From the NCBI GenBank assembly GCA_003075315.1, contig QDFQ01000002.1:22820-86819 (forward strand): a DNA stretch of 64,000 nt. The letters are read 5' to 3'. This document shows, piece by piece, positions 1 through 64,000 of the stretch; the stretch's first letter is position 1; every line of letters starts with the position of its first letter. A program made the translations under genes and the position numbers. This DNA is from Arthrobacter sp. TPD3018. Lineage in GTDB: Bacteria; Pseudomonadota; Alphaproteobacteria; Sphingomonadales; Sphingomonadaceae. A model generated the notes under the pieces. That model was not told the DNA's origin. It was given only the letters and a program-made list of their open reading frames with translations, and ran no database searches.

Positions 1-210
<210 letters not shown>

Positions 211-1575
211 TTAACGCAGGCGCCCGCCCTTCAGCTTCGCCTTCTTGATCAGATCGCCATACTGATGCGCCAGCAAGTGGCTCTGGATCTGCGTCACCGT
301 GTCCATCGTCACGTTGACGACGATCAACAGGCTGGTGCCGCCCAGATAGAAGGGGATCGACAGTGCCGAGACCAGATATTCCGGCAGCAGGCAGATGATG
401 ACCAGATAGGCCGCGCCGATCACCGTGATGCGCGTCAGCACATAGTCGAAATAGGTCTCGGTGTTCTTGCCTGGGCGGATGCCGGGGATGAACCCGCCAT
501 AGCGCTTCAGATTGTCCGCGGTCTCTTCCGGATTGAAGACGACGGCGGTGTAAAAGAACGAGAAGAAGATGATGCCGGCGGCATAGAGCGCCATGTACAC
601 CGGCTGGCCGTGCGCCAGATACTGGTTGAGGCCGATGATGAAATCGCCCCACTTCGACTGGCCCGCGACGCGCTGGCCGGCGAACTGTGAGATGGTGAGC
701 GGCATCAGCAGCAGCGACGAGGCGAAGATCGGCGGGATCACGCCCGCGGTGTTGATCTTCAGCGGCAGGTGGCTGCGATCCGCCTGCATGCCACGCTGCG
801 TCTGGCGCTTCGGATATTGGATCAGGATGCGGCGCTGGGCGCGCTCCATGAAGCAGATGAACAGGATCAACGCGACGACCGCGACGATGATGCCGATTAG
901 GCGCACTGCATCGATCGAGCCCGAACGGCCGCCTTCCAGCAGGTTGACCAGCGTGGTCGGCAGGTGGGCGACGATGCCCGCCATGATGATGAGCGACACG
1001 CCGTTGCCGATGCCGCGGCTGGTGATCTGCTCACCCAGCCACATCAGGAACATCGTACCGCCGATCAGGCTGATGACCGCCGCGATGCGGAACGTCATGC
1101 CCGGCTCGATCACCGCCTGAACGCCATTGGTGGCGGACAGCGCCTCGAGGCCGACGGCGATGAAATAGCCCTGGATCGCAGTCAGCGCGACCGTGCCATA
1201 GCGGGTGTACTGGTTGAGCTTCTTACGGCCCGATTCGCCTTCCTTCTTGATCGCGGCGAGCTGCGGCGACAGCGACGTCGACAGCTGCACGACGATCGAC
1301 GCCGTGATGTACGGCATCACGCCCAGCGCGATCAGCGACATGCGGCTCAGCGAGCCGCCCGAGAAGGTGTTGAAGAAATCGAGCACACCGCCCGTGGTGC
1401 GCTGGCTCAGCAGGCCCAAGGCGGTCGGGTCGATCCCCGGCAGCGGCACATAGGACAGCAGACGGAAAACGATCAGCGCGCCGATCGTGAACCACAGCCG
1501 CTTCTTGAGGTCGGTCGCCTGCGCGAATTTCGCGAGGCTGATGCTTTGCGCCATCTGGTCGGCTGCGGATGCCAT
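211..1575 (-). CDS. secY: Preprotein translocase subunit SecY
   Basis: Central channel subunit of the Sec translocon, an inner-membrane protein of 454 residues with about ten hydrophobic segments. Recognisable SecY blocks are RLLSYVPLPGIDP near the N terminus, the plug and TM2 region with FNTFSGGSLSRMSLIALGVMPYI, EQITSRGIGNGVS, and the conserved late segment KRYGGFIPGIRPGKNTE. The frame is open 20 codons further upstream, but the ATG at 1573-1575 is preferred because the protein then starts MASAADQMAQSIS and has AGGACACC upstream. It lies between rplO (222 bp upstream) and adk in the spc operon. Confidence 0.98.
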   Translation of the reverse strand: MASAADQMAQSISLAKFAQATDLKKRLWFTIGALIVFRLLSYVPLPGIDPTALGLLSQRTTGGVLDFFNTFSGGSLSRMSLIALGVMPYITASIVVQLSTSLSPQLAAIKKEGESGRKKLNQYTRYGTVALTAIQGYFIAVGLEALSATNGVQAVIEPGMTFRIAAVISLIGGTMFLMWLGEQITSRGIGNGVSLIIMAGIVAHLPTTLVNLLEGGRSGSIDAVRLIGIIVAVVALILFICFMERAQRRILIQYPKRQTQRGMQADRSHLPLKINTAGVIPPIFASSLLLMPLTISQFAGQRVAGQSKWGDFIIGLNQYLAHGQPVYMALYAAGIIFFSFFYTAVVFNPEETADNLKRYGGFIPGIRPGKNTETYFDYVLTRITVIGAAYLVIICLLPEYLVSALSIPFYLGGTSLLIVVNVTMDTVTQIQSHLLAHQYGDLIKKAKLKGGRLR

Positions 1576-1752
1576 GCGTGTCGGTGTCCTGAAACGAAAA
1601 CGGCGGGTAAGCGTTTGTCCGCCCCCGCCGCTCATATAGGCGCTACGCGCGCCTTGTCTAATCGCGACGCACCTCGTTTCTCATCCCTTCGTCCACCCGG
1701 CCGTTGCTCCGGGACCCATTCGCCCGCCGCACAATTGCCAGCGGGCCGACGG

Positions 1753-1773
1753 ATGCCGGGCCAGGCCCGGCAT
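1753..1773. repeat. Palindrome in the rplO-secY spacer
   Basis: The 222 bp between rplO and secY (1576-1797) holds no gene. It contains a perfect inverted repeat with 10-bp arms ATGCCGGGCC and GGCCCGGCAT around one A, followed by GACGG. The trailing TGACGG matches the ends of the other intergenic palindromes in this window. A REP-like element is the likeliest explanation; it would fold in the rplO-secY mRNA. Confidence 0.6.
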
Positions 1774-1797
1774 GACGGAGGATGAGAGGAGAGCGGC

Positions 1798-2340
1798 TTA
1801 CGCCTTGAACGACGCCTTCTTTTCCTGGCGCGCCTTGTAGGCGACGCCCTTCTTGGCGGCGGCCTTCTCCGACGCCGGGACGACCGTCGGGATGTCGAGC
1901 GAGCCACCGGCCTTTTCGATCATCTCACGCGCACCGGCCGAAACGCCTGCGACGTGGAACGACAGCTTGGCGGTCAGGTCGCCCTTGCCCAGAACGCGCA
2001 CGCCGTCCTTGCCGCCACGCACCAGACCGGCCGCCTTCAGCGCCGCCTGATCGATCTTGCCCTCGGCCGACAGCTTGCCCAAATCGATCGCCTTCTGGAT
2101 CGCGCCGGTGTTCACCGTGGCATAGTCCTTGGCGAAGATGTTGTTGAAGCCGCGCTTCGGCAGACGCATGTGGAGCGGCATCTGACCGCCCTCGAAGCCG
2201 GCGATGCTGACGCCCTCGCGGCTCTTCTGACCCTTGACGCCGCGGCCGCCGGTCTTGCCCTTACCCGAGCCGATACCGCGACCGACGCGGATCTTGGACT
2301 TGCGGGCGCCCTGGTTGTCGCGGAGTTCGTTGAGCTTCAT
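1798..2340 (-). CDS. rplO: 50S ribosomal protein L15
   Basis: Large-subunit protein L15, 180 residues. The N terminus [16 protein letters not shown] and the Gly-rich block [22 protein letters not shown] are diagnostic, as is the segment [14 protein letters not shown]. The frame is open upstream, but the ATG at 2338-2340 gives the family start. The C terminus carries a Lys/Ala-rich tail longer than in E. coli L15 (144 residues). Unusually, rplO does not directly follow rpmD: an acyltransferase gene and about 400 bp of non-coding DNA with a terminator lie between them. Confidence 0.98.
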
Positions 2341-2425
2341 GATATGCACTCGCTTTCGCTTGTTACGCGCTGATGGATTGGAAGCCGGCGCGCATAGCGG
2401 CATCGCCTCCGCTTGTCACGTGCTT

Positions 2426-3475
2426 TCAGCGCGACGGCGCCCGCGGCAGCAGGCGGGGCAACCAGCGCTCCACGGCCCACGCGAGCACCACGAGCAGCAC
2501 TGCCGCCAGCGCGAAGCCCCCTGCCCCCTTGGCGCGCTGCCAATCGACCAGCAGCGGCATGTGCAGGACATAAAGGCCATAAGAGATGCTCGCGACCCCG
2601 GACCAGAGCGCAGGCGACCACGCACTGGCGCGCGCCATCAGCCGACCGACCGGACCGAACATCACCGCGACCACGACGGCGGCCACCGCGAAATGCCGCA
2701 GCGGTAAGATCGGATACAGGCCGATCCCGTATCGCGGCTGCACCAGCGCCACCACTAGCGCGACGCCGCACAGCGCGACCAGCCATGCCAGCGGCACCGC
2801 GATCGCCCGGACGGTCCGCTCCCCATCGAGATAGGCCTGTGCGGCCATCGCGCCCGCCCACCACAAAGGATAATAAGCGATCACCAACGCCAGGTGGTTC
2901 GGCACTATCGCGAACAGCGCATAAGCCCCGCAGCCAATCGCGCCCACCGCATGCGTCGTCAGCGCCGGCCGCTTGGTCCATAGCGCCAGCGTCGGAGGGA
3001 AAAAGATGTAGAAGGCGATCTCATACGACAGCGACCACAGCGGATCGTTGCCCAGATACGGATCGGACCACACTCCGGGTTTGAGCGTCGACACGTCCTG
3101 CACCGACAGCAAGGTGCCGATCAGCCGTCCCGCGTCGAAATGTCGCGCGAGCGTGCCATTGTCCCAATAGACGAGCGTCGAGACAAGCAGCGCCACGATC
3201 AGCGGTGGATAGATGCGCCGCACCCGTCGCCACGCATAGCCTCGCGGCGACAGGGCCCGGACACGTTCGTTCGCGAAGATCACGAAACCGCTCAGCAGGA
3301 AAAAGACGATCACCGCTTCCTGCCCGAAGCGCAGCAGCTGCCCGGTCAGTCCGGGGAATCCGTAGCCTTTGGCGACATGGTGCGCGACGACGTACAGCGC
3401 TGCGCACGCGCGCGCGGCATCGAGCAGCGCGCGGACGCGGGGGCTCAGCGCGGGGGGCTGCGGCTTGGCGGTCAT
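2426..3475 (-). CDS. Acyltransferase 3 family membrane protein inside the spc operon
   Basis: A 349-residue integral membrane protein with about ten hydrophobic helices. The N-terminal block DAARACAALYVVAHHVAKG carries the Arg and His-His typical of the acyltransferase-3 (OafA/NodX-like) family, and FFLLSGFVIF and LYVLHMPLLVDW are further family-like blocks. Members transfer O-acyl groups to sugars or lipids at the inner membrane; the substrate here is unknown. It sits 85 bp upstream of rplO and about 400 bp downstream of rpmD, on the same strand as the ribosomal genes. No convincing Shine-Dalgarno precedes the ATG at 3475, so the start is less sure than the family. Confidence 0.85.
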   Translation of the reverse strand: MTAKPQPPALSPRVRALLDAARACAALYVVAHHVAKGYGFPGLTGQLLRFGQEAVIVFFLLSGFVIFANERVRALSPRGYAWRRVRRIYPPLIVALLVSTLVYWDNGTLARHFDAGRLIGTLLSVQDVSTLKPGVWSDPYLGNDPLWSLSYEIAFYIFFPPTLALWTKRPALTTHAVGAIGCGAYALFAIVPNHLALVIAYYPLWWAGAMAAQAYLDGERTVRAIAVPLAWLVALCGVALVVALVQPRYGIGLYPILPLRHFAVAAVVVAVMFGPVGRLMARASAWSPALWSGVASISYGLYVLHMPLLVDWQRAKGAGGFALAAVLLVVLAWAVERWLPRLLPRAPSR

Positions 3476-3819
3476 CGCGGCCGGTCGCGCAAACGTCGTG
3501 CGGGGATCATGGGACTAGGTGGCACAGATCGCTACCCTTTGCCCATAGTATCGAGTGCGCTGTACCACACGCCGGGTGCAGGGCGGCAGGCAGCTCTTAG
3601 CGCACGCCAATCATCCTCGCGACGGCGTGGCTCCAGGCGGGACAGCCTTCCGGCCCGTAAAGCAGCGCCGGCAGCCACCGAGTGCTGTCTATGTGGGAAT
3701 GACCGCTGCAGCTAACGACGCTAGGCCGCCTGCGTGCGATGACACGATGCCATGGCCTATTAGAAATCGAGCACGAAAAAGGGTGGCGATCCGCACCGCG
3801 CGGCCCACCCCAGACAAGC
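3476..3819. other. Non-coding gap between rpmD terminator and acyltransferase
   Basis: No gene is supported in these 344 bp. Open frames here lack family resemblance and codon character. Because a terminator sits at its right end, this stretch probably contains a promoter for the acyltransferase and possibly for rplO-secY-adk, but I see no clear -35/-10 pair. Confidence 0.5.
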
Positions 3820-3850
3820 AAAAAAAGGGGCCGGCGAACCGACCCCTTCT
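3820..3850 (-). terminator. Rho-independent terminator after rpmD
   Basis: On the minus strand AAGGGG and CCCCTT arms, with an inner CGG/CCG pairing and a four-base loop, are followed by seven T residues. It lies about 26 bp past the rpmD stop. It should end or attenuate the spc operon transcript between rpmD and the acyltransferase. Confidence 0.8.
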
Positions 3851-3875
3851 TCATGTCCATCGAAACGCGAGGGGC

Positions 3876-4052
3876 TCAGCCCTGCACTTCGACCATATGC
3901 TGGACCTTGCGGATCATGCCGCGCACTTCGGGGCTGTCTTCCAGCTCCGAGACCTTGTGCATCTTGTTGAGGCCAAGGCCGATCAGCGTCGCGCGCTGAT
4001 CCTTCGTGCGGCGGATCGGCGAACCGGTCTGCTTGATCTTGATCGTCGCCAT
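3876..4052 (-). CDS. rpmD: 50S ribosomal protein L30
   Basis: Short large-subunit protein of 58 residues. The translation starts [20 protein letters not shown] and continues with the L30 signature [20 protein letters not shown], ending [13 protein letters not shown]. Start ATG at 4050-4052 and stop TGA at 3876-3878. It follows rpsE by six bases, as in other bacteria, but is followed by a terminator instead of rplO. Confidence 0.97.
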
Positions 4053-4058
4053 GTCGCG

Positions 4059-4808
4059 TTACTCCGTGACGGCCGCTGCGTCCGCCTCGGCGGTCTGCGA
4101 ACCACCGCGGCCGAGCAGGTCGGCGATCTTCTTGCCACGACGCTGCGCGACCGACTTCGGCGAAGTCTGCTCACCCAGCGCTTCGAACGTGGCGCGGATC
4201 ATGTTGTAGGGGTTCGACGTGCCGACCGACTTGGTCACGACGTCAGCGACGCCGAGCGATTCGAAGATCGCGCGCATCGGACCGCCGGCGATGATACCGG
4301 TGCCCTGCGGCGCCGAGCGCAGCGTCACGCGACCGGCACCGAAGTGGCCATTGCCGTCATGATGCAGCGTGCGGCCGTCCTTCAGCGGAACGCGAACCAT
4401 CGCCTTCTTCGCCGACGCGGTCGCCTTCGAAATGGCTTCCGGCACTTCGCGTGCCTTGCCATGACCGAAGCCGACGCGGCCCTTGCCGTCGCCCACGACG
4501 ACCAGCGCTGCGAAGCCGAAGCGCTTACCGCCCTTCACCGTCTTCGAGACGCGGTTGATGTGAACCAGCTTCTCGATCAGTTCTTCGCCGCCATCGTCCT
4601 GGCCACCACGACGGTCGTCTCGACGACCGCCACGGCCACCGTCACGGCCACCGCGATTGCCGCCCGGACCACCGGGACCGCGACCGCCGCCACGGCCGCC
4701 ACGCGGACCGCGACCACCGCCCGGACCGCCGAAGCCGCCCTGGCCCTGCTGCGCCTCCTGGGGCGCGCCTTCAGCCGCTGCGGGCTGCACGTTGTTTTCG
4801 TCAGCCAT
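4059..4808 (-). CDS. rpsE: 30S ribosomal protein S5 with Gly/Arg-rich N-terminal extension
   Basis: Small-subunit protein S5, 249 residues against about 166 in E. coli. The conserved protein starts near residue 76 ([20 protein letters not shown]) and includes [15 protein letters not shown] and [15 protein letters not shown]. Residues 1-75 form an added tail: an acidic, Gln/Ala-rich start, then many GGRG and RGG repeats. The start ATG at 4808 is backed by GGAG ten bases upstream and lies two bases after the rplR stop, so the extension is translated. The tail resembles eukaryotic RGG boxes in composition; its role is unknown. Confidence 0.97.
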
Positions 4809-4810
4809 CG

Positions 4811-5167
4811 TCAGAACTCCAATCCGGCTTCACGCGCGGCTTCCGCCAGCGCCTTGACACGGCCGTGGAACAGGAAGCCGCCGCGATCGAACACGACCTG
4901 CGTCACGCCCGCTGCCTTCGCCGCTTCCGCCACGCGGGTGCCGACTGCGGTCGCTGCCGCAATGTTGGCGCCCGAGGTGCCACGCACGTCCTTTTCCAGC
5001 GTCGAGGCCGACGCGACGGTCTTGCCGGCGACGTCGTCGATGACCTGGGCATAGATGTGCTTGCCCGAGCGATGGACCGACAGCCGCGGACGGGTGCCGG
5101 CACGCGCCTTCAGCGCGGTACGATTGCGCCGACGGCGCTTCGCGAACAGAGAAAGACCCTTGGTCAT
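4811..5167 (-). CDS. rplR: 50S ribosomal protein L18
   Basis: Large-subunit protein that helps anchor 5S rRNA, 118 residues. Typical L18 features are the basic N terminus with [23 protein letters not shown] and the segments [21 protein letters not shown] and [28 protein letters not shown] at the C terminus. The ATG overlaps the rplF stop by one base (TAATG), indicating translational coupling. Confidence 0.98.
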
Positions 5168-5700
5168 TACTTCTTCTTCCCTTCCTTGCGGAAGATGAAC
5201 TCGCCGTCGTACTTGATGCCCTTGCCCTTGTACGGCTCCGGCTTGCGCCAGCGGCGGATCTCGGCGGCCAGCTGGCCCACCTTCTGCTTGTCCGCACCGC
5301 TGATCTCGACGGTGGTGGCGTCCGGCGTCTTCACCTCGATGCCTTCCGGCACGTCGATGTTGACGTCGTGGCTGTAGCCGAGCTGCAGCTTCAGGGTACG
5401 ACCCTGGGCCGCGGCGCGATAGCCGACGCCGGTGATGAGCAGCTTCTTGGTGAAACCGTCGGTGACGCCCGTCACCAGGTTCTGCACCATCGTGCGCTGC
5501 ATACCCCAGAAGGCGCGGGCGCGCTTGGTGTCATTGGCCGGCTGCACCGAAATGCCGCCGTCCTGAAGCGTGTAGCTGATCTCGTCGCGCAGCGGCATCG
5601 TGAGGGTGCCCTTGGGGCCCTTCACGCTGATGATGCCGTTGTCGATCGTCGGGGTCACGCCGGCCGGTACGGTGACCGGCTTCTTACCGATGCGGCTCAT
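5167..5700 (-). CDS. rplF: 50S ribosomal protein L6
   Basis: Large-subunit protein L6, 177 residues, the usual length. It starts [15 protein letters not shown] and ends with the rRNA-binding signature around [16 protein letters not shown]. Overlaps both neighbours (rpsH upstream, rplR downstream) by one base, as expected in a tightly coupled spc operon. Confidence 0.98.
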
Positions 5701-6095
5701 CAGAACACCTCCGCGAGCACTTCGCCACCGACGTTCTGCTCACGCGCTTCCGCGTCCGAGAGAACGCCACGCGGCGTCGAGACGATGGTGATGCCGAGGC
5801 CGTTGCGGACGCGCGGAAGTTCCTGCGAGCCGGAATAGACGCGGCGGCCGGGCTTCGAGACGCGCGCGACGTGCTTGATCGCCGGCTGGCCTTCGAAATA
5901 CTTCAGCTCGATGCGGACGCCGGCGGCCGGGCCCATCTGTTCGTCGCTGTAGCCACGGATATAGCCTTCGCGCTGCAGCACGTCGAGGACGCGCAGACGC
6001 AGCTTCGACGCGGGCGAAAGGACGCTGTCCTTCTTCGCGCGCTGGCCGTTGCGGATGCGGGTGAGCAAATCACCCAGGGGATCGGTCACTGCCAT
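5700..6095 (-). CDS. rpsH: 30S ribosomal protein S8
   Basis: 16S rRNA-binding assembly protein S8, 131 residues. It starts [20 protein letters not shown] and ends with the strongly conserved [26 protein letters not shown]. In E. coli S8 is the translational repressor of the spc operon; whether that holds here cannot be seen from the sequence. Confidence 0.98.
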
Positions 6096-6104
6096 GATAA
6101 ATCC

Positions 6105-6410
6105 TTACCAGCTCGACTTGGTCAGGCCGGGGATCATGCCCTTGTTGGCCAGATCACGCAGCATCACGCGAGCAAGACGGAACTTGCGATAATACGCACG
6201 CGGACGACCGGTGATCTCGCAGCGGTTGCGGATACGGGTCGGGTTCGCGTTGCGCGGCAGTTCCGCCATCTTGAGGCGAGCGATCAGACGCTCGTTCTCG
6301 TCCAGGCTCTTGTCGTTTGCCTGGGCCTTCAGCTTCGCAAGCTTGGGAGCATATTGCTTTACCAGCTTCTTGCGACGCTCGTTCTTGTTGATCGAACTCA
6401 GTTTCGCCAT
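6105..6410 (-). CDS. rpsN: 30S ribosomal protein S14, zinc-independent type
   Basis: Small-subunit protein S14, 101 residues. This is the long form without the paired CxxC zinc ligands; only a single Cys is present, in [16 protein letters not shown]. The C terminus [16 protein letters not shown] is typical. It lies between rplE and rpsH in the standard order. Confidence 0.98.
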
Positions 6411-6451
6411 GGACTTAAGCTCTCTTCCTTACTTCAGGGAAGCCAGACCGC

Positions 6452-7036
6452 TCACGCGGCCTGCTTCTGCTGCTCAGCCTCGGGCTGAGGGAACGGGAAG
6501 CCGAACAGGCGGAGCAGCTCGCGCGCCTCGTCGTCCGTCTTCGCGGTGGTGGTGACGATCACGTCCATGCCGCGCACCTTGTCGATGCGGTCATAGTTGA
6601 TCTCGGGGAAAATGATCTGTTCCTTGATGCCGCAGGCATAGTTGCCGCGACCGTCGAAGGACTTGGGGTTCAGACCACGGAAGTCGCGCACGCGGGGCAG
6701 CGCGATCGTGATGAAACGATCCAGGAATTCGTACATGCGCTCGCGACGCAGCGTCACCTTGACGCCGATCGGCATGCCTTCACGCAGCTTGAACTGCGCG
6801 ATCGACTTCTTGGCCTTCGTGATCACCGGCTTCTGGCCCGCGATCAGTTCCATTTCCGACGCGGCCTGATCGACGCGCTTCTTGTCCTGGGTCGCTTCGC
6901 CAACGCCCATGTTCAGCACGATCTTCTCGATCCGGGGGATCTCGTTGACGTTCTTGTAGCCGAACTTCTCGACCATCGCCTTGATGATCGTGTCTTCGTA
7001 AATGCCCTTCATCCGGGGCTTGTAGGCATCAGCCAT
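6452..7036 (-). CDS. rplE: 50S ribosomal protein L5
   Basis: 5S rRNA-binding protein L5, 194 residues. Conserved segments include [52 protein letters not shown] and [17 protein letters not shown]. The C terminus has a short Gln/Ala extension after [11 protein letters not shown]. Its start overlaps the end of rplX by eight bases. Confidence 0.98.
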
Positions 7037-7346
7037 CGATCTTCTCCCCGGACTTCACGGCCACGCGGACCTTCTTGCCGTCCTGCGTCTCGAAACGGAC
7101 GCGGGTGGGCTTGCCGTCGGCGGTCACGTGCGCGACCTTCGAGATGTGCATCGGCGCTTCGGTGCGCTCCAGGCCACCCTGCGGGTTCGCCTGGGTCGGC
7201 TTGCGGTGACGGGTCGCGACGTTGACGCCCTCAACCACGACCTTGCCGTCCTTCGGCATAGCGACGGTCACGGTGCCGGTCTTGCCCTTGTCCTTGCCGG
7301 ACAGGACGATGACGCGATCGCCCTTCTTGATCTTCGCGGCGGCCAT
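7029..7346 (-). CDS. rplX: 50S ribosomal protein L24
   Basis: Assembly-initiator protein L24, 105 residues, with the KOW motif [20 protein letters not shown] near the N terminus. It starts one base overlapping the rplN stop and ends inside the start of rplE, so the three are coupled. Confidence 0.98.
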
Positions 7347-7714
7347 TACAGCACCTCCGGCGCCAGAGAGATGATCTTCATGTGCTTCTTGCCGCGCAGC
7401 TCGCGCACGACCGGGCCAAAGATACGGGTGCCGATCGGCTCCTCGTTCTTGTTGACCAGGACGGCAGCGTTGCCGTCGAAGCGGATGGTCGAGCCATCAG
7501 CACGATGAATGTCCTTGGCAGTGCGAACGATGACTGCGCGATGCACGTCACCCTTCTTCACCTTGCCGCGGGGCTGCGCTTCCTTGATCGACACGACGAT
7601 GATGTCGCCGACCGATGCCGTGCGGCGCTTCGAGCCACCCAGCACCTTGATGCACTGCACCCGCTTCGCGCCGCTGTTGTCAGCGACGTCGAGATTGGAT
7701 TGCATCTGGATCAT
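7346..7714 (-). CDS. rplN: 50S ribosomal protein L14
   Basis: Large-subunit protein L14, exactly the usual 122 residues. It starts [20 protein letters not shown] and contains [30 protein letters not shown]. It is preceded by a 166-bp gap holding four hairpins; in E. coli this is the junction between the S10 and spc operons, so rplN may be the first gene of an spc transcript here too. Confidence 0.98.
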
Positions 7715-7774
7715 TGATCCATTTCCTTCTCGTCAATGGGGTGGATACCGACCCAACCCCGCCTAAAATAATGA

Positions 7775-7874
7775 CCCCGGCGCAGCGGACTGCACCGGGG
7801 GAGCGGCCCTGTAACCGCTCCGCTGGCAGGACGCAAGCCCTGCCCTTGCCATCCGCCGGCACGACGGCCGGCGG
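7775..7874 (-). promoter_or_regulatory. Four consecutive hairpins in the rpsQ-rplN gap
   Basis: Four non-overlapping inverted repeats fill most of the 7715-7880 gap. Plus coordinates: 7853-7874 (8-bp perfect arms, 6-nt loop), 7825-7844 (6-bp arms, 8-nt loop), 7801-7820 (6-bp arms, 8-nt loop) and 7775-7800 (11-bp arms with one G-U on the mRNA, 4-nt loop). None is followed by a T-run, so these do not look like ordinary terminators. They could be an mRNA processing or stability region, or a ribosomal-protein-binding leader for the spc genes. Function is inferred from position only. Confidence 0.6.
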
Positions 7875-7880
7875 CGTGAC

Positions 7881-8153
7881 TTATGCGTCGACGTCGACCC
7901 GTTCCGGCGTCGCATGGGTGTTCACCCGATCGATCACCTTCCAGGTCTTCAGCTTCGAGATCGGCGCAGTCTCTTCGATGCGCACGGTCTCGCCCTGCTT
8001 GTACTCATTCGCCTCGTCATGGGCGTGGTACTTCTTCGAACGGCGGATGATCTTGCCGTAGAGCGGGTGCTTCACCTTACGCTCGACGTTCACAACCACC
8101 GTCTTGTCGCCCTTGTCGGAGACGATCAGTCCGGTCAGCACGCGCTTCGGCAT
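7881..8153 (-). CDS. rpsQ: 30S ribosomal protein S17
   Basis: Small-subunit protein S17, 90 residues. It begins [30 protein letters not shown] and contains [30 protein letters not shown]. Last gene of the S10-type block, 11 bp after rpmC. Confidence 0.98.
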
Positions 8154-8164
8154 GTGCTAATTCC

Positions 8165-8368
8165 TTACTTGGCGGCCGCGGCGCGGGTGCGCTGCGACTG
8201 CAGGGTCTTGATCCGCGCGATGTCGCGACGGACTTCGCGCACGCGGCTCGACTTTTCGAGCTGGTTCGTCGCCGCCTGGAAGCGGAGGTTGAACTGCTCG
8301 CGCTTCAGCTGGCCGAGGTTCTCGGCGAGCTGATCGTCGCTCTGGCTGACGAAATCGGTCTTGGCCAT
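8165..8368 (-). CDS. rpmC: 50S ribosomal protein L29
   Basis: Large-subunit protein at the exit tunnel, 67 residues. It starts [20 protein letters not shown] and contains [21 protein letters not shown] and the IARIKT block. A longer frame from a TTG exists, but the ATG at 8366-8368 gives the family N terminus and follows the rplP stop by one base. Confidence 0.97.
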
Positions 8369-8369
8369 C

Positions 8370-8804
8370 TTACTCGCCTCCGAGGTGCGAGGTGTCGCCC
8401 AGGCGGGCAACGACCTTGGTCTTGATCGGGAGCTTCATCGCGGCGCGCTCGAACGCCTCCGCGGCGATCTTGCCCTCGACGCCGTCCAGCTCGAACAGGA
8501 TCCGGCCCGGCTTGACGCGGGCGGCCCAGAATTCCGGCGAACCCTTACCCGAGCCCATGCGGACTTCGGCAGGCTTCGACGAGACCGGCACGTCCGGGAA
8601 CACGCGGATCCACAACCGGCCCTGACGGCGGATGTGACGCGTGATCGCGCGGCGGGCCGCTTCGATCTGACGGGCGGTGATCCGGTCCGGCTCCATCGCC
8701 TTCAGGCCGTACGACCCGAAGTTCAGGCTGGTGCCGCCCTTTGCATCGCCATGGATGCGGCCCTTGAAGGCCTTGCGGAATTTGGTGCGCTTTGGCTGCA
8801 ACAT
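8370..8804 (-). CDS. rplP: 50S ribosomal protein L16
   Basis: Large-subunit protein L16 near the peptidyl transferase centre, 144 residues. It begins [24 protein letters not shown] and includes [21 protein letters not shown]-like and [24 protein letters not shown] segments. Lies in standard order between rpsC and rpmC. Confidence 0.98.
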
Positions 8805-8817
8805 GGTGTGTCAGTCC

Positions 8818-9524
<707 letters not shown>

Positions 9525-9525
<1 letters not shown>

Positions 9526-9902
9526 TATGCTTCTTCCTGCTCGCGCACGACGATGCGCAGACGGCTGAACGGCTTCAGGATGCGGGTGGACTTGCCACGG
9601 CCGCGGGTCGCGAAGCGCTTCATGGTGATCGACTTGCCGACCGACGCCTCGGCGACGACGAGCGCGTCGACGTCGAGGTTGTGGTTGTTTTCGGCATTGG
9701 CGATGGCCGAAGCCAGGACCTTGCGCGCGTCGACCGCCATCGCCTTCGTCGAGAAGGAGAGGATGTTCATCGCATCGCCGGCCTTCTTGCCGCGGATGAG
9801 GCCAGCGACCAGGTTCAGCTTCTGCGCCGAACCACGGATCTGGGTGCCGACCGACAAGGCTTCCTTGTCGCCGACCTTACGGGGGGATGCAGGCTTGCTC
9901 AT
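9525..9902 (-). CDS. rplV: 50S ribosomal protein L22
   Basis: Exit-tunnel protein L22, 125 residues. Conserved elements are [45 protein letters not shown] and the C-terminal [17 protein letters not shown]-like segment (seen as [20 protein letters not shown]). It overlaps rpsS and rpsC by one base each. Confidence 0.98.
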
Positions 9903-10177
9903 CAGCGCTTGCCCTTCTTGTCAGCGGCGTGACCCGGGAAGTAGCGCGTCGGCGCGAACTCACCCAGCTTCATGCCGACCATGTCTTCATTGACCGACAC
10001 CGGCACGAACTTGCGGCCGTTGTAGACGTTGAACGTGAGGCCGACGAACGACGGCAGGATGGTGGAACGACGCGACCAGGTCTTGATCGGCGCGCGGCCA
10101 CCGGCATCCTGCGCGGTTTCCGCCTTCTTCAGAAGGCTCAGTTCGACGAACGGGCCCTTCCAGACTGAACGAGCCAT
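9902..10177 (-). CDS. rpsS: 30S ribosomal protein S19
   Basis: Small-subunit head protein S19, 91 residues. It starts [20 protein letters not shown] and has [23 protein letters not shown] and the C-terminal [22 protein letters not shown]. It follows rplB by three bases. Confidence 0.98.
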
Positions 10178-10180
10178 GGT

Positions 10181-11020
10181 TTAGCCCTTCCTCTTGGTCG
10201 AATGACGCGACCGGATGATCATCTTGTCGGTCGACTTGTTATGACGGGTGCGCGCACCCTTCGTCGGCTTGCCCCAAGGCGTAACCGGGTGACGGCCGCC
10301 CGAGGTCCGGCCTTCACCACCGCCGTGCGGGTGATCGACCGGGTTCTTCGCGACACCGCGGGTCAGCGGACGCTTGCCCATCCAGCGCGAACGACCGGCC
10401 TTGCCCAGGTTCTGGTTCTGGTTGTCCGGGTTCGACACCGCACCGACCGTCGCCATGCACTCGCCACGGATGTAGCGCTGCTCGCCCGAGTTGAGACGCA
10501 CGATGACCATGCCGCGGTCACGACCGACGACCTGCACGTACGTGCCGGCCGAACGGGCGATCTGACCGCCCTTGCCCGGCTTCATCTCCACGTTGTGGAC
10601 GATGGTGCCGACGGGGACCTGACCGATCTCCATCGCGTTGCCCGGCTTGGTGTCCGTCTTCTTGGCGGCAATGATCTTGTCGCCCGGCGCCAGACGCTGC
10701 GGCGCGATGATGTAGGCCAGCTCTTCGTCGGCATACTTCACCAGCGCGATGAACGCGGTGCGGTTCGGGTCATACTCGAGCCGCTCGACGGTGCCTTCGA
10801 CGTCCCACTTGCGACGCTTGAAGTCGACATAGCGGTACTTCTGCTTGTGACCGCCGGCGATGCCGCGCGACGTCACATGGCCCTTGTTGTTGCGACCGCC
10901 GCTCTTGCGCTTGCCTTCGGTAAGCGCCTTGACCGGCTTGCCCTTCCACAGGGAGGACTTGTCGACGAGGACGAGGCCGCGCTGCGCGGGCGTCGTCGGG
11001 TTGTAATGCTTGAGTGCCAT
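10181..11020 (-). CDS. rplB: 50S ribosomal protein L2
   Basis: Core large-subunit protein required for peptidyl transfer, 279 residues. The N terminus [20 protein letters not shown] and the C-terminal block [25 protein letters not shown], which includes the critical His residues, are clear. The frame is open 33 codons upstream, but the ATG at 11018-11020 gives the family start. Confidence 0.98.
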
Positions 11021-11025
11021 GACCC

Positions 11026-11337
11026 TTAGATCCCCGTCGTCACGTCGATGGACTGACCATCCTTCAGGGTGACAATGGCCTTCTTCATGTCGGAGCGTTG
11101 GTACGGAGCGCCCTTCCACTTCTTGGTCTTGCCCTTCTGGACGATCGTGTTCACGCCGGTCACGGTGACGTCGAAGAGCGCTTCGACGGCAGCCTTGATC
11201 TGCGGCTTGGTCGCATCGCCTGCGACCTTGAAGACGACGGCGTTATGCTCGGAGAGCAACGTCGCCTTTTCGGTGATGTGCGGCGCGACGATCACGTCAT
11301 AATGACGGTTGTCGACGGCCTTCTGCTGCTTAGCCAT
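11026..11337 (-). CDS. rplW: 50S ribosomal protein L23
   Basis: Exit-site protein that docks SRP and trigger factor, 103 residues. Conserved elements: [41 protein letters not shown] and the [22 protein letters not shown] stretch. Its start overlaps the end of rplD by eight bases. Confidence 0.98.
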
Positions 11338-11956
11338 TGAAGCGAGCCTCCAGCTTTTCGACCGCCGCGCGGGTCAGCACCAGCGTGTCAGCCTTCAGGA
11401 TGTCATAGACGTTGGCACCGGCCGACGGCAGGACGTTGATGCCGTGCAGGTTGCCGGCGGCCAGCGCGAAGCTCGTCTCGACGGCGTCGCCGTCGATCAC
11501 CAGCGCGGTCTTGCCGAAGCCGACCTTGGCGAGATCGCCGACCAGCGTCTTCGTCTTGCCGTTCTCCACCGCCAGGCTGTCCATGACGATCAGCGAGCCG
11601 GCCTTCGCATGGCTCGACAGAGCCATCTTGAGGCCGAGCGCACGAATCTTCTTGTTCAGCGACGGATTGAAGTCGCGGACGCGGGCGCCGTGCGCCTTAC
11701 CACCGCCAACGAACACCGGAGCGCGGCGATCGCCGTGACGCGCCACACCGCCGCCCTTCTGGCGACCGAGCTTCTTGCCCGAACGGGCGACATCGGCGCG
11801 CTCACGCGTGCCACGTGCCGTCTCGCGACGCTTTTCCAGCTGCCAGGTCACGACGCGGTGCAGGATGTCGGCGCGCGGATCGAGGCCGAAGACCTCGTCG
11901 TTGAGCTCGACGTCCGCCGCAGCGGTGCCGGCGAAGGATTGAACCTTGACCTTCAC
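11330..11956 (-). CDS. rplD: 50S ribosomal protein L4
   Basis: Large-subunit protein L4, 208 residues. The long internal loop [29 protein letters not shown] is characteristic. In gammaproteobacteria L4 also represses the S10 operon through a leader RNA; the structured rpsJ-rplC spacer upstream would be a place to look for an equivalent, but no homology to that leader is claimed. Confidence 0.98.
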
Positions 11957-11958
11957 GT

Positions 11959-12708
11959 TCAGCCCTCCTGGCCGTCGGTCGCTTCCGGCGCGCTCGTCTC
12001 AGCGGGCGTGTCGGCGGCGGTGTTGCTGTTGGCAGCCTGCTTCAGGCTGGCGGGATACGGGGTGTCGGCGTGCGCCTTCACCTTGACGGCGTCCTTGACG
12101 AACAGCCAGCCGCCCTTCGAACCGGGCACCGAGCCCTTCACGAAGATCAGGCCGCGCTCGACGTCGGTGCCGACGACTTCCAGGTTCTGCTGGGTGCGGT
12201 TCTTGTCGCCCATGTGCCCGGCCATCTTCTTGTTCTTGAAAACGCGGCCCGGATCCTGACGGTTACCCGTCGAACCGTGCGAACGGTGGCTGACCGAGAC
12301 GCCGTGCGTCGCGCGCAGACCGCCGAAGTTCCAGCGCTTCATGGCGCCGGCAAAGCCCTTACCCTGGGTACGACCCTGGATGTCGACCAGCTGGCCGGCA
12401 ACGAAGTGGTCGGCCGACAGTTCGGCGCCGACGTCGAGGAGGTTGTCCTCGGTCACGCGGAACTCGCAGACGACCGCCTTGGGCTCGACTTCAGCCTTGC
12501 CGAAGTGGCCGCGCTGCGGCTTGGCGACATTCTTGGCCTTGGCGACGCCAGCACCGAGCTGGACGGCGGTGTAGCCATCACGATCCATTTCGCGACGGGC
12601 GACGACCTGAACGCCTTCGAGCTGCAGGACGGTGACGGGCACGTGGCGGCCGTCGTCCTGAAACAGGCGGGTCATCCCCATTTTCTTCGCGATCACGCCG
12701 GTACGCAT
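11959..12708 (-). CDS. rplC: 50S ribosomal protein L3
   Basis: Large-subunit assembly protein L3, 249 residues. It starts [20 protein letters not shown]; the signature region [36 protein letters not shown] is present. Compared with E. coli (209 residues) it has an acidic, Thr/Ala/Glu-rich low-complexity C-terminal tail after about residue 215. Confidence 0.98.
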
Positions 12709-12995
12709 GATCCTGCACTCCTTTTACAGAGGCACGCCGGGACCATTCCCGAACGTGCGTGCGACCCTTCTTGCGAAGGATCATCCAACCCGTGTGTAAC
12801 TGCGTCGGCCCCGTCCCGGGCTGGATGCCCCCGTTACCGGGGACGTGACGGGAGACGCTGGCCCGGCTCCGTGGAGCCGGCGGTATCTCGTGTCTGTCAG
12901 GGGCCCGCCAGGCGGGTTCCCAACCGGCCGTCATCCGCGAACCGCGGAAAACAGCAAACCCGCGGGACTCACGTCGACCGCGGGGATGCGGGCCA
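12709..12995 (-). promoter_or_regulatory. Structured rpsJ-rplC spacer
   Basis: No gene is seen in these 287 bp. Several hairpins can form: arms 12959-12965 with 12978-12984 (7 bp), 12904-12916 (compact GC palindrome), 12863-12869 with 12874-12880 (7 bp, 4-nt loop) and 12829-12833 with 12838-12842 (5 bp, 4-nt loop). No T-runs follow them. The spacer is far longer than the few dozen bases usual between rpsJ and rplC, so a regulatory or processing role is plausible. Confidence 0.5.
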
Positions 12996-13304
12996 TTACG
13001 CCAGCTTGATCTCGACGTCAACGCCAGCCGCGAGGTCGAGCTTCATCAGCGCATCGACCGTCTGCGGGGTCGGCTGCACGATGTCGAGCATGCGCTTGTA
13101 GGTGCGCACTTCGAACTGCTCGCGCGACTTCTTGTCGATGTGCGGGCCGCGGTTGACGGTGAACTTCTCGATGCGGGTCGGCAGCGGAATCGGGCCGCGG
13201 ATGAGCGCGCCGGTGCGACGCGCGGTGTCGGCGATATCGCCGGTCGCCTGGTCGAGAACGCGATGGTCGAACGCCTTGAGGCGAATACGGATGTTGCTGT
13301 CCAT
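12996..13304 (-). CDS. rpsJ: 30S ribosomal protein S10 (NusE)
   Basis: Small-subunit protein and transcription antitermination factor, 102 residues. It starts [20 protein letters not shown] and contains [29 protein letters not shown]. The frame is open 57 codons upstream but the ATG at 13302-13304 gives the family start. It follows the tuf terminator by about 170 bp, so it probably has its own promoter in 13305-13470. Confidence 0.98.
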
Positions 13305-13474
13305 GATCCCTACCGATGCGAGGAGCACGACCCCGGCCGTCTCCACCGCGGTGATGCGGAGGACTCGTGCCGCAGGTGCTGGACCGGCGGGATGAGATCC
13401 CACTGAACAGCGGGACGACGAGAAAGAGCCGAAACTCAATAAAACTGAAGGGCGGCCCAATACGGCGGCCCTCA

Positions 13475-13522
13475 TAAAAAGGCAACAGCCCGACTCTCCT
13501 TTTTTAGGAGAGCCGGGCTGCT
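13475..13522 (-). terminator. Terminator after tuf
   Basis: On the minus strand the arms CAGCCCGGCTCTCC and GGAGAGTCGGGCTG form a 14-bp stem with one mismatch around a T plus six-A loop, followed a few bases later by a run of five T. It lies about 45 bp past the tuf stop and separates the str operon from rpsJ. Confidence 0.75.
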
Positions 13523-13566
13523 GTTGTTCCGGTCGGCGCGGGGAAGACCCCCGCCCCGTCTGGTTC

Positions 13567-14760
13567 TTACTTGTCGATCTGGCTCACGACGCCCGCGCCG
13601 ACGGTACGACCGCCCTCACGGATGGTGAAGCGCTGGCCGACGTCCATAGCGATCGGCGCGATCAGCTTGATGCCGAGGGCGATGTTGTCGCCAGGCATGA
13701 CCATCTCGGTGCCCTCGGGCAGCTCGACGGTGCCGGTCACGTCCGTGGTACGGAAGTAGAACTGCGGACGATAGTTCGCGAAGAACGGGGTGTGACGGCC
13801 GCCTTCTTCCTTCGACAGCACGTACACTTCCGACTTGAAGTCGGTGTGCGGCTTGATCGAACCCGGCTTGCAGAGCACCTGGCCACGCTCGACTTCGTCA
13901 CGAGCGACGCCACGGATCAGCGCGCCGACGTTGTCGCCCGCCTGGCCCTGGTCGAGCAGCTTGCGGAACATTTCGACGCCGGTGACGGTGGTCTTGCGGA
14001 CTTCCGGGTGGATGCCGACGATTTCGACTTCTTCACCAACCTTGATGATGCCGGTTTCGACACGGCCGGTGACGACGGTGCCGCGACCCGAGATCGAGAA
14101 CACGTCTTCGATCGGCATCATGAACGGCTTGTCGAGCGGACGCTCCGGCTGCGGGATGTAGTCGTCAACGGCCTGCATCAGCTCGAGGACGGCTTCCTTG
14201 CCGAACTTGTCGTTCGAACCCGACAGGGCGCAGGTCGCCGAACCCTTGATGACGGGGATGTCGTCGCCCGGGAATTCGTACGAGCTGAGCAGCTCGCGGA
14301 TTTCCAGCTCGACCAGCTCGAGGATTTCCTCGTCGTCGACCAGGTCGACCTTGTTCATGAACACGACCATCGCCGGCACGCCGACCTGACGGGCGAGCAG
14401 GATGTGCTCGCGGGTCTGCGGCATCGGGCCGTCGGTCGAGGACACGACCAGGATCGCGCCGTCCATCTGGGCGGCACCGGTGATCATGTTCTTCACGTAG
14501 TCGGCGTGACCCGGGCAGTCGACGTGCGCGTAGTGACGGTTGGCCGTCTCATACTCGACGTGCGCGGTCGAGATGGTGATGCCGCGAGCGCGCTCTTCCG
14601 GAGCCTTGTCGATGTTTTCGAAATCGACCTTTTCCGACAGACCCTGGTCGGCCAGCACCTTCGTGATCGCTGCGGTCAGCGAGGTCTTGCCATGGTCGAC
14701 GTGACCGATGGTGCCGATGTTGAGGTGCGGCTTGTTCCGCTCGAATTTTGCCTTAGCCAT
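13567..14760 (-). CDS. tuf: Elongation factor Tu
   Basis: GTPase delivering aminoacyl-tRNA to the ribosome, 397 residues. G1 motif GHVDHGKT at residues 19-26, G3 in [10 protein letters not shown] and G4 in [10 protein letters not shown] are all present, and the C terminus ends [17 protein letters not shown]. It is the last gene of the str operon, 201 bp after fusA; AGAAGG precedes the ATG. This is the only tuf copy in the window. Confidence 0.99.
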
Positions 14761-14961
14761 TTTCCTACCTTCTGATTCGAATTCGGTGCCGCCGGGGGGC
14801 TACGCGAACGCGGCCCTTTAGCGGGTGTTTGTGGGTAATGCCAGCCCTGACCTCAGAGCCCGACGCGGAAGTAAATTCCGTGCCGTCGAACGGGTCGCCG
14901 TGGCGACCCGCCGGCCGGCCTTTCGGCTACTCGGGGCCAAGTTGCCTTAGCCCCGCGCGCC
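14761..14961 (-). other. fusA-tuf spacer with perfect hairpin
   Basis: No gene. It contains a perfect inverted repeat at 14891-14910 (9-bp arms CGGGTCGCC and GGCGACCCG). No T-run follows. It may set the relative amounts of EF-G and EF-Tu mRNA or precede an internal tuf promoter; neither can be shown here. Confidence 0.4.
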
Positions 14962-17055
<2,094 letters not shown>

Positions 17056-17139
17056 GATCGTGATTTCCTTAGAGATATGGGGAGCGCAGCTTTCGCCGGC
17101 TCCCCATGATATAGTTTAAAAGCGGTGCGCTTCCAAGCC

Positions 17140-17610
17140 TTACCAGCGGTAGTGCGAGAACGCCCGGTTCGCTTCCGCCATGCGGTGCGTGTCTTCGCGC
17201 TTCTTCACCGCGTTACCGCGGTTGTTCGCAGCGTCCATCAGCTCGCCGGAGAGGCGGGCCGACATGGTGTTCTCGCTGCGGGCACGCGCCGCGGCGATGA
17301 GCCAGCGGATCGCGAGCGCCTGGGCGCGCTCCGGACGAACCTCGACGGGGACCTGATAGGTCGCACCACCGACGCGGCGCGAACGCACTTCGATGCCTGG
17401 CTTGATGTTGTTCAGCGCGTCGTGGAACACACCGATCGGCTCGCGCTTCGCGCGCTGCTCGACGGTTTCCAGAGCACCGTAGACGATGAGCTCGGCGACG
17501 GACTTCTTGCCGTCCAGCATCACCGAATTCATGAACTTCGACAGAACCTCATCCCCGAACTTGGGATCAGGCAGGATGACCCGCTTTTCGGGACGACGAC
17601 GACGTGCCAT
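17140..17610 (-). CDS. rpsG: 30S ribosomal protein S7
   Basis: 16S rRNA-binding assembly protein, 156 residues, the usual length. It starts [20 protein letters not shown] and contains [41 protein letters not shown] and the C-terminal FSHYRW. Lies between rpsL and fusA. Confidence 0.98.
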
Positions 17611-17667
17611 TTCAAAAACCTTTCAAACTTCAGCCTTCTGGACGAGCCTCTCGGGAGGCCGACCGGC

Positions 17668-18039
17668 TTACTTCGGACGCTTGGCGCCGTACTTGGAGCG
17701 GGACTGACGGCGATCCTTGACGCCCTGCGTGTCGAGCACGCCGCGCAGGACGTGGTAACGCACGCCGGGAAGATCGCGCACACGGCCGCCGCGGATGAGG
17801 ACCACCGAGTGCTCCTGCAGGTTGTGGCCTTCGCCCGGGATGTACGAAATGACTTCGCGGCTGTTGGTCAGACGGACCTTGGCCACCTTGCGAAGCGCCG
17901 AGTTCGGCTTCTTCGGGGTCGTCGTGTAGACGCGGGTGCAGACGCCGCGCTTCTGCGGGTTCTGCTCCATCGCAGGGACCTTGGACTTGGCCTTCTGCGG
18001 GTCGCGGCCCTTGCGGACCAGCTGGTTGATCGTCGGCAT
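17668..18039 (-). CDS. rpsL: 30S ribosomal protein S12, with Arg88
   Basis: Decoding-centre protein S12, 123 residues. The start ATG at 18037-18039 gives [20 protein letters not shown]. Lys43 in the loop [13 protein letters not shown] is present, but the second streptomycin-site residue, counted with Met as 88, is Arg in [15 protein letters not shown] where E. coli has Lys. The codon is CGC (17776-17778), so it is not a one-step mutant of a Lys codon. A Lys-to-Arg change here is a known streptomycin-resistance change in other bacteria. First gene of the str operon; its leader lies in 18040-18160. Confidence 0.98.
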
Positions 18040-18310
18040 GAAGCCTTCACCTCGTATATGGGTTACTTTGCTGGAGCCATCACAGCACTTCGGAATACAA
18101 AAAGGGACGCGGACGGCGAAACGCCACCCCGGCCCCACAACTTTTGCATCCAGCAATGTTCAAGCTTGCCCACCGGATCGCTCCGATGGAACGGGCGGGC
18201 CTATACGCAGAGTCGGGTCCGCGGTCAATCCGGGGCGGTCCGGCCACGTTACCCTACAGGCGCATGGCGCCTTAACCGCGCAGCAACCGGTCCGGGTGCA
18301 GGACAGGCTC

Positions 18311-18937
18311 ATGCCGCCGTTCCGACCTGCCCCTCCCCCCATGCCGGTCGCGGCGCTTGCGAGCGCGGCGGTGTTGGCGGGTCTGTTGCCTGATACCGGC
18401 TGGGGCGACACCCTTGCGTTGCTCGCTATCACCGCCGCGCTGTTCGCCGCGCACGAACGCCGCCATCGCGACATGGCGATCGCCGCGGCGCTGGGCGTCG
18501 CTTTGTCACCGGCGGGACTGCTCCTGGCGCCGCTATGCCTGGGCCTCGCGATCGGCCGCGGCGCGCTGCGACACCTGCCCGTGGCCGCCATTACCGGACT
18601 GCTGGTCGCCACCCAATTGCCGTGGGCCACGCCGGCCGCTCAGCTGCCGAATCTAGCCATGTTCCCGGCGGCATGGCCGGCAAGCCTGGCCCTGGTCGCC
18701 GCCATCGGCGTCGGCGCGAGCGCGTGGCTGGCGGCACGCGGCACGGTCACGCGTCCGGCAGCCTTGTTCGCCGAAGCCCGCCTCGGCATCGTCGTGATGG
18801 CCATGCTCTTGCCCCTGCCGCCGGGTGTCCTGGGCTTCGTGGTGATGATCATTGCCCTACCCTTGCGCCCCCCCGTCCGGCGCCAGGCGGCGAACGACAA
18901 TATCGTGGTGCGGCGTCCCATCCGCCTCGCCGCCTGA
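18311..18937 (+). CDS. Multi-pass membrane protein of unknown function
   Basis: 208 residues, Ala/Leu/Pro-rich, with about six to seven hydrophobic segments and a short basic tail QAANDNIVVRRPIRLAA. The middle (ALGVALSPAGLLLAPLCLGLAIG) faintly resembles segments of GT-C type glycosyltransferase membrane domains, but no catalytic region is present. Start chosen at the ATG after AGGACAGG. It is divergent from rpsL, separated by a 271-bp gap with no other gene. Confidence 0.6.
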   Translation: MPPFRPAPPPMPVAALASAAVLAGLLPDTGWGDTLALLAITAALFAAHERRHRDMAIAAALGVALSPAGLLLAPLCLGLAIGRGALRHLPVAAITGLLVATQLPWATPAAQLPNLAMFPAAWPASLALVAAIGVGASAWLAARGTVTRPAALFAEARLGIVVMAMLLPLPPGVLGFVVMIIALPLRPPVRRQAANDNIVVRRPIRLAA

Positions 18938-18977
18938 CGCATTCGGCACGCGCAGCTTCTTTCGTCACACGAGCCGC

Positions 18978-19005
18978 TTGCGGTTTCGCCCAGACGGCGT
19001 TAGAG
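18978..19005 (+). promoter_or_regulatory. Possible promoter of tRNA-Trp
   Basis: TTGCGG at 18978-18983 and TTAGAG at 19000-19005 are spaced by 16 bp, and the -10-like box ends 15 bp before the mature tRNA. Match to the housekeeping consensus is moderate. Confidence 0.4.
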
Positions 19006-19020
19006 GCCGCCCCCGGCTGC

Positions 19021-19096
19021 AGGAGTGTAGCTCAGTTGGTAGAGCATCGGTCTCCAAAACCGAGGGCCCACGGTTCGAGTCCGTGCACTCCTGCCA
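19021..19096 (+). tRNA. trpT: tRNA-Trp (anticodon CCA)
   Basis: The 76-nt cloverleaf folds fully: acceptor AGGAGTG with CACTCCT, D-loop containing AGTTGGTAGA, anticodon stem TCGGT/ACCGA with loop CTCCAAA (anticodon CCA at 19054-19056), T-loop GGTTCGAGTCC, and an encoded CCA end. tRNA-Trp directly before secE-nusG is a common bacterial arrangement. Confidence 0.97.
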
Positions 19097-19231
19097 GTTC
19101 GCCATGCGTTGGCGAACGCGCGCATCGCGACGAATTCTTCCAAAAATAAGTCTGGCAGATGAATGATCTGTCATAAATGTTGACGAAGGTTGTTTACGCC
19201 GCCGTCGGGCGTCCCTACACGCGCCCGCATC

Positions 19232-19375
19232 ATGGATGAAGCGACCCGCCATACCCTCGTCATTGCGATCATCGCGGCTCTGCTTCTGATCGGCACGCCG
19301 GTGCTCATCCTGAAGCTGCGCAAGCGCAAGCGAGACAAGCTGCGGCGGCGCGGGATCAAACGCTACGGCCATTGA
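19232..19375 (+). CDS. Small single-pass membrane protein
   Basis: 47 residues: a short acidic start MDEATRHT, one hydrophobic helix (LVIAIIAALLLIGTPVLIL) and a very basic tail (KLRKRKRDKLRRRGIKRYGH), giving an expected N-out, C-in topology. No good ribosome site precedes the ATG, so its reality rests on composition and its place between tRNA-Trp and secE. Function unknown. Confidence 0.55.
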   Translation: MDEATRHTLVIAIIAALLLIGTPVLILKLRKRKRDKLRRRGIKRYGH

Positions 19376-19390
19376 TCGCGCGACGAAGGC

Positions 19391-19415
19391 GGGGCGCCCT
19401 TGCGTTCGGCGCCCC
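19391..19415 (+). terminator. Hairpin upstream of secE
   Basis: Perfect 8-bp arms GGGGCGCC and GGCGCCCC around a 9-nt loop, 15 bp after the small membrane ORF. No T-run follows, so it may be a weak terminator or an mRNA end-stabilising hairpin. Confidence 0.4.
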
Positions 19416-19548
19416 GTACGGCTATTTGCGCAGGCCATCCGACAGCTGAGGACGGGCAGCGCCGGTTTCCCATCACGGGAAAGCGGCGGAAGGCTCATGC
19501 CCCGGCGGTACGGATTTTCGTGATTCCAGCGGGTTTCTGAGAAAAACA

Positions 19549-19746
19549 GTGGCAAAGACGACCCCCATCGAATTCATCCGCCAGGTCCAGGCCGAAACCA
19601 AGAAGGTGGTCTGGCCGACCCGGCGCGAGACGATCATGACGGGTGTCATGGTGGTCATCATGACGACCATCCTCGCGCTGTTCTTCCTGGGCGTCGACAC
19701 GTTCTTCAACGCGGTCGTCCAGGCGCTGCTCAAGCTCGCGAAGTAA
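19549..19746 (+). CDS. secE: Preprotein translocase subunit SecE
   Basis: Clamp subunit of the Sec translocon, 65 residues. It starts with GTG (MAKTTPIEFIRQVQAE) and has the SecE core KKVVWPTRRETIMTG followed by one membrane helix. This is the short single-helix form. It precedes nusG by 11 bp. The ribosome site before GTG is weak. Confidence 0.96.
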   Translation: MAKTTPIEFIRQVQAETKKVVWPTRRETIMTGVMVVIMTTILALFFLGVDTFFNAVVQALLKLAK

Positions 19747-19757
19747 AGGTTCAGGCA

Positions 19758-20294
19758 ATGGCGCGCTGGTACATCATTCACGCCTATTCGGGCTTCGAGG
19801 GCAAGGTTCGCGACGCGATCATGGCAGAGGCGACGCGCCTCGGCCTGGAGCAGCTGGTCGAGCAGATCGAAGTGCCGACCGAGACGGTGACGGAAGCCCG
19901 TCGCGGCAAGAAGATCGCGGTCGAGCGCAAGTTCATGCCGGGCTATGTCCTCGCCAAGCTGAACATGAACGACGACGTCTATCACCTCGTCAAGAACACG
20001 CCCAAGGTCACCGGCTTCCTTGGCAGCATGGGCAAGCCGCAGGCGATCAGCGAGGCGGAAGCCGCGCGCATGCTCAACAGCAAGGAAGAAGCGGCCGCCG
20101 CGCCCAAGACCAAGATCAAGGTCGATTACGAGATCGGCGATGCGGTCAAGGTGCTCGAGGGTCCGTTCGCGAGCTTCAACGGCGTCGTCGAGGAACTCGA
20201 TTTCGACAAGGCGAAGGTCAAGGTGTCGGTGTCGATCTTCGGCCGCGCGACCCCGGTCGAGCTGGACTTCGAACAGGTCGAACGCAGCAAGTAA
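19758..20294 (+). CDS. nusG: Transcription termination/antitermination factor NusG
   Basis: 178-residue RNA-polymerase-binding factor. The NGN domain starts MARWYIIHAYSGFEGKVRDAI and includes RKFMPGYVLAKLNMND; the C-terminal KOW domain contains GDAVKVLEGPFASFNGVVEELD. A terminator follows immediately, so nusG is not cotranscribed with rplK-rplA, which are absent from the window. Confidence 0.98.
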   Translation: MARWYIIHAYSGFEGKVRDAIMAEATRLGLEQLVEQIEVPTETVTEARRGKKIAVERKFMPGYVLAKLNMNDDVYHLVKNTPKVTGFLGSMGKPQAISEAEAARMLNSKEEAAAAPKTKIKVDYEIGDAVKVLEGPFASFNGVVEELDFDKAKVKVSVSIFGRATPVELDFEQVERSK

Positions 20295-20340
20295 GACGTG
20301 CCGGCGCAAGACCCCGGCAATCTTGCAGAAATACACGGGA

Positions 20341-20368
20341 AAACCGGGGCTTAGGCTCCGGTTTTTTT
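20341..20368 (+). terminator. Rho-independent terminator after nusG
   Basis: Arms AAACCGG and CCGGTTT with an inner GC pairing and a short loop, followed by a run of seven T. It lies 47 bp past the nusG stop. Confidence 0.85.
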
Positions 20369-20479
20369 GTGTTTCCCGCTGACCGGCCAAGGCCCGATGG
20401 TGGCAACCCGGCACGCGTTCGGCCATTGTGCCTGCATCACGGTCACCGACCACAAGGTCGGGACCGCCGCAGGAGACCC

Positions 20480-20953
20480 ATGATGCCCCCTCACCTTCCC
20501 GTGCTTGCCCTGACGCTGAGCTTGGCCGCACCAGCCATGGCGCGTGATGCCGCGCCGGCGGTGACGATCGATCACAGCGTGCAGCTCGATCATCACAGCG
20601 GCCCCGTCACCGCCCGGTATCGCGGCGCGTTGGTGGTCGATCATCGCCAGATCGGCGCCGTCGCGCCCGCCGGCCGCGCCTCCAGCCTGCGCTGCCATTG
20701 GACCGCCCGGATCGCGGTCGAGCGTCACGCGACCACCGCGACTGGCGCAATCACCCAGCGCAGCTTTGTCAGCGATCGGTCGCTATCCGGCCATCGTCCC
20801 GGCTGGTGCGCCGGCCAGCGCGACGCCATGGCGCGTGACGTCGCCGCGCAGTCCATCGATCTGGATCGCCACATCCAGGCGGTCACCCGCGAGGATCATG
20901 ACGTATTGCGAGCCGAGCTCGATCGTCTGCACGGTAGCGTTGCCGCCGGATGA
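20480..20953 (+). CDS. Secreted protein of unknown function
   Basis: 157 residues with a signal peptide (MMPPHLPVLALTLSLAAPAMA) and a His-rich mature part (TIDHSVQLDHHSGPV). AGGAG at 20471-20475 supports an ATG at 20480 or the next one at 20483. The last four bases overlap the start of the porin-like gene, so the two are coupled. A small perfect hairpin (20446-20461) lies in its leader. No family recognised. Confidence 0.65.
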   Translation: MMPPHLPVLALTLSLAAPAMARDAAPAVTIDHSVQLDHHSGPVTARYRGALVVDHRQIGAVAPAGRASSLRCHWTARIAVERHATTATGAITQRSFVSDRSLSGHRPGWCAGQRDAMARDVAAQSIDLDRHIQAVTREDHDVLRAELDRLHGSVAAG

Positions 20954-21690
20954 TCGACATCATTGCGAAAGCCGGCCTCGCCGCCGGCGCATTGTTGGCG
21001 GCAACGCCCGCCGTCGCGCAACTCGCGACCAGCGCCGGTGTCGAGGCGACCACGGACGAGAATCGCCGAGGCATCAGCTGGAGCGAGGGCCGTGCCTCGA
21101 TCGCGGGGGATGCCACGGTGAGCGGTTACGGCCTCGATCTCACCGCGCGCGTCGCGGCGCTGCGCGGATCGGACCGGCACGGGGGTGCAAATGCGGTCGC
21201 CGACCTGACGCTCGGCAGCGGGTGGGACGTCGGGGCGGTGCGGCTGCGCGCACAGGGCACCGCACACGTGTTCGGCGGCGCCCGTGGGAATATGGATTAT
21301 GCCGAACTCGGCGGATCGGCGAGCTACACCTACGGCCCCGCCGATCTAACCGCGGGTGCGATCTGGGCGCCCGAACAGCGCGCGATCGGGGGCAGCAATC
21401 TGTACCTCTATGCCAATGCGAGCGCGGGGCTCCCCGGCACGCCGCTGACCGCGATCGCCGGCCTTGGCCATTCATCGGGGACGGTCACCGACCCGGTCCG
21501 CGCGCAACGGTTGCGCCCCGGCGGCGACTATACCGATTGGCGGCTTGGCGTCGAATATCGCCGCGATCGCCTGACGCTGGGCGTCGACTATGTCGGGACG
21601 GACGTCACGCGCGCCGGTGCGTTCGGGCCGTTCGCCGATGCGGGGCATGCCGGCGACAGGCTCATCGGCCGGGTCCGCTTCGACTTCTGA
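20950..21690 (+). CDS. TorF-type putative porin
   Basis: 246 residues, predicted outer-membrane beta-barrel. A signal peptide (about residues 1-23, ending TPAVA) is followed by alternating-hydrophobicity strands and a terminal aromatic, VRFDF, as expected for BAM-assembled barrels. The segment NRRGISWSEGRASIAGDATVSG resembles the RGIS repeat start of the TorF/Gcw_chp family. Substrate unknown. Coupled by a 4-base ATGA overlap with the preceding secreted protein. Confidence 0.7.
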   Translation: MIDIIAKAGLAAGALLAATPAVAQLATSAGVEATTDENRRGISWSEGRASIAGDATVSGYGLDLTARVAALRGSDRHGGANAVADLTLGSGWDVGAVRLRAQGTAHVFGGARGNMDYAELGGSASYTYGPADLTAGAIWAPEQRAIGGSNLYLYANASAGLPGTPLTAIAGLGHSSGTVTDPVRAQRLRPGGDYTDWRLGVEYRRDRLTLGVDYVGTDVTRAGAFGPFADAGHAGDRLIGRVRFDF

Positions 21691-21715
21691 TCCCGCCGGT
21701 TACCACGGGACGCGA

Positions 21716-23605
21716 TCACGCCGCCTGCGCGATCTCGTCCCGTTCCGCCGCGCGCAGCGTCAGCACCGCCGTCGCGCCCAGTCCCTTGCCCTCGCTTTCG
21801 AGGCGCAGGCTGCCCTCCATCGCGGTCATCGAATTAGCGCACCAATGCAGGCCGAGCCCGCCCGATTTGTGGGCGCGGGTCGAAAAGCCGCGCTGGAACA
21901 GCGTCGCACCCGTCGCCGCGTCGAAGCCCTCGCCATCGTCGCGAATGCGCACAACGACCTGATCGTCCTCCTCGTCGATCGTCACGCCGATCGACCCGCT
22001 CTGCCGTCCGGTCGCCGCGATCGATTCGGCGGCATTGCCCAGCAGGTTGCCGATCACCTGGCTTAGGATCACGCGGTTCGCCAAGGCCAGATGCGCCTCC
22101 GCCGGGAAGCTGAACGCGATCGACGCGCTGTCCGAATAGCGTGCGATGGCCGCGTTGCGTGCGACGATCTCGCTGAGGTCGCAGCGTTCCAGGCTGGGGC
22201 GTTCATGCGCCTGCTTCTGCTGCTGGCCGATGATCTCCAGCACGTGCGCCATCGCCTCGCGCCCCACCTCCAGCTCGCGGCGCATCGCCTCGCGGCTCGC
22301 CAGCTTGGCGGCGAAGGCGGCCTGTACGAAGGCGGCCAGCTTGGCACGGCGCTCCGCCGGCAGATCGTCACGCGCGAGTTCGGTGATCGCCCGTTCCAGC
22401 GTCGCGCGGTCGATCGGGGGCGCCTGGGCGATGCCTTGGCTCAGGATCGTGCTGATCGGATTGAGCGCGTTACGCACGTTGTGCATCACCGCGACTGCGC
22501 TCTCGCTGCGCCCCAGCGCGAAGCTCTGCACCTCGATCTGCTCGCGCAGGTCTTTCAGCTGCGACAGCATCGCGTTGAGGCTACGGCCCAACGAGCCGAA
22601 CTCGTCGCGGCGCCCGTCGTCCTTGAACAGTGCCATCGAACCCGACGCGCGTACCCGCTGCATATGTCGCTCGACGCGCAGCAGCGGTGCCAGCACCAGC
22701 CGCGCGATGACGCGGCGCAGGACGAGCAGCACGATCAGCAGCAGCAATGTCGATCCGGCGATGGCGAGCAGCAGCATCCGCCGCCCCAGCAGCGACACGT
22801 CGCGCACGACATGGAATCGTGCCGCGGCGACGGCATGGCCATCGACGCCCGCGATCGGCACGGCGATCGCCATCGTGCGCTTGCCCGGCGTGACCATCGG
22901 CGCATCGCCCAGCCCGGACCGGTCGATGCGCGCATCGAGCCGGATCAAATCGGACAGCTGGCGCGACGTCACCTGCCGCGCCATCAGCACATAGCCGCGC
23001 GGCGTTCCGGTGCCGTCGGATCGCCGCACCTGCGCCACACCGATCGCCGCGACCACTGGCCCCAGCCGCGCATAGAAATGCCCGGAGTTGTTCCGTGCGA
23101 TCACCTTGGCGAGATCGGCATGCGTCGCGAGTTGCACCAGCGCCGCGCGCAACCGCGCCCGCTCACGTCCGCTGGCGGAATCGAGCCAGCGCGCGATGCG
23201 CAGCGTTCCCTCTGGCGTCACATAGGCCATGCCCTGCACGCCGAGATTGGTCATCGCCAGCGGCGAGAAGCTGTCGCGTTCGAACGTCGCCGCCGCAGGC
23301 GATCCCGCCGGCGTCGCCATGTAATCGTAGCTCTGCGTCCAGTCGCCATAGTCGCGGACCGCGTTTTCGACCTTGGCCGCATATTCGCCCAGCGCCGCCT
23401 GCGTCCGCTCGACATGGCCGGCGATCGCCTTGGCTTCCAGCGCCGAGAAGCTCGGCGTGATGACGCTGGCGAGCAGCAGGGTGATCCCCAACGCGCCAGC
23501 GACGCCGACCGCGGTCAGGATCAGCACCAGCTTGGCACCGAGCGATGCGGGGCCGATCGGCCGCCGGCGCCCGAAAGGCCACCGGGTCCGTAGCGCCGGG
23601 ATCAT
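21716..23605 (-). CDS. Membrane sensor histidine kinase with CHASE4-like sensor
   Basis: 629 residues. Transmembrane helices lie near residues 22-50 and 276-300; between them is a large extracytoplasmic domain with DYGDWTQSYDY and PEGTLRIARWLD, typical of CHASE4. A HAMP region follows (about 300-355), then an H-box with His375 in VMHNVRNALNPI, an N-box (NLLGNAAES) and a G-box (DDGEGFD, GGLGLHWCANSM). The HNVRNALNPI H-box is a variant form. Its start overlaps the stop of the REC-GGDEF-EAL gene by four bases (ATGA). That protein has the REC domain and is the likely phosphorylation target, linking an envelope signal to c-di-GMP. Confidence 0.88.
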   Translation of the reverse strand: MIPALRTRWPFGRRRPIGPASLGAKLVLILTAVGVAGALGITLLLASVITPSFSALEAKAIAGHVERTQAALGEYAAKVENAVRDYGDWTQSYDYMATPAGSPAAATFERDSFSPLAMTNLGVQGMAYVTPEGTLRIARWLDSASGRERARLRAALVQLATHADLAKVIARNNSGHFYARLGPVVAAIGVAQVRRSDGTGTPRGYVLMARQVTSRQLSDLIRLDARIDRSGLGDAPMVTPGKRTMAIAVPIAGVDGHAVAAARFHVVRDVSLLGRRMLLLAIAGSTLLLLIVLLVLRRVIARLVLAPLLRVERHMQRVRASGSMALFKDDGRRDEFGSLGRSLNAMLSQLKDLREQIEVQSFALGRSESAVAVMHNVRNALNPISTILSQGIAQAPPIDRATLERAITELARDDLPAERRAKLAAFVQAAFAAKLASREAMRRELEVGREAMAHVLEIIGQQQKQAHERPSLERCDLSEIVARNAAIARYSDSASIAFSFPAEAHLALANRVILSQVIGNLLGNAAESIAATGRQSGSIGVTIDEEDDQVVVRIRDDGEGFDAATGATLFQRGFSTRAHKSGGLGLHWCANSMTAMEGSLRLESEGKGLGATAVLTLRAAERDEIAQAA

Positions 23606-25506
23606 CCGTGCGTGCCCGTGGCGGCTCCGGCTTCGACCAGGTCCTGGTTGAGGAACCGCTGCTCAGCCAACGCCAGCGCCGCATCGGGCGCGACCGGCCG
23701 CGAGAAGAAATAGCCCTGCAAATGGCTGGCCCCCGCGAGCCGCAGCGCCTGCACCTGCGCCTCCGTCTCGACGCCCTCGGCGATCACTTCCAGCCCTAAC
23801 GCACGACCCAGGTGGATGATCGAATGGACGATCGCAGCACTCTCGCGCTCGCGGCCCATGCCGTCGATGAAGCTGCGATCGATCTTGAGGCTGTCGAGCG
23901 CGAATTTCCGAATATTGTAGAGCGAGGAATAGCCGGTGCCGAAATCGTCCAGAGCGATGCGGAATCCCATCTGGCGCAGCTTGTAGAGCGTTTCGGCGGC
24001 GCGTTCGGCATCGTCGAAGATCGCGGTCTCGGTGATCTCGATCTGCACGCGGTTCGGCGTCACCCCGGCGCGCTGCACCGCTTCCATGATGTGGCCGACG
24101 AAATTGTGGCGGCGGAACTGGCGGGGCGAGAAGTTGACCGAGACATATTGGCCGGGGAAACGCGTCACCATTCCGAGCGCGGTGTCGAGGATCCAGTCGC
24201 CCAGTTCGTGGATGACGTTCGATTCCTCGGCGATCGGGATGAAGGTCGCCGGGCTGATCGGCCCATATTCCTGCGTGTTCCAGCGGACCAGCGCCTCGAA
24301 GCCTGTCACCTCCAGCTGGTTGCGCGCCACGATCGGCTGATAGACGAGGCTCAGTTCGTTGCGCTCGATCGCCTGGCCCAGGCCATGCTCGATGCGGCGG
24401 CGGAAGCGGATGCCTTCGTCCATGCTTTCATCGAACAGGCGGGTCACGCCGCGGCCGGCGCGCTTGGCATCGTTGAGCGCGAGGTCGGCGCGGCGGAGCG
24501 CGTCGATGGGATCGCACATACCCGCGCCCTCGACCACGACGAGGCCGGCGGAGGCGCCGCTCTGCACCGAATTGCCGAATACCTGATGCGTGCCGGCACA
24601 GGCCGCGACGATGCGGTCGCAGGCCATGACCGCCGCCTCGTCACCCGGCGCATCGAACAGCACGCCGAATTCGTCGCCACCCAGACGCGCAACGATCGCC
24701 CCCTCGGGCGCCTGGGCATGGAGGATGCTGCACACTTCACGGATCAGCGCGTCGCCGGCGAGGTGTCCCAACGTGTCGTTGACGATCTTGAACCGGTCGA
24801 GATCGAACATCGCGGTCGCGAAAAGGCCCGGCCGCTTGGCGCGATCACCCAGCGCGCGCAGGAAGGCGAGACGGTTGGGCGCATCGGTCAGCGAATCGTG
24901 AGTCGCCATGTGGATCGCGCGGCTTTCGTTCGCGGCAAGCTCGGCACTCTGCTCTTCCAGCTGGACGATCTGCGCAGCGAGCTGCGCCCGGGCGACGGCG
25001 AGCTCGCGATCGACCTGCCAGCGATGCGCCAGCGCGGTCGCGGTCTGGACGATCTCCGCCACTTCGAACGGCTTGGCGATGTAGAAGATCTTGTCGGCCG
25101 GTCCTGCGACCTTGCTGATCTCGATCGGCGAAAAGTCGGAGAAGCCGGTGACGATGCACAGGTTGATTTCGGGATCGAGCGCGCGGATGCGGCGTGCGGT
25201 TTCGCGGCCGTCGATGCCCGGCGGCATACGCACGTCGATGAACGCGACCGCATAGGGCGTCCCCGCCGCCAGCGCCGCCTCCACCGCCGCGACCGCATCG
25301 AGGCCCTGATGGCAATGCGTCAGGTCGAAGCTGTCGTCCGCCGCCGTATCCGCCGCCGGCGCGTCGTCGCCGAACAGCTCCGCCGCCATCGCGTCGAGCG
25401 CATTCTCCGCAGCACCGCGCTGCACCGCAAAGCAGCGGGCATAGCTGTCGTGCATAGCTGGCTCGTCATCGACGATCAGCAGGCGCTTCGAAACGGCGGC
25501 GGTCAT
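23602..25506 (-). CDS. Response regulator with GGDEF and EAL domains
   Basis: 634 residues. Domains: REC (about 8-155, phospho-acceptor Asp91 in AFIDVRMPPG, Lys in IAKPF), a short coiled linker (about 165-200), GGDEF (intact motif GGDEF at 276-280) and EAL (EAL at 404-406, with NFSPRQFRR, ALDDFGTGYSS and EGVETEAQ). Both c-di-GMP synthesis and hydrolysis motifs are intact, so net activity is unclear. Start ATG at 25506 is preferred over a TTG three codons earlier because GAGGGAAG is nine bases upstream. Coupled to the histidine kinase gene downstream. Confidence 0.9.
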   Translation of the reverse strand: MTAAVSKRLLIVDDEPAMHDSYARCFAVQRGAAENALDAMAAELFGDDAPAADTAADDSFDLTHCHQGLDAVAAVEAALAAGTPYAVAFIDVRMPPGIDGRETARRIRALDPEINLCIVTGFSDFSPIEISKVAGPADKIFYIAKPFEVAEIVQTATALAHRWQVDRELAVARAQLAAQIVQLEEQSAELAANESRAIHMATHDSLTDAPNRLAFLRALGDRAKRPGLFATAMFDLDRFKIVNDTLGHLAGDALIREVCSILHAQAPEGAIVARLGGDEFGVLFDAPGDEAAVMACDRIVAACAGTHQVFGNSVQSGASAGLVVVEGAGMCDPIDALRRADLALNDAKRAGRGVTRLFDESMDEGIRFRRRIEHGLGQAIERNELSLVYQPIVARNQLEVTGFEALVRWNTQEYGPISPATFIPIAEESNVIHELGDWILDTALGMVTRFPGQYVSVNFSPRQFRRHNFVGHIMEAVQRAGVTPNRVQIEITETAIFDDAERAAETLYKLRQMGFRIALDDFGTGYSSLYNIRKFALDSLKIDRSFIDGMGRERESAAIVHSIIHLGRALGLEVIAEGVETEAQVQALRLAGASHLQGYFFSRPVAPDAALALAEQRFLNQDLVEAGAATGTHG

Positions 25507-25554
25507 CGGCAGCAACTTCCCTCTTATGGTTGACGAGGGAGTAAGCAGATGCGG

Positions 25555-26487
25555 TTAAGGCGTCGTAAACGCCCCCGCCAACGCGTCCGCGCCCATGCGC
25601 TCGGCCAGCGCCTGTTCGCCGAGCACGATCGCGCCGAGCGGCCCGGCGTTGCCCCCCAGTGCGGGCGGCACGATGAACGCGGGTTCGGCGATCTCGGTCA
25701 GCGCGATATAGCCGGCGAGGCTCTGCACCATCGCGTCGCGGACGCGCGGGAACAGATGATCGTTACCGACCATCACGCCGCCGCCCATCACGATCCGCCG
25801 CGGCACGCCGGTCATCACCAGCGTGTGGCACAATTGGCCCAGGACATGCGCAACGGGTTCCCACACCGGATGGTCCGCGGGAATGTCTTCCCCCTTGCAA
25901 CCAGCGCGAGCGCCGATCGCGGGGCCGGCGGCCAGGCCCTCCAGGCAGCTGCCGTGGAACGGGCAGATGCCCATCCAATCGTCGCCCGGCATGCGCTGCG
26001 GCCGGATATGGCCGAATTCGCTATGGGTCAGGCCGTCGACCGGCTTGCCGCCCGCAATCAGTCCGACGCCGATGCCCGTGCCGACGGTGACATAGGCGAT
26101 ATCGGGCAGGCCCTTCGCCGCGCCCCAGCGCGCCTCGGCCAGCGCCGCGCCGACCACATCGGTGTGGAAGCCGGTCGGCACTTGATACCGTGCGGACAGA
26201 CGGCCCGCAACGTCGGTGCCCGCCCAATGCGGCTTGGGCGTCGAGGTGACATGACCGTAATCGGCGGCATGCCGGTCGATCGAAATGGGCCCGAAGCTCG
26301 CGATGCCCAGCGCCTCGAACCCACCCCAGCCGTCCAGCACGGCCTCAACCGCCGCCAGCGCCTCGTCGGGCCGGGTCGTCGGGATCTGCACGCGGTCCTG
26401 AATATCGTCCGGTCCACGCGCGAGGATGCAGACGATCTTCGTGCCCCCCAATTCGATGCCGGCAACCAACGGGGGCACACGGTCCAT
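25555..26487 (-). CDS. ROK family sugar kinase, probably fructokinase
   Basis: 310 residues. The N-terminal ATP motif GIELGGTKIVC, sugar-site segments ASFGPISI and EFGHI and the central VTVGTGIGVGLIAGG identify a ROK kinase. The Cys/His cluster HIRPQRMPGDDWMGICPFHGSCLEG fits the zinc-binding motif of bacterial ROK fructokinases. It lies 51 bp after glmS, and fructose-6-phosphate is the GlmS substrate, so fructose phosphorylation is a sensible inference. Start ATG at 26487 is preferred over one six codons upstream because GGGATG precedes it. Confidence 0.85.
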   Translation of the reverse strand: MDRVPPLVAGIELGGTKIVCILARGPDDIQDRVQIPTTRPDEALAAVEAVLDGWGGFEALGIASFGPISIDRHAADYGHVTSTPKPHWAGTDVAGRLSARYQVPTGFHTDVVGAALAEARWGAAKGLPDIAYVTVGTGIGVGLIAGGKPVDGLTHSEFGHIRPQRMPGDDWMGICPFHGSCLEGLAAGPAIGARAGCKGEDIPADHPVWEPVAHVLGQLCHTLVMTGVPRRIVMGGGVMVGNDHLFPRVRDAMVQSLAGYIALTEIAEPAFIVPPALGGNAGPLGAIVLGEQALAERMGADALAGAFTTP

Positions 26488-26538
26488 TCTGTCATCCCAT
26501 CCCATAGAAACAGCGCAACGATCGCGCGGGCCCCGCGC

Positions 26539-28362
26539 TTATTCCACCGTCACCGATTTGGCGAGGTTGCGCGGCTGGTCGACGTCGGTGCCCTTCGCCA
26601 CCGCGACGTGATAGGCGAGCAGCTGGACCGGCACCGCATAGACCAGCGGGGCAATGAGCGGATGGACCTTGGGCATCGTGATCGTCGCGACGCAATTCTC
26701 GCCCGCCGCCTGGATGCCGTCATAGTCGCTGATCAGCACGACCTTACCGCCGCGCGCCTGCACTTCCTGCATGTTGCTGACGGTCTTTTCGAACAGCGGA
26801 CCCGACGGCGCGATGACGATGACGGGGACGTTTTCGTCGATCAGCGCGATCGGCCCGTGCTTCATCTCGCCTGCGGCGTAGCCTTCGGCGTGGATGTAGC
26901 TGATCTCCTTCAGCTTCAGCGCGCCCTCCAGCGCCAGCGGATAATCGGTGCCGCGCCCCAGATACAGCACGTCGCGCGCTGCGGCGACGACGCCCGCCAT
27001 TTCCTGAATCGATTCGTCATAGGCGAGCGCGGCGTTGAGCGCCGCCGGCGTCTCGGCGAGATGCTTGACGATCTCGCGCTCCTCACCGTCCTTGAACTTG
27101 CCCTTGGCGCGGGCAAGGTTCGCGGCGAGTGCGGCGAGCACTGCGAGCTGGCAGGTAAACGCCTTAGTCGATGCGACGCCGATCTCCGGCCCCGCGTGCG
27201 TCGGCAGCAGCAGGTCCGCCTCGCGCGCCATGCTGCTGGTCGGCACGTTGACCACCGCGGCGATCGTCTGCCCTTCCGACTTGGCGTGGCGCAGCGCGGC
27301 GAGCGTGTCCGCCGTCTCGCCCGACTGGCTGATGACGATCATCAGGCCGCCCGGCTCCATCACCGGCGCGCGGTACCGGAACTCCGACGCGACATCCAAG
27401 TCGACGGGCACGCGCGCGAACTGTTCGAACCAATATTTGGCCACCATGCCGGCGTAGAAGCTGGTGCCGCAGGCGACGATCGTCACACGTTTGATGCCCG
27501 CGAGGTCGAAGTCGGGGATCGGCAGCGTCACGCGATCCTCCATCCGCTGCAGATACGAGCGCAGCGTCTGGGCGACGACGATCGGTTGTTCGTAGATCTC
27601 CTTCAGCATGTAATGGCGGTGATTGCCCTTGCTGATGAGTTCGCCGGTGACGCCCGAGATGGTGATCGGCCGCTCGACGGGATGGTTGTCGCGGTCATAG
27701 ACCTGCGCGCCCTCGGTCGTGCACACGACCCAGTCGCCCTCGTCCAGATAGGCGATGCGCTGCGTCAGCGGGGCGAGCGCCAGCGCGTCCGACCCGAGAT
27801 AGGTTTCGCCCTCGCCATAGCCCACGACCAGCGGCGAGCCGAGGCGCGCGCCGATCAGCATGTCGGGATGCTTGCGGAACAAGATGGCGAGCGCGAACGC
27901 GCCGTGCAGGCGCGGCAGCACCTCGCGCACCGCGCCGACGGGGTCGAGGCCGGCTTCCACCTTCTCGCTCACCAGATGCGCGACGACTTCGGTATCGGTC
28001 TCGCTGGTGAACACGCGGCCGCGCGCGATCAGTTCGTCGCGCAGTGCCTTGAAGTTCTCGATGATGCCATTGTGGACCACCGCGACCTCGTCGGTCGCAT
28101 GCGGGTGGGCGTTGTTGGTGGTCGGGCCGCCGTGCGTCGCCCAGCGGGTGTGGGCGATGCCGGTCGTGCCGGGCAGCGGCGCGGCGGCGAGTTCCTTGGC
28201 GAGGTTGACCAGCTTGCCGCTGGCGCGGCGCCGCTCGATCTGCCCGTCGTGATCGGTGGCGATACCCGCCGAATCGTAGCCGCGATATTCCAGCCGCTTC
28301 AAACCATCGAGCAGACGGTCGGCGACATCCTCAGCGCCGACGATTCCAACGATTCCGCACAT
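26539..28362 (-). CDS. glmS: Glutamine-fructose-6-phosphate aminotransferase (isomerizing)
   Basis: 607 residues. It makes glucosamine-6-phosphate from fructose-6-phosphate and glutamine, the first step to UDP-GlcNAc. N-terminal nucleophile domain starts MCGIVGIVG (Cys after Met); two SIS domains follow (TIVACGTSFYAGMVAKYWFE and VLYLGRGTDYPLALEGALKLKEISYIHAEGYAAGEMKHGP); the C terminus ends NLAKSVTVE. It starts directly after the glmU stop, so the two consecutive UDP-GlcNAc pathway genes form an operon. Confidence 0.98.
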   Translation of the reverse strand: MCGIVGIVGAEDVADRLLDGLKRLEYRGYDSAGIATDHDGQIERRRASGKLVNLAKELAAAPLPGTTGIAHTRWATHGGPTTNNAHPHATDEVAVVHNGIIENFKALRDELIARGRVFTSETDTEVVAHLVSEKVEAGLDPVGAVREVLPRLHGAFALAILFRKHPDMLIGARLGSPLVVGYGEGETYLGSDALALAPLTQRIAYLDEGDWVVCTTEGAQVYDRDNHPVERPITISGVTGELISKGNHRHYMLKEIYEQPIVVAQTLRSYLQRMEDRVTLPIPDFDLAGIKRVTIVACGTSFYAGMVAKYWFEQFARVPVDLDVASEFRYRAPVMEPGGLMIVISQSGETADTLAALRHAKSEGQTIAAVVNVPTSSMAREADLLLPTHAGPEIGVASTKAFTCQLAVLAALAANLARAKGKFKDGEEREIVKHLAETPAALNAALAYDESIQEMAGVVAAARDVLYLGRGTDYPLALEGALKLKEISYIHAEGYAAGEMKHGPIALIDENVPVIVIAPSGPLFEKTVSNMQEVQARGGKVVLISDYDGIQAAGENCVATITMPKVHPLIAPLVYAVPVQLLAYHVAVAKGTDVDQPRNLAKSVTVE

Positions 28363-29715
28363 TTACTTCGCTTCCTTCTTGGCGCGCATCATCGCGCGGA
28401 ATTGGGTGGCCCAGCCGGGTTTGGCAATCTGCGGCGGCCGGACGAGCGCGAGCGCGCCAGCCTCGACATCCTTGGTCAGCACCGATCCGGCCGCGACGAT
28501 CGCGCCGTCACCGACCGATACCGGCGCGACCAGCGCCGAGTTCGAACCGATGAAGGCATCCGCGCCGATCTGCGTCTTATACTTGAAGAAGCCATCGTAA
28601 TTGCAGGTGATCGTACCGGCACCGATATTGGCGTTCGCCCCCACATCGGCATCGCCGATATAGGACAGGTGGTTGACCTTGGCGCCCTTGCCGATCTTCG
28701 CCTTCTTTACCTCGACGAAATTGCCGACCTTCGCCTTTTCGGCAAGGTCCGCGCCCGGGCGCAGGCGGGCATAGGGGCCAACATCGGCCTTGGCGCCGAC
28801 CTTGGCGCCCTCGAGGTGGCTGAACGCGCGGATCGTCGCGCCGTCGGCGATGGAGACGCCGGGGCCGAAGACCACGTTGGGCTCGATCACGACGTCGCGG
28901 CCGATCTGCGTGTCATGGCTGAACCACACCGTATCCGGCGCGATCAGCGTCGCGCCGTCGGCCATCGCCTGATTGCGGCGCGCGGCCTGCCAGCCCGCTT
29001 CGACCGCGGCGAGCTCGGCGCGGCTGTTGACGCCGGCGACCTCGTCCTCGCCGGTTTCGATCACCACCGCGCGACCGCCTTCGGCCACGGCGAGCGTGAC
29101 GATATCGGGCAAATAATATTCGCCCGCGGCATTGTCATTGCCAACCGCTTCCAGCAACCGCCACAGATCGCGCGTGCGCACCGCGGTGACGCCCGAATTG
29201 CACAGGTCGACCGCGCGCTCTTCGGGCGAAGCGTCCTTGAACTCGACCATCTTGGCGATCGTGCCGTCCGCATCCGCAATGATCCGGCCATAGGCACGCG
29301 CATCGGCCGGGCGGAAGCCGAGCACCGCGATCGTCGGCGCATCCTCCGCCTGCAGCCGCGCGGCGAGCCGCGCCACCGTCTCGGTTGCCAGCAAGGGCGT
29401 GTCGCCGAAGCAGACGATTGCGACCCCGTCGAAATCGCTGAGCGCGTCCTTCGCCTGCAATGCCGCATGCGCGGTACCCAGCTGCTCGCGCTGCCACGCG
29501 ATCTCGACCCCCGTGGCGGCGACCGCCGCTTCGACCTGCTCGCCGCTCGCGCCGACCACGACGACACGATGCGTCGCGCCGGCCTGGTTCAGACTGTCGA
29601 TCAGATGGATCAGCATCGGCCGCCCGGCGATCGGGTGCAGCACCTTGTGCAGATCGGACTTCATGCGCGTACCCTTGCCCGCGGCAAGGATGATGACGGC
29701 GAGAGGACTGGTCAT
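28363..29715 (-). CDS. glmU: Bifunctional GlcN-1-P acetyltransferase / GlcNAc-1-P uridyltransferase
   Basis: 450 residues. N-terminal pyrophosphorylase domain with LAAGKGTRMKS near residue 10 and a C-terminal left-handed beta-helix acetyltransferase domain with hexapeptide repeats and CNYDGFFKYKTQIG. It makes UDP-GlcNAc for peptidoglycan and LPS. Start ATG at 29715 gives the family N terminus MTSPLAVIILAAGKG; the open frame extends 17 codons upstream. Divergent from gph with a 62-bp gap. Confidence 0.98.
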   Translation of the reverse strand: MTSPLAVIILAAGKGTRMKSDLHKVLHPIAGRPMLIHLIDSLNQAGATHRVVVVGASGEQVEAAVAATGVEIAWQREQLGTAHAALQAKDALSDFDGVAIVCFGDTPLLATETVARLAARLQAEDAPTIAVLGFRPADARAYGRIIADADGTIAKMVEFKDASPEERAVDLCNSGVTAVRTRDLWRLLEAVGNDNAAGEYYLPDIVTLAVAEGGRAVVIETGEDEVAGVNSRAELAAVEAGWQAARRNQAMADGATLIAPDTVWFSHDTQIGRDVVIEPNVVFGPGVSIADGATIRAFSHLEGAKVGAKADVGPYARLRPGADLAEKAKVGNFVEVKKAKIGKGAKVNHLSYIGDADVGANANIGAGTITCNYDGFFKYKTQIGADAFIGSNSALVAPVSVGDGAIVAAGSVLTKDVEAGALALVRPPQIAKPGWATQFRAMMRAKKEAK

Positions 29716-29777
29716 GGCGACGTCGCCTGCCACGGAAGACTTGCCATTTCCATAGGGAGACGTCACCGGCGCGGGTT

Positions 29778-30470
29778 ATGACGGGAATTTCATCGCACGA
29801 TCCAGTATTCGACATCGTCGGGTTCGACCTGGACGGCACGTTGCTCGACACGAGCGGCGATCTGACTGCCGCGGTCAATCACGCACTGGCGTCGATCGAC
29901 CGACCGCTGCTGACCGTCGAGCAGGTGAAGCCGATGATCGGTGGCGGCGCGCGGCATATGCTGGCGCAGGGGCTTGCCGCGACCGGTGGCTGCGACGATG
30001 TGACACTCGACGTGCTGCATCGGCGGCTGCTCGACCATTATGAAGCGAACATCGCGGTATTGACGCGGCCCTATCCCGGCACGCTCGACACGCTCGACCT
30101 GTTGGCGGCGCGCGGCGTGCGGATCGCCGTCGTCACCAACAAACTGGAATCGCTCGCGCGCAAGGTGATCGACGCGCTCGACCTGACGCGGCGCTTCGCA
30201 TGCATCATCGGCGGCGACACGATGGGCCCGGGCAACGGCAAGCCCAGCCCCAAGCCGATCTACGAAATGCTGGCCCGCTGCGGCGGGGGGACGGCGGCAT
30301 TCGTCGGCGATTCGATCTTCGACGTGCAGGCGGGCCATGCGGCGGGCCTGCCGACGGTGGCGTGCTCGTTCGGCTTCCTGATGCAGCCGGTCGAGGAGCT
30401 GGGCGCGGACGCGATCATCGACGGCTATGACGAATTGATCCCGACGCTGGAGCGGCTGGCGACGCGTTAG
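29778..30470 (+). CDS. gph: Phosphoglycolate phosphatase, HAD family
   Basis: 230 residues. HAD motif I FDLDGTLLD (Asp17 and Asp19), motif II VVTNK, and motif III/IV region KPSPKPIYEML and FVGDSIFDVQAG identify a Gph-like phosphatase that removes phosphate from 2-phosphoglycolate. A helical cap domain lies after motif I. Substrate is assigned by resemblance; related HAD enzymes are possible. Confidence 0.82.
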   Translation: MTGISSHDPVFDIVGFDLDGTLLDTSGDLTAAVNHALASIDRPLLTVEQVKPMIGGGARHMLAQGLAATGGCDDVTLDVLHRRLLDHYEANIAVLTRPYPGTLDTLDLLAARGVRIAVVTNKLESLARKVIDALDLTRRFACIIGGDTMGPGNGKPSPKPIYEMLARCGGGTAAFVGDSIFDVQAGHAAGLPTVACSFGFLMQPVEELGADAIIDGYDELIPTLERLATR

Positions 30471-30482
30471 CCCCCTATTCTT

Positions 30483-30511
30483 CGTCACCCGGCACAGGTC
30501 CGGGGTGACGG
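30483..30511. repeat. Short copy of the intergenic palindrome (family A)
   Basis: CGTCACCC and GGGGTGACGG arms around CACAGGTC, between the convergent ends of gph and the nucleotidyltransferase gene. It matches the outer arms of the longer repeats at 34589 and 35928. It may act as a bidirectional terminator. Confidence 0.6.
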
Positions 30512-30522
30512 CGTGGGTGGGG

Positions 30523-31557
30523 CTAAGCTCGCGCGCCCCTACGCCACTTGATCCACAGATGCCGCGCCAGCATCGCCGGCGGCATGCGCAGCCAGTGCGA
30601 GCGGACGTAGAACGCCAGCCGCGTCACCGGACGGATCGGTCGCCCCCAGTCGTCCCGGGCCAGCAGGCGGCGGCGGAACAGGCGGTCGCTCCACCGCGGC
30701 GCCAGGCGGATACGGCCCGAACTCTCGTAAGCGCGCACCTGCGTGCCGAACAGTTGCTGCGACAGCCGCAGCGCGCGCACCACCGCATCGTGCAGGCCAT
30801 GGCGCCCGGCCTCCTCGACCAGCGTCAGGCCGAAACCCGCATCCCCCTCCGCCGCCTCGCCATACAGGCAATGGATATCCCACAGGTTGCGCAGGCCGCC
30901 CGCCAGATCGCCGTCGGCGAGCAGATGCGCCGCCGCATGGACGATCATCGCCGCCGGCGACAGCACCGACAGCCCGTTGCCCAGCGGCACCGCATCCGCG
31001 ATCAGCGTTGCCACGTCGGGCCGCACCCGCGCGGTCAGCGGCAGGATCGTATGATGCACGTCGATCATCCGGTCGCGCTCGGCATGGATCAGCGGCGGCA
31101 ATTCGTGCATCCAGCGCCGATAATAAGCGTCGTCGTACGGATCGGGCTTCACCCATTCCCAGCCCGCCGCGATCAGCGCCGCCTCGACGGCATCCAGCGC
31201 CTCGCGCGGCACCAGGATATCGAGGTCGCCGATCGACCGCCCCTGCCCCGCCGACAAGCCCGCCGCGACGAAGGCCGTCCCCTTCAGCAGCACGACCGGC
31301 ACGCCGAGCGGCGCCAGCGCCCGCCGCGCCATCTCCGCCTCCCACAAGGCCGTCCGCCGCGCATTTTCGGCCGCAGCGCGCGCATCGCTCAGCAGCAGCG
31401 CGACGTCCTCTGGCAACGGCAGGCCGTGCAGCCGCCACGCGAGCGTGCCCAGCAATTGCTCCGCGCGCGCCATGGTGACGAGGCCCGCCCAATCGGTGTC
31501 GAGCGCCAGACTGGTCGGATCGGCGAGCGCGCGGGCGAGGATCAGAGCGTCCGCCAC
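30523..31557 (-). CDS. Nucleotidyltransferase-like protein of the HprK/PqqD cluster
   Basis: 344 residues. The block GRSIGDLDILVPREALDAVE carries the GS/GDxD pattern of the nucleotidyltransferase fold (NTP_transf_5-like), preceded by VPVVLLKGTAFVAAG. The start is a GTG at 31557, inside the end of the HprK-like gene (16-bp overlap) with GGAGG in front; the open frame further upstream only shadows that gene. Last gene of a four-gene operon. Substrate and role unknown. Confidence 0.8.
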   Translation of the reverse strand: MADALILARALADPTSLALDTDWAGLVTMARAEQLLGTLAWRLHGLPLPEDVALLLSDARAAAENARRTALWEAEMARRALAPLGVPVVLLKGTAFVAAGLSAGQGRSIGDLDILVPREALDAVEAALIAAGWEWVKPDPYDDAYYRRWMHELPPLIHAERDRMIDVHHTILPLTARVRPDVATLIADAVPLGNGLSVLSPAAMIVHAAAHLLADGDLAGGLRNLWDIHCLYGEAAEGDAGFGLTLVEEAGRHGLHDAVVRALRLSQQLFGTQVRAYESSGRIRLAPRWSDRLFRRRLLARDDWGRPIRPVTRLAFYVRSHWLRMPPAMLARHLWIKWRRGARA

Positions 31558-32396
31558 AACGCCTCCACCTGCTCGACCGCCGCGGCGCCATCGGGATAGT
31601 CGATCGCCATGGCGGGCGTGTCGCACACAAGCCGGGTCAGTGCGTCGAACCCGGTCTCGCCGAGCATGACGTAATTGGTCGACGCCTGCGTCAGCCGTAC
31701 GAACGCCTCCGATGCGGCGACGGCCCGCGTCTCTGTCGCGAAGCCGTGCCGCGGAAACAGCAGCAGCGCCGGCTGTGCGGGCTCGTCCATCGCGCCGACG
31801 CTCAGCGCATCGGGCACCATGTGGCGGATGTCACCCTTCGGCGTGGCCGCCAGCAGTGGCCCCATCCGCGCCTGCGGCCAGGCTGCCATCGCCGCGGCGA
31901 TGCCGTCGTTCTTCAGGCTGATCAGACGCGGAAAGGCATGGACCAGCCCCGTTTCCGGATCAATGAGCGCGAATTCATCGCCCATGAAGCGCCAGCCGCG
32001 CGCGGCGAGCAACGTCGCCAGCGTCGATTTGCCCGCTCCCGATTCGCCGGTCATCAGCAGCGCCCGCCCGTCGCGCTCGACGCACGAGGCATGGATCAGC
32101 AGATAGCGCCGACACCCCAGCGCCAATTGCAGGTTCATCGCCATCTCGGCGGCGAGCAGCCCCTGCGCCAGCGGCAGCGGCGCGGCTTCGGGCAGCATAT
32201 AATCGCCGCCGATCCGCACCGACGGCCGCGCCCAGCGCCGCCACGGCCGCGTCGCCTCCAGCCTGACGGTGAAGTCGGGCAGGTTCGGGGAGGGGTAATA
32301 ACGATACAGCTCTTCCAGCGCCGCGATCGGCGCGCGCCAGTCGCTGCCGATGCGAAAGCCGATCGGGCCGATGCGAACGCCAAAGACGTGCTTCAT
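31542..32396 (-). CDS. HprK-related kinase (HPr-rel-A type)
   Basis: 284 residues. P-loop GESGAGKST at 117-125 preceded by the HprK-like [16 protein letters not shown], and GDEFALID at 139-146. This matches the HPr kinase/phosphorylase fold, but there is no ptsH beside it, so HPr is unlikely to be the target. As I recall, such proteins are classed as HprK-related kinase A, next to a PqqD relative. It overlaps both neighbours: four bases with the PqqD-like gene and 16 bases with the nucleotidyltransferase. Confidence 0.85.
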
Positions 32397-32689
32397 GCCG
32401 CGGCGACCGACCCCGCTGCGACGGGCAGGGCCTCGACCAGCCCGGCCGCAACCAGTTCGTCGAGCCGCGCGGCCAGCGCGTCGGCACCGCCGTCTCCCAG
32501 CTCGAACGCCTCACCCAGCCGGGCGAGCAGCCCGTCCCGGTCGAGCGGTTTCGCGGCCAGTGCCTGCAGGATTTCGGGCGCCGGGCTGGCAAGCAGATGC
32601 GTGATCCCCGACGATCGATGGAATACCGCGACCAGCATATCCAGCTCGCGGCTCAGCAGCGTGTCGGGCGCCGCGGCGCGATAGCGCAT
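32393..32689 (-). CDS. PqqD-like (RRE-fold) small protein
   Basis: 98 residues: [39 protein letters not shown] follows the PqqD pattern of a beta-hairpin region (DGxTHLLN-like) then a helical bundle ending in [12 protein letters not shown]. PqqD-fold proteins usually hold peptide substrates for modifying enzymes. ATGA overlap with the HprK-related gene shows coupling. The next gene upstream ends four bases before. Confidence 0.8.
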
Positions 32690-32693
32690 CGGG

Positions 32694-33131
32694 TCAGCGC
32701 GGCATCTGCAACGAGGCGAAACAGGTAAAGCCGCCCTGCCCGCGCTGCAGCCGCCGGATATAGGCCATATAGGCGCGGCTGCTGTCGTAGGTCGTGCCCG
32801 GCAGCTGCCCGCCGGCCAGCGCGCGCTTCACCTCGTCGCCCTTGAACGGGCGCCCCGGCGGCGCGAACGCACCCTTGGTGCCCGCCGGCACGACATTGCC
32901 ATATTGGTCGATATACTGGCCCGCACGGCCCAGGTCCGGGACAGGGATTTCGCAGGTCATCACCGACGCCGCGCTCTGCGCCAGCGCCGGGCGGATCGAG
33001 ACGACCGCCCCCGCGGTCACCGCGCCCAGCATCAGCACCCGGCGGCGCGTCGACACGCCCTCCGTCACCGGCGCAGCGGCAGGCTGTCCGGCGGTCTGGT
33101 CCGCACCGTCGATCGGCGTTTCGTCGCTCAT
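32694..33131 (-). CDS. Tat-signal exported protein of the HprK/PqqD cluster
   Basis: 145 residues. The N terminus is hydrophilic (residues 1-27), then STRRRVLMLGAVTAGAVVSI with a twin-arginine at 29-31, a weak hydrophobic stretch and a likely cleavage after RPALA (about 51). The mature part has two Cys (60 and 137) and segments DLGRAGQYIDQYGNVVPAGT and QGGFTCFASLQMPR. Start ATG at 33131 has GGGG upstream; the longer open frame runs over the divergent promoter region. No known family recognised. As first gene of the operon it is the candidate substrate of the kinase, PqqD-like and nucleotidyltransferase proteins. Confidence 0.75.
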   Translation of the reverse strand: MSDETPIDGADQTAGQPAAAPVTEGVSTRRRVLMLGAVTAGAVVSIRPALAQSAASVMTCEIPVPDLGRAGQYIDQYGNVVPAGTKGAFAPPGRPFKGDEVKRALAGGQLPGTTYDSSRAYMAYIRRLQRGQGGFTCFASLQMPR

Positions 33132-33297
33132 GACACCCCTGTTATCGCAAGCGTGCCTTTCATATTCGTAAGCCACTGGCAAGTATGGCGCGCGTACCGT
33201 GGCGGGACGGCCTGCCGCGACGCCGGTACCGCACGGCCCGCAAATTGCGTCGCGATCCCCCTCCCGCAAGCGGTCTTCCTCGGCTAGCGAGGGCGCC

Positions 33298-34542
33298 ATG
33301 CTAACCCGATTCGCCCGGCGGCTCAGCGGCGCGCTCGTCATCGCGCTCGGCACGGGCGTGGGCGTTTATGTGGTCGGCGGCAGCATCGACGGCGCGGCGG
33401 TGACGGTGGTCGGGGCCATGGCCGCCGCGCTCGCCGCCATGGGCCGCGGCGACCAGGGGCAGGCGGCGGCCCGCGCACGGGGGCCCGACGCCGATACATT
33501 GCTGGGCGAAGTCCTCGACGTCATCGCCGAACCCGTCTTGCTCGTCCGCCGCGGCATCGTCACCTGCGCGAACGCGTCGGCCCGTTCCGTATTGGGCAAG
33601 CATATCGTCGGCGAGGACGTGCGCGTGGCCATCCGCCATCCCGCCGCCGCTGATCGCCTGGGTCCGAACGGCACGCTGCCCGGCCGCCCGGTTGAATTGG
33701 TCGGGGTCGGCGCGCCCGACCAGCGCTGGGAGATGCGCACCGGCGAAACCACCGACGGCATGCGCATCGTCCATCTGGTCGACCAGAGCGGCAATTATGC
33801 CGCCGAAAAGATGCGGGTCGATTTCGTCGCCAACGCCAGCCACGAACTGCGCACCCCGCTCGCCTCGATCCTCGGGTTCATCGAAACGCTGAACGAAGAG
33901 GCCGGCGAAGACCCCGCCTTGCGCGCGCGGTTCCTGAAGGTGATGTTCGACGAGGCCCGGCGCATGCAGCGGTTGGTAGAGGACCTTATTTCGCTGTCCC
34001 GCATCGAGGCGGAGAAATACCGCCTGCCCGGCGAACGGCTGGACCTTGGCGAATTGCTGGAAGACGTCGCCGCCGAGATCGCCGCCGCGCGCGGCCCGCG
34101 CGCCGCCGACGTCTCGGTCACGATCGATCCCGGTCTGCCCGCGGTCACCGGCGACGAAGCGCAGCTGTCGCAGCTGTTCCACAACGTCATCGGCAATGCG
34201 ATGAAATATGGCCGCGCGAACACGCCGGTGCGCGTGTCCTTGAGTCTCAACCGCTCGAAGCTGGTTCAGCTCGTCGTCCGCGATGAGGGCGAGGGCATCG
34301 CGCCGCAGCATATCCCGCGCCTCACCGAACGCTTCTACCGCGTCGATGCCGGCCGCAGCCGCAGCGTCGGCGGCACGGGGCTGGGCCTGGCGATCGTCAA
34401 ACACATCGTCGAACGCCACCGCGGCCGCCTGGATATCGCCAGCCGCGTCGGCATCGGCACCACGGTGACGATTGCGCTGCCCGCGGCGGAGGCGGAGACG
34501 GCGGTAGCGACGACAGCGGCGACAGCGACGGCAAAGGCCTGA
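33298..34542 (+). CDS. phoR: Phosphate regulon sensor histidine kinase PhoR
   Basis: 414 residues. Two N-terminal membrane helices (about 10-28 and 32-48), a PAS-like domain, then the kinase core: His182 in NASHELRTPLASILGFIETL (the PhoR-type H-box), N-box HNVIGNAMKYG, and G-boxes VRDEGEGIAPQHIPRLTERFYRVD and GGTGLGLAIVKHIVERH. It phosphorylates PhoB under phosphate limitation and is inhibited through PstSCAB-PhoU. Start ATG at 33298 chosen over an open frame into the divergent gene's leader. Confidence 0.95.
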   Translation: MLTRFARRLSGALVIALGTGVGVYVVGGSIDGAAVTVVGAMAAALAAMGRGDQGQAAARARGPDADTLLGEVLDVIAEPVLLVRRGIVTCANASARSVLGKHIVGEDVRVAIRHPAAADRLGPNGTLPGRPVELVGVGAPDQRWEMRTGETTDGMRIVHLVDQSGNYAAEKMRVDFVANASHELRTPLASILGFIETLNEEAGEDPALRARFLKVMFDEARRMQRLVEDLISLSRIEAEKYRLPGERLDLGELLEDVAAEIAAARGPRAADVSVTIDPGLPAVTGDEAQLSQLFHNVIGNAMKYGRANTPVRVSLSLNRSKLVQLVVRDEGEGIAPQHIPRLTERFYRVDAGRSRSVGGTGLGLAIVKHIVERHRGRLDIASRVGIGTTVTIALPAAEAETAVATTAATATAKA

Positions 34543-34588
34543 CACGACCCGCCGCTACCGAATCACGCGACGCGTCCCCCCACACCCC

Positions 34589-34696
34589 CGTCACCCCGGA
34601 CTCGTTCCGGGGTCCACCGGGCCGCGGGGCAGCGTGCGAGCCTCCTGCCGTCTCCCTCGCCGCAGAGTGGACCCCGGATCAAGTCCGGGGTGACGG
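34589..34696. repeat. Family A palindromic repeat, upstream of pstS
   Basis: About 108 bp with inverted ends: CGTCACCCCGG at the left and CCGGGGTGACGG at the right, plus internal inverted GGGGTCCAC and GTGGACCCC. The copy at 35928-36036 shares most of the middle and the last 35 bp almost base for base. Non-coding. Confidence 0.85.
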
Positions 34697-34766
34697 AGGA
34701 GGTGCGGCAGCCGCCTGCACATTAAAAGTGCCCTTACGACCCACACCACCACCCCACCCGCCGCCC

Positions 34767-34795
34767 CTGTCATCAAAGGGCAACAAAACCGTCAC
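34767..34795 (+). promoter_or_regulatory. PHO-box-like direct repeats upstream of pstS
   Basis: CTGTCAT at 34767-34773, GGGCAAC at 34778-34784 and CCGTCAC at 34789-34795 are spaced exactly 11 bp, the geometry PhoB dimers use; the first is a perfect consensus half-site and the third is close. It ends 43 bp before the pstS start. Confidence 0.55.
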
Positions 34796-34838
34796 ACAGG
34801 CGGGTCGGGGCGACGCGCGAGTCGCCCGCGGGGATCCG

Positions 34839-35909
34839 ATGCGCTGTCTTCCTTCCGGCCGTTTGCTGGCCGGCTCTCTGCTGACGCTGGCGCTCTGCCT
34901 GGCAGGGTGCAAGGATCAGGCGAATGGCGGCGGCAGCGGCGCGCGCGATCAGATCGCCGTCGTCGGCTCGTCCACCGTCTATCCCTTCACGACGGCGGTG
35001 GCCGAGGCCTTCGTCGCGGACAACCCCGATGCGCGATCGCCGGTGATCGAATCGACCGGCACGGGCGCGGGCATGAAATTGTTCTGCGCCGGCATCGGTG
35101 CGGGACATCCGGATATCGAGGATGCCTCGCGCCGGATGAAGCGCAGCGAATATGCCGCCTGCGAGGCGCACGGCGTCGGGCCGGTGCTCGAAATCCAGAT
35201 CGGCATCGACGGCATCGCCTTTGCCGAGGCGAAGAACGGGCCCGGCATGCGCCTGACCCCCGCCGATTTGTATCGCGCGCTCGCCGCGACGCCGTTCGGC
35301 AAGCCCAATCGCGCGAAGACGTGGCGCGACGTGAACCCGGCGCTGCCCGCGACCCCGATCCAGGTCTATGGCCCGCCCGCGACCAGCGGCACGCGCGATG
35401 CGCTCGCCGAACTGATCCTGACGCGCGGCTGCGACGCGATCGACCCGCAGGCGCGCCTGCTCGCCCGCACCGACCCCGACGCACATCGCGCGCTGTGTAC
35501 GCGTATCCGCGAGGACGGCGCCTATGTCGACGCGGGCGAGAACGACAATCTGATCGTTCAGAAGCTCAGCGCCAACCCCGATGCGATCGGCGTGTTCGGC
35601 TACAGCTATCTCGAACACAATGCGGATACAGTGAACGGCGTCGCGATCAACGGCGTGCTGCCGACCTATGACGCGATCGCCGACGGCCGCTATCCGGGGT
35701 CGCGCCCGCTGTACCTCTACGTCAAGAAGGGGCATCTGCGCGCCATCCCCGGCCTCGACACCTTCCTGCGCCTGTACGCCGCGGCCTGGGGTCCGGGTGG
35801 GCCGCTCGTCCGCCGCGGCCTGATCGCCGCGCCCGCGCCGGTGCGGGCGGCGTCGGCGGCGGTGATCGCGAACGAGACGCCGCTGAACCCCGCGGATTTG
35901 CCGTCGTGA
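34839..35909 (+). CDS. pstS: Phosphate-binding lipoprotein PstS
   Basis: 356 residues. The N terminus MRCLPSGRLLAGSLLTLALCLAGC is a lipoprotein signal with lipobox LAGC. The mature protein has the phosphate-site segments GSSTVYPFTTAVAEAF, STGTGAGMKLFC and PPATSGTRDALAEL. It feeds the PstCAB transporter. Start ATG at 34839 is chosen because it gives a proper signal peptide; the ribosome site is weak. The gene is bracketed by two copies of the same palindromic repeat. Confidence 0.94.
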   Translation: MRCLPSGRLLAGSLLTLALCLAGCKDQANGGGSGARDQIAVVGSSTVYPFTTAVAEAFVADNPDARSPVIESTGTGAGMKLFCAGIGAGHPDIEDASRRMKRSEYAACEAHGVGPVLEIQIGIDGIAFAEAKNGPGMRLTPADLYRALAATPFGKPNRAKTWRDVNPALPATPIQVYGPPATSGTRDALAELILTRGCDAIDPQARLLARTDPDAHRALCTRIREDGAYVDAGENDNLIVQKLSANPDAIGVFGYSYLEHNADTVNGVAINGVLPTYDAIADGRYPGSRPLYLYVKKGHLRAIPGLDTFLRLYAAAWGPGGPLVRRGLIAAPAPVRAASAAVIANETPLNPADLPS

Positions 35910-35927
35910 CGGTCGCCCGCTTCAATC

Positions 35928-36036
35928 CGTCACCCTGGACGAGTTTCGGGGTCCACCGGGACGCGGAGGCAGCGCTTGCGCCTCTGGCCCGTCCCCTCGC
36001 CGCAGAGTGGACCCCGGACCAAGTCCGGGGTGACGA
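35928..36036. repeat. Family A palindromic repeat, between pstS and pstC
   Basis: About 109 bp, second copy of the 34589-34696 element in the same orientation. Both contain GGGGTCCACCGGG and the common end CGCAGAGTGGACCCCGGA plus CAAGTCCGGGGTGACG. As a strong hairpin between pstS and pstC it could lower readthrough into the transporter genes. Confidence 0.85.
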
Positions 36037-36078
36037 TGGGTGTGTGACCAGCGCCCCATACTCTCCGCGAACCGCCGC

Positions 36079-37455
36079 ATGAGCGGCCTCGCCCTCGTCA
36101 TCGTCGTCTTCGGCCTCGCGCTGATCGGCTGGCTCGCGGCGCGCATGCGGGCGGCGACGTTCCGCAAGCCGGGGGTCGCGCGCTTCACGGCTTTGCCCGT
36201 CCATTACGGCTATTTCGTCGCGCTCGCCGCATTGGTGCCGCCGCTCCTGTTCCTGGCGGCGTGGAGCCTCACCTCGCCCGCGCTCGTCACCGATGCGGTG
36301 ATCGCGACGCCCGCCGCGGCGACGCTGCCCCCGCCGGGCTTCGAACGCGCCTCGATCCTGTCCGAAGCGCGCGCGCTGGCGAGCGGGCGCAGCCATGTGC
36401 CGTTCCACGCGCTCTCGGTCCGCCTCGCGCCTGCGTATGCCGCGGCGCAGGCGCGTTACGACTGGATCGCCACCGCGCTGGCCTTGTGCCTCGCGATCGG
36501 CGGCGGCGCGCTCGCCTTCACCCGCGTCCGCCCCGATTTCGCCGCGCGCACGCAGGTGGAGCGCGTCGTCATGCTGCTGCTGCTCTGCGCGTCGCTGCTC
36601 GCGATCCTGACCACGGTCGGCATCGTCGCGTCGCTGCTGTACGAATCGGGGCGCTTCTTCGGCATCGTGCCGATCGGCCAATTCCTGTTCGGCACGCATT
36701 GGAGCCCACAGGTCATCCTGCCCGACGATCCCGGCGCCAGCCTGGGCGCGGTGCCGCTGTTCTGGGGCACATTCTTCATCGGCGCGGTGATCGCGATGGC
36801 CGTCGCCGTCCCCTTCGGCCTGATGAGCGCGATCTATCTCACCCAATATGCGCATGCCGCGACGCGCCGCTGGATGAAGCCGGTGCTGGAGATGCTCGCG
36901 GGCGTCCCCACCGTCGTCTACGGCTATTTCGCCGCACTCACCGTCGCGCCTGCGGTCCGCCAGCTGGGCCTCGCGCTCGGCATCGCGAACGCCTCGTCGG
37001 AAAGCGCGCTGGCGGCGGGCGTGGTGATGGGGATCATGATCATCCCCTTCGTCTCGTCGATGGCCGACGATTCGATCGCCGCCGTCCCCGCCGCGATGCG
37101 CGACGGCAGCCTGGCGATGGGCGCGACCCAGTCGGAAACGATCCGCAAGGTGATCCTGCCCGCGGCCCTGCCCGGCGTCGTCGGCGGCATCCTGCTCGCG
37201 GTGTCGAGGGCGATCGGCGAGACGATGATCGTCGTCATGGCGGCGAGCGGCGTCGCGACGCTCACCGCCAATCCCTTCGCCAGCACCACCACGGTCACCA
37301 AGCAGATCGTCGACCTGCTGACCGGCGAAGCGGAGTTCGACAGCGCCAAGACGCTCGCCGCCTTCGCGCTCGGCCTCACCCTGTTCGTCATCACGCTGGC
37401 GCTCAACGTCGTCGCGCTGACCGTCGTGAAGCGGTATCGGGAGGCCTATGACTGA
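36079..37455 (+). CDS. pstC: Phosphate ABC transporter permease PstC
   Basis: 458 residues, longer than E. coli PstC (319), with two extra N-terminal membrane helices and a long loop before the conserved permease domain (from about residue 175). The EAA-type loop is AAVPAAMRDGSLAMGATQSETIRKVILPAALPGVVGG. Start ATG at 36079 gives MSGLALVIVVFGLALIGWLAA; an upstream frame has no support. It overlaps pstA by eight bases. Confidence 0.95.
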   Translation: MSGLALVIVVFGLALIGWLAARMRAATFRKPGVARFTALPVHYGYFVALAALVPPLLFLAAWSLTSPALVTDAVIATPAAATLPPPGFERASILSEARALASGRSHVPFHALSVRLAPAYAAAQARYDWIATALALCLAIGGGALAFTRVRPDFAARTQVERVVMLLLLCASLLAILTTVGIVASLLYESGRFFGIVPIGQFLFGTHWSPQVILPDDPGASLGAVPLFWGTFFIGAVIAMAVAVPFGLMSAIYLTQYAHAATRRWMKPVLEMLAGVPTVVYGYFAALTVAPAVRQLGLALGIANASSESALAAGVVMGIMIIPFVSSMADDSIAAVPAAMRDGSLAMGATQSETIRKVILPAALPGVVGGILLAVSRAIGETMIVVMAASGVATLTANPFASTTTVTKQIVDLLTGEAEFDSAKTLAAFALGLTLFVITLALNVVALTVVKRYREAYD

Positions 37456-38698
37456 TCCCCGCCCCCTCCGCGATCCCGCCGCGGTGAAGCGGCGGACGCA
37501 GCGTCGCTATGCCGCGGAACGTCGCTTCCGCCGGCTCGGCCTTGCCGCGGTCTGGCTGTCGGCGGGGTTCCTCGCCTTCCTACTCGCGACGATGATCTGG
37601 CAGGGCGCGAGCGGCTTTCGCGAAACCCGCATCGCGCTGCCGATCGACCTCGCCGCCGCGCGCCTGCCGATCGTCCCGGCGCAGCTGAAGGGGCGCGGCG
37701 CCAATCGCGCCCTCGCGGATGCGGGACTCGAGCAGGCGGTCGATGCCGCCGCGATCCGCGCTTATGGTCCGCGCGGGCCCGAACTGATCTCAGACGCCGC
37801 CTGGCTCACCGTGCGCGACGCGATCAAGCGCGACCCCGCGCTGCTCGGCTCGCGCACCACCTTCGCCCTGCCCACCTCGACCGACATCGACGTCGCCGCC
37901 AAGCACGACGGCACGGCCCAAGCCGAGGCGGTCGTCGCCCGTCTGCAGGCGCGCGGCGTGCTGTCCGAAGGGTGGGACATGCGCTTCCTCGCCGGCGCCG
38001 ATGCGACCGATCCGGTGCGCGTCGGCATCTGGGGCGCGCTGAAGGGGTCACTACTCACCATGGCGGTGACGCTGGGCCTCGCCTTCCCGATCGGCGTGCT
38101 GTCGGCGCTGTACCTGGAAGAATATGCGCCGCGGAACCGCTGGACCGACCTCATAGAGGTATCGATCAACAACCTTGCCGCCGTGCCCTCGATCATCTTC
38201 GGCCTGCTCGGCCTCGCGGTGTTCCTGAACACCTTCCACCTGCCGCGCTCAGCGCCCTTGGTCGGCGGGCTGACGCTCGCGCTCATGACCATGCCGGTCA
38301 TCGTCATCGCCGGCCGCAATGCCATCAAGGCGGTGCCGCCATCGATCCGCGACGCCGCGCTCGCGATCGGCGCCTCGCCGGTGCAGGTGGTGTTCGACCA
38401 TGTCCTGCCACTCGCGCTACCCGGCATCCTGACCGGCACGATCATCGGCATGGCCCGCGCGCTGGGAGAGACCGCACCGCTGCTGATGATCGGCATGCGC
38501 GCCTTCATCGCGGCGCCGCCCTCACGCCTGACCGATCCCGCCACCGTCCTGCCCGTGCAGATCTTCCTCTGGTCGGATGAGGTCGACCGCGGCTTCGTCG
38601 AAAAGACCAGCGCGGCGATCATCGTCCTGCTCGTCTTCCTGCTCGCGATGAACGGCCTCGCCATCTACCTCCGCAACCGTTTCGAGACCCGCTGGTGA
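37448..38698 (+). CDS. pstA: Phosphate ABC transporter permease PstA
   Basis: 416 residues. A basic N terminus and one helix precede an approximately 130-residue periplasmic insert, then the permease core with [35 protein letters not shown] and the EAA loop [33 protein letters not shown]. Much longer than E. coli PstA (296). The end overlaps the GTG start of pstB by four bases. Confidence 0.95.
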
Positions 38699-39453
38699 CC
38701 CCCAAGATTTCCGCCCGAGACGTCAGCGTCCGCTATGGCGATACGCAGGCGATCGACCATGTCTCGATCGACGTCGATTCGGACAATATCGTCGCCTTCA
38801 TCGGCCCGTCGGGCTGCGGCAAGTCCACCTTCCTGCGCACGCTCAACCGGATGAACGACACGGTCGCGAGCGCCCGCGTGACGGGCCAGATCCTGCTCGA
38901 CGGCGAGGATATCTACGCCCCCGACATGGACGTCGTGCAGCTGCGCGCACGCGTCGGCATGGTGTTCCAGAAGCCGAACCCCTTCCCCAAATCGATCTAC
39001 GAAAACGTCGCTTATGGTCCGCGCATCCATGGCCTGGCGACTGCGCGCGCCGACCTGGACGACTTGGTCGAGGAATCGCTGTTGCGCGCCGGTTTGTGGG
39101 ACGAGGTGAAGGACCGCCTGTCCGACAGCGGCACCGCGCTGTCGGGCGGCCAGCAGCAGCGGCTGTGCATCGCCCGCGCCATCGCCGTCGAACCCGAAGT
39201 CATCCTGATGGACGAACCGTGCAGCGCACTGGATCCCATCGCCACCGCACGGATCGAGGAACTGATCCACGAACTGCGCGGCCGCTACGCCATCGTCATC
39301 GTCACGCACAACATGCAGCAGGCCGCGCGCGTATCCCAGCGCACCGCCTTCTTCCACCTCGGCCAGTTGGTCGAATGCGGCGCGACCAGCGACATCTTCA
39401 CCAACCCGCGGGAGGAACGGACCCGCGACTATATTACGGGCAGGTACGGCTGA
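38695..39453 (+). CDS. pstB: Phosphate ABC transporter ATPase PstB
   Basis: 252 residues. Walker [20 protein letters not shown], signature [14 protein letters not shown] and Walker [25 protein letters not shown], all typical for PstB. GTG start overlaps the pstA stop; the stop overlaps phoU by one base (TGATG). Confidence 0.97.
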
Positions 39454-40157
39454 TGGTCGATCACACGGTCAAGGCATTCGACGCCGATATCGGCCAACTG
39501 CGGGGCATGATCTCGCAGATGGGCGGGCTTGCGGAGGATGCGATCGCGCAGGCGATGCAGGCGCTCGCCCGCCCCGATCCCGCACTCGCCGCGCGCGTTC
39601 GCGCCGATGACAAGGCGATCGACGCGATCGAGGCGGAGGTAGAGCGGCTCGCGGTGCGCATCATCGCGCTGCGCGCCCCCATGGCCGTTGACCTGCGCGA
39701 GGTAGTGGCGGCGCTCAAGATCGCCGCAGTCGTCGAACGTATCGGCGATTACGCCAAGAATATCGCCAAGCGCGTACCGATGATCGATGCCGATGGCGGC
39801 AGCCACCGTATCGAACCCTTGTCGCTGCTCCCCTCGATGGCGCGCATGGCGAGCGACATGGTCCGCGCCGCGCTCGACGCCTTCGCCGCGCGCGACCCGG
39901 AAGCCGCGATCCGCGTCGTCGAAAGCGACGCCGCGCTCGACGATTTCTACGACAGCATCTTCCGCACGCTCGTTACCTACATGGTCGAGAACCCGCGCAC
40001 GATCAGCCAGGTCGCCCACCTGCTGTTCGTCGCCAAGAACCTGGAGCGCGTCGGCGATCACGCCACCAACGTCGCCGAGATGGTCTATTTCGCCGCAACC
40101 GGAACCCAGATGGCCGATCGCGACCGCGACGGCGCTACGCATGAGGACACATTCTGA
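39453..40157 (+). CDS. phoU: Phosphate signalling protein PhoU
   Basis: 234 residues made of two PhoU repeats; conserved segments DDKAIDAIEAEVERLAVRIIALRAPMAVDLREVVAALK and HLLFVAKNLERVGDHATNVAEMVYF. It couples PstB to PhoR inhibition. The true start is ATG at 39453 overlapping the pstB stop; the frame is also open within pstB but that part is not PhoU. Confidence 0.96.
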   Translation: MVDHTVKAFDADIGQLRGMISQMGGLAEDAIAQAMQALARPDPALAARVRADDKAIDAIEAEVERLAVRIIALRAPMAVDLREVVAALKIAAVVERIGDYAKNIAKRVPMIDADGGSHRIEPLSLLPSMARMASDMVRAALDAFAARDPEAAIRVVESDAALDDFYDSIFRTLVTYMVENPRTISQVAHLLFVAKNLERVGDHATNVAEMVYFAATGTQMADRDRDGATHEDTF

Positions 40158-40849
40158 TGGCACGCGCATCCATGCTGCTCGTCGAGGACGATGCCGCTCT
40201 CGCCGAATTGCTCATCTATCATTTCAAGCGTGAAGATTTCGACGTCGCCCATACGCCCGATGGCGAGGAAGCGTTGCTGCTCGCCAAGGAAAAGACGCCC
40301 GATATCGTGCTGCTCGACTGGATGGTCGAAGGCCTCAGCGGGATCGAGGTCTGCCGCCGCCTGCGCCGCATGACCGAAACGCAGAACGTGCCGATCATCA
40401 TGCTGACCGCGCGCGGCGAGGAAGAGGACCGCATCCGCGGCCTCGAAACCGGCGCCGACGATTATGTCACCAAGCCCTTTTCGCCCCGCGAACTCGTCGC
40501 CCGCGTCAGCGCGGTGCTGCGCCGCGTCCGCCCGGCGCTCGCCGGCGAAGCGCTGACCTATGACGATATCGAGATGGACACGGTCGGCCATAAGGTCCGC
40601 CGCGGCGGCGAGGTCGTGCCGCTGGGCCCCACCGAATTTCGCCTGCTCAAGCACTTCCTGGAACATCCGGGCTGGGTGTTCAGCCGCGAGCGCCTGCTCG
40701 ACGCGGTATGGGGCCATGACAGCGATATCGAGAGCCGGACGGTCGACGTCCACATCCGCCGTCTGCGCAAGGCGATCAACATCGGCGACCGGCCCGATCT
40801 GATCCGGACCGTACGCTCCGCGGGTTATTCCCTCGATTCAGGTACTTAA
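40157..40849 (+). CDS. phoB: Phosphate response regulator PhoB
   Basis: 230 residues. REC domain with phospho-acceptor Asp54 in VLLDWMVEGLSG and Lys in DDYVTKPFSPRELVARV, then an OmpR-type winged helix (GPTEFRLLKHFLEHPGWVFSRERLLDAVWG, RTVDVHIRRLRKAI). It overlaps phoU by one base. The seven-gene order phoR-pstSCAB-phoU-phoB puts sensor, transporter, brake and regulator in one unit. Confidence 0.97.
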   Translation: MARASMLLVEDDAALAELLIYHFKREDFDVAHTPDGEEALLLAKEKTPDIVLLDWMVEGLSGIEVCRRLRRMTETQNVPIIMLTARGEEEDRIRGLETGADDYVTKPFSPRELVARVSAVLRRVRPALAGEALTYDDIEMDTVGHKVRRGGEVVPLGPTEFRLLKHFLEHPGWVFSRERLLDAVWGHDSDIESRTVDVHIRRLRKAINIGDRPDLIRTVRSAGYSLDSGT

Positions 40850-40959
40850 CATCAAAAGATCGAATCGGCGGCGAAACGAAGGAGAAAAGCGTGGGATAAG
40901 ACGTTGGGCCTCGGTGCTGACACCTGTCGGCGCATGAGGTTTCAAAGGAGATTCCCGCG

Positions 40960-41382
40960 ATGAAGCTCATTCTGCTCGCCGCCACGGCGATGATCGCAGC
41001 GCCGGTGATGGCGCAGACCACGCCGGCCCCGGCGCCGGCCGATCAGACGATGACCCCGGCCCCGGCCGATCCCGCCGCGGCGCCCGCCGACGCGCAGACC
41101 CCGCCGCCGCCGCCCGCCGCCCCGGCACCGCAGGCGAGCATGCCGCCCGCCGAGACCACCGGCTCGCCCGCCGGCGGCTATGCCCCGACCGGCCCGGCCG
41201 TGACCGGCGGTACGCCGGGTTCGACGCTGCCTCCGGTCTTCCGTCCGGCGCCGACCCCGGATCAGGCCTTCCCGCCGCCCCCGGCGAAGGAAAGCTACCC
41301 GATCTGCAAGAAGGGCCAGTATGACGGCTGCATGCAGGCGAGCCAGGCCCCGCACAAGGCGAAGCGCCGCGCGCGTCGCTAA
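40960..41382 (+). CDS. Pro/Ala-rich exported protein
   Basis: 140 residues. A signal peptide (MKLILLAATAMIAAPVMA) is followed by a low-complexity Pro/Ala/Thr region (residues 20-110) and a C-terminal part with two Cys (ICKKGQYDGCMQAS) and a basic end. AAAGGAGA lies about ten bases before the ATG. Likely periplasmic or envelope-associated; no family assigned. Confidence 0.8.
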   Translation: MKLILLAATAMIAAPVMAQTTPAPAPADQTMTPAPADPAAAPADAQTPPPPPAAPAPQASMPPAETTGSPAGGYAPTGPAVTGGTPGSTLPPVFRPAPTPDQAFPPPPAKESYPICKKGQYDGCMQASQAPHKAKRRARR

Positions 41383-41440
41383 GCAGGGCTGACCATCGGC
41401 GGGTGCGACATCCTCTGTTGCGCCCGTTCGAAGGTCCGGT

Positions 41441-41480
41441 ATGGAAGGCGCTTCATCCCATCGTGGAAGGAGCGCCTTTT
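41441..41480 (+). terminator. Hairpin just before the SDR gene
   Basis: AAGGCGCT and AGCGCCTT arms (8 bp) with an 18-nt loop are followed by TTTTCC and then the ATG at 41483. The loop contains the GGAAGGAG ribosome site of the SDR gene. It may terminate upstream transcripts or influence SDR translation. Confidence 0.45.
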
Positions 41481-41482
41481 CC

Positions 41483-42388
41483 ATGTCCAGTCCGATCCGC
41501 TTCGACGGTCGCGTCGCCATCGTCACCGGAGCCGGCGGCGGCCTCGGTCGCCATTACGCCCTCGAACTCGCCAAGCGCGGTGCCAAGGTCGTCGTCAACG
41601 ATCTCGGCGGTGCCCGTGACGGCACGGGCCATTCCGATGCGGCGCTCGCCGTGGTCGAGGAAATCCGCGCCGCGGGCGGCGAGGCGATGTCGAACGGCGG
41701 CAACGTCGCCGAATATGATCAGATGGTCGAGATGGTCGCCCGCGCCAAAGAGGCCTGGGGCGGCGTCCACGTCCTCATCAACAACGCCGGCGTCCTACGC
41801 GACAAGACCTTCGCGAAGATGGAGCCGGCCGATTTCGAATTCGTGGTTCGCGTCCACCTGCTCGGCTCGGCCTTCGCCACCAAGGCGTGTTGGGAGACGT
41901 TCCGCGAACAGAATTACGGCCGCGTACTGATGACCTCGTCGTCCAGCGGCCTGTTCGGCAATTTCGGCCAGGCCAATTATGGCGCCGCCAAGCTGGGCCT
42001 CGCCGGCCTCGCCAAGACGCTGGGGATCGAGGGCGCGAAGAACGACATCCGCGTCAACACGATCGCCCCGACCGCCGGCACGCGCATGACCGAGGATCTG
42101 TTCCCCGCCGCCGCCTTCGAAGCCTTCGCCCCCGAAAAGGTCGCGCCGGGCGCGCTGTATCTCGTCAGCGAGAATGCGCCGAGCAACGTGATCCTGGGCG
42201 CCGGCGCCGGCGTCTTCCAGGCATCCTATGTCACGCTGACGCCCGGTACGCTGCTGACCGGCGAGGCGCTGTCGCCCGAAGGCGTCGCCGATGCGTGGGA
42301 TGCGATCGCCGACCGCCAGGGCGAAATCGTGCCGAAGACCGGTGCCGAACAGGCGATGACGATCGGCAAGCTGCTCCAAGGCGGCTGA
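41483..42388 (+). CDS. SDR family dehydrogenase, MFE-2-like
   Basis: 301 residues. Rossmann motif TGAGGGLGRHYALELAKRGA, NNAGVLRD, catalytic Ser/Tyr/Lys in TSSSSGLFGNFGQANYGAAK. The MEPADFEFVVRVHLLG segment and overall length match the 3-hydroxyacyl-CoA dehydrogenase part of peroxisomal-type multifunctional enzymes, so a fatty-acyl-CoA or steroid-like substrate is likely but unproved. Start ATG at 41483 has GGAAGGAG upstream. Confidence 0.88.
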   Translation: MSSPIRFDGRVAIVTGAGGGLGRHYALELAKRGAKVVVNDLGGARDGTGHSDAALAVVEEIRAAGGEAMSNGGNVAEYDQMVEMVARAKEAWGGVHVLINNAGVLRDKTFAKMEPADFEFVVRVHLLGSAFATKACWETFREQNYGRVLMTSSSSGLFGNFGQANYGAAKLGLAGLAKTLGIEGAKNDIRVNTIAPTAGTRMTEDLFPAAAFEAFAPEKVAPGALYLVSENAPSNVILGAGAGVFQASYVTLTPGTLLTGEALSPEGVADAWDAIADRQGEIVPKTGAEQAMTIGKLLQGG

Positions 42389-42450
42389 ACGGTTATCGCT
42401 CGGCTAGAAGACTTCACCCGGGCCCGAAAACGTCAACCCGAACCCGAAAC

Positions 42451-42533
42451 CGTCACCCCAGCGCAGGCTGGGGTCTTTCGCGGCTCGCGTCGGGCGCCCT
42501 GACCCGGATATCCCGGCCTTACTAGGATGACGG
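42451..42533. repeat. Family B intergenic repeat, copy 1
   Basis: 83 bp starting CGTCACCCCAGCGCAGGCTGGGG and ending GGATGACGG, in the convergent gap between the SDR and fpr genes. It matches the repeat at 51588-51671, although its right arm has diverged. It is preceded by short degenerate repeats of CCCGAAA plus CGTCAACCC (42421-42455). Possibly a bidirectional terminator. Confidence 0.75.
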
Positions 42534-42604
42534 CCGGTCAGGGCGGATGGATCGGACACGAACGATCCACGCCCCGCCGGCGCGTGCCGGCAGGGCGCCG
42601 GGGA

Positions 42605-43426
42605 TCAGTCGACGAACGCCCGCTCGATCACATACGTCCCGGCCTTGGCGTTCGACCCTTCCTCGAAGCCGATGCCGTCCAGCATCGCCGCGGTCTCGCG
42701 GATCATCGCCATCGACCCGCACAGCATGATGCGGTCGGTCTCCGGATCGAGCTTCTTCGCGCCCTGCACGGGGTCGCCGAACAGCGCCGCGCTTTCGATA
42801 AGGTCGCCGATGCGGCCCGTCGTGCGGAACGGCTCGCGCGTCACCGTCGGGATATAGTGGAACTGCGTCGCCGCTTCCTCCGACACCAGCGGATCGTCGG
42901 CGAGGCGCGCCTGCAATTCGTCGTGATAGGCCAGATCGCTGACCTGCCGCACCGAATGGACTAGGATCACCTGGTCGAACATGCTGTACACGTCGGGATC
43001 GCGCGCCAGGCTGAGGAACGGCGCAAGGCCGGTGCCGGTCGAGAAGAAGAACAGCCGCTTGCCGCCGATCAGCGCATCGGTGACGAGCGTGCCGGTCGGC
43101 TTCTTGCCCATATACACTTCGTCGCCCGCCTCGATCAGCTGCAGCTTCGACGTCAGCGGCCCGTCCTCGACCTTGATCGACAGGAACTCCAGTTCCTCCG
43201 CATAATGCGGGCTGGCGATCGAATAGGCGCGCATGATCGGCTTGGCGCCCTCGCCGTCACCGGGCAGGCCGATCATCACGAACTCGCCCGAGCGGAAGCG
43301 GAAGCTCGCTGGGCGCTCGACCGCGAAGCTGAACAGCCGATCGTTCCAGTGGCGCACCCACAGTACCTTGACGTTGGCGAACGCCTTGGTTTCGGGGATC
43401 GTCTTCGGCGTGCGGGTATCAGTCAT
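42605..43426 (-). CDS. fpr: Ferredoxin--NADP+ reductase
   Basis: 273 residues. FAD-binding [14 protein letters not shown]-binding [19 protein letters not shown], and C-terminal [24 protein letters not shown] and ERAFVD, as in the bacterial FPR subclass with an extended C terminus. It moves electrons between NADPH and ferredoxin or flavodoxin in the cytoplasm. Start ATG at 43426 gives [16 protein letters not shown]. Confidence 0.94.
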
Positions 43427-43563
43427 CGCGGGCAGGACTTCGGGTTGTTCGAGAAGGGTTCGCAATATGAAGCACGCGCCCCACGGTCAACCGAAGCAAA
43501 GCTTGTCGGGACCCCATCCGGACATTGCCGAGCCTTGCCCCCCACCCCATATCCGTTCCCGAT

Positions 43564-45759
43564 ATGGTCATCCAGATTCGCACCACCCTCGACGAGCCGG
43601 AAACCGGCCAGAGCTTCATCCCCCACCGCCCGGCGCGCCCCGACAAGGTGGAGGGCGGCCGCCCGTTCAAGCTGGTCAGCGAATACCAGCCGTCGGGCGA
43701 TCAGCCGACCGCGATCGCCGAGCTGACCGCGACCGCGCGCGCTGGCGAGAAGGACCAGGTGCTGCTCGGCGTCACCGGCTCGGGCAAGACCTTCACGATG
43801 GCCAAGGTGATCGAGGAATTGCAGCGCCCCGCGCTGATCCTCGCCCCCAACAAGATCCTGGCGGCGCAGCTCTACGGCGAGTTCAAGAGTTTCTTCCCTG
43901 AAAACGCCGTCGAATATTTCGTCAGCTATTACGATTATTATCAGCCCGAGGCGTACGTGCCGCGGTCGGACACCTATATCGAGAAAGAGTCGTCGACCAA
44001 CGAATCGATCGATCGCATGCGCCATTCGGCGACGCGCTCGCTGCTCGAACGCGACGACGTCATCATCGTCGCCTCGGTCTCGTGCCTCTACGGCATCGGC
44101 TCGGTCGAAACCTATTCGGCGATGATCTTCGACCTGAAAAAGGGCACGACCGTCGACCAGCGCGAGATCGTGCGCAAGCTCGTCGCGTTACAATACAAGC
44201 GCAACGACGCCGCCTTCCAGCGTGGCAATTTCCGCGTGAAGGGCGACACGCTCGAAATCTTCCCGTCGCACTATGAAGACAGCGCGTGGCGGATCAGCTT
44301 CTTCGGCGATGACATCGAAGAGATCACCGAATTCGACCCGCTGACCGGCAAGAAGGTCGCGTCGCTCAACAGCGTGCGCGTCTACGCCAACAGCCACTAT
44401 GTCACCCCCGGGCCGACGCTCAAGCAGGCGGGTGAGGCGATCAAGCACGAGCTGTCCGAACGACTGAAGGAACTGATCGCGGAAGGAAAACTGCTCGAAG
44501 CGCAGCGCCTCGAACAGCGCACCAACTTCGACCTCGAAATGATCGCCGCGACCGGCAGCTGCGCCGGCATCGAGAATTACAGCCGCTTCCTCACCGGCCG
44601 CCTGCCCGGCGAACCGCCCCCCACTCTGTTCGAATATCTTCCCGAAAACGCCGTCCTGTTCGTCGACGAAAGCCACCAGACCGTGCCGCAGATCGGCGCG
44701 ATGGCGCGCGGCGACCACCGTCGTAAGATCACGCTCGCCGAATATGGCTTCCGCCTGCCCTCGTGTATCGATAACCGGCCGTTGCGCTTCAACGAATGGG
44801 ACGCGATGCGCCCGCAGACGGTCAGCGTCTCGGCAACGCCCGGCAATTGGGAGATGGAGCAGACCGGCGGCGTCTTCGCCGAGCAGGTCATCCGCCCCAC
44901 CGGCCTGATCGACCCGCCCGTGGAAATCCGCCCGGTCGAGGAACAGGTGCAGGACCTGATCCAGGAGTGCAAGGCGACCACCGCCAAAGGCTATCGCACG
45001 CTGGTGACGACGCTCACCAAGCGCATGTCCGAAGACTTGACCGAGTACATGCATGAGGCGGGAATCAAGGTCCGCTACATGCACTCGGACGTCGAGACGC
45101 TGGAACGTATCGAACTGATCCGCGACCTGCGCCTGGGCGTCTATGACGTGCTCATCGGCATCAACCTGCTGCGCGAAGGTCTCGACATTCCCGAATGCGG
45201 GCTGGTCGCGATCCTCGACGCCGACAAGGAAGGCTTCCTCCGCTCCGAAACCTCGCTGATCCAGACCATCGGCCGCGCCGCGCGCAACGTCGACGGCCGC
45301 GTGATCCTGTACGCCGACCGCATCACCGGCTCGATGGAGCGGGCGATGAACGAAACGCAGCGCCGTCGCGAAAAGCAGGAGGCGTATAACGCCGAACACG
45401 GCATCACGCCGACGACGATCCGCCGCAACATCGGCGACATCATCGCGCACGTCAGCCAGGGCGATCAGGTCACCGTCCCCATCGACGAAGACCGCCCGCA
45501 CATGGTCGGCCACAATCTGCGCGCCTATATCGAAGACCTCGAACGGCAGATGCGCAAGGCCGCCGCCGACCTCGAATTCGAAACCGCCGGCCGCCTGCGC
45601 GACGAGATCCGCCAGCTCGAAAACGAAGAGCTGGGCCTGCCCGTGCACGAGCAAAAGGCCCCGATCATGGGCCGCTCGAACGAAGGCAAACCCGGAACGC
45701 GCAAAACGCGATACGGCAAGGAACAGAAAATGCGCATGGGAGGTCGCCGAGGGCGGTAA
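43564..45759 (+). CDS. uvrB: Excinuclease ABC subunit UvrB
   Basis: 731 residues. Walker [15 protein letters not shown], beta-hairpin [13 protein letters not shown], helicase motifs [15 protein letters not shown] and [13 protein letters not shown], and the C-terminal UVR motif [24 protein letters not shown] for UvrC contact. The DNA damage-verifying helicase of nucleotide excision repair. Start ATG at 43564. Confidence 0.98.
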
Positions 45760-45794
45760 TTTTGCCGCCGCGGCCCTCGGCCGAGTTTCTTTTC
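45746..45794 (+). terminator. Terminator of uvrB
   Basis: GCCGAGGGC, overlapping the uvrB end, pairs with GCCCTCGGC, with an inner GG/CC and shorter alternative CGGCC/GGCCG stem; TTTCTTTT follows. The stem overlaps the last codons. Confidence 0.6.
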
Positions 45795-45816
45795 GAATTT
45801 TCTAGGACGGCAGCGT

Positions 45817-45852
45817 ACTCCCCCCCTAAGGTCGAAAGACTTAGGGGGGAGT
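45817..45852 (+). promoter_or_regulatory. Hairpin sequestering the ribosome site of the 45859 gene
   Basis: ACTCCCCCCCTAAG pairs with the downstream TTAGGGGGGAGT through at least 12 bp with a bulged C; an inner GTC/GAC pair closes a GAAA tetraloop, with one bulged G. The right arm contains AGGGGGGAG, the only ribosome site for the GTG at 45859, so the fold would hide it. There is no T-run, so it is not a normal terminator. It may be a translational switch. Confidence 0.65.
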
Positions 45853-45858
45853 GTTTGC

Positions 45859-47343
45859 GTGACGGATCGTGATGCGGCCGGTGATGCCGGCAAGAAGTCT
45901 TTGAAATTACTTCTGCGACTATCAACGGTCGGCGCCACCCTGGGGTTGGCGGCATGCGGCGGCGGAAATGGCGGGGGCGGGACTACACCGGTCGCCAATC
46001 GTCCGCCGGCGTTCACTTCGGTGACGACCGCCAGCGTCACCGAAAATTTCGCCGGGTCTTTCTATCAGGCGGCAGCCACCGATCCTGATAACAATGCGAT
46101 CACCTATTCGATCAGCGGCGGCAGCGATGCCGCACGCTTCGTCTTGGACGGCGATCGCCTGCGCTTCGCGACCGCACCGAATTACGATTTGCCGACCGAT
46201 AGCGATGAGGACAATGTCTATCTCGTTCAGATCACCGCCAGCGACGGTCAGGCCACAACGACGCTCGATCTTCGCGTGACGGTGACCAACGACCGCGAAG
46301 GCGTCGTCGTCCGCCGCATCGGGAGCGGCTTCGATCGCCCGGTCGGGTTCGTCTCCATTCCTGGCGACACGCGCGTCTTCGTGCCCGAACGCGGCGGGCG
46401 CATCTTCCTGTTCGATCCCACCAGCGGCACCAAGACACGCTATCTGACGGTCAACGTCTCGACCGCCGGCGAAGGCGGCCTCGCCGCGATCGCGCCTATG
46501 GCGGACTATGCGAAGTCGGGGCAGTTCGTCGTGCTGTACACCGCGAGCAACGGGGCGTTGATCGCAGCGGTCGGCCAGCGGTCCGGCATCTTCGGCTCGC
46601 CGGCACTGACGTCCGAGACGGTGTTGGTTGCGGCCATGCCCGCTGGCGCGAGCGCCACGGGCACCGCCCAGCTCGCTGCGGACGGCAAGCTCTATATCGC
46701 CACCAGCGATGCGATCGGCGCCACCGATCCCGCCTTGGGCAGCCAGTCCGGGACGTCGGTGTTCGGCAAACTGTATGCCGTCGAGCGCAACCCCGATCCC
46801 TTTGCCGGGGCCAGTCCGCAATATTTCCTCGTCCGCCGCATCGCCAGCGGCCTCCGCTATCCGAGTGGCACCACGTTGCTGGATGGCCGCTTGCTGCTCG
46901 CCGATCGCGGCGGCGACAGCCGGCATGAGGTCGACCTGATCGACCCTACCGCCGGCAGCAATTTCGGCTGGCCCTATAAGGAAGGTACGGTCACCGTGCG
47001 CAGTGGCGCGCCGGCCGGCCTGGTCGATCCCGCACTGGAATATCGCTTCGGGACGGGACCCGGCATGGGCACCGGCATCGTCGGGGGGATCGTCTATCGC
47101 GGCGCCATTGCCAGCCTGTCGGGCCAATATGTCTTTGCCGATCGCAGCGGCGCCATTTTCGCGACGAGTGCGGCGAAGCTGGGCGGCACGCTCATCACCG
47201 CCAGCACCATCGAACGACGGCGGGCCGATTTCGCGCCGGACGTGGGGACGCTGAGCGAACCCACGGCGATCAGCGCCGATGCCAGTGGCACCCTCTATAT
47301 CGTCGATGCCGGTGGCGACATTTTCCGGGTGGATGCGGGCTGA
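45859..47343 (+). CDS. Exported cadherin-like/beta-propeller (PQQ sugar dehydrogenase-like) lipoprotein
   Basis: 494 residues. Lipoprotein-type N terminus with LGLAACGGG (Cys about residue 34), a Gly-rich linker, a cadherin-like domain (about 45-150: PPAFTSVTTASVTENFAG, ATDPDNNAITYSISGG), then a six-bladed propeller resembling soluble aldose/PQQ dehydrogenases (RRIGSGFDRPVGFVSIPG, NFGWPYKEGTVTVR). Cofactor residues were not all checked, so enzyme activity is uncertain. The GTG start has AGGGGGGAG seven bases upstream, inside a hairpin. Confidence 0.8.
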   Translation: MTDRDAAGDAGKKSLKLLLRLSTVGATLGLAACGGGNGGGGTTPVANRPPAFTSVTTASVTENFAGSFYQAAATDPDNNAITYSISGGSDAARFVLDGDRLRFATAPNYDLPTDSDEDNVYLVQITASDGQATTTLDLRVTVTNDREGVVVRRIGSGFDRPVGFVSIPGDTRVFVPERGGRIFLFDPTSGTKTRYLTVNVSTAGEGGLAAIAPMADYAKSGQFVVLYTASNGALIAAVGQRSGIFGSPALTSETVLVAAMPAGASATGTAQLAADGKLYIATSDAIGATDPALGSQSGTSVFGKLYAVERNPDPFAGASPQYFLVRRIASGLRYPSGTTLLDGRLLLADRGGDSRHEVDLIDPTAGSNFGWPYKEGTVTVRSGAPAGLVDPALEYRFGTGPGMGTGIVGGIVYRGAIASLSGQYVFADRSGAIFATSAAKLGGTLITASTIERRRADFAPDVGTLSEPTAISADASGTLYIVDAGGDIFRVDAG

Positions 47344-47358
47344 GCGCCCGCATCCCAC

Positions 47359-47736
47359 TCACCCCGCAGCGAGATTCTCGCTGCCGACGCCGTAATAGCT
47401 CGCGACGCGATCGGCATAGGCCTGGTCGAACACGGGGGCGTTGTTCGCCCAGCTCGGGCCGCCTTCCAGGATGCGGCGGTCGATGGTGATGACGTACAGG
47501 TCACGCACCGGGTCGAACTGCAGCAGGCCGAAGGGGACCGGGTAGAAGCTCTTGCCCATCCCCAGGAACCCGCCAAGGCTCAGCACCGCGTGCGTCGTGC
47601 GGCCTGATCCCTTGTGGACCATCAACGCATAGACCGCGCCCACCTGATCCCCGTCGCGGCTTTCGACCTTCAGCGAATGGGCGATATTGGCCTGCGCGAG
47701 CAGCTGGGTGGTGGCGGTCTGCGTGTCGGTGGACAT
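47359..47736 (-). CDS. PRC-barrel domain protein
   Basis: 125 residues. The core ANIAHSLKVESRDGDQVGAVYALMVHKGSGRTTHAVLSLGGFLGMGKSFYPVPFGLLQFD is a PRC-barrel, a small beta-barrel used for protein or RNA contacts and stress-related roles. Good ribosome site CAGGAG before the ATG. Convergent with the propeller lipoprotein, divergent from the lipoprotein at 47840. Confidence 0.85.
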   Translation of the reverse strand: MSTDTQTATTQLLAQANIAHSLKVESRDGDQVGAVYALMVHKGSGRTTHAVLSLGGFLGMGKSFYPVPFGLLQFDPVRDLYVITIDRRILEGGPSWANNAPVFDQAYADRVASYYGVGSENLAAG

Positions 47737-47839
47737 CGAAAAGCTCCTGTTTCGTGCCGGGTGAACCGCCTTGTGGCCGCGCCGGTTCCATGTTCACGCG
47801 CCTTGAGCGCGCCTGCCGCTTCGCCCATAAGCCCCGCCC

Positions 47840-48382
47840 ATGCGCCGTTTCGCCTTCAATCCTGCCCCCGGTCTTGCCCTCGCCCTGCTCGCCGCGCTCG
47901 GCGCCTGCGTGCCCCAGCCGATCGCGCCGCCGGCCACGCCGACGCCCGTGCCCGTTCGCCCGCAGCCTGCCCCGGTCGCCACGGCGCGCGGCAGCGACTG
48001 GCGTGACTGGCCGCTGACGCCGGGCACCTGGACCTATCGCCGCGATGCGCGCGGCAGCCTGGCCCTGTTCGGGGTGGCGGGTAGCGATGCGTTGGTGACG
48101 CTGCGTTGCGACCTGTCGAGCCGCCAGATCTTCCTGTCGCGCGCCGGCAGCGTGCTCGCGCCGCTGACGATCCGCACCACCAGCACCACGCGCGCGCTGG
48201 CGATGCGCCCGACCGGCGGGACGCCGCTCTACGTCGCGACCACGCTCGCGCCTAACGACAGCCTGCTCGACGCGATGGGCTTTAGCCGCGGGCGGTTTGT
48301 GGTGGAGCAGCCCGGCAGCGGCACGTTGGTCCTGCCCGCCTGGGCCGAGATCGAGCGCGTTACCGAGGATTGCCGGCGCTAG
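47840..48382 (+). CDS. Lipoprotein of unknown function
   Basis: 180 residues. Signal with lipobox LGAC (Cys about residue 23), a Pro-rich linker (QPIAPPATPTPVPVRPQPAP), then a compact beta-rich domain (GTWTYRRDARGSLALFG, VTLRCDLSSRQIFLSRAG) ending TEDCRR. No family assigned. No strong ribosome site. Confidence 0.75.
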   Translation: MRRFAFNPAPGLALALLAALGACVPQPIAPPATPTPVPVRPQPAPVATARGSDWRDWPLTPGTWTYRRDARGSLALFGVAGSDALVTLRCDLSSRQIFLSRAGSVLAPLTIRTTSTTRALAMRPTGGTPLYVATTLAPNDSLLDAMGFSRGRFVVEQPGSGTLVLPAWAEIERVTEDCRR

Positions 48383-48520
48383 CCCAAGGGCCAAGGGGCA
48401 CGATGCTCGTGCAAAACGCGTTGCATTACAAGTCTTGCAAGTGGCTGCGGTGATGCGCACATTGACGGTGTGGCGGGGGTCCCCGGCACATGGCTATCAC
48501 AAGCGAAAGGAGGTGATCCG

Positions 48521-48577
48521 ATGTCTCATGGTTCAGCAGTGGGGTCGGTTCAGTTCGTTCGGGGGACTGGCTTCTAA
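48521..48577 (+). CDS. 18-codon ORF behind an extended Shine-Dalgarno
   Basis: Encodes MSHGSAVGSVQFVRGTGF. The GGAGG core is seven bases before the ATG, and the flanking bases extend pairing to the 16S tail to 14 nt. Such a strong site suggests real translation, possibly as a leader or ribosome-engaging element rather than for the peptide itself. No known family recognised. Confidence 0.5.
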   Translation: MSHGSAVGSVQFVRGTGF

Positions 48578-48692
48578 GACCCGATACGGCGACACCGGGG
48601 GGTATCCTCCCCCAATCAACGATGTCGTCATGGGTTGAAGAGGCCTCATGGTCTCCCGGGCTGGAGCTCTCCGGCCGCTGACCATGTTTGGG

Positions 48693-48737
48693 GGGTGTCG
48701 GGTCGCCGGGAGGCGCCCGGCACCCTCTTCTCATTCT
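48693..48737 (+). terminator. Terminator of the orphan RNA
   Basis: GGGTGTCGGG (48693-48702) pairs with CCCGGCACCC (48716-48725), one G-U; inside, CGCC/GGCG close a GGGA tetraloop. TCTTCTCATTCT follows. Fourteen base pairs in all with one bulge. Confidence 0.75.
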
Positions 48738-48741
48738 AGGG

Positions 48742-49233
48742 CTACAGGAAGCGGTGCATCACCAGCGCATCAACCGGGCCCAGCCGCGGATGGTCGAACG
48801 CCGCAGGCACCCGCCCGACGATCGCAAAGCCCAGCGCCTGCCACAGGTTCGCCGCGACCGTGTTGCTGGCGAGCACGAAATTGAATTGCATCGCGCGAAA
48901 CCCCGCAGCCTGCGCCGCATCGAACGAATGCTCCGCCATCGTCCGCGCGACGCCCTGCCCGCGCGCCGCCTCGGCCGTGACATAGCCCGCGTTGGCGACA
49001 TGCGCGCCGCCGCCCGCCTGATTGGCCTGTATGTAATAACTGCCCAGCAGCACGCCATCGCGCTCGGCCACGAACACGTGATGCGCCGCCGCGAACCAAT
49101 GGTCCGCGATGGCCGCCGGGGTCATGTCGCGCGGTAGGGCATAGGCCTCGCCCAGCGCGATCACGGGCGCGAGCATCGCGACGACGCCCGCCACGTCGTC
49201 GGCCAGCGCTGCGCGGATCGTCGGCGCCGTCAC
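48742..49233 (-). CDS. GNAT family acetyltransferase
   Basis: 163 residues. Acetyl-CoA motif VTAEAARGQGVARTMAEHSFDAAQAAGFRAMQFNFV and NTVAANLWQALGFAIVGRVPAAFDHP are typical GNAT blocks. GTG start at 49233 overlaps the hemerythrin stop by four bases (GTGA). Substrate unknown. Confidence 0.85.
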   Translation of the reverse strand: MTAPTIRAALADDVAGVVAMLAPVIALGEAYALPRDMTPAAIADHWFAAAHHVFVAERDGVLLGSYYIQANQAGGGAHVANAGYVTAEAARGQGVARTMAEHSFDAAQAAGFRAMQFNFVLASNTVAANLWQALGFAIVGRVPAAFDHPRLGPVDALVMHRFL

Positions 49234-49658
49234 GCTGCGGTCCGGCGCGACGGGGTCTCCTCGATCAGCGTGTAGAGCATTGTCTCTTCCCCCTCGATCC
49301 GACGCAGCAGCTGCTGCAGGATCTGCCGCGTGGCGGCACCGAAGGCAATCCAGTCGTCCGCGATCCGCTCCGCGGGCCACGCCGCGATATAGGCGCGGTA
49401 GCGACCCGCGAGCGACCCCATCTCCGCCGCGAAGCGCGTCGCGACCTCCGCCGCCCGCGGGTCACGGCCCGCGCGCAGCCGGGGATAGAGCAACGCATCC
49501 TCCTTCGCGAGGTGTGCCAGCAGCTTGCGGGTCAGCAGCCACCGCGCCTTTCCCAAACGCGACGGATCGAAATGCGGCGCTGCCACGCAAGCCAGCAGCG
49601 CTGCGGCCAGCTCGCGCAGCTCATCATGTTCGGCGGACAACGTCCTCCTGCTCAACAT
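49230..49658 (-). CDS. Hemerythrin-like domain protein
   Basis: 142 residues, mostly helical. EHDELRELAAALLACV, LAHLAKEDALLYPRLRA and EGEETMLYTLIEE supply the His and Glu/Asp residues of a DUF438/hemerythrin HHE fold that binds a di-iron or related ligand. Two ATGs (49664, 49658) are possible; GTGGGGG six bases before the second favours 49658. Coupled to the GNAT gene. Confidence 0.75.
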   Translation of the reverse strand: MLSRRTLSAEHDELRELAAALLACVAAPHFDPSRLGKARWLLTRKLLAHLAKEDALLYPRLRAGRDPRAAEVATRFAAEMGSLAGRYRAYIAAWPAERIADDWIAFGAATRQILQQLLRRIEGEETMLYTLIEETPSRRTAA

Positions 49659-49764
49659 GGCCATCCCCCACAGATTTGGCGTCGAATCAAATACTAAGCC
49701 GTCTCGGTTTCTGGCGGGTAAATACGGGAGGCTGCCACGTCTCCTCGCGAAGCCAAAACGAATC

Positions 49765-49780
49765 GTTGTGTAAACACAAC
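49765..49780. promoter_or_regulatory. Palindromic operator candidate upstream of the XRE gene
   Basis: Arms GTTGTGT and ACACAAC (7 bp, perfect) around AA, 20 bp before the XRE start and in the divergent gap to hemerythrin. A good size and place for autoregulation by the XRE protein. Confidence 0.5.
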
Positions 49781-49800
49781 AGATCATGCAGAATGGACGC

Positions 49801-50037
49801 ATGCACAATCGCATCGCCCTGTTCCGGAACGACCGCAACGTGTCGCGACGCGAGCTGGCGGAGGCGGTCGGCGTCAACCCGCAGACGATCGGCTATCTCG
49901 AACGCGGCGATTACAACCCCAGCCTGGAACTGGGCCTGAAGATCGCCGCCTATTTCGACGTGCCGGTCGAGCTGATCTTCTCGCTCGCCCCCTTCCCCTC
50001 GCTCACCGACGCGCTGCGCCGGGCCGGAGACGCCTGA
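49801..50037 (+). CDS. XRE-type transcriptional regulator
   Basis: 78 residues. The Cro/CI helix-turn-helix is MHNRIALFRNDRNVSRRELAEAVGVNPQTIGYLERGDYNPSLELGLKIAAYF, split at about 20-40 for the two helices, followed by DVPVELIFSL. This is the short YozG-like class. Start ATG at 49801 gives the family N terminus. Overlaps the following membrane protein gene by one base (TGATG), so it heads the operon. Confidence 0.88.
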   Translation: MHNRIALFRNDRNVSRRELAEAVGVNPQTIGYLERGDYNPSLELGLKIAAYFDVPVELIFSLAPFPSLTDALRRAGDA

Positions 50038-50537
50038 TGGGCTATGACAGCCGCCGCTGGACCGGCCGCTATGCACCCGGCGAGATGCCGCCGGAGTTCG
50101 GGGGCGGACGTCCCTATCGCAGCCGCAAGTTGCGCTGGTGGCTGCTCGTTGCCGTCATCGTCAGCGTTGCGCTTGCCGTCGGGCAAATGTGGTTGCCGGA
50201 CGATCACGGCGTGCCCTTAGGCTGGTTCGTGATTACGACCGCGATGAACGTGGGCGCCGGTCGTTCCCCTTTCGCAAAGAATAAGTGGGGCGATTACGAC
50301 GAATTCGAACGCGGCGCCCTGATGCGCGCGACGCAGCGTGCCTATTGGGTCGTCACGGCGCTCGGTGCCGGCGCGCTCGGCTGGTGCGCCACCGCGACCG
50401 CATACGGCTGGCCGATGCCGCACCGCTGGGGCGATTGGGCCGTGTGGGGCCTCGCGCTTGCCGCCACCGCCACCAACCTGCCCGCCCTGTTCGCCGAATG
50501 GGCAATCCCCTTCCCCGATCCCGAGGACGCCGCATGA
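50037..50537 (+). CDS. Membrane protein 1 of the XRE-led trio
   Basis: 166 residues with about four hydrophobic helices. Contains KWGDYDEFERGALMRATQRAYW, followed by a helix and GWPMP. Similar blocks recur in the next two genes, so the three look like diverged copies. One-base overlap with the regulator and ATGA overlap with the next gene. Function unknown. Confidence 0.7.
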   Translation: MGYDSRRWTGRYAPGEMPPEFGGGRPYRSRKLRWWLLVAVIVSVALAVGQMWLPDDHGVPLGWFVITTAMNVGAGRSPFAKNKWGDYDEFERGALMRATQRAYWVVTALGAGALGWCATATAYGWPMPHRWGDWAVWGLALAATATNLPALFAEWAIPFPDPEDAA

Positions 50538-51040
50538 GCTACCGCGACGGCTACGACATCCGCAAATGGTCCGCGAACGAGATGCAGCGTCGCCCGCGCC
50601 GCTATGCGGTGCGCTGGGGACTGGCCGCGGGCCTCGCCTCGGTGCTGGCGATCCCCGTCTTCGCCATGCTGGGCACGGGCGACCATGGCGGCATCGTGCC
50701 CAACGTCATGCCGTTCAGCATGCTGCTGTTCGTCAGTTCGATTGGATCGCCGTTCACGCGGGAGGCTTGGCTCAGCCCCCGCGGCTTCGCGACCTATGAT
50801 GAGTTCGAACGGGCTGCGCTGTCCGACGCGATGCGCCGCGCCTATCTGATCGATATCCTTGCCGTCAGCGCGCTGTTCCTCTGGCTGATGGTCGCCAGCC
50901 GCCTCGGCTGGCCGATGCCGGTCACGAGCAGCCAGTGGGGGGCCATCGGTTACGCCACGGTGATGACGATGCTGACGCTCCCCATTCTCTTCGCCGAATT
51001 CATGGTGCCGATGCCCGACCCGGAGGACGAGCCGCTGTGA
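50534..51040 (+). CDS. Membrane protein 2 of the XRE-led trio
   Basis: 168 residues with four hydrophobic helices. TYDEFERAALSDAMRRAYLIDILAV and SRLGWPMPVTS match the corresponding blocks of protein 1, including the ending PMPDPEDEPL compared with PFPDPEDAA. Start ATG at 50534 overlaps the upstream stop; the longer frame only shadows protein 1. GTGA overlap with protein 3. Confidence 0.7.
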   Translation: MSYRDGYDIRKWSANEMQRRPRRYAVRWGLAAGLASVLAIPVFAMLGTGDHGGIVPNVMPFSMLLFVSSIGSPFTREAWLSPRGFATYDEFERAALSDAMRRAYLIDILAVSALFLWLMVASRLGWPMPVTSSQWGAIGYATVMTMLTLPILFAEFMVPMPDPEDEPL

Positions 51041-51555
51041 CCGACAAGACAAATCTCCAGCGCCTCGACGCGCTCGTCGGCTGGACCGGCATTCCAGCGC
51101 TGTCGCAGCACCCGCCCCGCCGCCGCCCGTTGCGCTGGCCAGCCACGATCGCGCTCGCCCTGGCCTTCGCCGGCATCGCGCTGTCACTCACCCGCGGCAT
51201 GCAAACGCCGCTCGCGCTTGCCGGCTATGGCATCGAGATGCTGGGCTTCGCGCTCGGCACGTTCGTCAAGATCGTCGGCCCGCTCAAACCCTATGGCGGC
51301 ACCGAAAAGACCGACGAATGGGACCGCGCGGTCCGTGCCCGCGCCTATCTGTGGACCTTCGCTGTCTTCGCGATCACCACGATGCTCGCGCTGTTCCTGC
51401 TGATGGCCGGCATCGCCTTCGACTGGCCGAAGGCGGCGCTGATGCAGGGCGCGGCACAGACGCTGTTCCTGCTCTTGACCATCATCAACGCCACCCCCGC
51501 CGCCCAGGCGAGCTGGGCGGTCCGCTGGCAGCAGGACGACGATCAGGCGGGGTGA
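51037..51555 (+). CDS. Membrane protein 3 of the XRE-led trio
   Basis: 172 residues, GTG start overlapping the previous stop. Four hydrophobic helices; GGTEKTDEWDRAVRARAYLWTFAVFA keeps the Asp-Glu-x-(x)-Arg-Ala ... Arg-Ala-Tyr pattern of the first two and FDWPKAALMQ replaces GWPMP. Function unknown. Confidence 0.7.
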   Translation: MTDKTNLQRLDALVGWTGIPALSQHPPRRRPLRWPATIALALAFAGIALSLTRGMQTPLALAGYGIEMLGFALGTFVKIVGPLKPYGGTEKTDEWDRAVRARAYLWTFAVFAITTMLALFLLMAGIAFDWPKAALMQGAAQTLFLLLTIINATPAAQASWAVRWQQDDDQAG

Positions 51556-51587
51556 AACGCCTTACCCCTCGGCCCGAAGCCCCCCCG

Positions 51588-51671
51588 CGTCGCCCCAGCG
51601 CAGGCTGGGGCCTCTCCCGGCTCTTGTCGCGCGCCCTCACCGGGAGATCCCAGCCTGCGCTGGGATGACGG
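51588..51671. repeat. Family B intergenic repeat, copy 2
   Basis: 84 bp, beginning CGTCGCCCCAGCGCAGGCTGGGG and ending CCCAGCCTGCGCTGGGATGACGG, so the arms are nearly perfect inverted repeats. Lies in the convergent gap between the membrane trio and fumarase, as copy 1 lies between SDR and fpr. Confidence 0.8.
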
Positions 51672-51686
51672 ACATGGAGACCGGCA

Positions 51687-53219
51687 TCACGCCGGCTGCA
51701 ACAGCCCTTCCTTCGCGATCTTCTCGCGCCACACCAACGGCGCCAGCGTGTGGACGTTGTTGCCCTCGCTATCCACCGCAACGGTGACGGGGAAGTCGCT
51801 GACCTCGAATTCGTAGATCGCTTCCATCCCCAGGTCCTCGAACCCGACGACCTTGCTGCCCTTGATCGCGCGCGCCACCAGATAGGCCGCGCCGCCGACC
51901 GCCATCAGATAGGCGCTCTTCGCCTCGCGGATCGCGTCCGTCGCGGCGGGGCCGCGCTCGGCCTTGCCGACCATCGCCAGCAGCCCCTGGTCGAGCATCA
52001 TGCGCGTGAACTTGTCCATGCGCGTCGCGGTGGTGGGGCCGGCGGGGCCGACCACTTCCTCGCCGACCGGATCGACCGGACCGACGTAATAGATCACGCG
52101 GCCCTTGAACTCGACCGGCAGCTCCTCGCCCTGCGCCAACATGTCGGCGATGCGCTTGTGCGCGGCGTCGCGGCCGGTCAGCATCTTGCCGTTCAGCAGC
52201 AGCCGGTCGCCCTGCTTCCACGACTGCACCACGTCGGGCGTCAACGTGTCGAGGTCGACGCGGATCGCCGCCTTGTCAGGCGTCCAGTTGACGTCGGGCC
52301 ACTCGCTGAGCTTCGGCGCTTCCAGATAGGCCGGGCCGCTGCCGTTCAGCGTGAAATGCGCGTGGCGGGTCGCAGCACAGTTCGGGATCATCGCGACCGG
52401 CTTGCCCGCCGCATGGCAGGGCGCGTCCTTGATCTTGACGTCGAGGATCGTCGACAGGCCGCCCAGCCCCTGCGCGCCGATGCCCAGCGCGTTGACCTTG
52501 TCGAAAATCTCGATGCGCAACGCCTCGATATCGGTCTTCGGCCCGCGCGCCTTCAGCGGTCCCATGTCGATCGGCTCCATCAGCGCCTGCTTGGCGAGCA
52601 GCACGCAATGTTCCGCGGTGCCGCCGATGCCGATGCCCAGCATCCCCGGCGGGCACCAGCCCGCGCCCATCTGCGGCAGCATCTCGATCACCCAGTCGAC
52701 GATCGAATCGCTGGGGTTCATCATCTTGAACTTCGACTTGTTTTCGCTGCCGCCGCCCTTGGCCGCGACATCGACCGAGACGGTTGCGCCCGGCACCATC
52801 TCGACATGCAGCACGCACGGCGTGTTGTCGCGGGTGTTGCGGCGCGTGAACGCCGGGTCGGCGAGAACGGAGGCGCGCAACTTGTTCTCGGGGTGCAGGT
52901 ACGCCCGGCGCACGCCCTCGTCGACAACCTCCTGCATCGAGCGGCTGTTGTCGTCGAGGCGGCAGTCCATGCCCCATTTGACGAAGACGTTGACGATGCC
53001 GGTGTCCTGGCAGATCGGGCGATGCCCCTCCGCGCACATGCGGCTGTTGGTCAGGATCTGCGCGATCGCGTCCTTGGCGGCCGGGCTCTGTTCGGCCTCA
53101 TAGGCGTCGCCCAGGGCGCGGATGTAATCCATCGGGTGATAGTAACTGATGAATTGCAGGGCGTCGGCGACGCTGTCGATCAGGTCGGCGGCGCGGATGG
53201 TCACGGGCAGGCTGGTCAC
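51687..53219 (-). CDS. Class I (iron-sulfur) fumarate hydratase
   Basis: 510 residues. Fe-S fumarase interconverting fumarate and malate in the TCA cycle. Features include CQDTGIVNVFVKWGMD, GWCPPGMLGIGIGGTAEH and IPNCAATRHAHF, and the C-terminal fumarase part VGPAGPTTATRMDKF. GTG start at 53219 is preferred, with AAGGAG nine bases upstream. Long class I two-domain type like FumA/FumB. Confidence 0.95.
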   Translation of the reverse strand: MTSLPVTIRAADLIDSVADALQFISYYHPMDYIRALGDAYEAEQSPAAKDAIAQILTNSRMCAEGHRPICQDTGIVNVFVKWGMDCRLDDNSRSMQEVVDEGVRRAYLHPENKLRASVLADPAFTRRNTRDNTPCVLHVEMVPGATVSVDVAAKGGGSENKSKFKMMNPSDSIVDWVIEMLPQMGAGWCPPGMLGIGIGGTAEHCVLLAKQALMEPIDMGPLKARGPKTDIEALRIEIFDKVNALGIGAQGLGGLSTILDVKIKDAPCHAAGKPVAMIPNCAATRHAHFTLNGSGPAYLEAPKLSEWPDVNWTPDKAAIRVDLDTLTPDVVQSWKQGDRLLLNGKMLTGRDAAHKRIADMLAQGEELPVEFKGRVIYYVGPVDPVGEEVVGPAGPTTATRMDKFTRMMLDQGLLAMVGKAERGPAATDAIREAKSAYLMAVGGAAYLVARAIKGSKVVGFEDLGMEAIYEFEVSDFPVTVAVDSEGNNVHTLAPLVWREKIAKEGLLQPA

Positions 53220-53346
53220 AGGCGAAAGCTCCTTCGGGAAGCAGCCTTTACGCCCCGGCTGCGCCCCCGCCAAGCATCGCTGCGATGCGGCCGTTTCGGT
53301 CCCCTTTGCAGGGATTTATCAAGGATCGCGGGGGTATTCCGGTGCC

Positions 53347-55974
53347 ATGAATCGCATGACCCGACCTCAACCTCTTGATATGCGGGGGCCGGACGCGTCG
53401 GCGATGACGATTCTGGGCGTGCGCTACGACAGCCCGGACTATGTCGTCGTGTCGCTCGGGCAGCGTCTCGGCATGGTCGCGACGCTGTGGCCGCTGGCCT
53501 GTGCATCGCTCGCCGCGATGGGCGTGCTGCTCGGCGTGGGGGCCCATGCGACGGGCCTCTCCCTGCCCTTCGTCATCGCCCTGCTGCTGCTGATCGCGAG
53601 CGCGAGCGTCCTGTGGTTCACCTCGATCGGGCAGCATAGCGATCGCTGGCCGGTGTTTCAGCGCGTGCGCATCACCGCGGTCGCCGCGCTCGCGGTCGGG
53701 GGTGCGATGGCGGTACTCGCCGCCGATCTGCCGCACGGGTCGTTCGCCATCGTCTGCTGGGTCAGCATCGCGGCGAGCATCGCGCTCGTCGCGCTCGCGC
53801 TTCAGCCGATCCGCATCGCCACGCTGTCGCTCGCGGTCGGCTTTTCGTTGATGCCGGCCGCGGCGGGGCATGTCCTCGCCACGCTCGTCGCGCTGCCCTT
53901 CGTCACCGCCTTCGGCTTCGTGATCGTCCGCCTCGCCCGGCTCGATGCGCGCACCGCCTATGATCACATGATCGACAGCGGCAACGGCCGCCTCGCGCTC
54001 AAGATGATCGCCGAATTCGAAGATCACGGCACCGGCTGGTTCTGGGAAAGCGACCGGCAGGGCCGGCTGACCTATCTGTCGCGCAAGGTCGCCGACGATC
54101 TGGTCCAGAACGGCCAGCCGCATCCGATCGGCCAGTTCCTCACCGACGTCTTCCGCATGGACGGCGCCGCGATCGGTACGGAGCGCACGCTCGCCTTCCA
54201 TCTGTCATCGCGTACCGCCTTCGCCGATTACATGATCTGCGGCGCCGGCGACGCGCCCGAAGTCGCCGAACGCTGGTGGTCGATGTCCGGCCGGCCGATG
54301 ATCGACGATCTCGGCCGCTTCGGCGGCTTCATCGGCTCGGGCAGCGACCTCACCGAAAAGCGTCGTTCGGATGCCGAGATCACGCGCCTTGCCCTGTTCG
54401 ACAGCCTGACCGGCCTCGCCAACCGCCAGCGCATGCGCCACAGCCTCGACAAGACGCTGCAGCAGCAGGCGATCACGCACAGCCCCGCCGCGCTGTTCCT
54501 GATGGACCTCGACCGGTTCAAGGCGGTGAACGACACGCTGGGTCATCAGGCGGGCGACGAGCTGCTGAAACAGGTCGCGCAGCGCCTGCAACGGATCGTC
54601 GGCGATGCCGGGCTCGTCGGGCGCCTCGGCGGCGACGAATTCCAGGTCCTGCTACCCGGCAACGACCGTCGCGACGCGCTCGCCCTTCTTTCGCGCGAGC
54701 TGATCGCCGGCCTGTCGCAGCCCTATTTCGTCGCCGCCACGTCGGTGACGATCGGCTGTTCGATCGGCATCGCGATCGCGCCGCAGGACGGGAAGGACGC
54801 CGAAGCGCTGATCCGCAACGCCGACCTCGCGCTTTACGCCGCCAAGGCGGACGGGCGCGGCGTCCACCGTTTCTATTCCGACGACATGCTGGCCGGCGCG
54901 AAGAGCCGCAAGGCACTCGAGGACGACATGCGCCTGGCGCTGACCGAGGGGGGCTTCGTCCTCCACTATCAGCCGGTCGTGTCGACGAAGGATGCGAAGA
55001 TCGTCGGCTATGAAGCGCTGATCCGCTGGCACCATCCGGTGCGCGGGCCGATCTCGCCGGCCGACTTCATCCCGGTTGCCGAGGAATGCGGGCTGATCGA
55101 GCCGCTGGGCGAATGGGTGTTGCGCACCGCCTGCGCCGATGCCGCGCGGTGGCCCGGGGACGTCCGCGTCGCGGTCAATGTCTCGCCGATCCAGTTCGCC
55201 AATCCCGCCTTCCCCGCGATCGTCACATCCGCGCTCGCGCATAGCGGCCTGCCCGCGCGCCGCCTGGAGCTGGAGATCACCGAAGGCGTCTTCCTCGCCG
55301 GATCGGGATCGACCGATGCCATGTTCAAGGCGCTGAAGGCGATCGGCGTCCGACTGGCCCTGGATGATTTCGGTACCGGCTATTCCAGTCTCGGCTATCT
55401 GCGCACCGCGCCGTTCGACAAGATCAAGATCGACCAGAGCTTCGTGCGCGGTGCCGCCGCGCCGGGCAACCGCAACGCCGCGATCATCCGCGCGATCGTG
55501 TCGCTCGCCGAAACGCTGGGCATGGAGACGACCGCGGAGGGCGTCGAGATCCAGGACGAGATCGATCTGGTCCGCCACCTCGGCTGCAGCCACATCCAGG
55601 GCTATGTGTACGGCCGCGGCGTGCCCGCCGCCGACGTCATGGCGCAGCTCGGCGAAGCCGCGCCCGCCCACCCCGTCGGCCACCGCATCAGCCGCGCGCC
55701 CCGCACGCGCATGCTGCGCTCCGCCCGGATCGAAATCGGCCGCAAGCAGGGCGACGTGCGCATCCGCAACATGTCGAGCAGCGGCGCGCTGATCGACGGC
55801 ATCAACATCGATGGCGAGGCGGTGGGCGTCGACGTGATGCTCGAAGTAGCCGAGGACCAGATGGTCGCCGCGCGCATCGCCTGGGCGCACGACGGCCGCG
55901 CCGGTATCGCCTTCAACGAACGCATCGACCTCGACCGGCTCAACGCCCCCATGAGCCGCCTGCGCCATGGCTGA
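53347..55974 (+). CDS. Membrane PAS-GGDEF-EAL-PilZ c-di-GMP protein
   Basis: 875 residues. Six hydrophobic segments (about 42-195), a PAS-like region (about 215-340, ending GSDLTEKRRSDAEI), GGDEF (GGDEF at 428-432), EAL (EAL at 556-558, with NVSPIQFAN, LALDDFGTGYSS and AEGVEI) and a C-terminal PilZ-like domain (about 775-870, NMSSSG and RxxxR-like region). All catalytic motifs look intact, so cyclase, phosphodiesterase and a possible c-di-GMP receptor domain share one chain. Start ATG at 53347; upstream open frame lacks support. Confidence 0.85.
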   Translation: MNRMTRPQPLDMRGPDASAMTILGVRYDSPDYVVVSLGQRLGMVATLWPLACASLAAMGVLLGVGAHATGLSLPFVIALLLLIASASVLWFTSIGQHSDRWPVFQRVRITAVAALAVGGAMAVLAADLPHGSFAIVCWVSIAASIALVALALQPIRIATLSLAVGFSLMPAAAGHVLATLVALPFVTAFGFVIVRLARLDARTAYDHMIDSGNGRLALKMIAEFEDHGTGWFWESDRQGRLTYLSRKVADDLVQNGQPHPIGQFLTDVFRMDGAAIGTERTLAFHLSSRTAFADYMICGAGDAPEVAERWWSMSGRPMIDDLGRFGGFIGSGSDLTEKRRSDAEITRLALFDSLTGLANRQRMRHSLDKTLQQQAITHSPAALFLMDLDRFKAVNDTLGHQAGDELLKQVAQRLQRIVGDAGLVGRLGGDEFQVLLPGNDRRDALALLSRELIAGLSQPYFVAATSVTIGCSIGIAIAPQDGKDAEALIRNADLALYAAKADGRGVHRFYSDDMLAGAKSRKALEDDMRLALTEGGFVLHYQPVVSTKDAKIVGYEALIRWHHPVRGPISPADFIPVAEECGLIEPLGEWVLRTACADAARWPGDVRVAVNVSPIQFANPAFPAIVTSALAHSGLPARRLELEITEGVFLAGSGSTDAMFKALKAIGVRLALDDFGTGYSSLGYLRTAPFDKIKIDQSFVRGAAAPGNRNAAIIRAIVSLAETLGMETTAEGVEIQDEIDLVRHLGCSHIQGYVYGRGVPAADVMAQLGEAAPAHPVGHRISRAPRTRMLRSARIEIGRKQGDVRIRNMSSSGALIDGINIDGEAVGVDVMLEVAEDQMVAARIAWAHDGRAGIAFNERIDLDRLNAPMSRLRHG

Positions 55975-56011
55975 CCTGACGTCACCGCCCACCCTCACGC
56001 CACCCCGGCGT

Positions 56012-56025
56012 TAAACGCGCGTTTA
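56012..56025. promoter_or_regulatory. Palindrome, possible CtrA-type site
   Basis: TAAACGCGCGTTTA is a perfect 14-bp palindrome; read as TTAA-N7-TTTACCAT it is one base from the alphaproteobacterial CtrA pattern TTAA-N7-TTAA. It lies 67 bp upstream of the hydroxylase start, in the 118-bp gap after the GGDEF-EAL-PilZ gene. CtrA regulation is speculative. Confidence 0.35.
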
Positions 56026-56092
56026 CCATCACCCGCTAACCCGGTCCGCACCCGCCGGCATTCCGCCGCCCGGGTGGCAGGAATCGCCCTCG

Positions 56093-56830
56093 ATGAGCAT
56101 GCACGCGCCGATCGACATCACCACGCTCGGTCTCGACGAAGCCGCCATCCACGCCATGCGCTTCGCGGGCGGGGTCGAACTGCACAATCCCTACATCGAT
56201 CTCGTCATGGCGCGCGGCTTCCTCAACGCCGACGAATGCGCGCTGATGTGCACGATGATCGATGCCAACCGCCAGCGGTCGCGCGTCGCCGATGGCGTGT
56301 CGCAGATGCGCACCAGCGAAACCTGCGCGTTCGACGTCAACGAACCGCTCATCCAGCTGCTCGACCTGCGCATCTCGCTGTTCCTCGGCGTCGGTCCGCA
56401 GTTCGGCGAAAGCGTGCAGGGCCAGCGCTATGCCGTCGGCCAGGAATTTCGCAGCCACGCCGATTACTTCAAATCGACCGATCCCGAAGAGACTTCGCAC
56501 CTACGGCGCTGCGGCCAGCGCACCTGGACCGCGATGATCTACCTCAATGAGCCCGAGGCGGGCGGCGAGACCTATTTCCACCATCTCGACCACGACTTCG
56601 TGCCCGAAATGGGCACCATGCTGTGCTGGAACAACATCGACGCCGAAGGCAAGCCCAACCCCTATACCGTCCATCAGGGCAAGCCGGTCATCGCCGGCAC
56701 CAAGTACATCATCACCAAGTGGTTCCGCGAGCGCCCCTGGAACAGCCCGCTGCCCGCCCCGGCGCCGGTCGCGACACCTGCCGTCGACAGCTCGGTCCGC
56801 GCGATGCGCGCGCTGAAGGGCCGCCGCTGA
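56093..56830 (+). CDS. 2OG-Fe(II) dioxygenase, prolyl 4-hydroxylase-like
   Basis: 245 residues. Iron ligands His122 and Asp124 in RSHADYF and His194 in YTVHQGKPV, and Lys204 (GTKYIITKW) for 2-oxoglutarate, on the double-stranded beta-helix. The pattern matches bacterial P4H-type hydroxylases. Substrate unknown; proline is a guess. ATG at 56093, with a second one two codons on. Confidence 0.85.
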   Translation: MSMHAPIDITTLGLDEAAIHAMRFAGGVELHNPYIDLVMARGFLNADECALMCTMIDANRQRSRVADGVSQMRTSETCAFDVNEPLIQLLDLRISLFLGVGPQFGESVQGQRYAVGQEFRSHADYFKSTDPEETSHLRRCGQRTWTAMIYLNEPEAGGETYFHHLDHDFVPEMGTMLCWNNIDAEGKPNPYTVHQGKPVIAGTKYIITKWFRERPWNSPLPAPAPVATPAVDSSVRAMRALKGRR

Positions 56831-56843
56831 CACGGGCGCACCG

Positions 56844-57164
56844 GTGCTGCTCGCCTTCCTCCTCGCCCAGCTCGCCACCCCGCCCGCCGCGCCATCGCAA
56901 GCCGACATAGAGGTCACCGGCCGCCAAATATCGCGCCTCCGGCTGTCGCTCGACCTCGACGGTGGCGTGCTGAAGGCCTGCCGCATCACCGTCTCCAGCG
57001 GCGACGCCCTCATCGACGCACTGGCCTGCCCCGCCGCCCGCACCTGCGTCGCGCAGAGGCCGCGGACCAGCACCGCCCTGCTCGCCTGTATCGACCAGCG
57101 CATCGCCGCCGCCGTGCGGGCACATGATGCCATGTCGGGCAGCATCGATGGCACGGGGCGCTAA
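56844..57164 (+). CDS. Small exported protein of unknown function
   Basis: 106 residues from a GTG start. Signal-like start (MLLAFLLAQLATPPAAPSQA) then ITVSSGDALIDALACPAARTCVAQ with three Cys in the mature part. Starts 14 bp after the hydroxylase, so likely cotranscribed. No family recognised. Confidence 0.55.
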   Translation: MLLAFLLAQLATPPAAPSQADIEVTGRQISRLRLSLDLDGGVLKACRITVSSGDALIDALACPAARTCVAQRPRTSTALLACIDQRIAAAVRAHDAMSGSIDGTGR

Positions 57165-57242
57165 ATTTCGATCCCAAGCCACCATCCGTTGTGAAGCCCC
57201 ACCCGCGGACATATTGCATCCCGCGAGGAGGTATCCCGCGCC

Positions 57243-57770
57243 ATGACGCTGAACGAGCTGGGCACATGCATCTGCATCATGGGACCATCGAACAGCGGCA
57301 AGTCGACGCTCGCGAAGGCCATCGGGAACGCCAAGGGGTTGGAGGTGGTCCACCTCGACCAACTCCACCATCTCCCGCACACCGACTGGGTGCCACGACC
57401 GCCAGCCGAGTTCGCGGCGCTGCATGATGCCGCGATCGCTGGCGACCGCTGGGTGATGGACGGCAATTACTCCCGACTGCTGCCGCAACGCATGCACCGA
57501 GCGACCGGCGTCATCCTGCTCGACGTCCCGACGACCACCAGCCTGTATCGGTACATCCGACGCTGCTGGTTCGAGCGCGACCGTCGCGGCGGGCTGGAAG
57601 GCGGTCGCGATAGCGTGAAATGGGACATGATCCACCACATCGCCATCGCCACCAGGGCCAACCGGACCCGCTACCGCGACATGTTCGACGGCATCACCCT
57701 GCCCAAGATACAGATCGCGTCGACCACGGCGCTAACCACCTTCTACCGCGCGAACGGCTTGAGGCGGTAG
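57243..57770 (+). CDS. P-loop kinase, adenylate kinase-like
   Basis: 175 residues. P-loop GPSNSGKST at 14-22, DQLHH, RWVMDGNYSRLLPQR and an Arg-rich lid (RCWFERDRRGG) are typical of the small AAA/adenylate kinase-related proteins often annotated as topology modulation (FlaR-like) proteins. GAGGAGG lies ahead of the ATG. Substrate unknown. Confidence 0.75.
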   Translation: MTLNELGTCICIMGPSNSGKSTLAKAIGNAKGLEVVHLDQLHHLPHTDWVPRPPAEFAALHDAAIAGDRWVMDGNYSRLLPQRMHRATGVILLDVPTTTSLYRYIRRCWFERDRRGGLEGGRDSVKWDMIHHIAIATRANRTRYRDMFDGITLPKIQIASTTALTTFYRANGLRR

Positions 57771-57828
57771 GGGCGCAACCGTCATGTGTGTAAGAGCGGG
57801 AGTCAGCCCAAACGGAAGACGCCCCCCC

Positions 57829-58740
57829 TCAAACCACCCCCACGATCGGCGCGCGGAAACACAGCGGGATCGTCCGGTCGGTCAGCGCGCGGGGCGCGAA
57901 CGGGGGGACGCGGCCGCCGGTGAAGGGCACGAACAGCGCCGGACCCAGCCGGCAACGGTCGAGCGTACCGTCGGCGCGCTTGGTCATGCGCAGCAATTGC
58001 GTGCTGGTGTCGGACGCGCCGATCGGCATCACGATGCGGCCGCCGACCTTCAGCTGGTCGATCAGCGGTTGCGGCACCGCGGTCGCGCTGGCGGCGACGA
58101 CGATCCCGTCGAAGGGCGCCTGCTCGGGCCAGCCGAGGAAGCCATCGCCGGCCCGGACGGTGACGGTCGCATAGCCCATGCGGCGCAGGCGCGCGGCCGC
58201 CGTGCGGGCGAGCGGCGCGACGATCTCGACCGAGGCGACGCGCGCCGCGACGGCCGCGAGCACCACCGCCTGATAGCCCGATCCCGTGCCGATATCGAGC
58301 ACATGGGCGCTGCGGTCCGCGGGCAGATCCAGCGCCGCGGTCATCACCGCGACGACATAGGGATCGGAAATCGTCTGGCCGTGGCCGATCGCCTGCGGCA
58401 GGTCGACATAGGCCGCGGCGCGCCCCTGGGCCTCGACGAACTCCTCGCGCGGGATCGTCCCGATCGCCGCCAGCGCGCGTGCCAGGGCCGGCGTGTCCGC
58501 CGCCGGATCGTTGCTGCGAATGTCGGCGCGGATGTCGGCGACCATCGCCGCACGCTGCTGCGCCGGGGTCTGGTGCGCACGCGCCTTGGCCAGCAGGCGC
58601 AGCATATCGCCCCCCGCCATCGGCCGCTGCGCACAGCCGGCGAGCGTCACGACAGACAGGACGAGGACGAGGGGCGAACGACGACGCACGGCCGCGGCAT
58701 CGACGGTATCCCGGGCCGCCGCAACGAAACTTTCGTTCAT
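57829..58740 (-). CDS. Protein-L-isoaspartate O-methyltransferase with lipoprotein signal
   Basis: 303 residues from ATG at 58740. After a basic RRRSP, the segment LVLVLSVVTLAGCAQ gives a lipobox (Cys about 36). The methyltransferase has PREEFVEAQGRAAAYVD, HGQTISDPYVVAVM and the SAM motif VLDIGTGSGYQAVVLAAVA, all typical of PCMT, which repairs isoaspartyl residues using S-adenosylmethionine. A lipid-anchored location would be odd because SAM is cytoplasmic. An ATG at 58812 is an alternative start, with no better ribosome site. Confidence 0.85.
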   Translation of the reverse strand: MNESFVAAARDTVDAAAVRRRSPLVLVLSVVTLAGCAQRPMAGGDMLRLLAKARAHQTPAQQRAAMVADIRADIRSNDPAADTPALARALAAIGTIPREEFVEAQGRAAAYVDLPQAIGHGQTISDPYVVAVMTAALDLPADRSAHVLDIGTGSGYQAVVLAAVAARVASVEIVAPLARTAAARLRRMGYATVTVRAGDGFLGWPEQAPFDGIVVAASATAVPQPLIDQLKVGGRIVMPIGASDTSTQLLRMTKRADGTLDRCRLGPALFVPFTGGRVPPFAPRALTDRTIPLCFRAPIVGVV

Positions 58741-59153
58741 GTTCGGCGGGCGGGACGACACGGGTTGAATCACGTCCGGAATGGCCTCTTCGGTCGCTAA
58801 AAAAATTTTCATGCCACCACTCGCCGCTTGCACTTTACGGAAGCCGCGGAAGTCCACGCGTCGCGGCCCCTCGGCCGGCCCGCCGCGCCCCGTTCGCACC
58901 GGAACCGCACGGCTGCCGCTTCATTAAGCCTCTTGCCCGCGGCGACGCTTTGCCACAATTTGTGGGGGTTGCGTTCGGGGGTGAACCCAATCGCTGGTAG
59001 AGATCGATGGCGGCATCCCTTGCTGGATCCGCCATGGGGCACAACGCGGCCGTGAACCGCGACCCCTTTTTGTTCTCACCATCGGGGCGCCCGGGTGATA
59101 TGCTGCGCATGTCGCCCCGAGTCGAACATGTATGGAACAAGGGACGGTAATCG
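58741..59153. other. Intergenic region upstream of nrdA
   Basis: 413 bp between divergent PCMT and nrdA genes; open frames here are not convincing. It should contain promoters in both directions. The only notable element is the palindrome at 58953-58965. Confidence 0.5.
58953..58965. promoter_or_regulatory. Palindrome upstream of nrdA, possible NrdR site
   Basis: CCACAATTTGTGG has perfect 6-bp arms around one T. NrdR boxes are ACA(C)-A-T-rich palindromes, normally in pairs; only one is seen here, so the assignment is weak. About 190 bp before the nrdA start. Confidence 0.3.
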
Positions 59154-61067
59154 ATGGATTTCAGGGACACGCAGGGTGAGGCCATGACCGATACGATCGA
59201 CGCCACCGTCGCCGCCGAGGCACCCGCCGCCGCAGACGCGAATGGCGGCAGCAAGGCGATCCACGCCCGCCCCTATCCCGTCGAGGTCGATCACAGCCGC
59301 GACGCGCTGCTGACCGATTTCGGCAAGGAAACGCTGAACGATCGCTACCTGCTGCCGGGCGAAAGCTATCAGGACCTCTTCGTCCGCGTCGCATCAGCCT
59401 ATGCCGACGATGCCGCGCACGCGCAGCGCCTGTACGATTATATCAGCCGCTTGTGGTTCATGCCCGCGACGCCGGTGCTGTCGAACGGCGGCACCGGCCG
59501 CGGCCTGCCGATCAGCTGCTACCTCAATTCGGTGCCCGACAGCCTGAACGGTATCGTCGACACCTGGAACGAGAACGTCTGGCTCGCATCGCGCGGCGGC
59601 GGCATCGGCACCTATTGGGGCAGCGTGCGCGGCATCGGCGAACCCGTCGGTCTCAACGGCAAGACCAGCGGCATCATCCCCTTCGTCCGTGTGATGGACA
59701 GCCTGACGCTCGCGATTTCGCAAGGGTCGCTGCGCCGCGGTTCGGCCGCCTGCTACCTCGACGTCAGCCACCCGGAAATCGAGGAATTCCTCGAAATCCG
59801 CAAACCCAGCGGCGACTTCAACCGCAAGGCGCTGAACCTGCACCACGGCGTGCTGCTGACCGACGCCTTCATGGAAGCGGTACGCGACGGCCGCGAATGG
59901 AACCTGCTCAGCCCCAAGGACGGCACCGTCCGCGCGACGCTCGACGCGCGCTCGCTGTTCCAGAAGCTCGTCGAAACCCGCCTGCAGACCGGTGAGCCCT
60001 ACATCGTCTTCGCCGATCACGTGAACAAGGCGATGCCCAAGCATCACCGCGACCTGGGCCTGAAGGTCTCGACGTCGAACCTGTGCTCCGAAATCACGCT
60101 GCCGACGGGCCGCGACCATCTCGGCAACGATCGCACCGCGGTGTGCTGCCTGTCGTCGCTCAACCTCGAAACGTGGGACGAGTGGAAGGACGACAAGGTC
60201 TTCATCGAAGACGTGATGCGCTTCCTCGACAACGTGCTGCAGGACTATATCGACCGCCACGAACCGGGCATGGAACGCGCCGCCTATAGCGCCGCGCGCG
60301 AACGCTCGGTCGGCCTCGGCGTCATGGGCTTCCACTCCTTCCTCCAGGCGCGCGGACTGCCGTTCGAAGGCGCGATGGCGAAGAGCTGGAACCTGCGCAT
60401 CTTCAAGCACATCAGCGCGCAGGTGAACCAGGCGTCGATGACGCTCGCCGCCGAGCGTGGGCCCTGCCCCGACGCCGCCGACGTCGGCGTGATGGAGCGG
60501 TTCAGCTGCAAGATGGCGATCGCGCCGACCGCGTCGATCAGCATCATCTGCGGCGGCACCAGCGCGTGCATCGAGCCGATCCCGGCGAACATCTACACGC
60601 ACAAGACGCTGTCGGGCAGCTTCTCGGTCAAGAACCCGTATCTGGAAAAGCTGCTGAAGGAGAAATCCAAGAACAGCGACGCGGTGTGGAATTCGATCCT
60701 CGAACATGGCGGCTCGGTCCAGCACCTCGACTTCCTGTCGGTGGAAGAGAAGGACTGCTACAAGACCAGCTTCGAAATCGACCAGCGCTGGCTGCTCGAA
60801 CTTGCCGGTGACCGCACGCCCTATATCGACCAGGCGCAGTCGCTGAACCTGTTCATCCCGGCCGACGTCGAGAAGTGGGACCTCCTGATGCTCCACTTCC
60901 GCGCCTGGGAGCTGGGCATCAAGTCGCTCTATTACCTGCGCTCGAAGAGCGTGCAGCGCGCGGGCTTCGCCGGATCGGGCGGCGTGGAAGCGGACAACAC
61001 CATCGCCGCGCCGAAGTTCGAGATCGGCGAGACGACGGACTATGACGAGTGCCTGGCGTGCCAGTGA
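59154..61067 (+). CDS. nrdA: Ribonucleoside-diphosphate reductase alpha subunit, class I
   Basis: 637 residues. Active-site cysteines appear in GLPISCYLNSV, STSNLCSEITLP and CCLSSLNL; the C-terminal redox pair is ECLACQ. It makes deoxynucleotides with NrdB, using the NrdB tyrosyl radical. No N-terminal ATP-cone is evident, which agrees with the shorter length (E. coli NrdA 761). Start ATG at 59154 (AAGGGACGG upstream) or at 59184 (GGTGAGGCC upstream) is open. Confidence 0.95.
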   Translation: MDFRDTQGEAMTDTIDATVAAEAPAAADANGGSKAIHARPYPVEVDHSRDALLTDFGKETLNDRYLLPGESYQDLFVRVASAYADDAAHAQRLYDYISRLWFMPATPVLSNGGTGRGLPISCYLNSVPDSLNGIVDTWNENVWLASRGGGIGTYWGSVRGIGEPVGLNGKTSGIIPFVRVMDSLTLAISQGSLRRGSAACYLDVSHPEIEEFLEIRKPSGDFNRKALNLHHGVLLTDAFMEAVRDGREWNLLSPKDGTVRATLDARSLFQKLVETRLQTGEPYIVFADHVNKAMPKHHRDLGLKVSTSNLCSEITLPTGRDHLGNDRTAVCCLSSLNLETWDEWKDDKVFIEDVMRFLDNVLQDYIDRHEPGMERAAYSAARERSVGLGVMGFHSFLQARGLPFEGAMAKSWNLRIFKHISAQVNQASMTLAAERGPCPDAADVGVMERFSCKMAIAPTASISIICGGTSACIEPIPANIYTHKTLSGSFSVKNPYLEKLLKEKSKNSDAVWNSILEHGGSVQHLDFLSVEEKDCYKTSFEIDQRWLLELAGDRTPYIDQAQSLNLFIPADVEKWDLLMLHFRAWELGIKSLYYLRSKSVQRAGFAGSGGVEADNTIAAPKFEIGETTDYDECLACQ

Positions 61068-61115
61068 GGACGGGAGTCCGCTGATCGCCTGACGGGAAGG
61101 TCACGGCATGCCACA

Positions 61116-61174
61116 CCCCCCTCGCCCTTCCGCGCCTGCGGCGCTCCCTCCCACAAGGGGAGAGGGAACAGGTG
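61116..61174. repeat. Additional inverted half-copy of the DUF559-associated repeat
   Basis: CCCCCTCGCCCTTCCG... to CACAAGGGGAGAGGG, a third and more diverged copy in opposite orientation to the adjacent 61180-61242 arm, so 61116-61242 is one long palindrome. Confidence 0.7.
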
Positions 61175-61179
61175 AACCT

Positions 61180-61242
61180 CCCTCTCCCCTTGTGGGAGAG
61201 GGAAGGGGCCCGCGGCCGCAGGCCGTGGGAAGGGTGAGGGGG
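61180..61242. repeat. Left inverted repeat of the DUF559 unit
   Basis: 63 bp. Compared with the reverse complement of 61634-61694 it differs by three substitutions and two single-base gaps. The matching ends read CCCTCTCCCCTTGTGGGAGA and GTGAGGGGG (left copy). Confidence 0.85.
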
Positions 61243-61626
61243 AATGCGGAAGGCCTGACCAAGCGCCAGCAGCTGCCCGCACTCGCGGTCAACCGATCGC
61301 GCAGCTTGCGCACGGCGATGGGCGAACCCGAACGCCGTCTCTGGCATGCTTTACGCGAGGCGCTGCCCGAGGCGAAATTCCGCCGACAGGTTCCCCTCGG
61401 TCCCTATCACGCTGATTTCTGCTCGCATGGTCACCGACTGATCATCGAAGTCGGCGGCGACGACCACGCCGCCAAAGTCGAACGCGACGCCGCCCGAACC
61501 ATTTTCCTCCAGAACGAAGGCTATGACGTGATCCGCTTCGCCAATGCCGATGTGATGGAAGCCATCGACGGCGTCGTGTCGACAATCGCCCGTGCAGTCG
61601 CGGCCAAGCAAAAGGGCTGCCCGTAA
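61234..61626 (+). CDS. DUF559 (Vsr-like endonuclease fold) protein between inverted repeats
   Basis: About 130 residues from a GTG at 61234 that lies inside the left inverted repeat; an ATG at 61318 is the alternative start but would lose part of the conserved N terminus (VNRSRSLRTAMGEPERRLWHALRE). The core LGPYHADFCSHGHRLIIEVGGDDHA and FLQNEGYDVIRFANADVM follow the DUF559 pattern, a PD-(D/E)XK-like fold; DFCSHG, IIEVGG and the trailing Lys/Arg are the putative catalytic positions, although the usual VDG is VGG here. It sits between nrdA and DUF2171. Role unknown. Confidence 0.75.
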   Translation: MRGNAEGLTKRQQLPALAVNRSRSLRTAMGEPERRLWHALREALPEAKFRRQVPLGPYHADFCSHGHRLIIEVGGDDHAAKVERDAARTIFLQNEGYDVIRFANADVMEAIDGVVSTIARAVAAKQKGCP

Positions 61627-61633
61627 TGGACAG

Positions 61634-61694
61634 CCCCCTCACCCTCCCACAGCCTACGGCTGCGGGCCCCTCCCTCTCCCACAAGGGGAGAGGG
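61634..61694. repeat. Right inverted repeat of the DUF559 unit
   Basis: 61 bp, starting CCCCCTCACCCTCCCAC and ending CACAAGGGGAGAGGG, inverted relative to 61180-61242. It lies 8 bp after the DUF559 stop and between the convergent DUF559 and DUF2171 genes. Confidence 0.85.
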
Positions 61695-61703
61695 CATCAT
61701 GGC

Positions 61704-61952
61704 TCACGCCTCTTCGAACATGTCCTGGGCGTTCTGCGCGGTGGCCGACAGGCGCACCGTGTCGCCTTCGATCTCCGCAACCAGGCCGGCCGGCAGGTAA
61801 TGGTGCTTGGCGCCCTGCCCGTCTTCGGTGCTGGGGCTGTCGTTCTTGGTGAGCTTGATGCGCTCGCCCTCGACATGGTCGACGGTGCCGACGTGGACGC
61901 CGTCCGCGCCGACGACCTTCATGTGTTCCTTGATGTTGCTGTGATCGTGCAT
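61704..61952 (-). CDS. DUF2171 domain protein
   Basis: 82 residues. VVGADGVHVGTVDHVEGERIKLTKNDSP and HHYLPAGLVAEIEGDTVRL follow the DUF2171 pattern (PRC-barrel-like). Start ATG at 61952 gives MHDHSNIKEHMKVVGADG; the upstream frame is not needed. Function unknown; related proteins are stress or envelope associated. Confidence 0.8.
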   Translation of the reverse strand: MHDHSNIKEHMKVVGADGVHVGTVDHVEGERIKLTKNDSPSTEDGQGAKHHYLPAGLVAEIEGDTVRLSATAQNAQDMFEEA

Positions 61953-62026
61953 GATGCGTCTCCTGGCTTGGGTTCGGCGGTGAAACGACCCGTGTTCCAA
62001 ATGGATGCATCGGAGGCGCAGCACTG

Positions 62027-62227
62027 ATGCCGCGCGAGAGCCTCATCATGTTCGCCGTCGCCGCGGTGTTCGGCCTCGCCGGCCTGTGGCTGCTGCTCCA
62101 GCTCCGCCGCCCGCAGGGGCCGGCGCGCGTCTACGTCTATCGCATGGCCGGCATCATGATGGTCGCCGGCGGCATCGTCCTCGGGTTTTCGGCCTATGCG
62201 ATGTGGCAGTGGAGCGCGCAGCCATGA
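62027..62227 (+). CDS. Small membrane protein upstream of nrdB, 1
   Basis: 66 residues with two hydrophobic helices (LIMFAVAAVFGLAGLWLLLQL and MAGIMMVAGGIVLGFSAYAMW). ATGA overlap with the next gene. Function unknown. Confidence 0.65.
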   Translation: MPRESLIMFAVAAVFGLAGLWLLLQLRRPQGPARVYVYRMAGIMMVAGGIVLGFSAYAMWQWSAQP

Positions 62228-62436
62228 CCGACGCGATCGAACCGTGGATCCGCATCGCCTTCGGTGCATGGCTGATCGTTCTCGGCTATCGCTGGGCCCG
62301 CCACCCGAACCGATTCGTCGGCCACGGCGTGATCCCCATCACCGTACCCCGCACGATCCGCGGCCTCGGCATCGTCGCGATTCTCGTCGGCGCGATGACC
62401 CTGGCCTGTTATTCTTCCAAGCTTATCCCGGAGTAA
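62224..62436 (+). CDS. Small membrane protein upstream of nrdB, 2
   Basis: 70 residues, start ATG at 62224. Two hydrophobic stretches (IRIAFGAWLIVLGYRW and GLGIVAILVGAMTLACY). It ends four bases before nrdB, so both small genes are probably cotranscribed with it. Function unknown. Confidence 0.65.
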   Translation: MTDAIEPWIRIAFGAWLIVLGYRWARHPNRFVGHGVIPITVPRTIRGLGIVAILVGAMTLACYSSKLIPE

Positions 62437-62440
62437 CCCC

Positions 62441-63502
62441 ATGTCCCTCCTCCAAGCCTCCAAGCAGTACAAGCCGTTCGAATACCCCTGGGCGTTCGAA
62501 TTCTGGAAGCGTCAGCAGCAGCTCCACTGGCTCCCCGAAGAGGTGCCGCTGGGCGAGGATTGCCGCGACTGGGCGCAGAAGCTGACCGATCACGAGCGCA
62601 ACCTGCTGACGCAGATCTTCCGCTTCTTCACCCAGGCCGACGTCGAGGTGCAGGATTGCTACCACGAAAAGTACGGCCGCGTGTTCAAGCCGACCGAGAT
62701 CAAGATGATGCTGACCGCGTTCAGCAACATGGAGACGGTCCACATCGCCGCCTACAGCCACCTGCTCGACACGATCGGCATGCCCGAGAGCGAATATGGC
62801 GCCTTCCTCGAATATGCCGAGATGAAGGAAAAGCATGATTACATGCAGAACTTCGGCGTCGACAGCGACGAGGACATCGCCCGCACGCTCGCCATGTTCG
62901 GCGGCTTCACCGAAGGCGTGCAGCTGTTCGCCAGCTTCGCGATGCTGATGAACTTCCCGCGCTTCAACAAGATGAAGGGCATGGGCCAGATCGTCAGCTG
63001 GTCGGTGCGCGACGAGTCCCTGCACTGCGAGGGCATCATCAAGATGTTCCACACCTTCGTCGCCGAACGCCAGTGCCTGACCAAGGCGGTGAAGGACGAT
63101 ATCGCCGACGTCTGCCAGACCACGATCCGGCTCGAGGACAATTTCATCGACCTCGCGTTCGAAATGGGCCCGGTCAACGGCATGACGCCCAAGGAGATCA
63201 AGAAGTACATCCGCTACATCGCGGACTGGCGCCTGGGCCAGCTCGGCCTGAAGCCGATCTACATGATCGACGAACACCCCCTCCCCTGGCTCGCCCCGCT
63301 GCTCAACGGCGTCGAGCACGCCAACTTCTTCGAAACCCGCGCGACCGAATATTCGAAGGCCGCGACCAAGGGCCAGTGGAACGACGTCTGGGACAGCTTC
63401 GACAAGCGCCAGAAGGCCAAGGCGGTCAAGCCGGCGAACGAGGACCTGGGGCTGCTCGATGGCGGTGACATGTTCTCGCGCGCTGGGGTCGCGGCAGAGT
63501 AA
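62441..63502 (+). CDS. nrdB: Ribonucleoside-diphosphate reductase beta subunit, class I
   Basis: 353 residues. Di-iron and tyrosyl radical region ETVHIAAYSHLLDT keeps Glu, His and the radical Tyr; a second metal cluster is in DESLHCEG (Glu-x-x-His). It supplies the radical to NrdA. No ATP-cone at the N terminus. Separated from nrdA by about 1.4 kb holding the DUF559 unit, DUF2171 and two small membrane genes. Confidence 0.96.
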   Translation: MSLLQASKQYKPFEYPWAFEFWKRQQQLHWLPEEVPLGEDCRDWAQKLTDHERNLLTQIFRFFTQADVEVQDCYHEKYGRVFKPTEIKMMLTAFSNMETVHIAAYSHLLDTIGMPESEYGAFLEYAEMKEKHDYMQNFGVDSDEDIARTLAMFGGFTEGVQLFASFAMLMNFPRFNKMKGMGQIVSWSVRDESLHCEGIIKMFHTFVAERQCLTKAVKDDIADVCQTTIRLEDNFIDLAFEMGPVNGMTPKEIKKYIRYIADWRLGQLGLKPIYMIDEHPLPWLAPLLNGVEHANFFETRATEYSKAATKGQWNDVWDSFDKRQKAKAVKPANEDLGLLDGGDMFSRAGVAAE

Positions 63503-63537
63503 CGTGGCTAAGTACGGAAGAAGGACCTAACGGACTG

Positions 63538-64000
63538 ATGAGACGGACAAGCCGAGTGGATTTGGACAATCCGCCCGCGCCGTGGCAAGTGCCACCGGCC
63601 GGCGGGCAACTCGGCTTGCTACCACTCAAGCCGACAGCGGTGTTCCCACCAATCAACGGCAAAGATCAATGTTTCTACGTTTTCGATGAAAATCGGTCGC
63701 CTGTCTGGTGCAAAACCGATAGTCATGACAGACAAATACGAGCAACAGAATGGATCGCCACCCAGCTTGCAGAATCTCTGGGCGTAAGAACAGCCGGATG
63801 GCGAGAAGTTGAATATGGCGGCGAGTCATATTTTGGCTCACCGGACGTCTCTTCCACGGCATCCTCCATTATTCTGCCAATCTTCCTTAGAAGCCCGGAT
63901 CGGGAGAGGTATGGCGGAACATCACTAAACCGAGGGCTGTATTTATCTGGCGTCCTCGCACTGGATATGTTTCTTTATAATTCGGACCGCCACCTTGGCA
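63538..64000 (+). CDS. HipA-like kinase, C-terminal part outside the window
   Basis: 154 codons up to the right edge, no stop. Sequence starts MRRTSRVDLDNPPAP and contains QCFYVFDENRSPVWCKTDSH, EWIATQLAESLGVRTAG and, at the edge, LDMFLYNSDRHLG, which matches the catalytic loop (DRH) of HipA-type kinases. No ribosome site is strong. The base composition is clearly more AT-rich than neighbouring genes (ATT ATT, AAT, TTT, TAT codons), suggesting recent acquisition, possibly the start of an accessory region. Confidence 0.7.
   Translation, partial: MRRTSRVDLDNPPAPWQVPPAGGQLGLLPLKPTAVFPPINGKDQCFYVFDENRSPVWCKTDSHDRQIRATEWIATQLAESLGVRTAGWREVEYGGESYFGSPDVSSTASSIILPIFLRSPDRERYGGTSLNRGLYLSGVLALDMFLYNSDRHLG

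Follow-up and report, generated by a model that had tools for sequence, protein, structure and literature searches.

DUF559 nuclease genes bracketed by inverted triplex-motif repeats: a candidate two-part selfish system

The window, by which we mean the whole stretch of 64,000 nucleotides that was analysed, carries between nrdA and nrdB a short DUF559 gene enclosed by two inverted repeats (Table 1). An earlier note made from the letters of the window alone had described two inverted repeats with three substitutions and two one-base gaps between them, a third, diverged half-copy to the left of the unit, a DUF559 gene between the repeats, and a GTG start inside the left repeat, and each of these features was recovered: re-alignment of the two window copies in inverted orientation gave 92% identity with the same differences, the half-copy could be located, the gene product lying between NrdA and NrdB matched PF04480 with an E of 6.3e-29, and in-frame GTG codons at 61192, 61225, and 61234 all lie within the left arm, leaving the exact start uncertain. 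Of the three substitutions, two compensate for each other, exchanging a G-C for an A-T pair in the stem of the arm's small inner hairpin, so that the stem is preserved while its letters drift, and the third falls in the loop of the same hairpin. The outer third arm is more complete in two relatives (L118, L120) and unrecognisable in two others (L117, L119). No intron, intein, or interrupted gene was seen around the DUF559 gene of the window, the location being an intergenic repeat pair.

Table 1. Coordinates, in window positions, of the nrdA-nrdB locus and of the parts of its repeat arms
Feature	Position	Strand	Remarks
nrdA, ribonucleotide reductase large chain	59154-61067	+	left neighbour
Outer third arm, diverged	61119-61166	-	tail 61119-61127; small hairpin 61132-61144; decayed hairpin A 61148-61166
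Left repeat	61180-61242		63 bp; inverted copy of right repeat
Left arm hairpin A	61179-61203	+	S 61179-61188; loop 61189-61193; S' 61194-61203
Left arm hairpin B	61205-61229	+	occupies turn between S' and tail; compensatory change relative to right arm
Left arm tail AGGGTGAGGG	61231-61240	+	mirror of S' GGGAGAGGGA, one A to T
DUF559 (PF04480) EDxHD/Vsr-like nuclease gene	61192-61626	+	stop codon 61624-61626; Pfam domain about 61291-61599
Right repeat	61634-61694		61 bp; inverted copy of left repeat
Right arm tail	61636-61644	-	
Right arm hairpin B	61646-61670	-	
Right arm hairpin A	61672-61694	-	
nrdB, ribonucleotide reductase small chain	62441-63502	+	right neighbour

The window genome (4.01 Mb) has two DUF559 genes. 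The second (L010; genome G000, contig C1, ~1430-1900) also has inverted arms of the same plan, of a different class and with different letters, and scores 17 in the flank test described below, under its cut-off of 20. We note that the arms of a DUF559 copy on a Sphingobium plasmid (L387) resemble those of this second gene. Repeat places in the window genome number 18 by one hairpin pattern, two of them being the arms of the window gene, and 30 by a looser pattern; two places (L006, L007) are two-armed copies without DUF559.

DUF559 is a widespread domain that still bears the Pfam name of a domain of unknown function. The window protein matches its profile at 100.5 bits (Pfam curated cut-off 20.6) and keeps every invariant column of a 37-sequence DUF559 alignment, including E27, D55, E66, H72, and D79, and it has a G at the nearly invariant D68. 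The earlier note had read the core as VGG and had suggested that the enzyme may be inactive. The reading of the core stands: the motif ExDG is found in 64 of 69 loci of the family to which the window genome belongs, EVGG occurs only once, in the window copy, and the D-to-G change is private to this copy among the loci compared. As for inactivity, the private change speaks for it, while the retention of all invariant residues and a dN/dS of 0.15-0.31 at the nrdA-nrdB site (ten pairs from five species, with the repeat-coded first 20 codons excluded) speak against it; this ratio indicates that the DUF559 gene at this site is under purifying selection. In a Foldseek comparison, the AlphaFold2 model of the window protein (mean pLDDT 85.7, pTM 0.75) matched NGO0050 (3hrl, E 1.4e-6), the homing endonuclease I-Bth0305I (3r3p, E 3.3e-5), and, more weakly, Vsr (1cw0, E 3.4e-3), and a sequence profile used with hmmsearch recovered NGO0050 and I-Bth0305I (3r3p, E 2.2e-4). 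Judged from the predicted fold, the solved structures nearest to DUF559 are therefore NGO0050, then I-Bth0305I, then Vsr, and the invariant E27, D55, H72, and D79 are probably the residues behind the EDxHD motif name. A published comment also places a cyanobacterial DUF559 gene in the EDxHD homing family (PMC9403480, accessible part). Among the anti-phage defence families of PADLOC-DB, none matched the window protein at E 0.1.

We surveyed 199 genomes of the family, 175 of which have DUF559 (0 to 14 copies per genome), and took 72 loci, namely the two of the window genome and 70 from among the best-scoring matches; three at contig ends (L052, L054, L085) were dropped, leaving 69. For each locus, the 300 bp on either side of the domain were aligned as inverted repeats with a cut-off score of 20. 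An inverted flank pair was present in 56/69 loci at a score of at least 20 and in 48/69 at a score of at least 25, while 13/69 stayed under 20. The identical test on imaginary genes moved by 1100 bp gave 0/138 and shuffled flanks gave 0/69, so that the bracketing put forward in the earlier note is beyond chance. Aligned as direct repeats, the flanks reached 20 in 22/69 loci, in part because each arm is itself palindromic and perhaps also because of nearby duplications. When the upstream flank of one locus was paired with the downstream flank of another, 38/207 pairs reached 20 because loci share arm classes.

Outside the family, arms bracket 20/38 loci of other Alphaproteobacteria (shifted control 0/76) and 14/29 of other Pseudomonadota (shifted control 1/58), one locus with too short flanks (L199) having been left out. 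Among the best 80 loci on named genome contigs, 58 of the 73 testable ones are bracketed (shifted controls 0/176). In this and the accompanying viral set, six genome loci and L295 were left out for short flanks, L305 was excluded beforehand, and L259, which owed its high score to a run of N, was also excluded, giving 58/73 rather than 59/74. Arm-bearing members come from Xanthomonas, Comamonas, Devosia, and Rhodopseudomonas and from metagenome bins labelled Chloroflexi, Rokuibacteriota, and Omnitrophota; such bins can be mis-sorted, in contrast to a plasmid record of Deinococcus proteolyticus with a near-perfect arm pair (score 48.5). In a hand-picked set of loci from a plasmid collection and E. 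coli, 4/10 reach a score of 20. We conclude from these alignments that the bracketing of DUF559 genes by inverted arms is real and general across many lineages.

Two further observations concern the carriers and the orientation of the arms. Viral contigs (L294-L317) carry DUF559 genes, with inverted arms in 9 of the 22 tested, and phages or proviruses may carry units between hosts. In a Neisseria gonorrhoeae record (L384), two motif copies at 588-620 and 1201-1234 flank a DUF559 gene in direct orientation, with an additional inverted match downstream.

That the repeat belongs to a known family went unnoticed in the earlier note. We parsed 309 arms with a hairpin from loci scoring at least 16. 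From the outside toward the gene, an arm consists of a pyrimidine strand S, a short loop, a purine strand S', a turn, and a tail of purines. Among two- and three-base turns TT is the commonest (56), followed by TTG (21), CTG (16), TTA (15), and CCG (10); in 96/276 counted arms the tail lies more than 15 bases away, and in those that were read a small hairpin occupies the gap. In sequence, the tail repeats S' as its mirror image: S' is asymmetric in 247 of the 305 usable arms, of which 167 are better fitted by the mirror and 14 by a direct copy, while 66 fit both equally well. Across 101 distinct S'/tail pairs, with the tail searched within 70 bases and a pattern A allowed to meet A or T, the mirror score was 0.894 compared with 0.799 when partners were shuffled (sd 0.008, highest 0.818, 500 permutations), and the direct-copy score was 0.818 compared with 0.795. 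Under strict-identity placement (91 distinct pairs), the tail base facing G is G in 609/637 cases, and the tail base facing A is A in 116, T in 64, G in 7, and C in 5. The third-strand code of purine-motif triplexes is G.GC, A.AT, and T.AT. The tail substitutions fit this code, and because A-to-T is a transversion, purine richness alone does not explain the pattern. The idea that a tail T serves as part of the start codon (GTG or ATG) of the nuclease was rejected as a general reason: the upstream tail carries such a codon in 99/231 loci, and it is in frame and open in only 19 of these 99.

The arms of DUF559 genes are thus, by their sequence plan and covariation, the intrastrand triplex motif (BoxC/PIT/TM). 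The window arm has the same succession of S, loop, S' (GGGAGAGGGA), turn, and mirror tail (AGGGTGAGGG), its turn being a small hairpin that is longer than the turn of E. coli BoxC, and we predict that the window arms can form a triplex. According to Holder et al. 2015 (PMC4666352), a motif of this kind occurs in more than 260 genomes, and the E. coli motif folds as a triplex in vitro by CD and NMR; the MG1655 genome has 23 copies with TTA or CCG as second loop, and the accessible part of the paper describes increased rearrangement around the motif and states that remnants of transposases or integrases were never found nearby and that no functional class was apparent among its E. coli neighbours. 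Other repeat families fit less well. The CGTC repeats of Alphaproteobacteria (PMC3733652, accessible part) were dropped as candidates, the arms having neither CGTC nor GACG, and the Caulobacter CIR repeats (PMC2229807, accessible part) are likewise long two-arm intergenic repeats of Alphaproteobacteria but contain GANTC methylation sites, of which the window arms have none. In Rfam at E 1, the window repeat gave 15 weak matches (14 microRNA families and one small RNA), all far under the gathering scores. In two genomes at the L096 site (L371 261-283 in G548 and L372 341-363 in G544), another palindrome, resembling CATCAAAGTAC..CTTTGATG, sits inside the hairpin loop of a triplex motif, so that one repeat family is nested within another.

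Arms and proteins are not associated at random. On a DUF559 tree of 60 labelled loci, stem class changes 11 times, whereas 300 shuffles gave 20.7 changes on average (range 17 to 22). Two DUF559 genes of the same genome have unlike arms (mean similarity 0.28, 5 pairs), and the nearest protein from another genome has like arms (0.69 compared with 0.40 overall). The Mantel correlation between protein and arm similarity is weak (0.15, with 24/2000 permutations as high). Together, these comparisons indicate that arm class follows the DUF559 protein tree.

Hairpins of the motif also occur in large excess over the gene. In the 199 family genomes we counted 5529 hairpins and 465 DUF559 matches, so that at most about 930 hairpins can be gene-linked; gene-less copies therefore far exceed gene-linked ones. 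Twenty repeat sites of the family were picked by hand: six consist of a single arm, one is a DUF559 gene reached via its repeats (L101), and in the other 13 (one of these with unlike arms) a pair of hairpins encloses a short core but no gene. Conversely, among the matches listed, six of the seven close hairpin pairs that lie 350-760 bp apart enclose DUF559 (L048, L061, L073, L101, L327, and G082:C1:48715-49104), the exception being L328. The earlier note had likened the unit to a RAYT/REP pair and had held that repeats at many sites with no link to DUF559 would speak against it. Taken literally, such sites are indeed abundant; however, because a system with REP/RAYT-like logic predicts many DUF559-free repeat sites, their abundance fits that logic.

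Across the 199 genomes, the number of hairpins climbs with the number of DUF559 genes (medians of 2, 2, 8, 25.5, 35, and 63 for 0, 1, 2, 3, 4-5, and at least 6 genes; Spearman 0.67), and one gene as compared with none does not raise the count. The same trend holds within genera (41 up, 7 down, 2 ties), with 0/2000 within-genus permutations reaching the observed value. We considered whether this link is an artefact of each gene's own two arms and rejected this explanation: after subtraction of two arms per gene, the link is weaker yet persists (Spearman 0.52; within genera 32 up, 10 down, 8 ties, p 9e-4). A class-specific test, in which a labelled gene should go with more gene-less repeats of its own stem class, was not significant for the two classes examined (7 compared with 47 genomes, p 0.31; 12 compared with 42 genomes, p 0.19), labels covering the fetched loci only. 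One family genome (G045) contains 78 hairpins of the motif, and a search relaxed to E 10 found no DUF559 in it; here either the gene was lost, or it was missed in the draft assembly, or the repeats are served by another factor.

Whole units come and go at given sites. For 11 sites in one genus, the two flanks were joined without the element between them and searched for in 26 genomes of that genus. Among the loci whose match spans the junction, 18 were inspected, at five sites of which two are DUF559 units; a motif hairpin was present at the junction in 0/18, and both arms were missing together with the core. No target-site duplication was seen at the five sites, where the flanks of the empty loci are only 72-83% alike and the exact ends cannot be read. 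Five further loci were inspected at the L073 site of genome G175: three hold DUF559 units (L362, L363, L365), whose proteins share 50-79% identity with the L073 protein, while the remaining two hold other sequence with neither DUF559 nor motif. At other sites, congeners have repeats of another class or no repeat at all. These comparisons indicate that units are whole in some species and wholly absent in others.

At the nrdA-nrdB site itself, a DUF559 gene is present in 8 of 30 examined loci (30 of 57 among the matches listed), five of the proteins being 72-100% and three 42-46% identical to the window protein, and 22/30 loci are without the gene. Relatives with an empty nrdA-nrdB site, for which the earlier note had proposed a search, thus exist, and their flanks are too diverged to place the exact ends. 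The note had also held that empty sites lacking both repeats and any duplication would count against a mobile unit; such sites were found as far as the diverged flanks permit. Because the arms are absent and duplication is unseen at empty sites, insertion by a transposase that makes duplications is unsupported. By contrast, the REP/RAYT-like logic suggested in the note is well supported by the bracketing in many lineages, the excess of hairpins, and the presence or absence of whole units at orthologous sites. As a separate observation, a long palindrome of another kind, built around a TTGCGAGC..GCTCGCAA core, lies downstream of nrdA in L123 (1865-1931, genome G257), near the position that DUF559 occupies in the window species; several repeat families may use the place downstream of nrdA as a landing site.

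We suggest that DUF559 genes and their arms probably form a selfish, REPIN/RAYT-like two-part system made of a Vsr/EDxHD-type nuclease and triplex-forming ends, in which the nuclease cuts the arms and copies spread. The gene-bearing form would be a short EDxHD/Vsr-like endonuclease gene between two inverted triplex-motif arms, and its non-autonomous copies would comprise REPIN- or MITE-like pairs that lack the gene, together with solitary BoxC arms. An arm would fold when single-stranded, perhaps behind the replication fork; the nuclease would recognise a folded arm of its own class and cut at or near it; and new intergenic sites would then receive, through repair or re-annealing, a copy of a gene-less pair or of the entire unit. 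The genomes compared show directly that the genes are bracketed, that tail and S' covary as mirror images, that arm class matches the protein tree, that the copy numbers are linked, and that units turn over between species; from this we infer that DUF559 binds and cuts the arms and that the spread is driven thereby.

The strongest rival is that DUF559 is a homing endonuclease: the motif pairs would spread by other means, and the gene would home into gene-less pairs by cutting them and recombining through the arms. The second-closest solved structure, the catalytic domain of I-Bth0305I, lends itself to this reading, as does the statement of a review (PMC3943268, accessible part) that I-Bth0305I forms a dimer on a target spanning almost 60 bp, about the length of a window arm. 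The occupation of the L073 site in three congeners by units with proteins of only partial identity to that of G175 points the same way. Homing alone, however, does not require that repeat number climb with gene number; the 18 empty loci at five sites are without the arms as well as the core; and arm class tracks the protein tree. We therefore regard homing as rather unlikely.

A second rival holds that the pair serves the host, DUF559 repairing or resolving triplex or mismatch lesions and being kept beside its structures with no mobilisation. The purifying selection at the nrdA-nrdB locus would suit such a role. So would the Caulobacter VsrA protein, the one DUF559 protein for which genetic work was found, which is described as having such a domain and on which the SOS response depends in cells without a cytosine methylase; its authors interpret it as a mismatch-repair enzyme acting in DNA damage linked to cytosine methylation, and the accessible part of their paper does not mention a repeat bracket (PMC12907096). 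Up to 14 DUF559 copies per genome look selfish rather than housekeeping, though, and neither the unlike arms on two genes of one genome nor the fact that one congener has a whole unit where another has none is expected of a host function, which makes this reading distinctly improbable. Least credible by far is a landing-site bias, in which an unrelated process spreads motifs that accumulate around small dispensable intergenic genes such as DUF559: motifs do hit the same places in different species, and the accessible text of PMC4666352 found no functional class among E. coli motif neighbours, but inverted arms lie near both gene ends and hardly ever in the shifted controls, six of the seven gene-sized pairs among the matches listed hold DUF559, and protein clade and arm class agree.

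The proposed selfish two-part system shares features with several known ones. Like REPIN/RAYT systems (PMC3733652, accessible part), it combines palindromic inverted pairs with one gene that lies between inverted copies of a repeat class belonging to that gene; gene-less copies are in excess, and the repeat class that flanks the gene is dispersed in the genome; unlike them, it would employ an enzyme of the Vsr/I-Bth0305I-type fold rather than an HUH (Y1) tyrosine transposase, and its arms have a mirror tail. With the EDxHD homing endonucleases (I-Bth0305I, PDB 3r3p) it shares the fold, the conserved E, D, H, and D, and possibly self-spread, but the window gene lies inside an intergenic repeat pair and not in an intron, intein, or interrupted gene; with the Vsr mismatch endonuclease (PDB 1cw0) it shares the fold family. 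The arms agree with the triplex motif of Holder et al. 2015 (PMC4666352) in having S, loop, S', second loop, and mirror tail, in being intergenic in E. coli, in their many copies, and in their inverted pairs, and the E. coli second loops TTA and CCG are also found among the linkers counted here. The difference is that the accessible part of that paper reports no mobility gene near the motifs, whereas here the pairs bracket DUF559 and their number tracks that of DUF559.

We found no paper in the open-licence PMC text that links DUF559 or YcjD with triplex repeats. Judging from the open-licence literature, what is new is the pairing of repeat and nuclease, each already known by itself. BoxC/PIT/triplex repeats have been known since the 1990s, and we know of no element class that combines a Vsr-like nuclease with triplex-forming ends. 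It is possible, and we put it forward only tentatively, that the units represent a new class of mobile element with one gene, whose ends are recognised as intramolecular triplexes by an EDxHD/Vsr-type nuclease, that BoxC/PIT/TM repeats throughout bacteria derive from this class, and that the mirror covariation reflects selection for triplex recognition. The link to DUF559 points to a missing partner for this repeat family. If the reading holds, the mirror covariation would be evolutionary evidence for the DNA triplex as a functional structure in bacteria, and a kind of selfish element without a transposase would be added to those known. The pairing also makes the questions of how triplex repeats spread and what DUF559 does testable together.

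In E. coli, the DUF559 gene is ycjD. Motif copies or remnants lie only downstream of ycjD, within about 200 bp, in the two E. coli records inspected. A query of ycjD and its surroundings is covered to at least 80% in 3364/5426 genomes, and the sapF side in 5371/5426. A clean empty site was sought and rejected, since three strains lacking ycjD have efflux genes there, which is a swap; the efflux operon at the ycjD-less site has been named eefRABCD (PMC12817139, accessible part). Motif places per genome, with the ycjD place excluded, average 3.4 versus 1.9 (39 and 21 among the matches listed), a comparison confounded by lineage. Between sapF and fabI, a long palindrome at the sapF end overlaps the annotated start of ycjD (L319, 2564-2606), and shorter palindromes at the sapF end persist where efflux genes replace ycjD (L320-L322).
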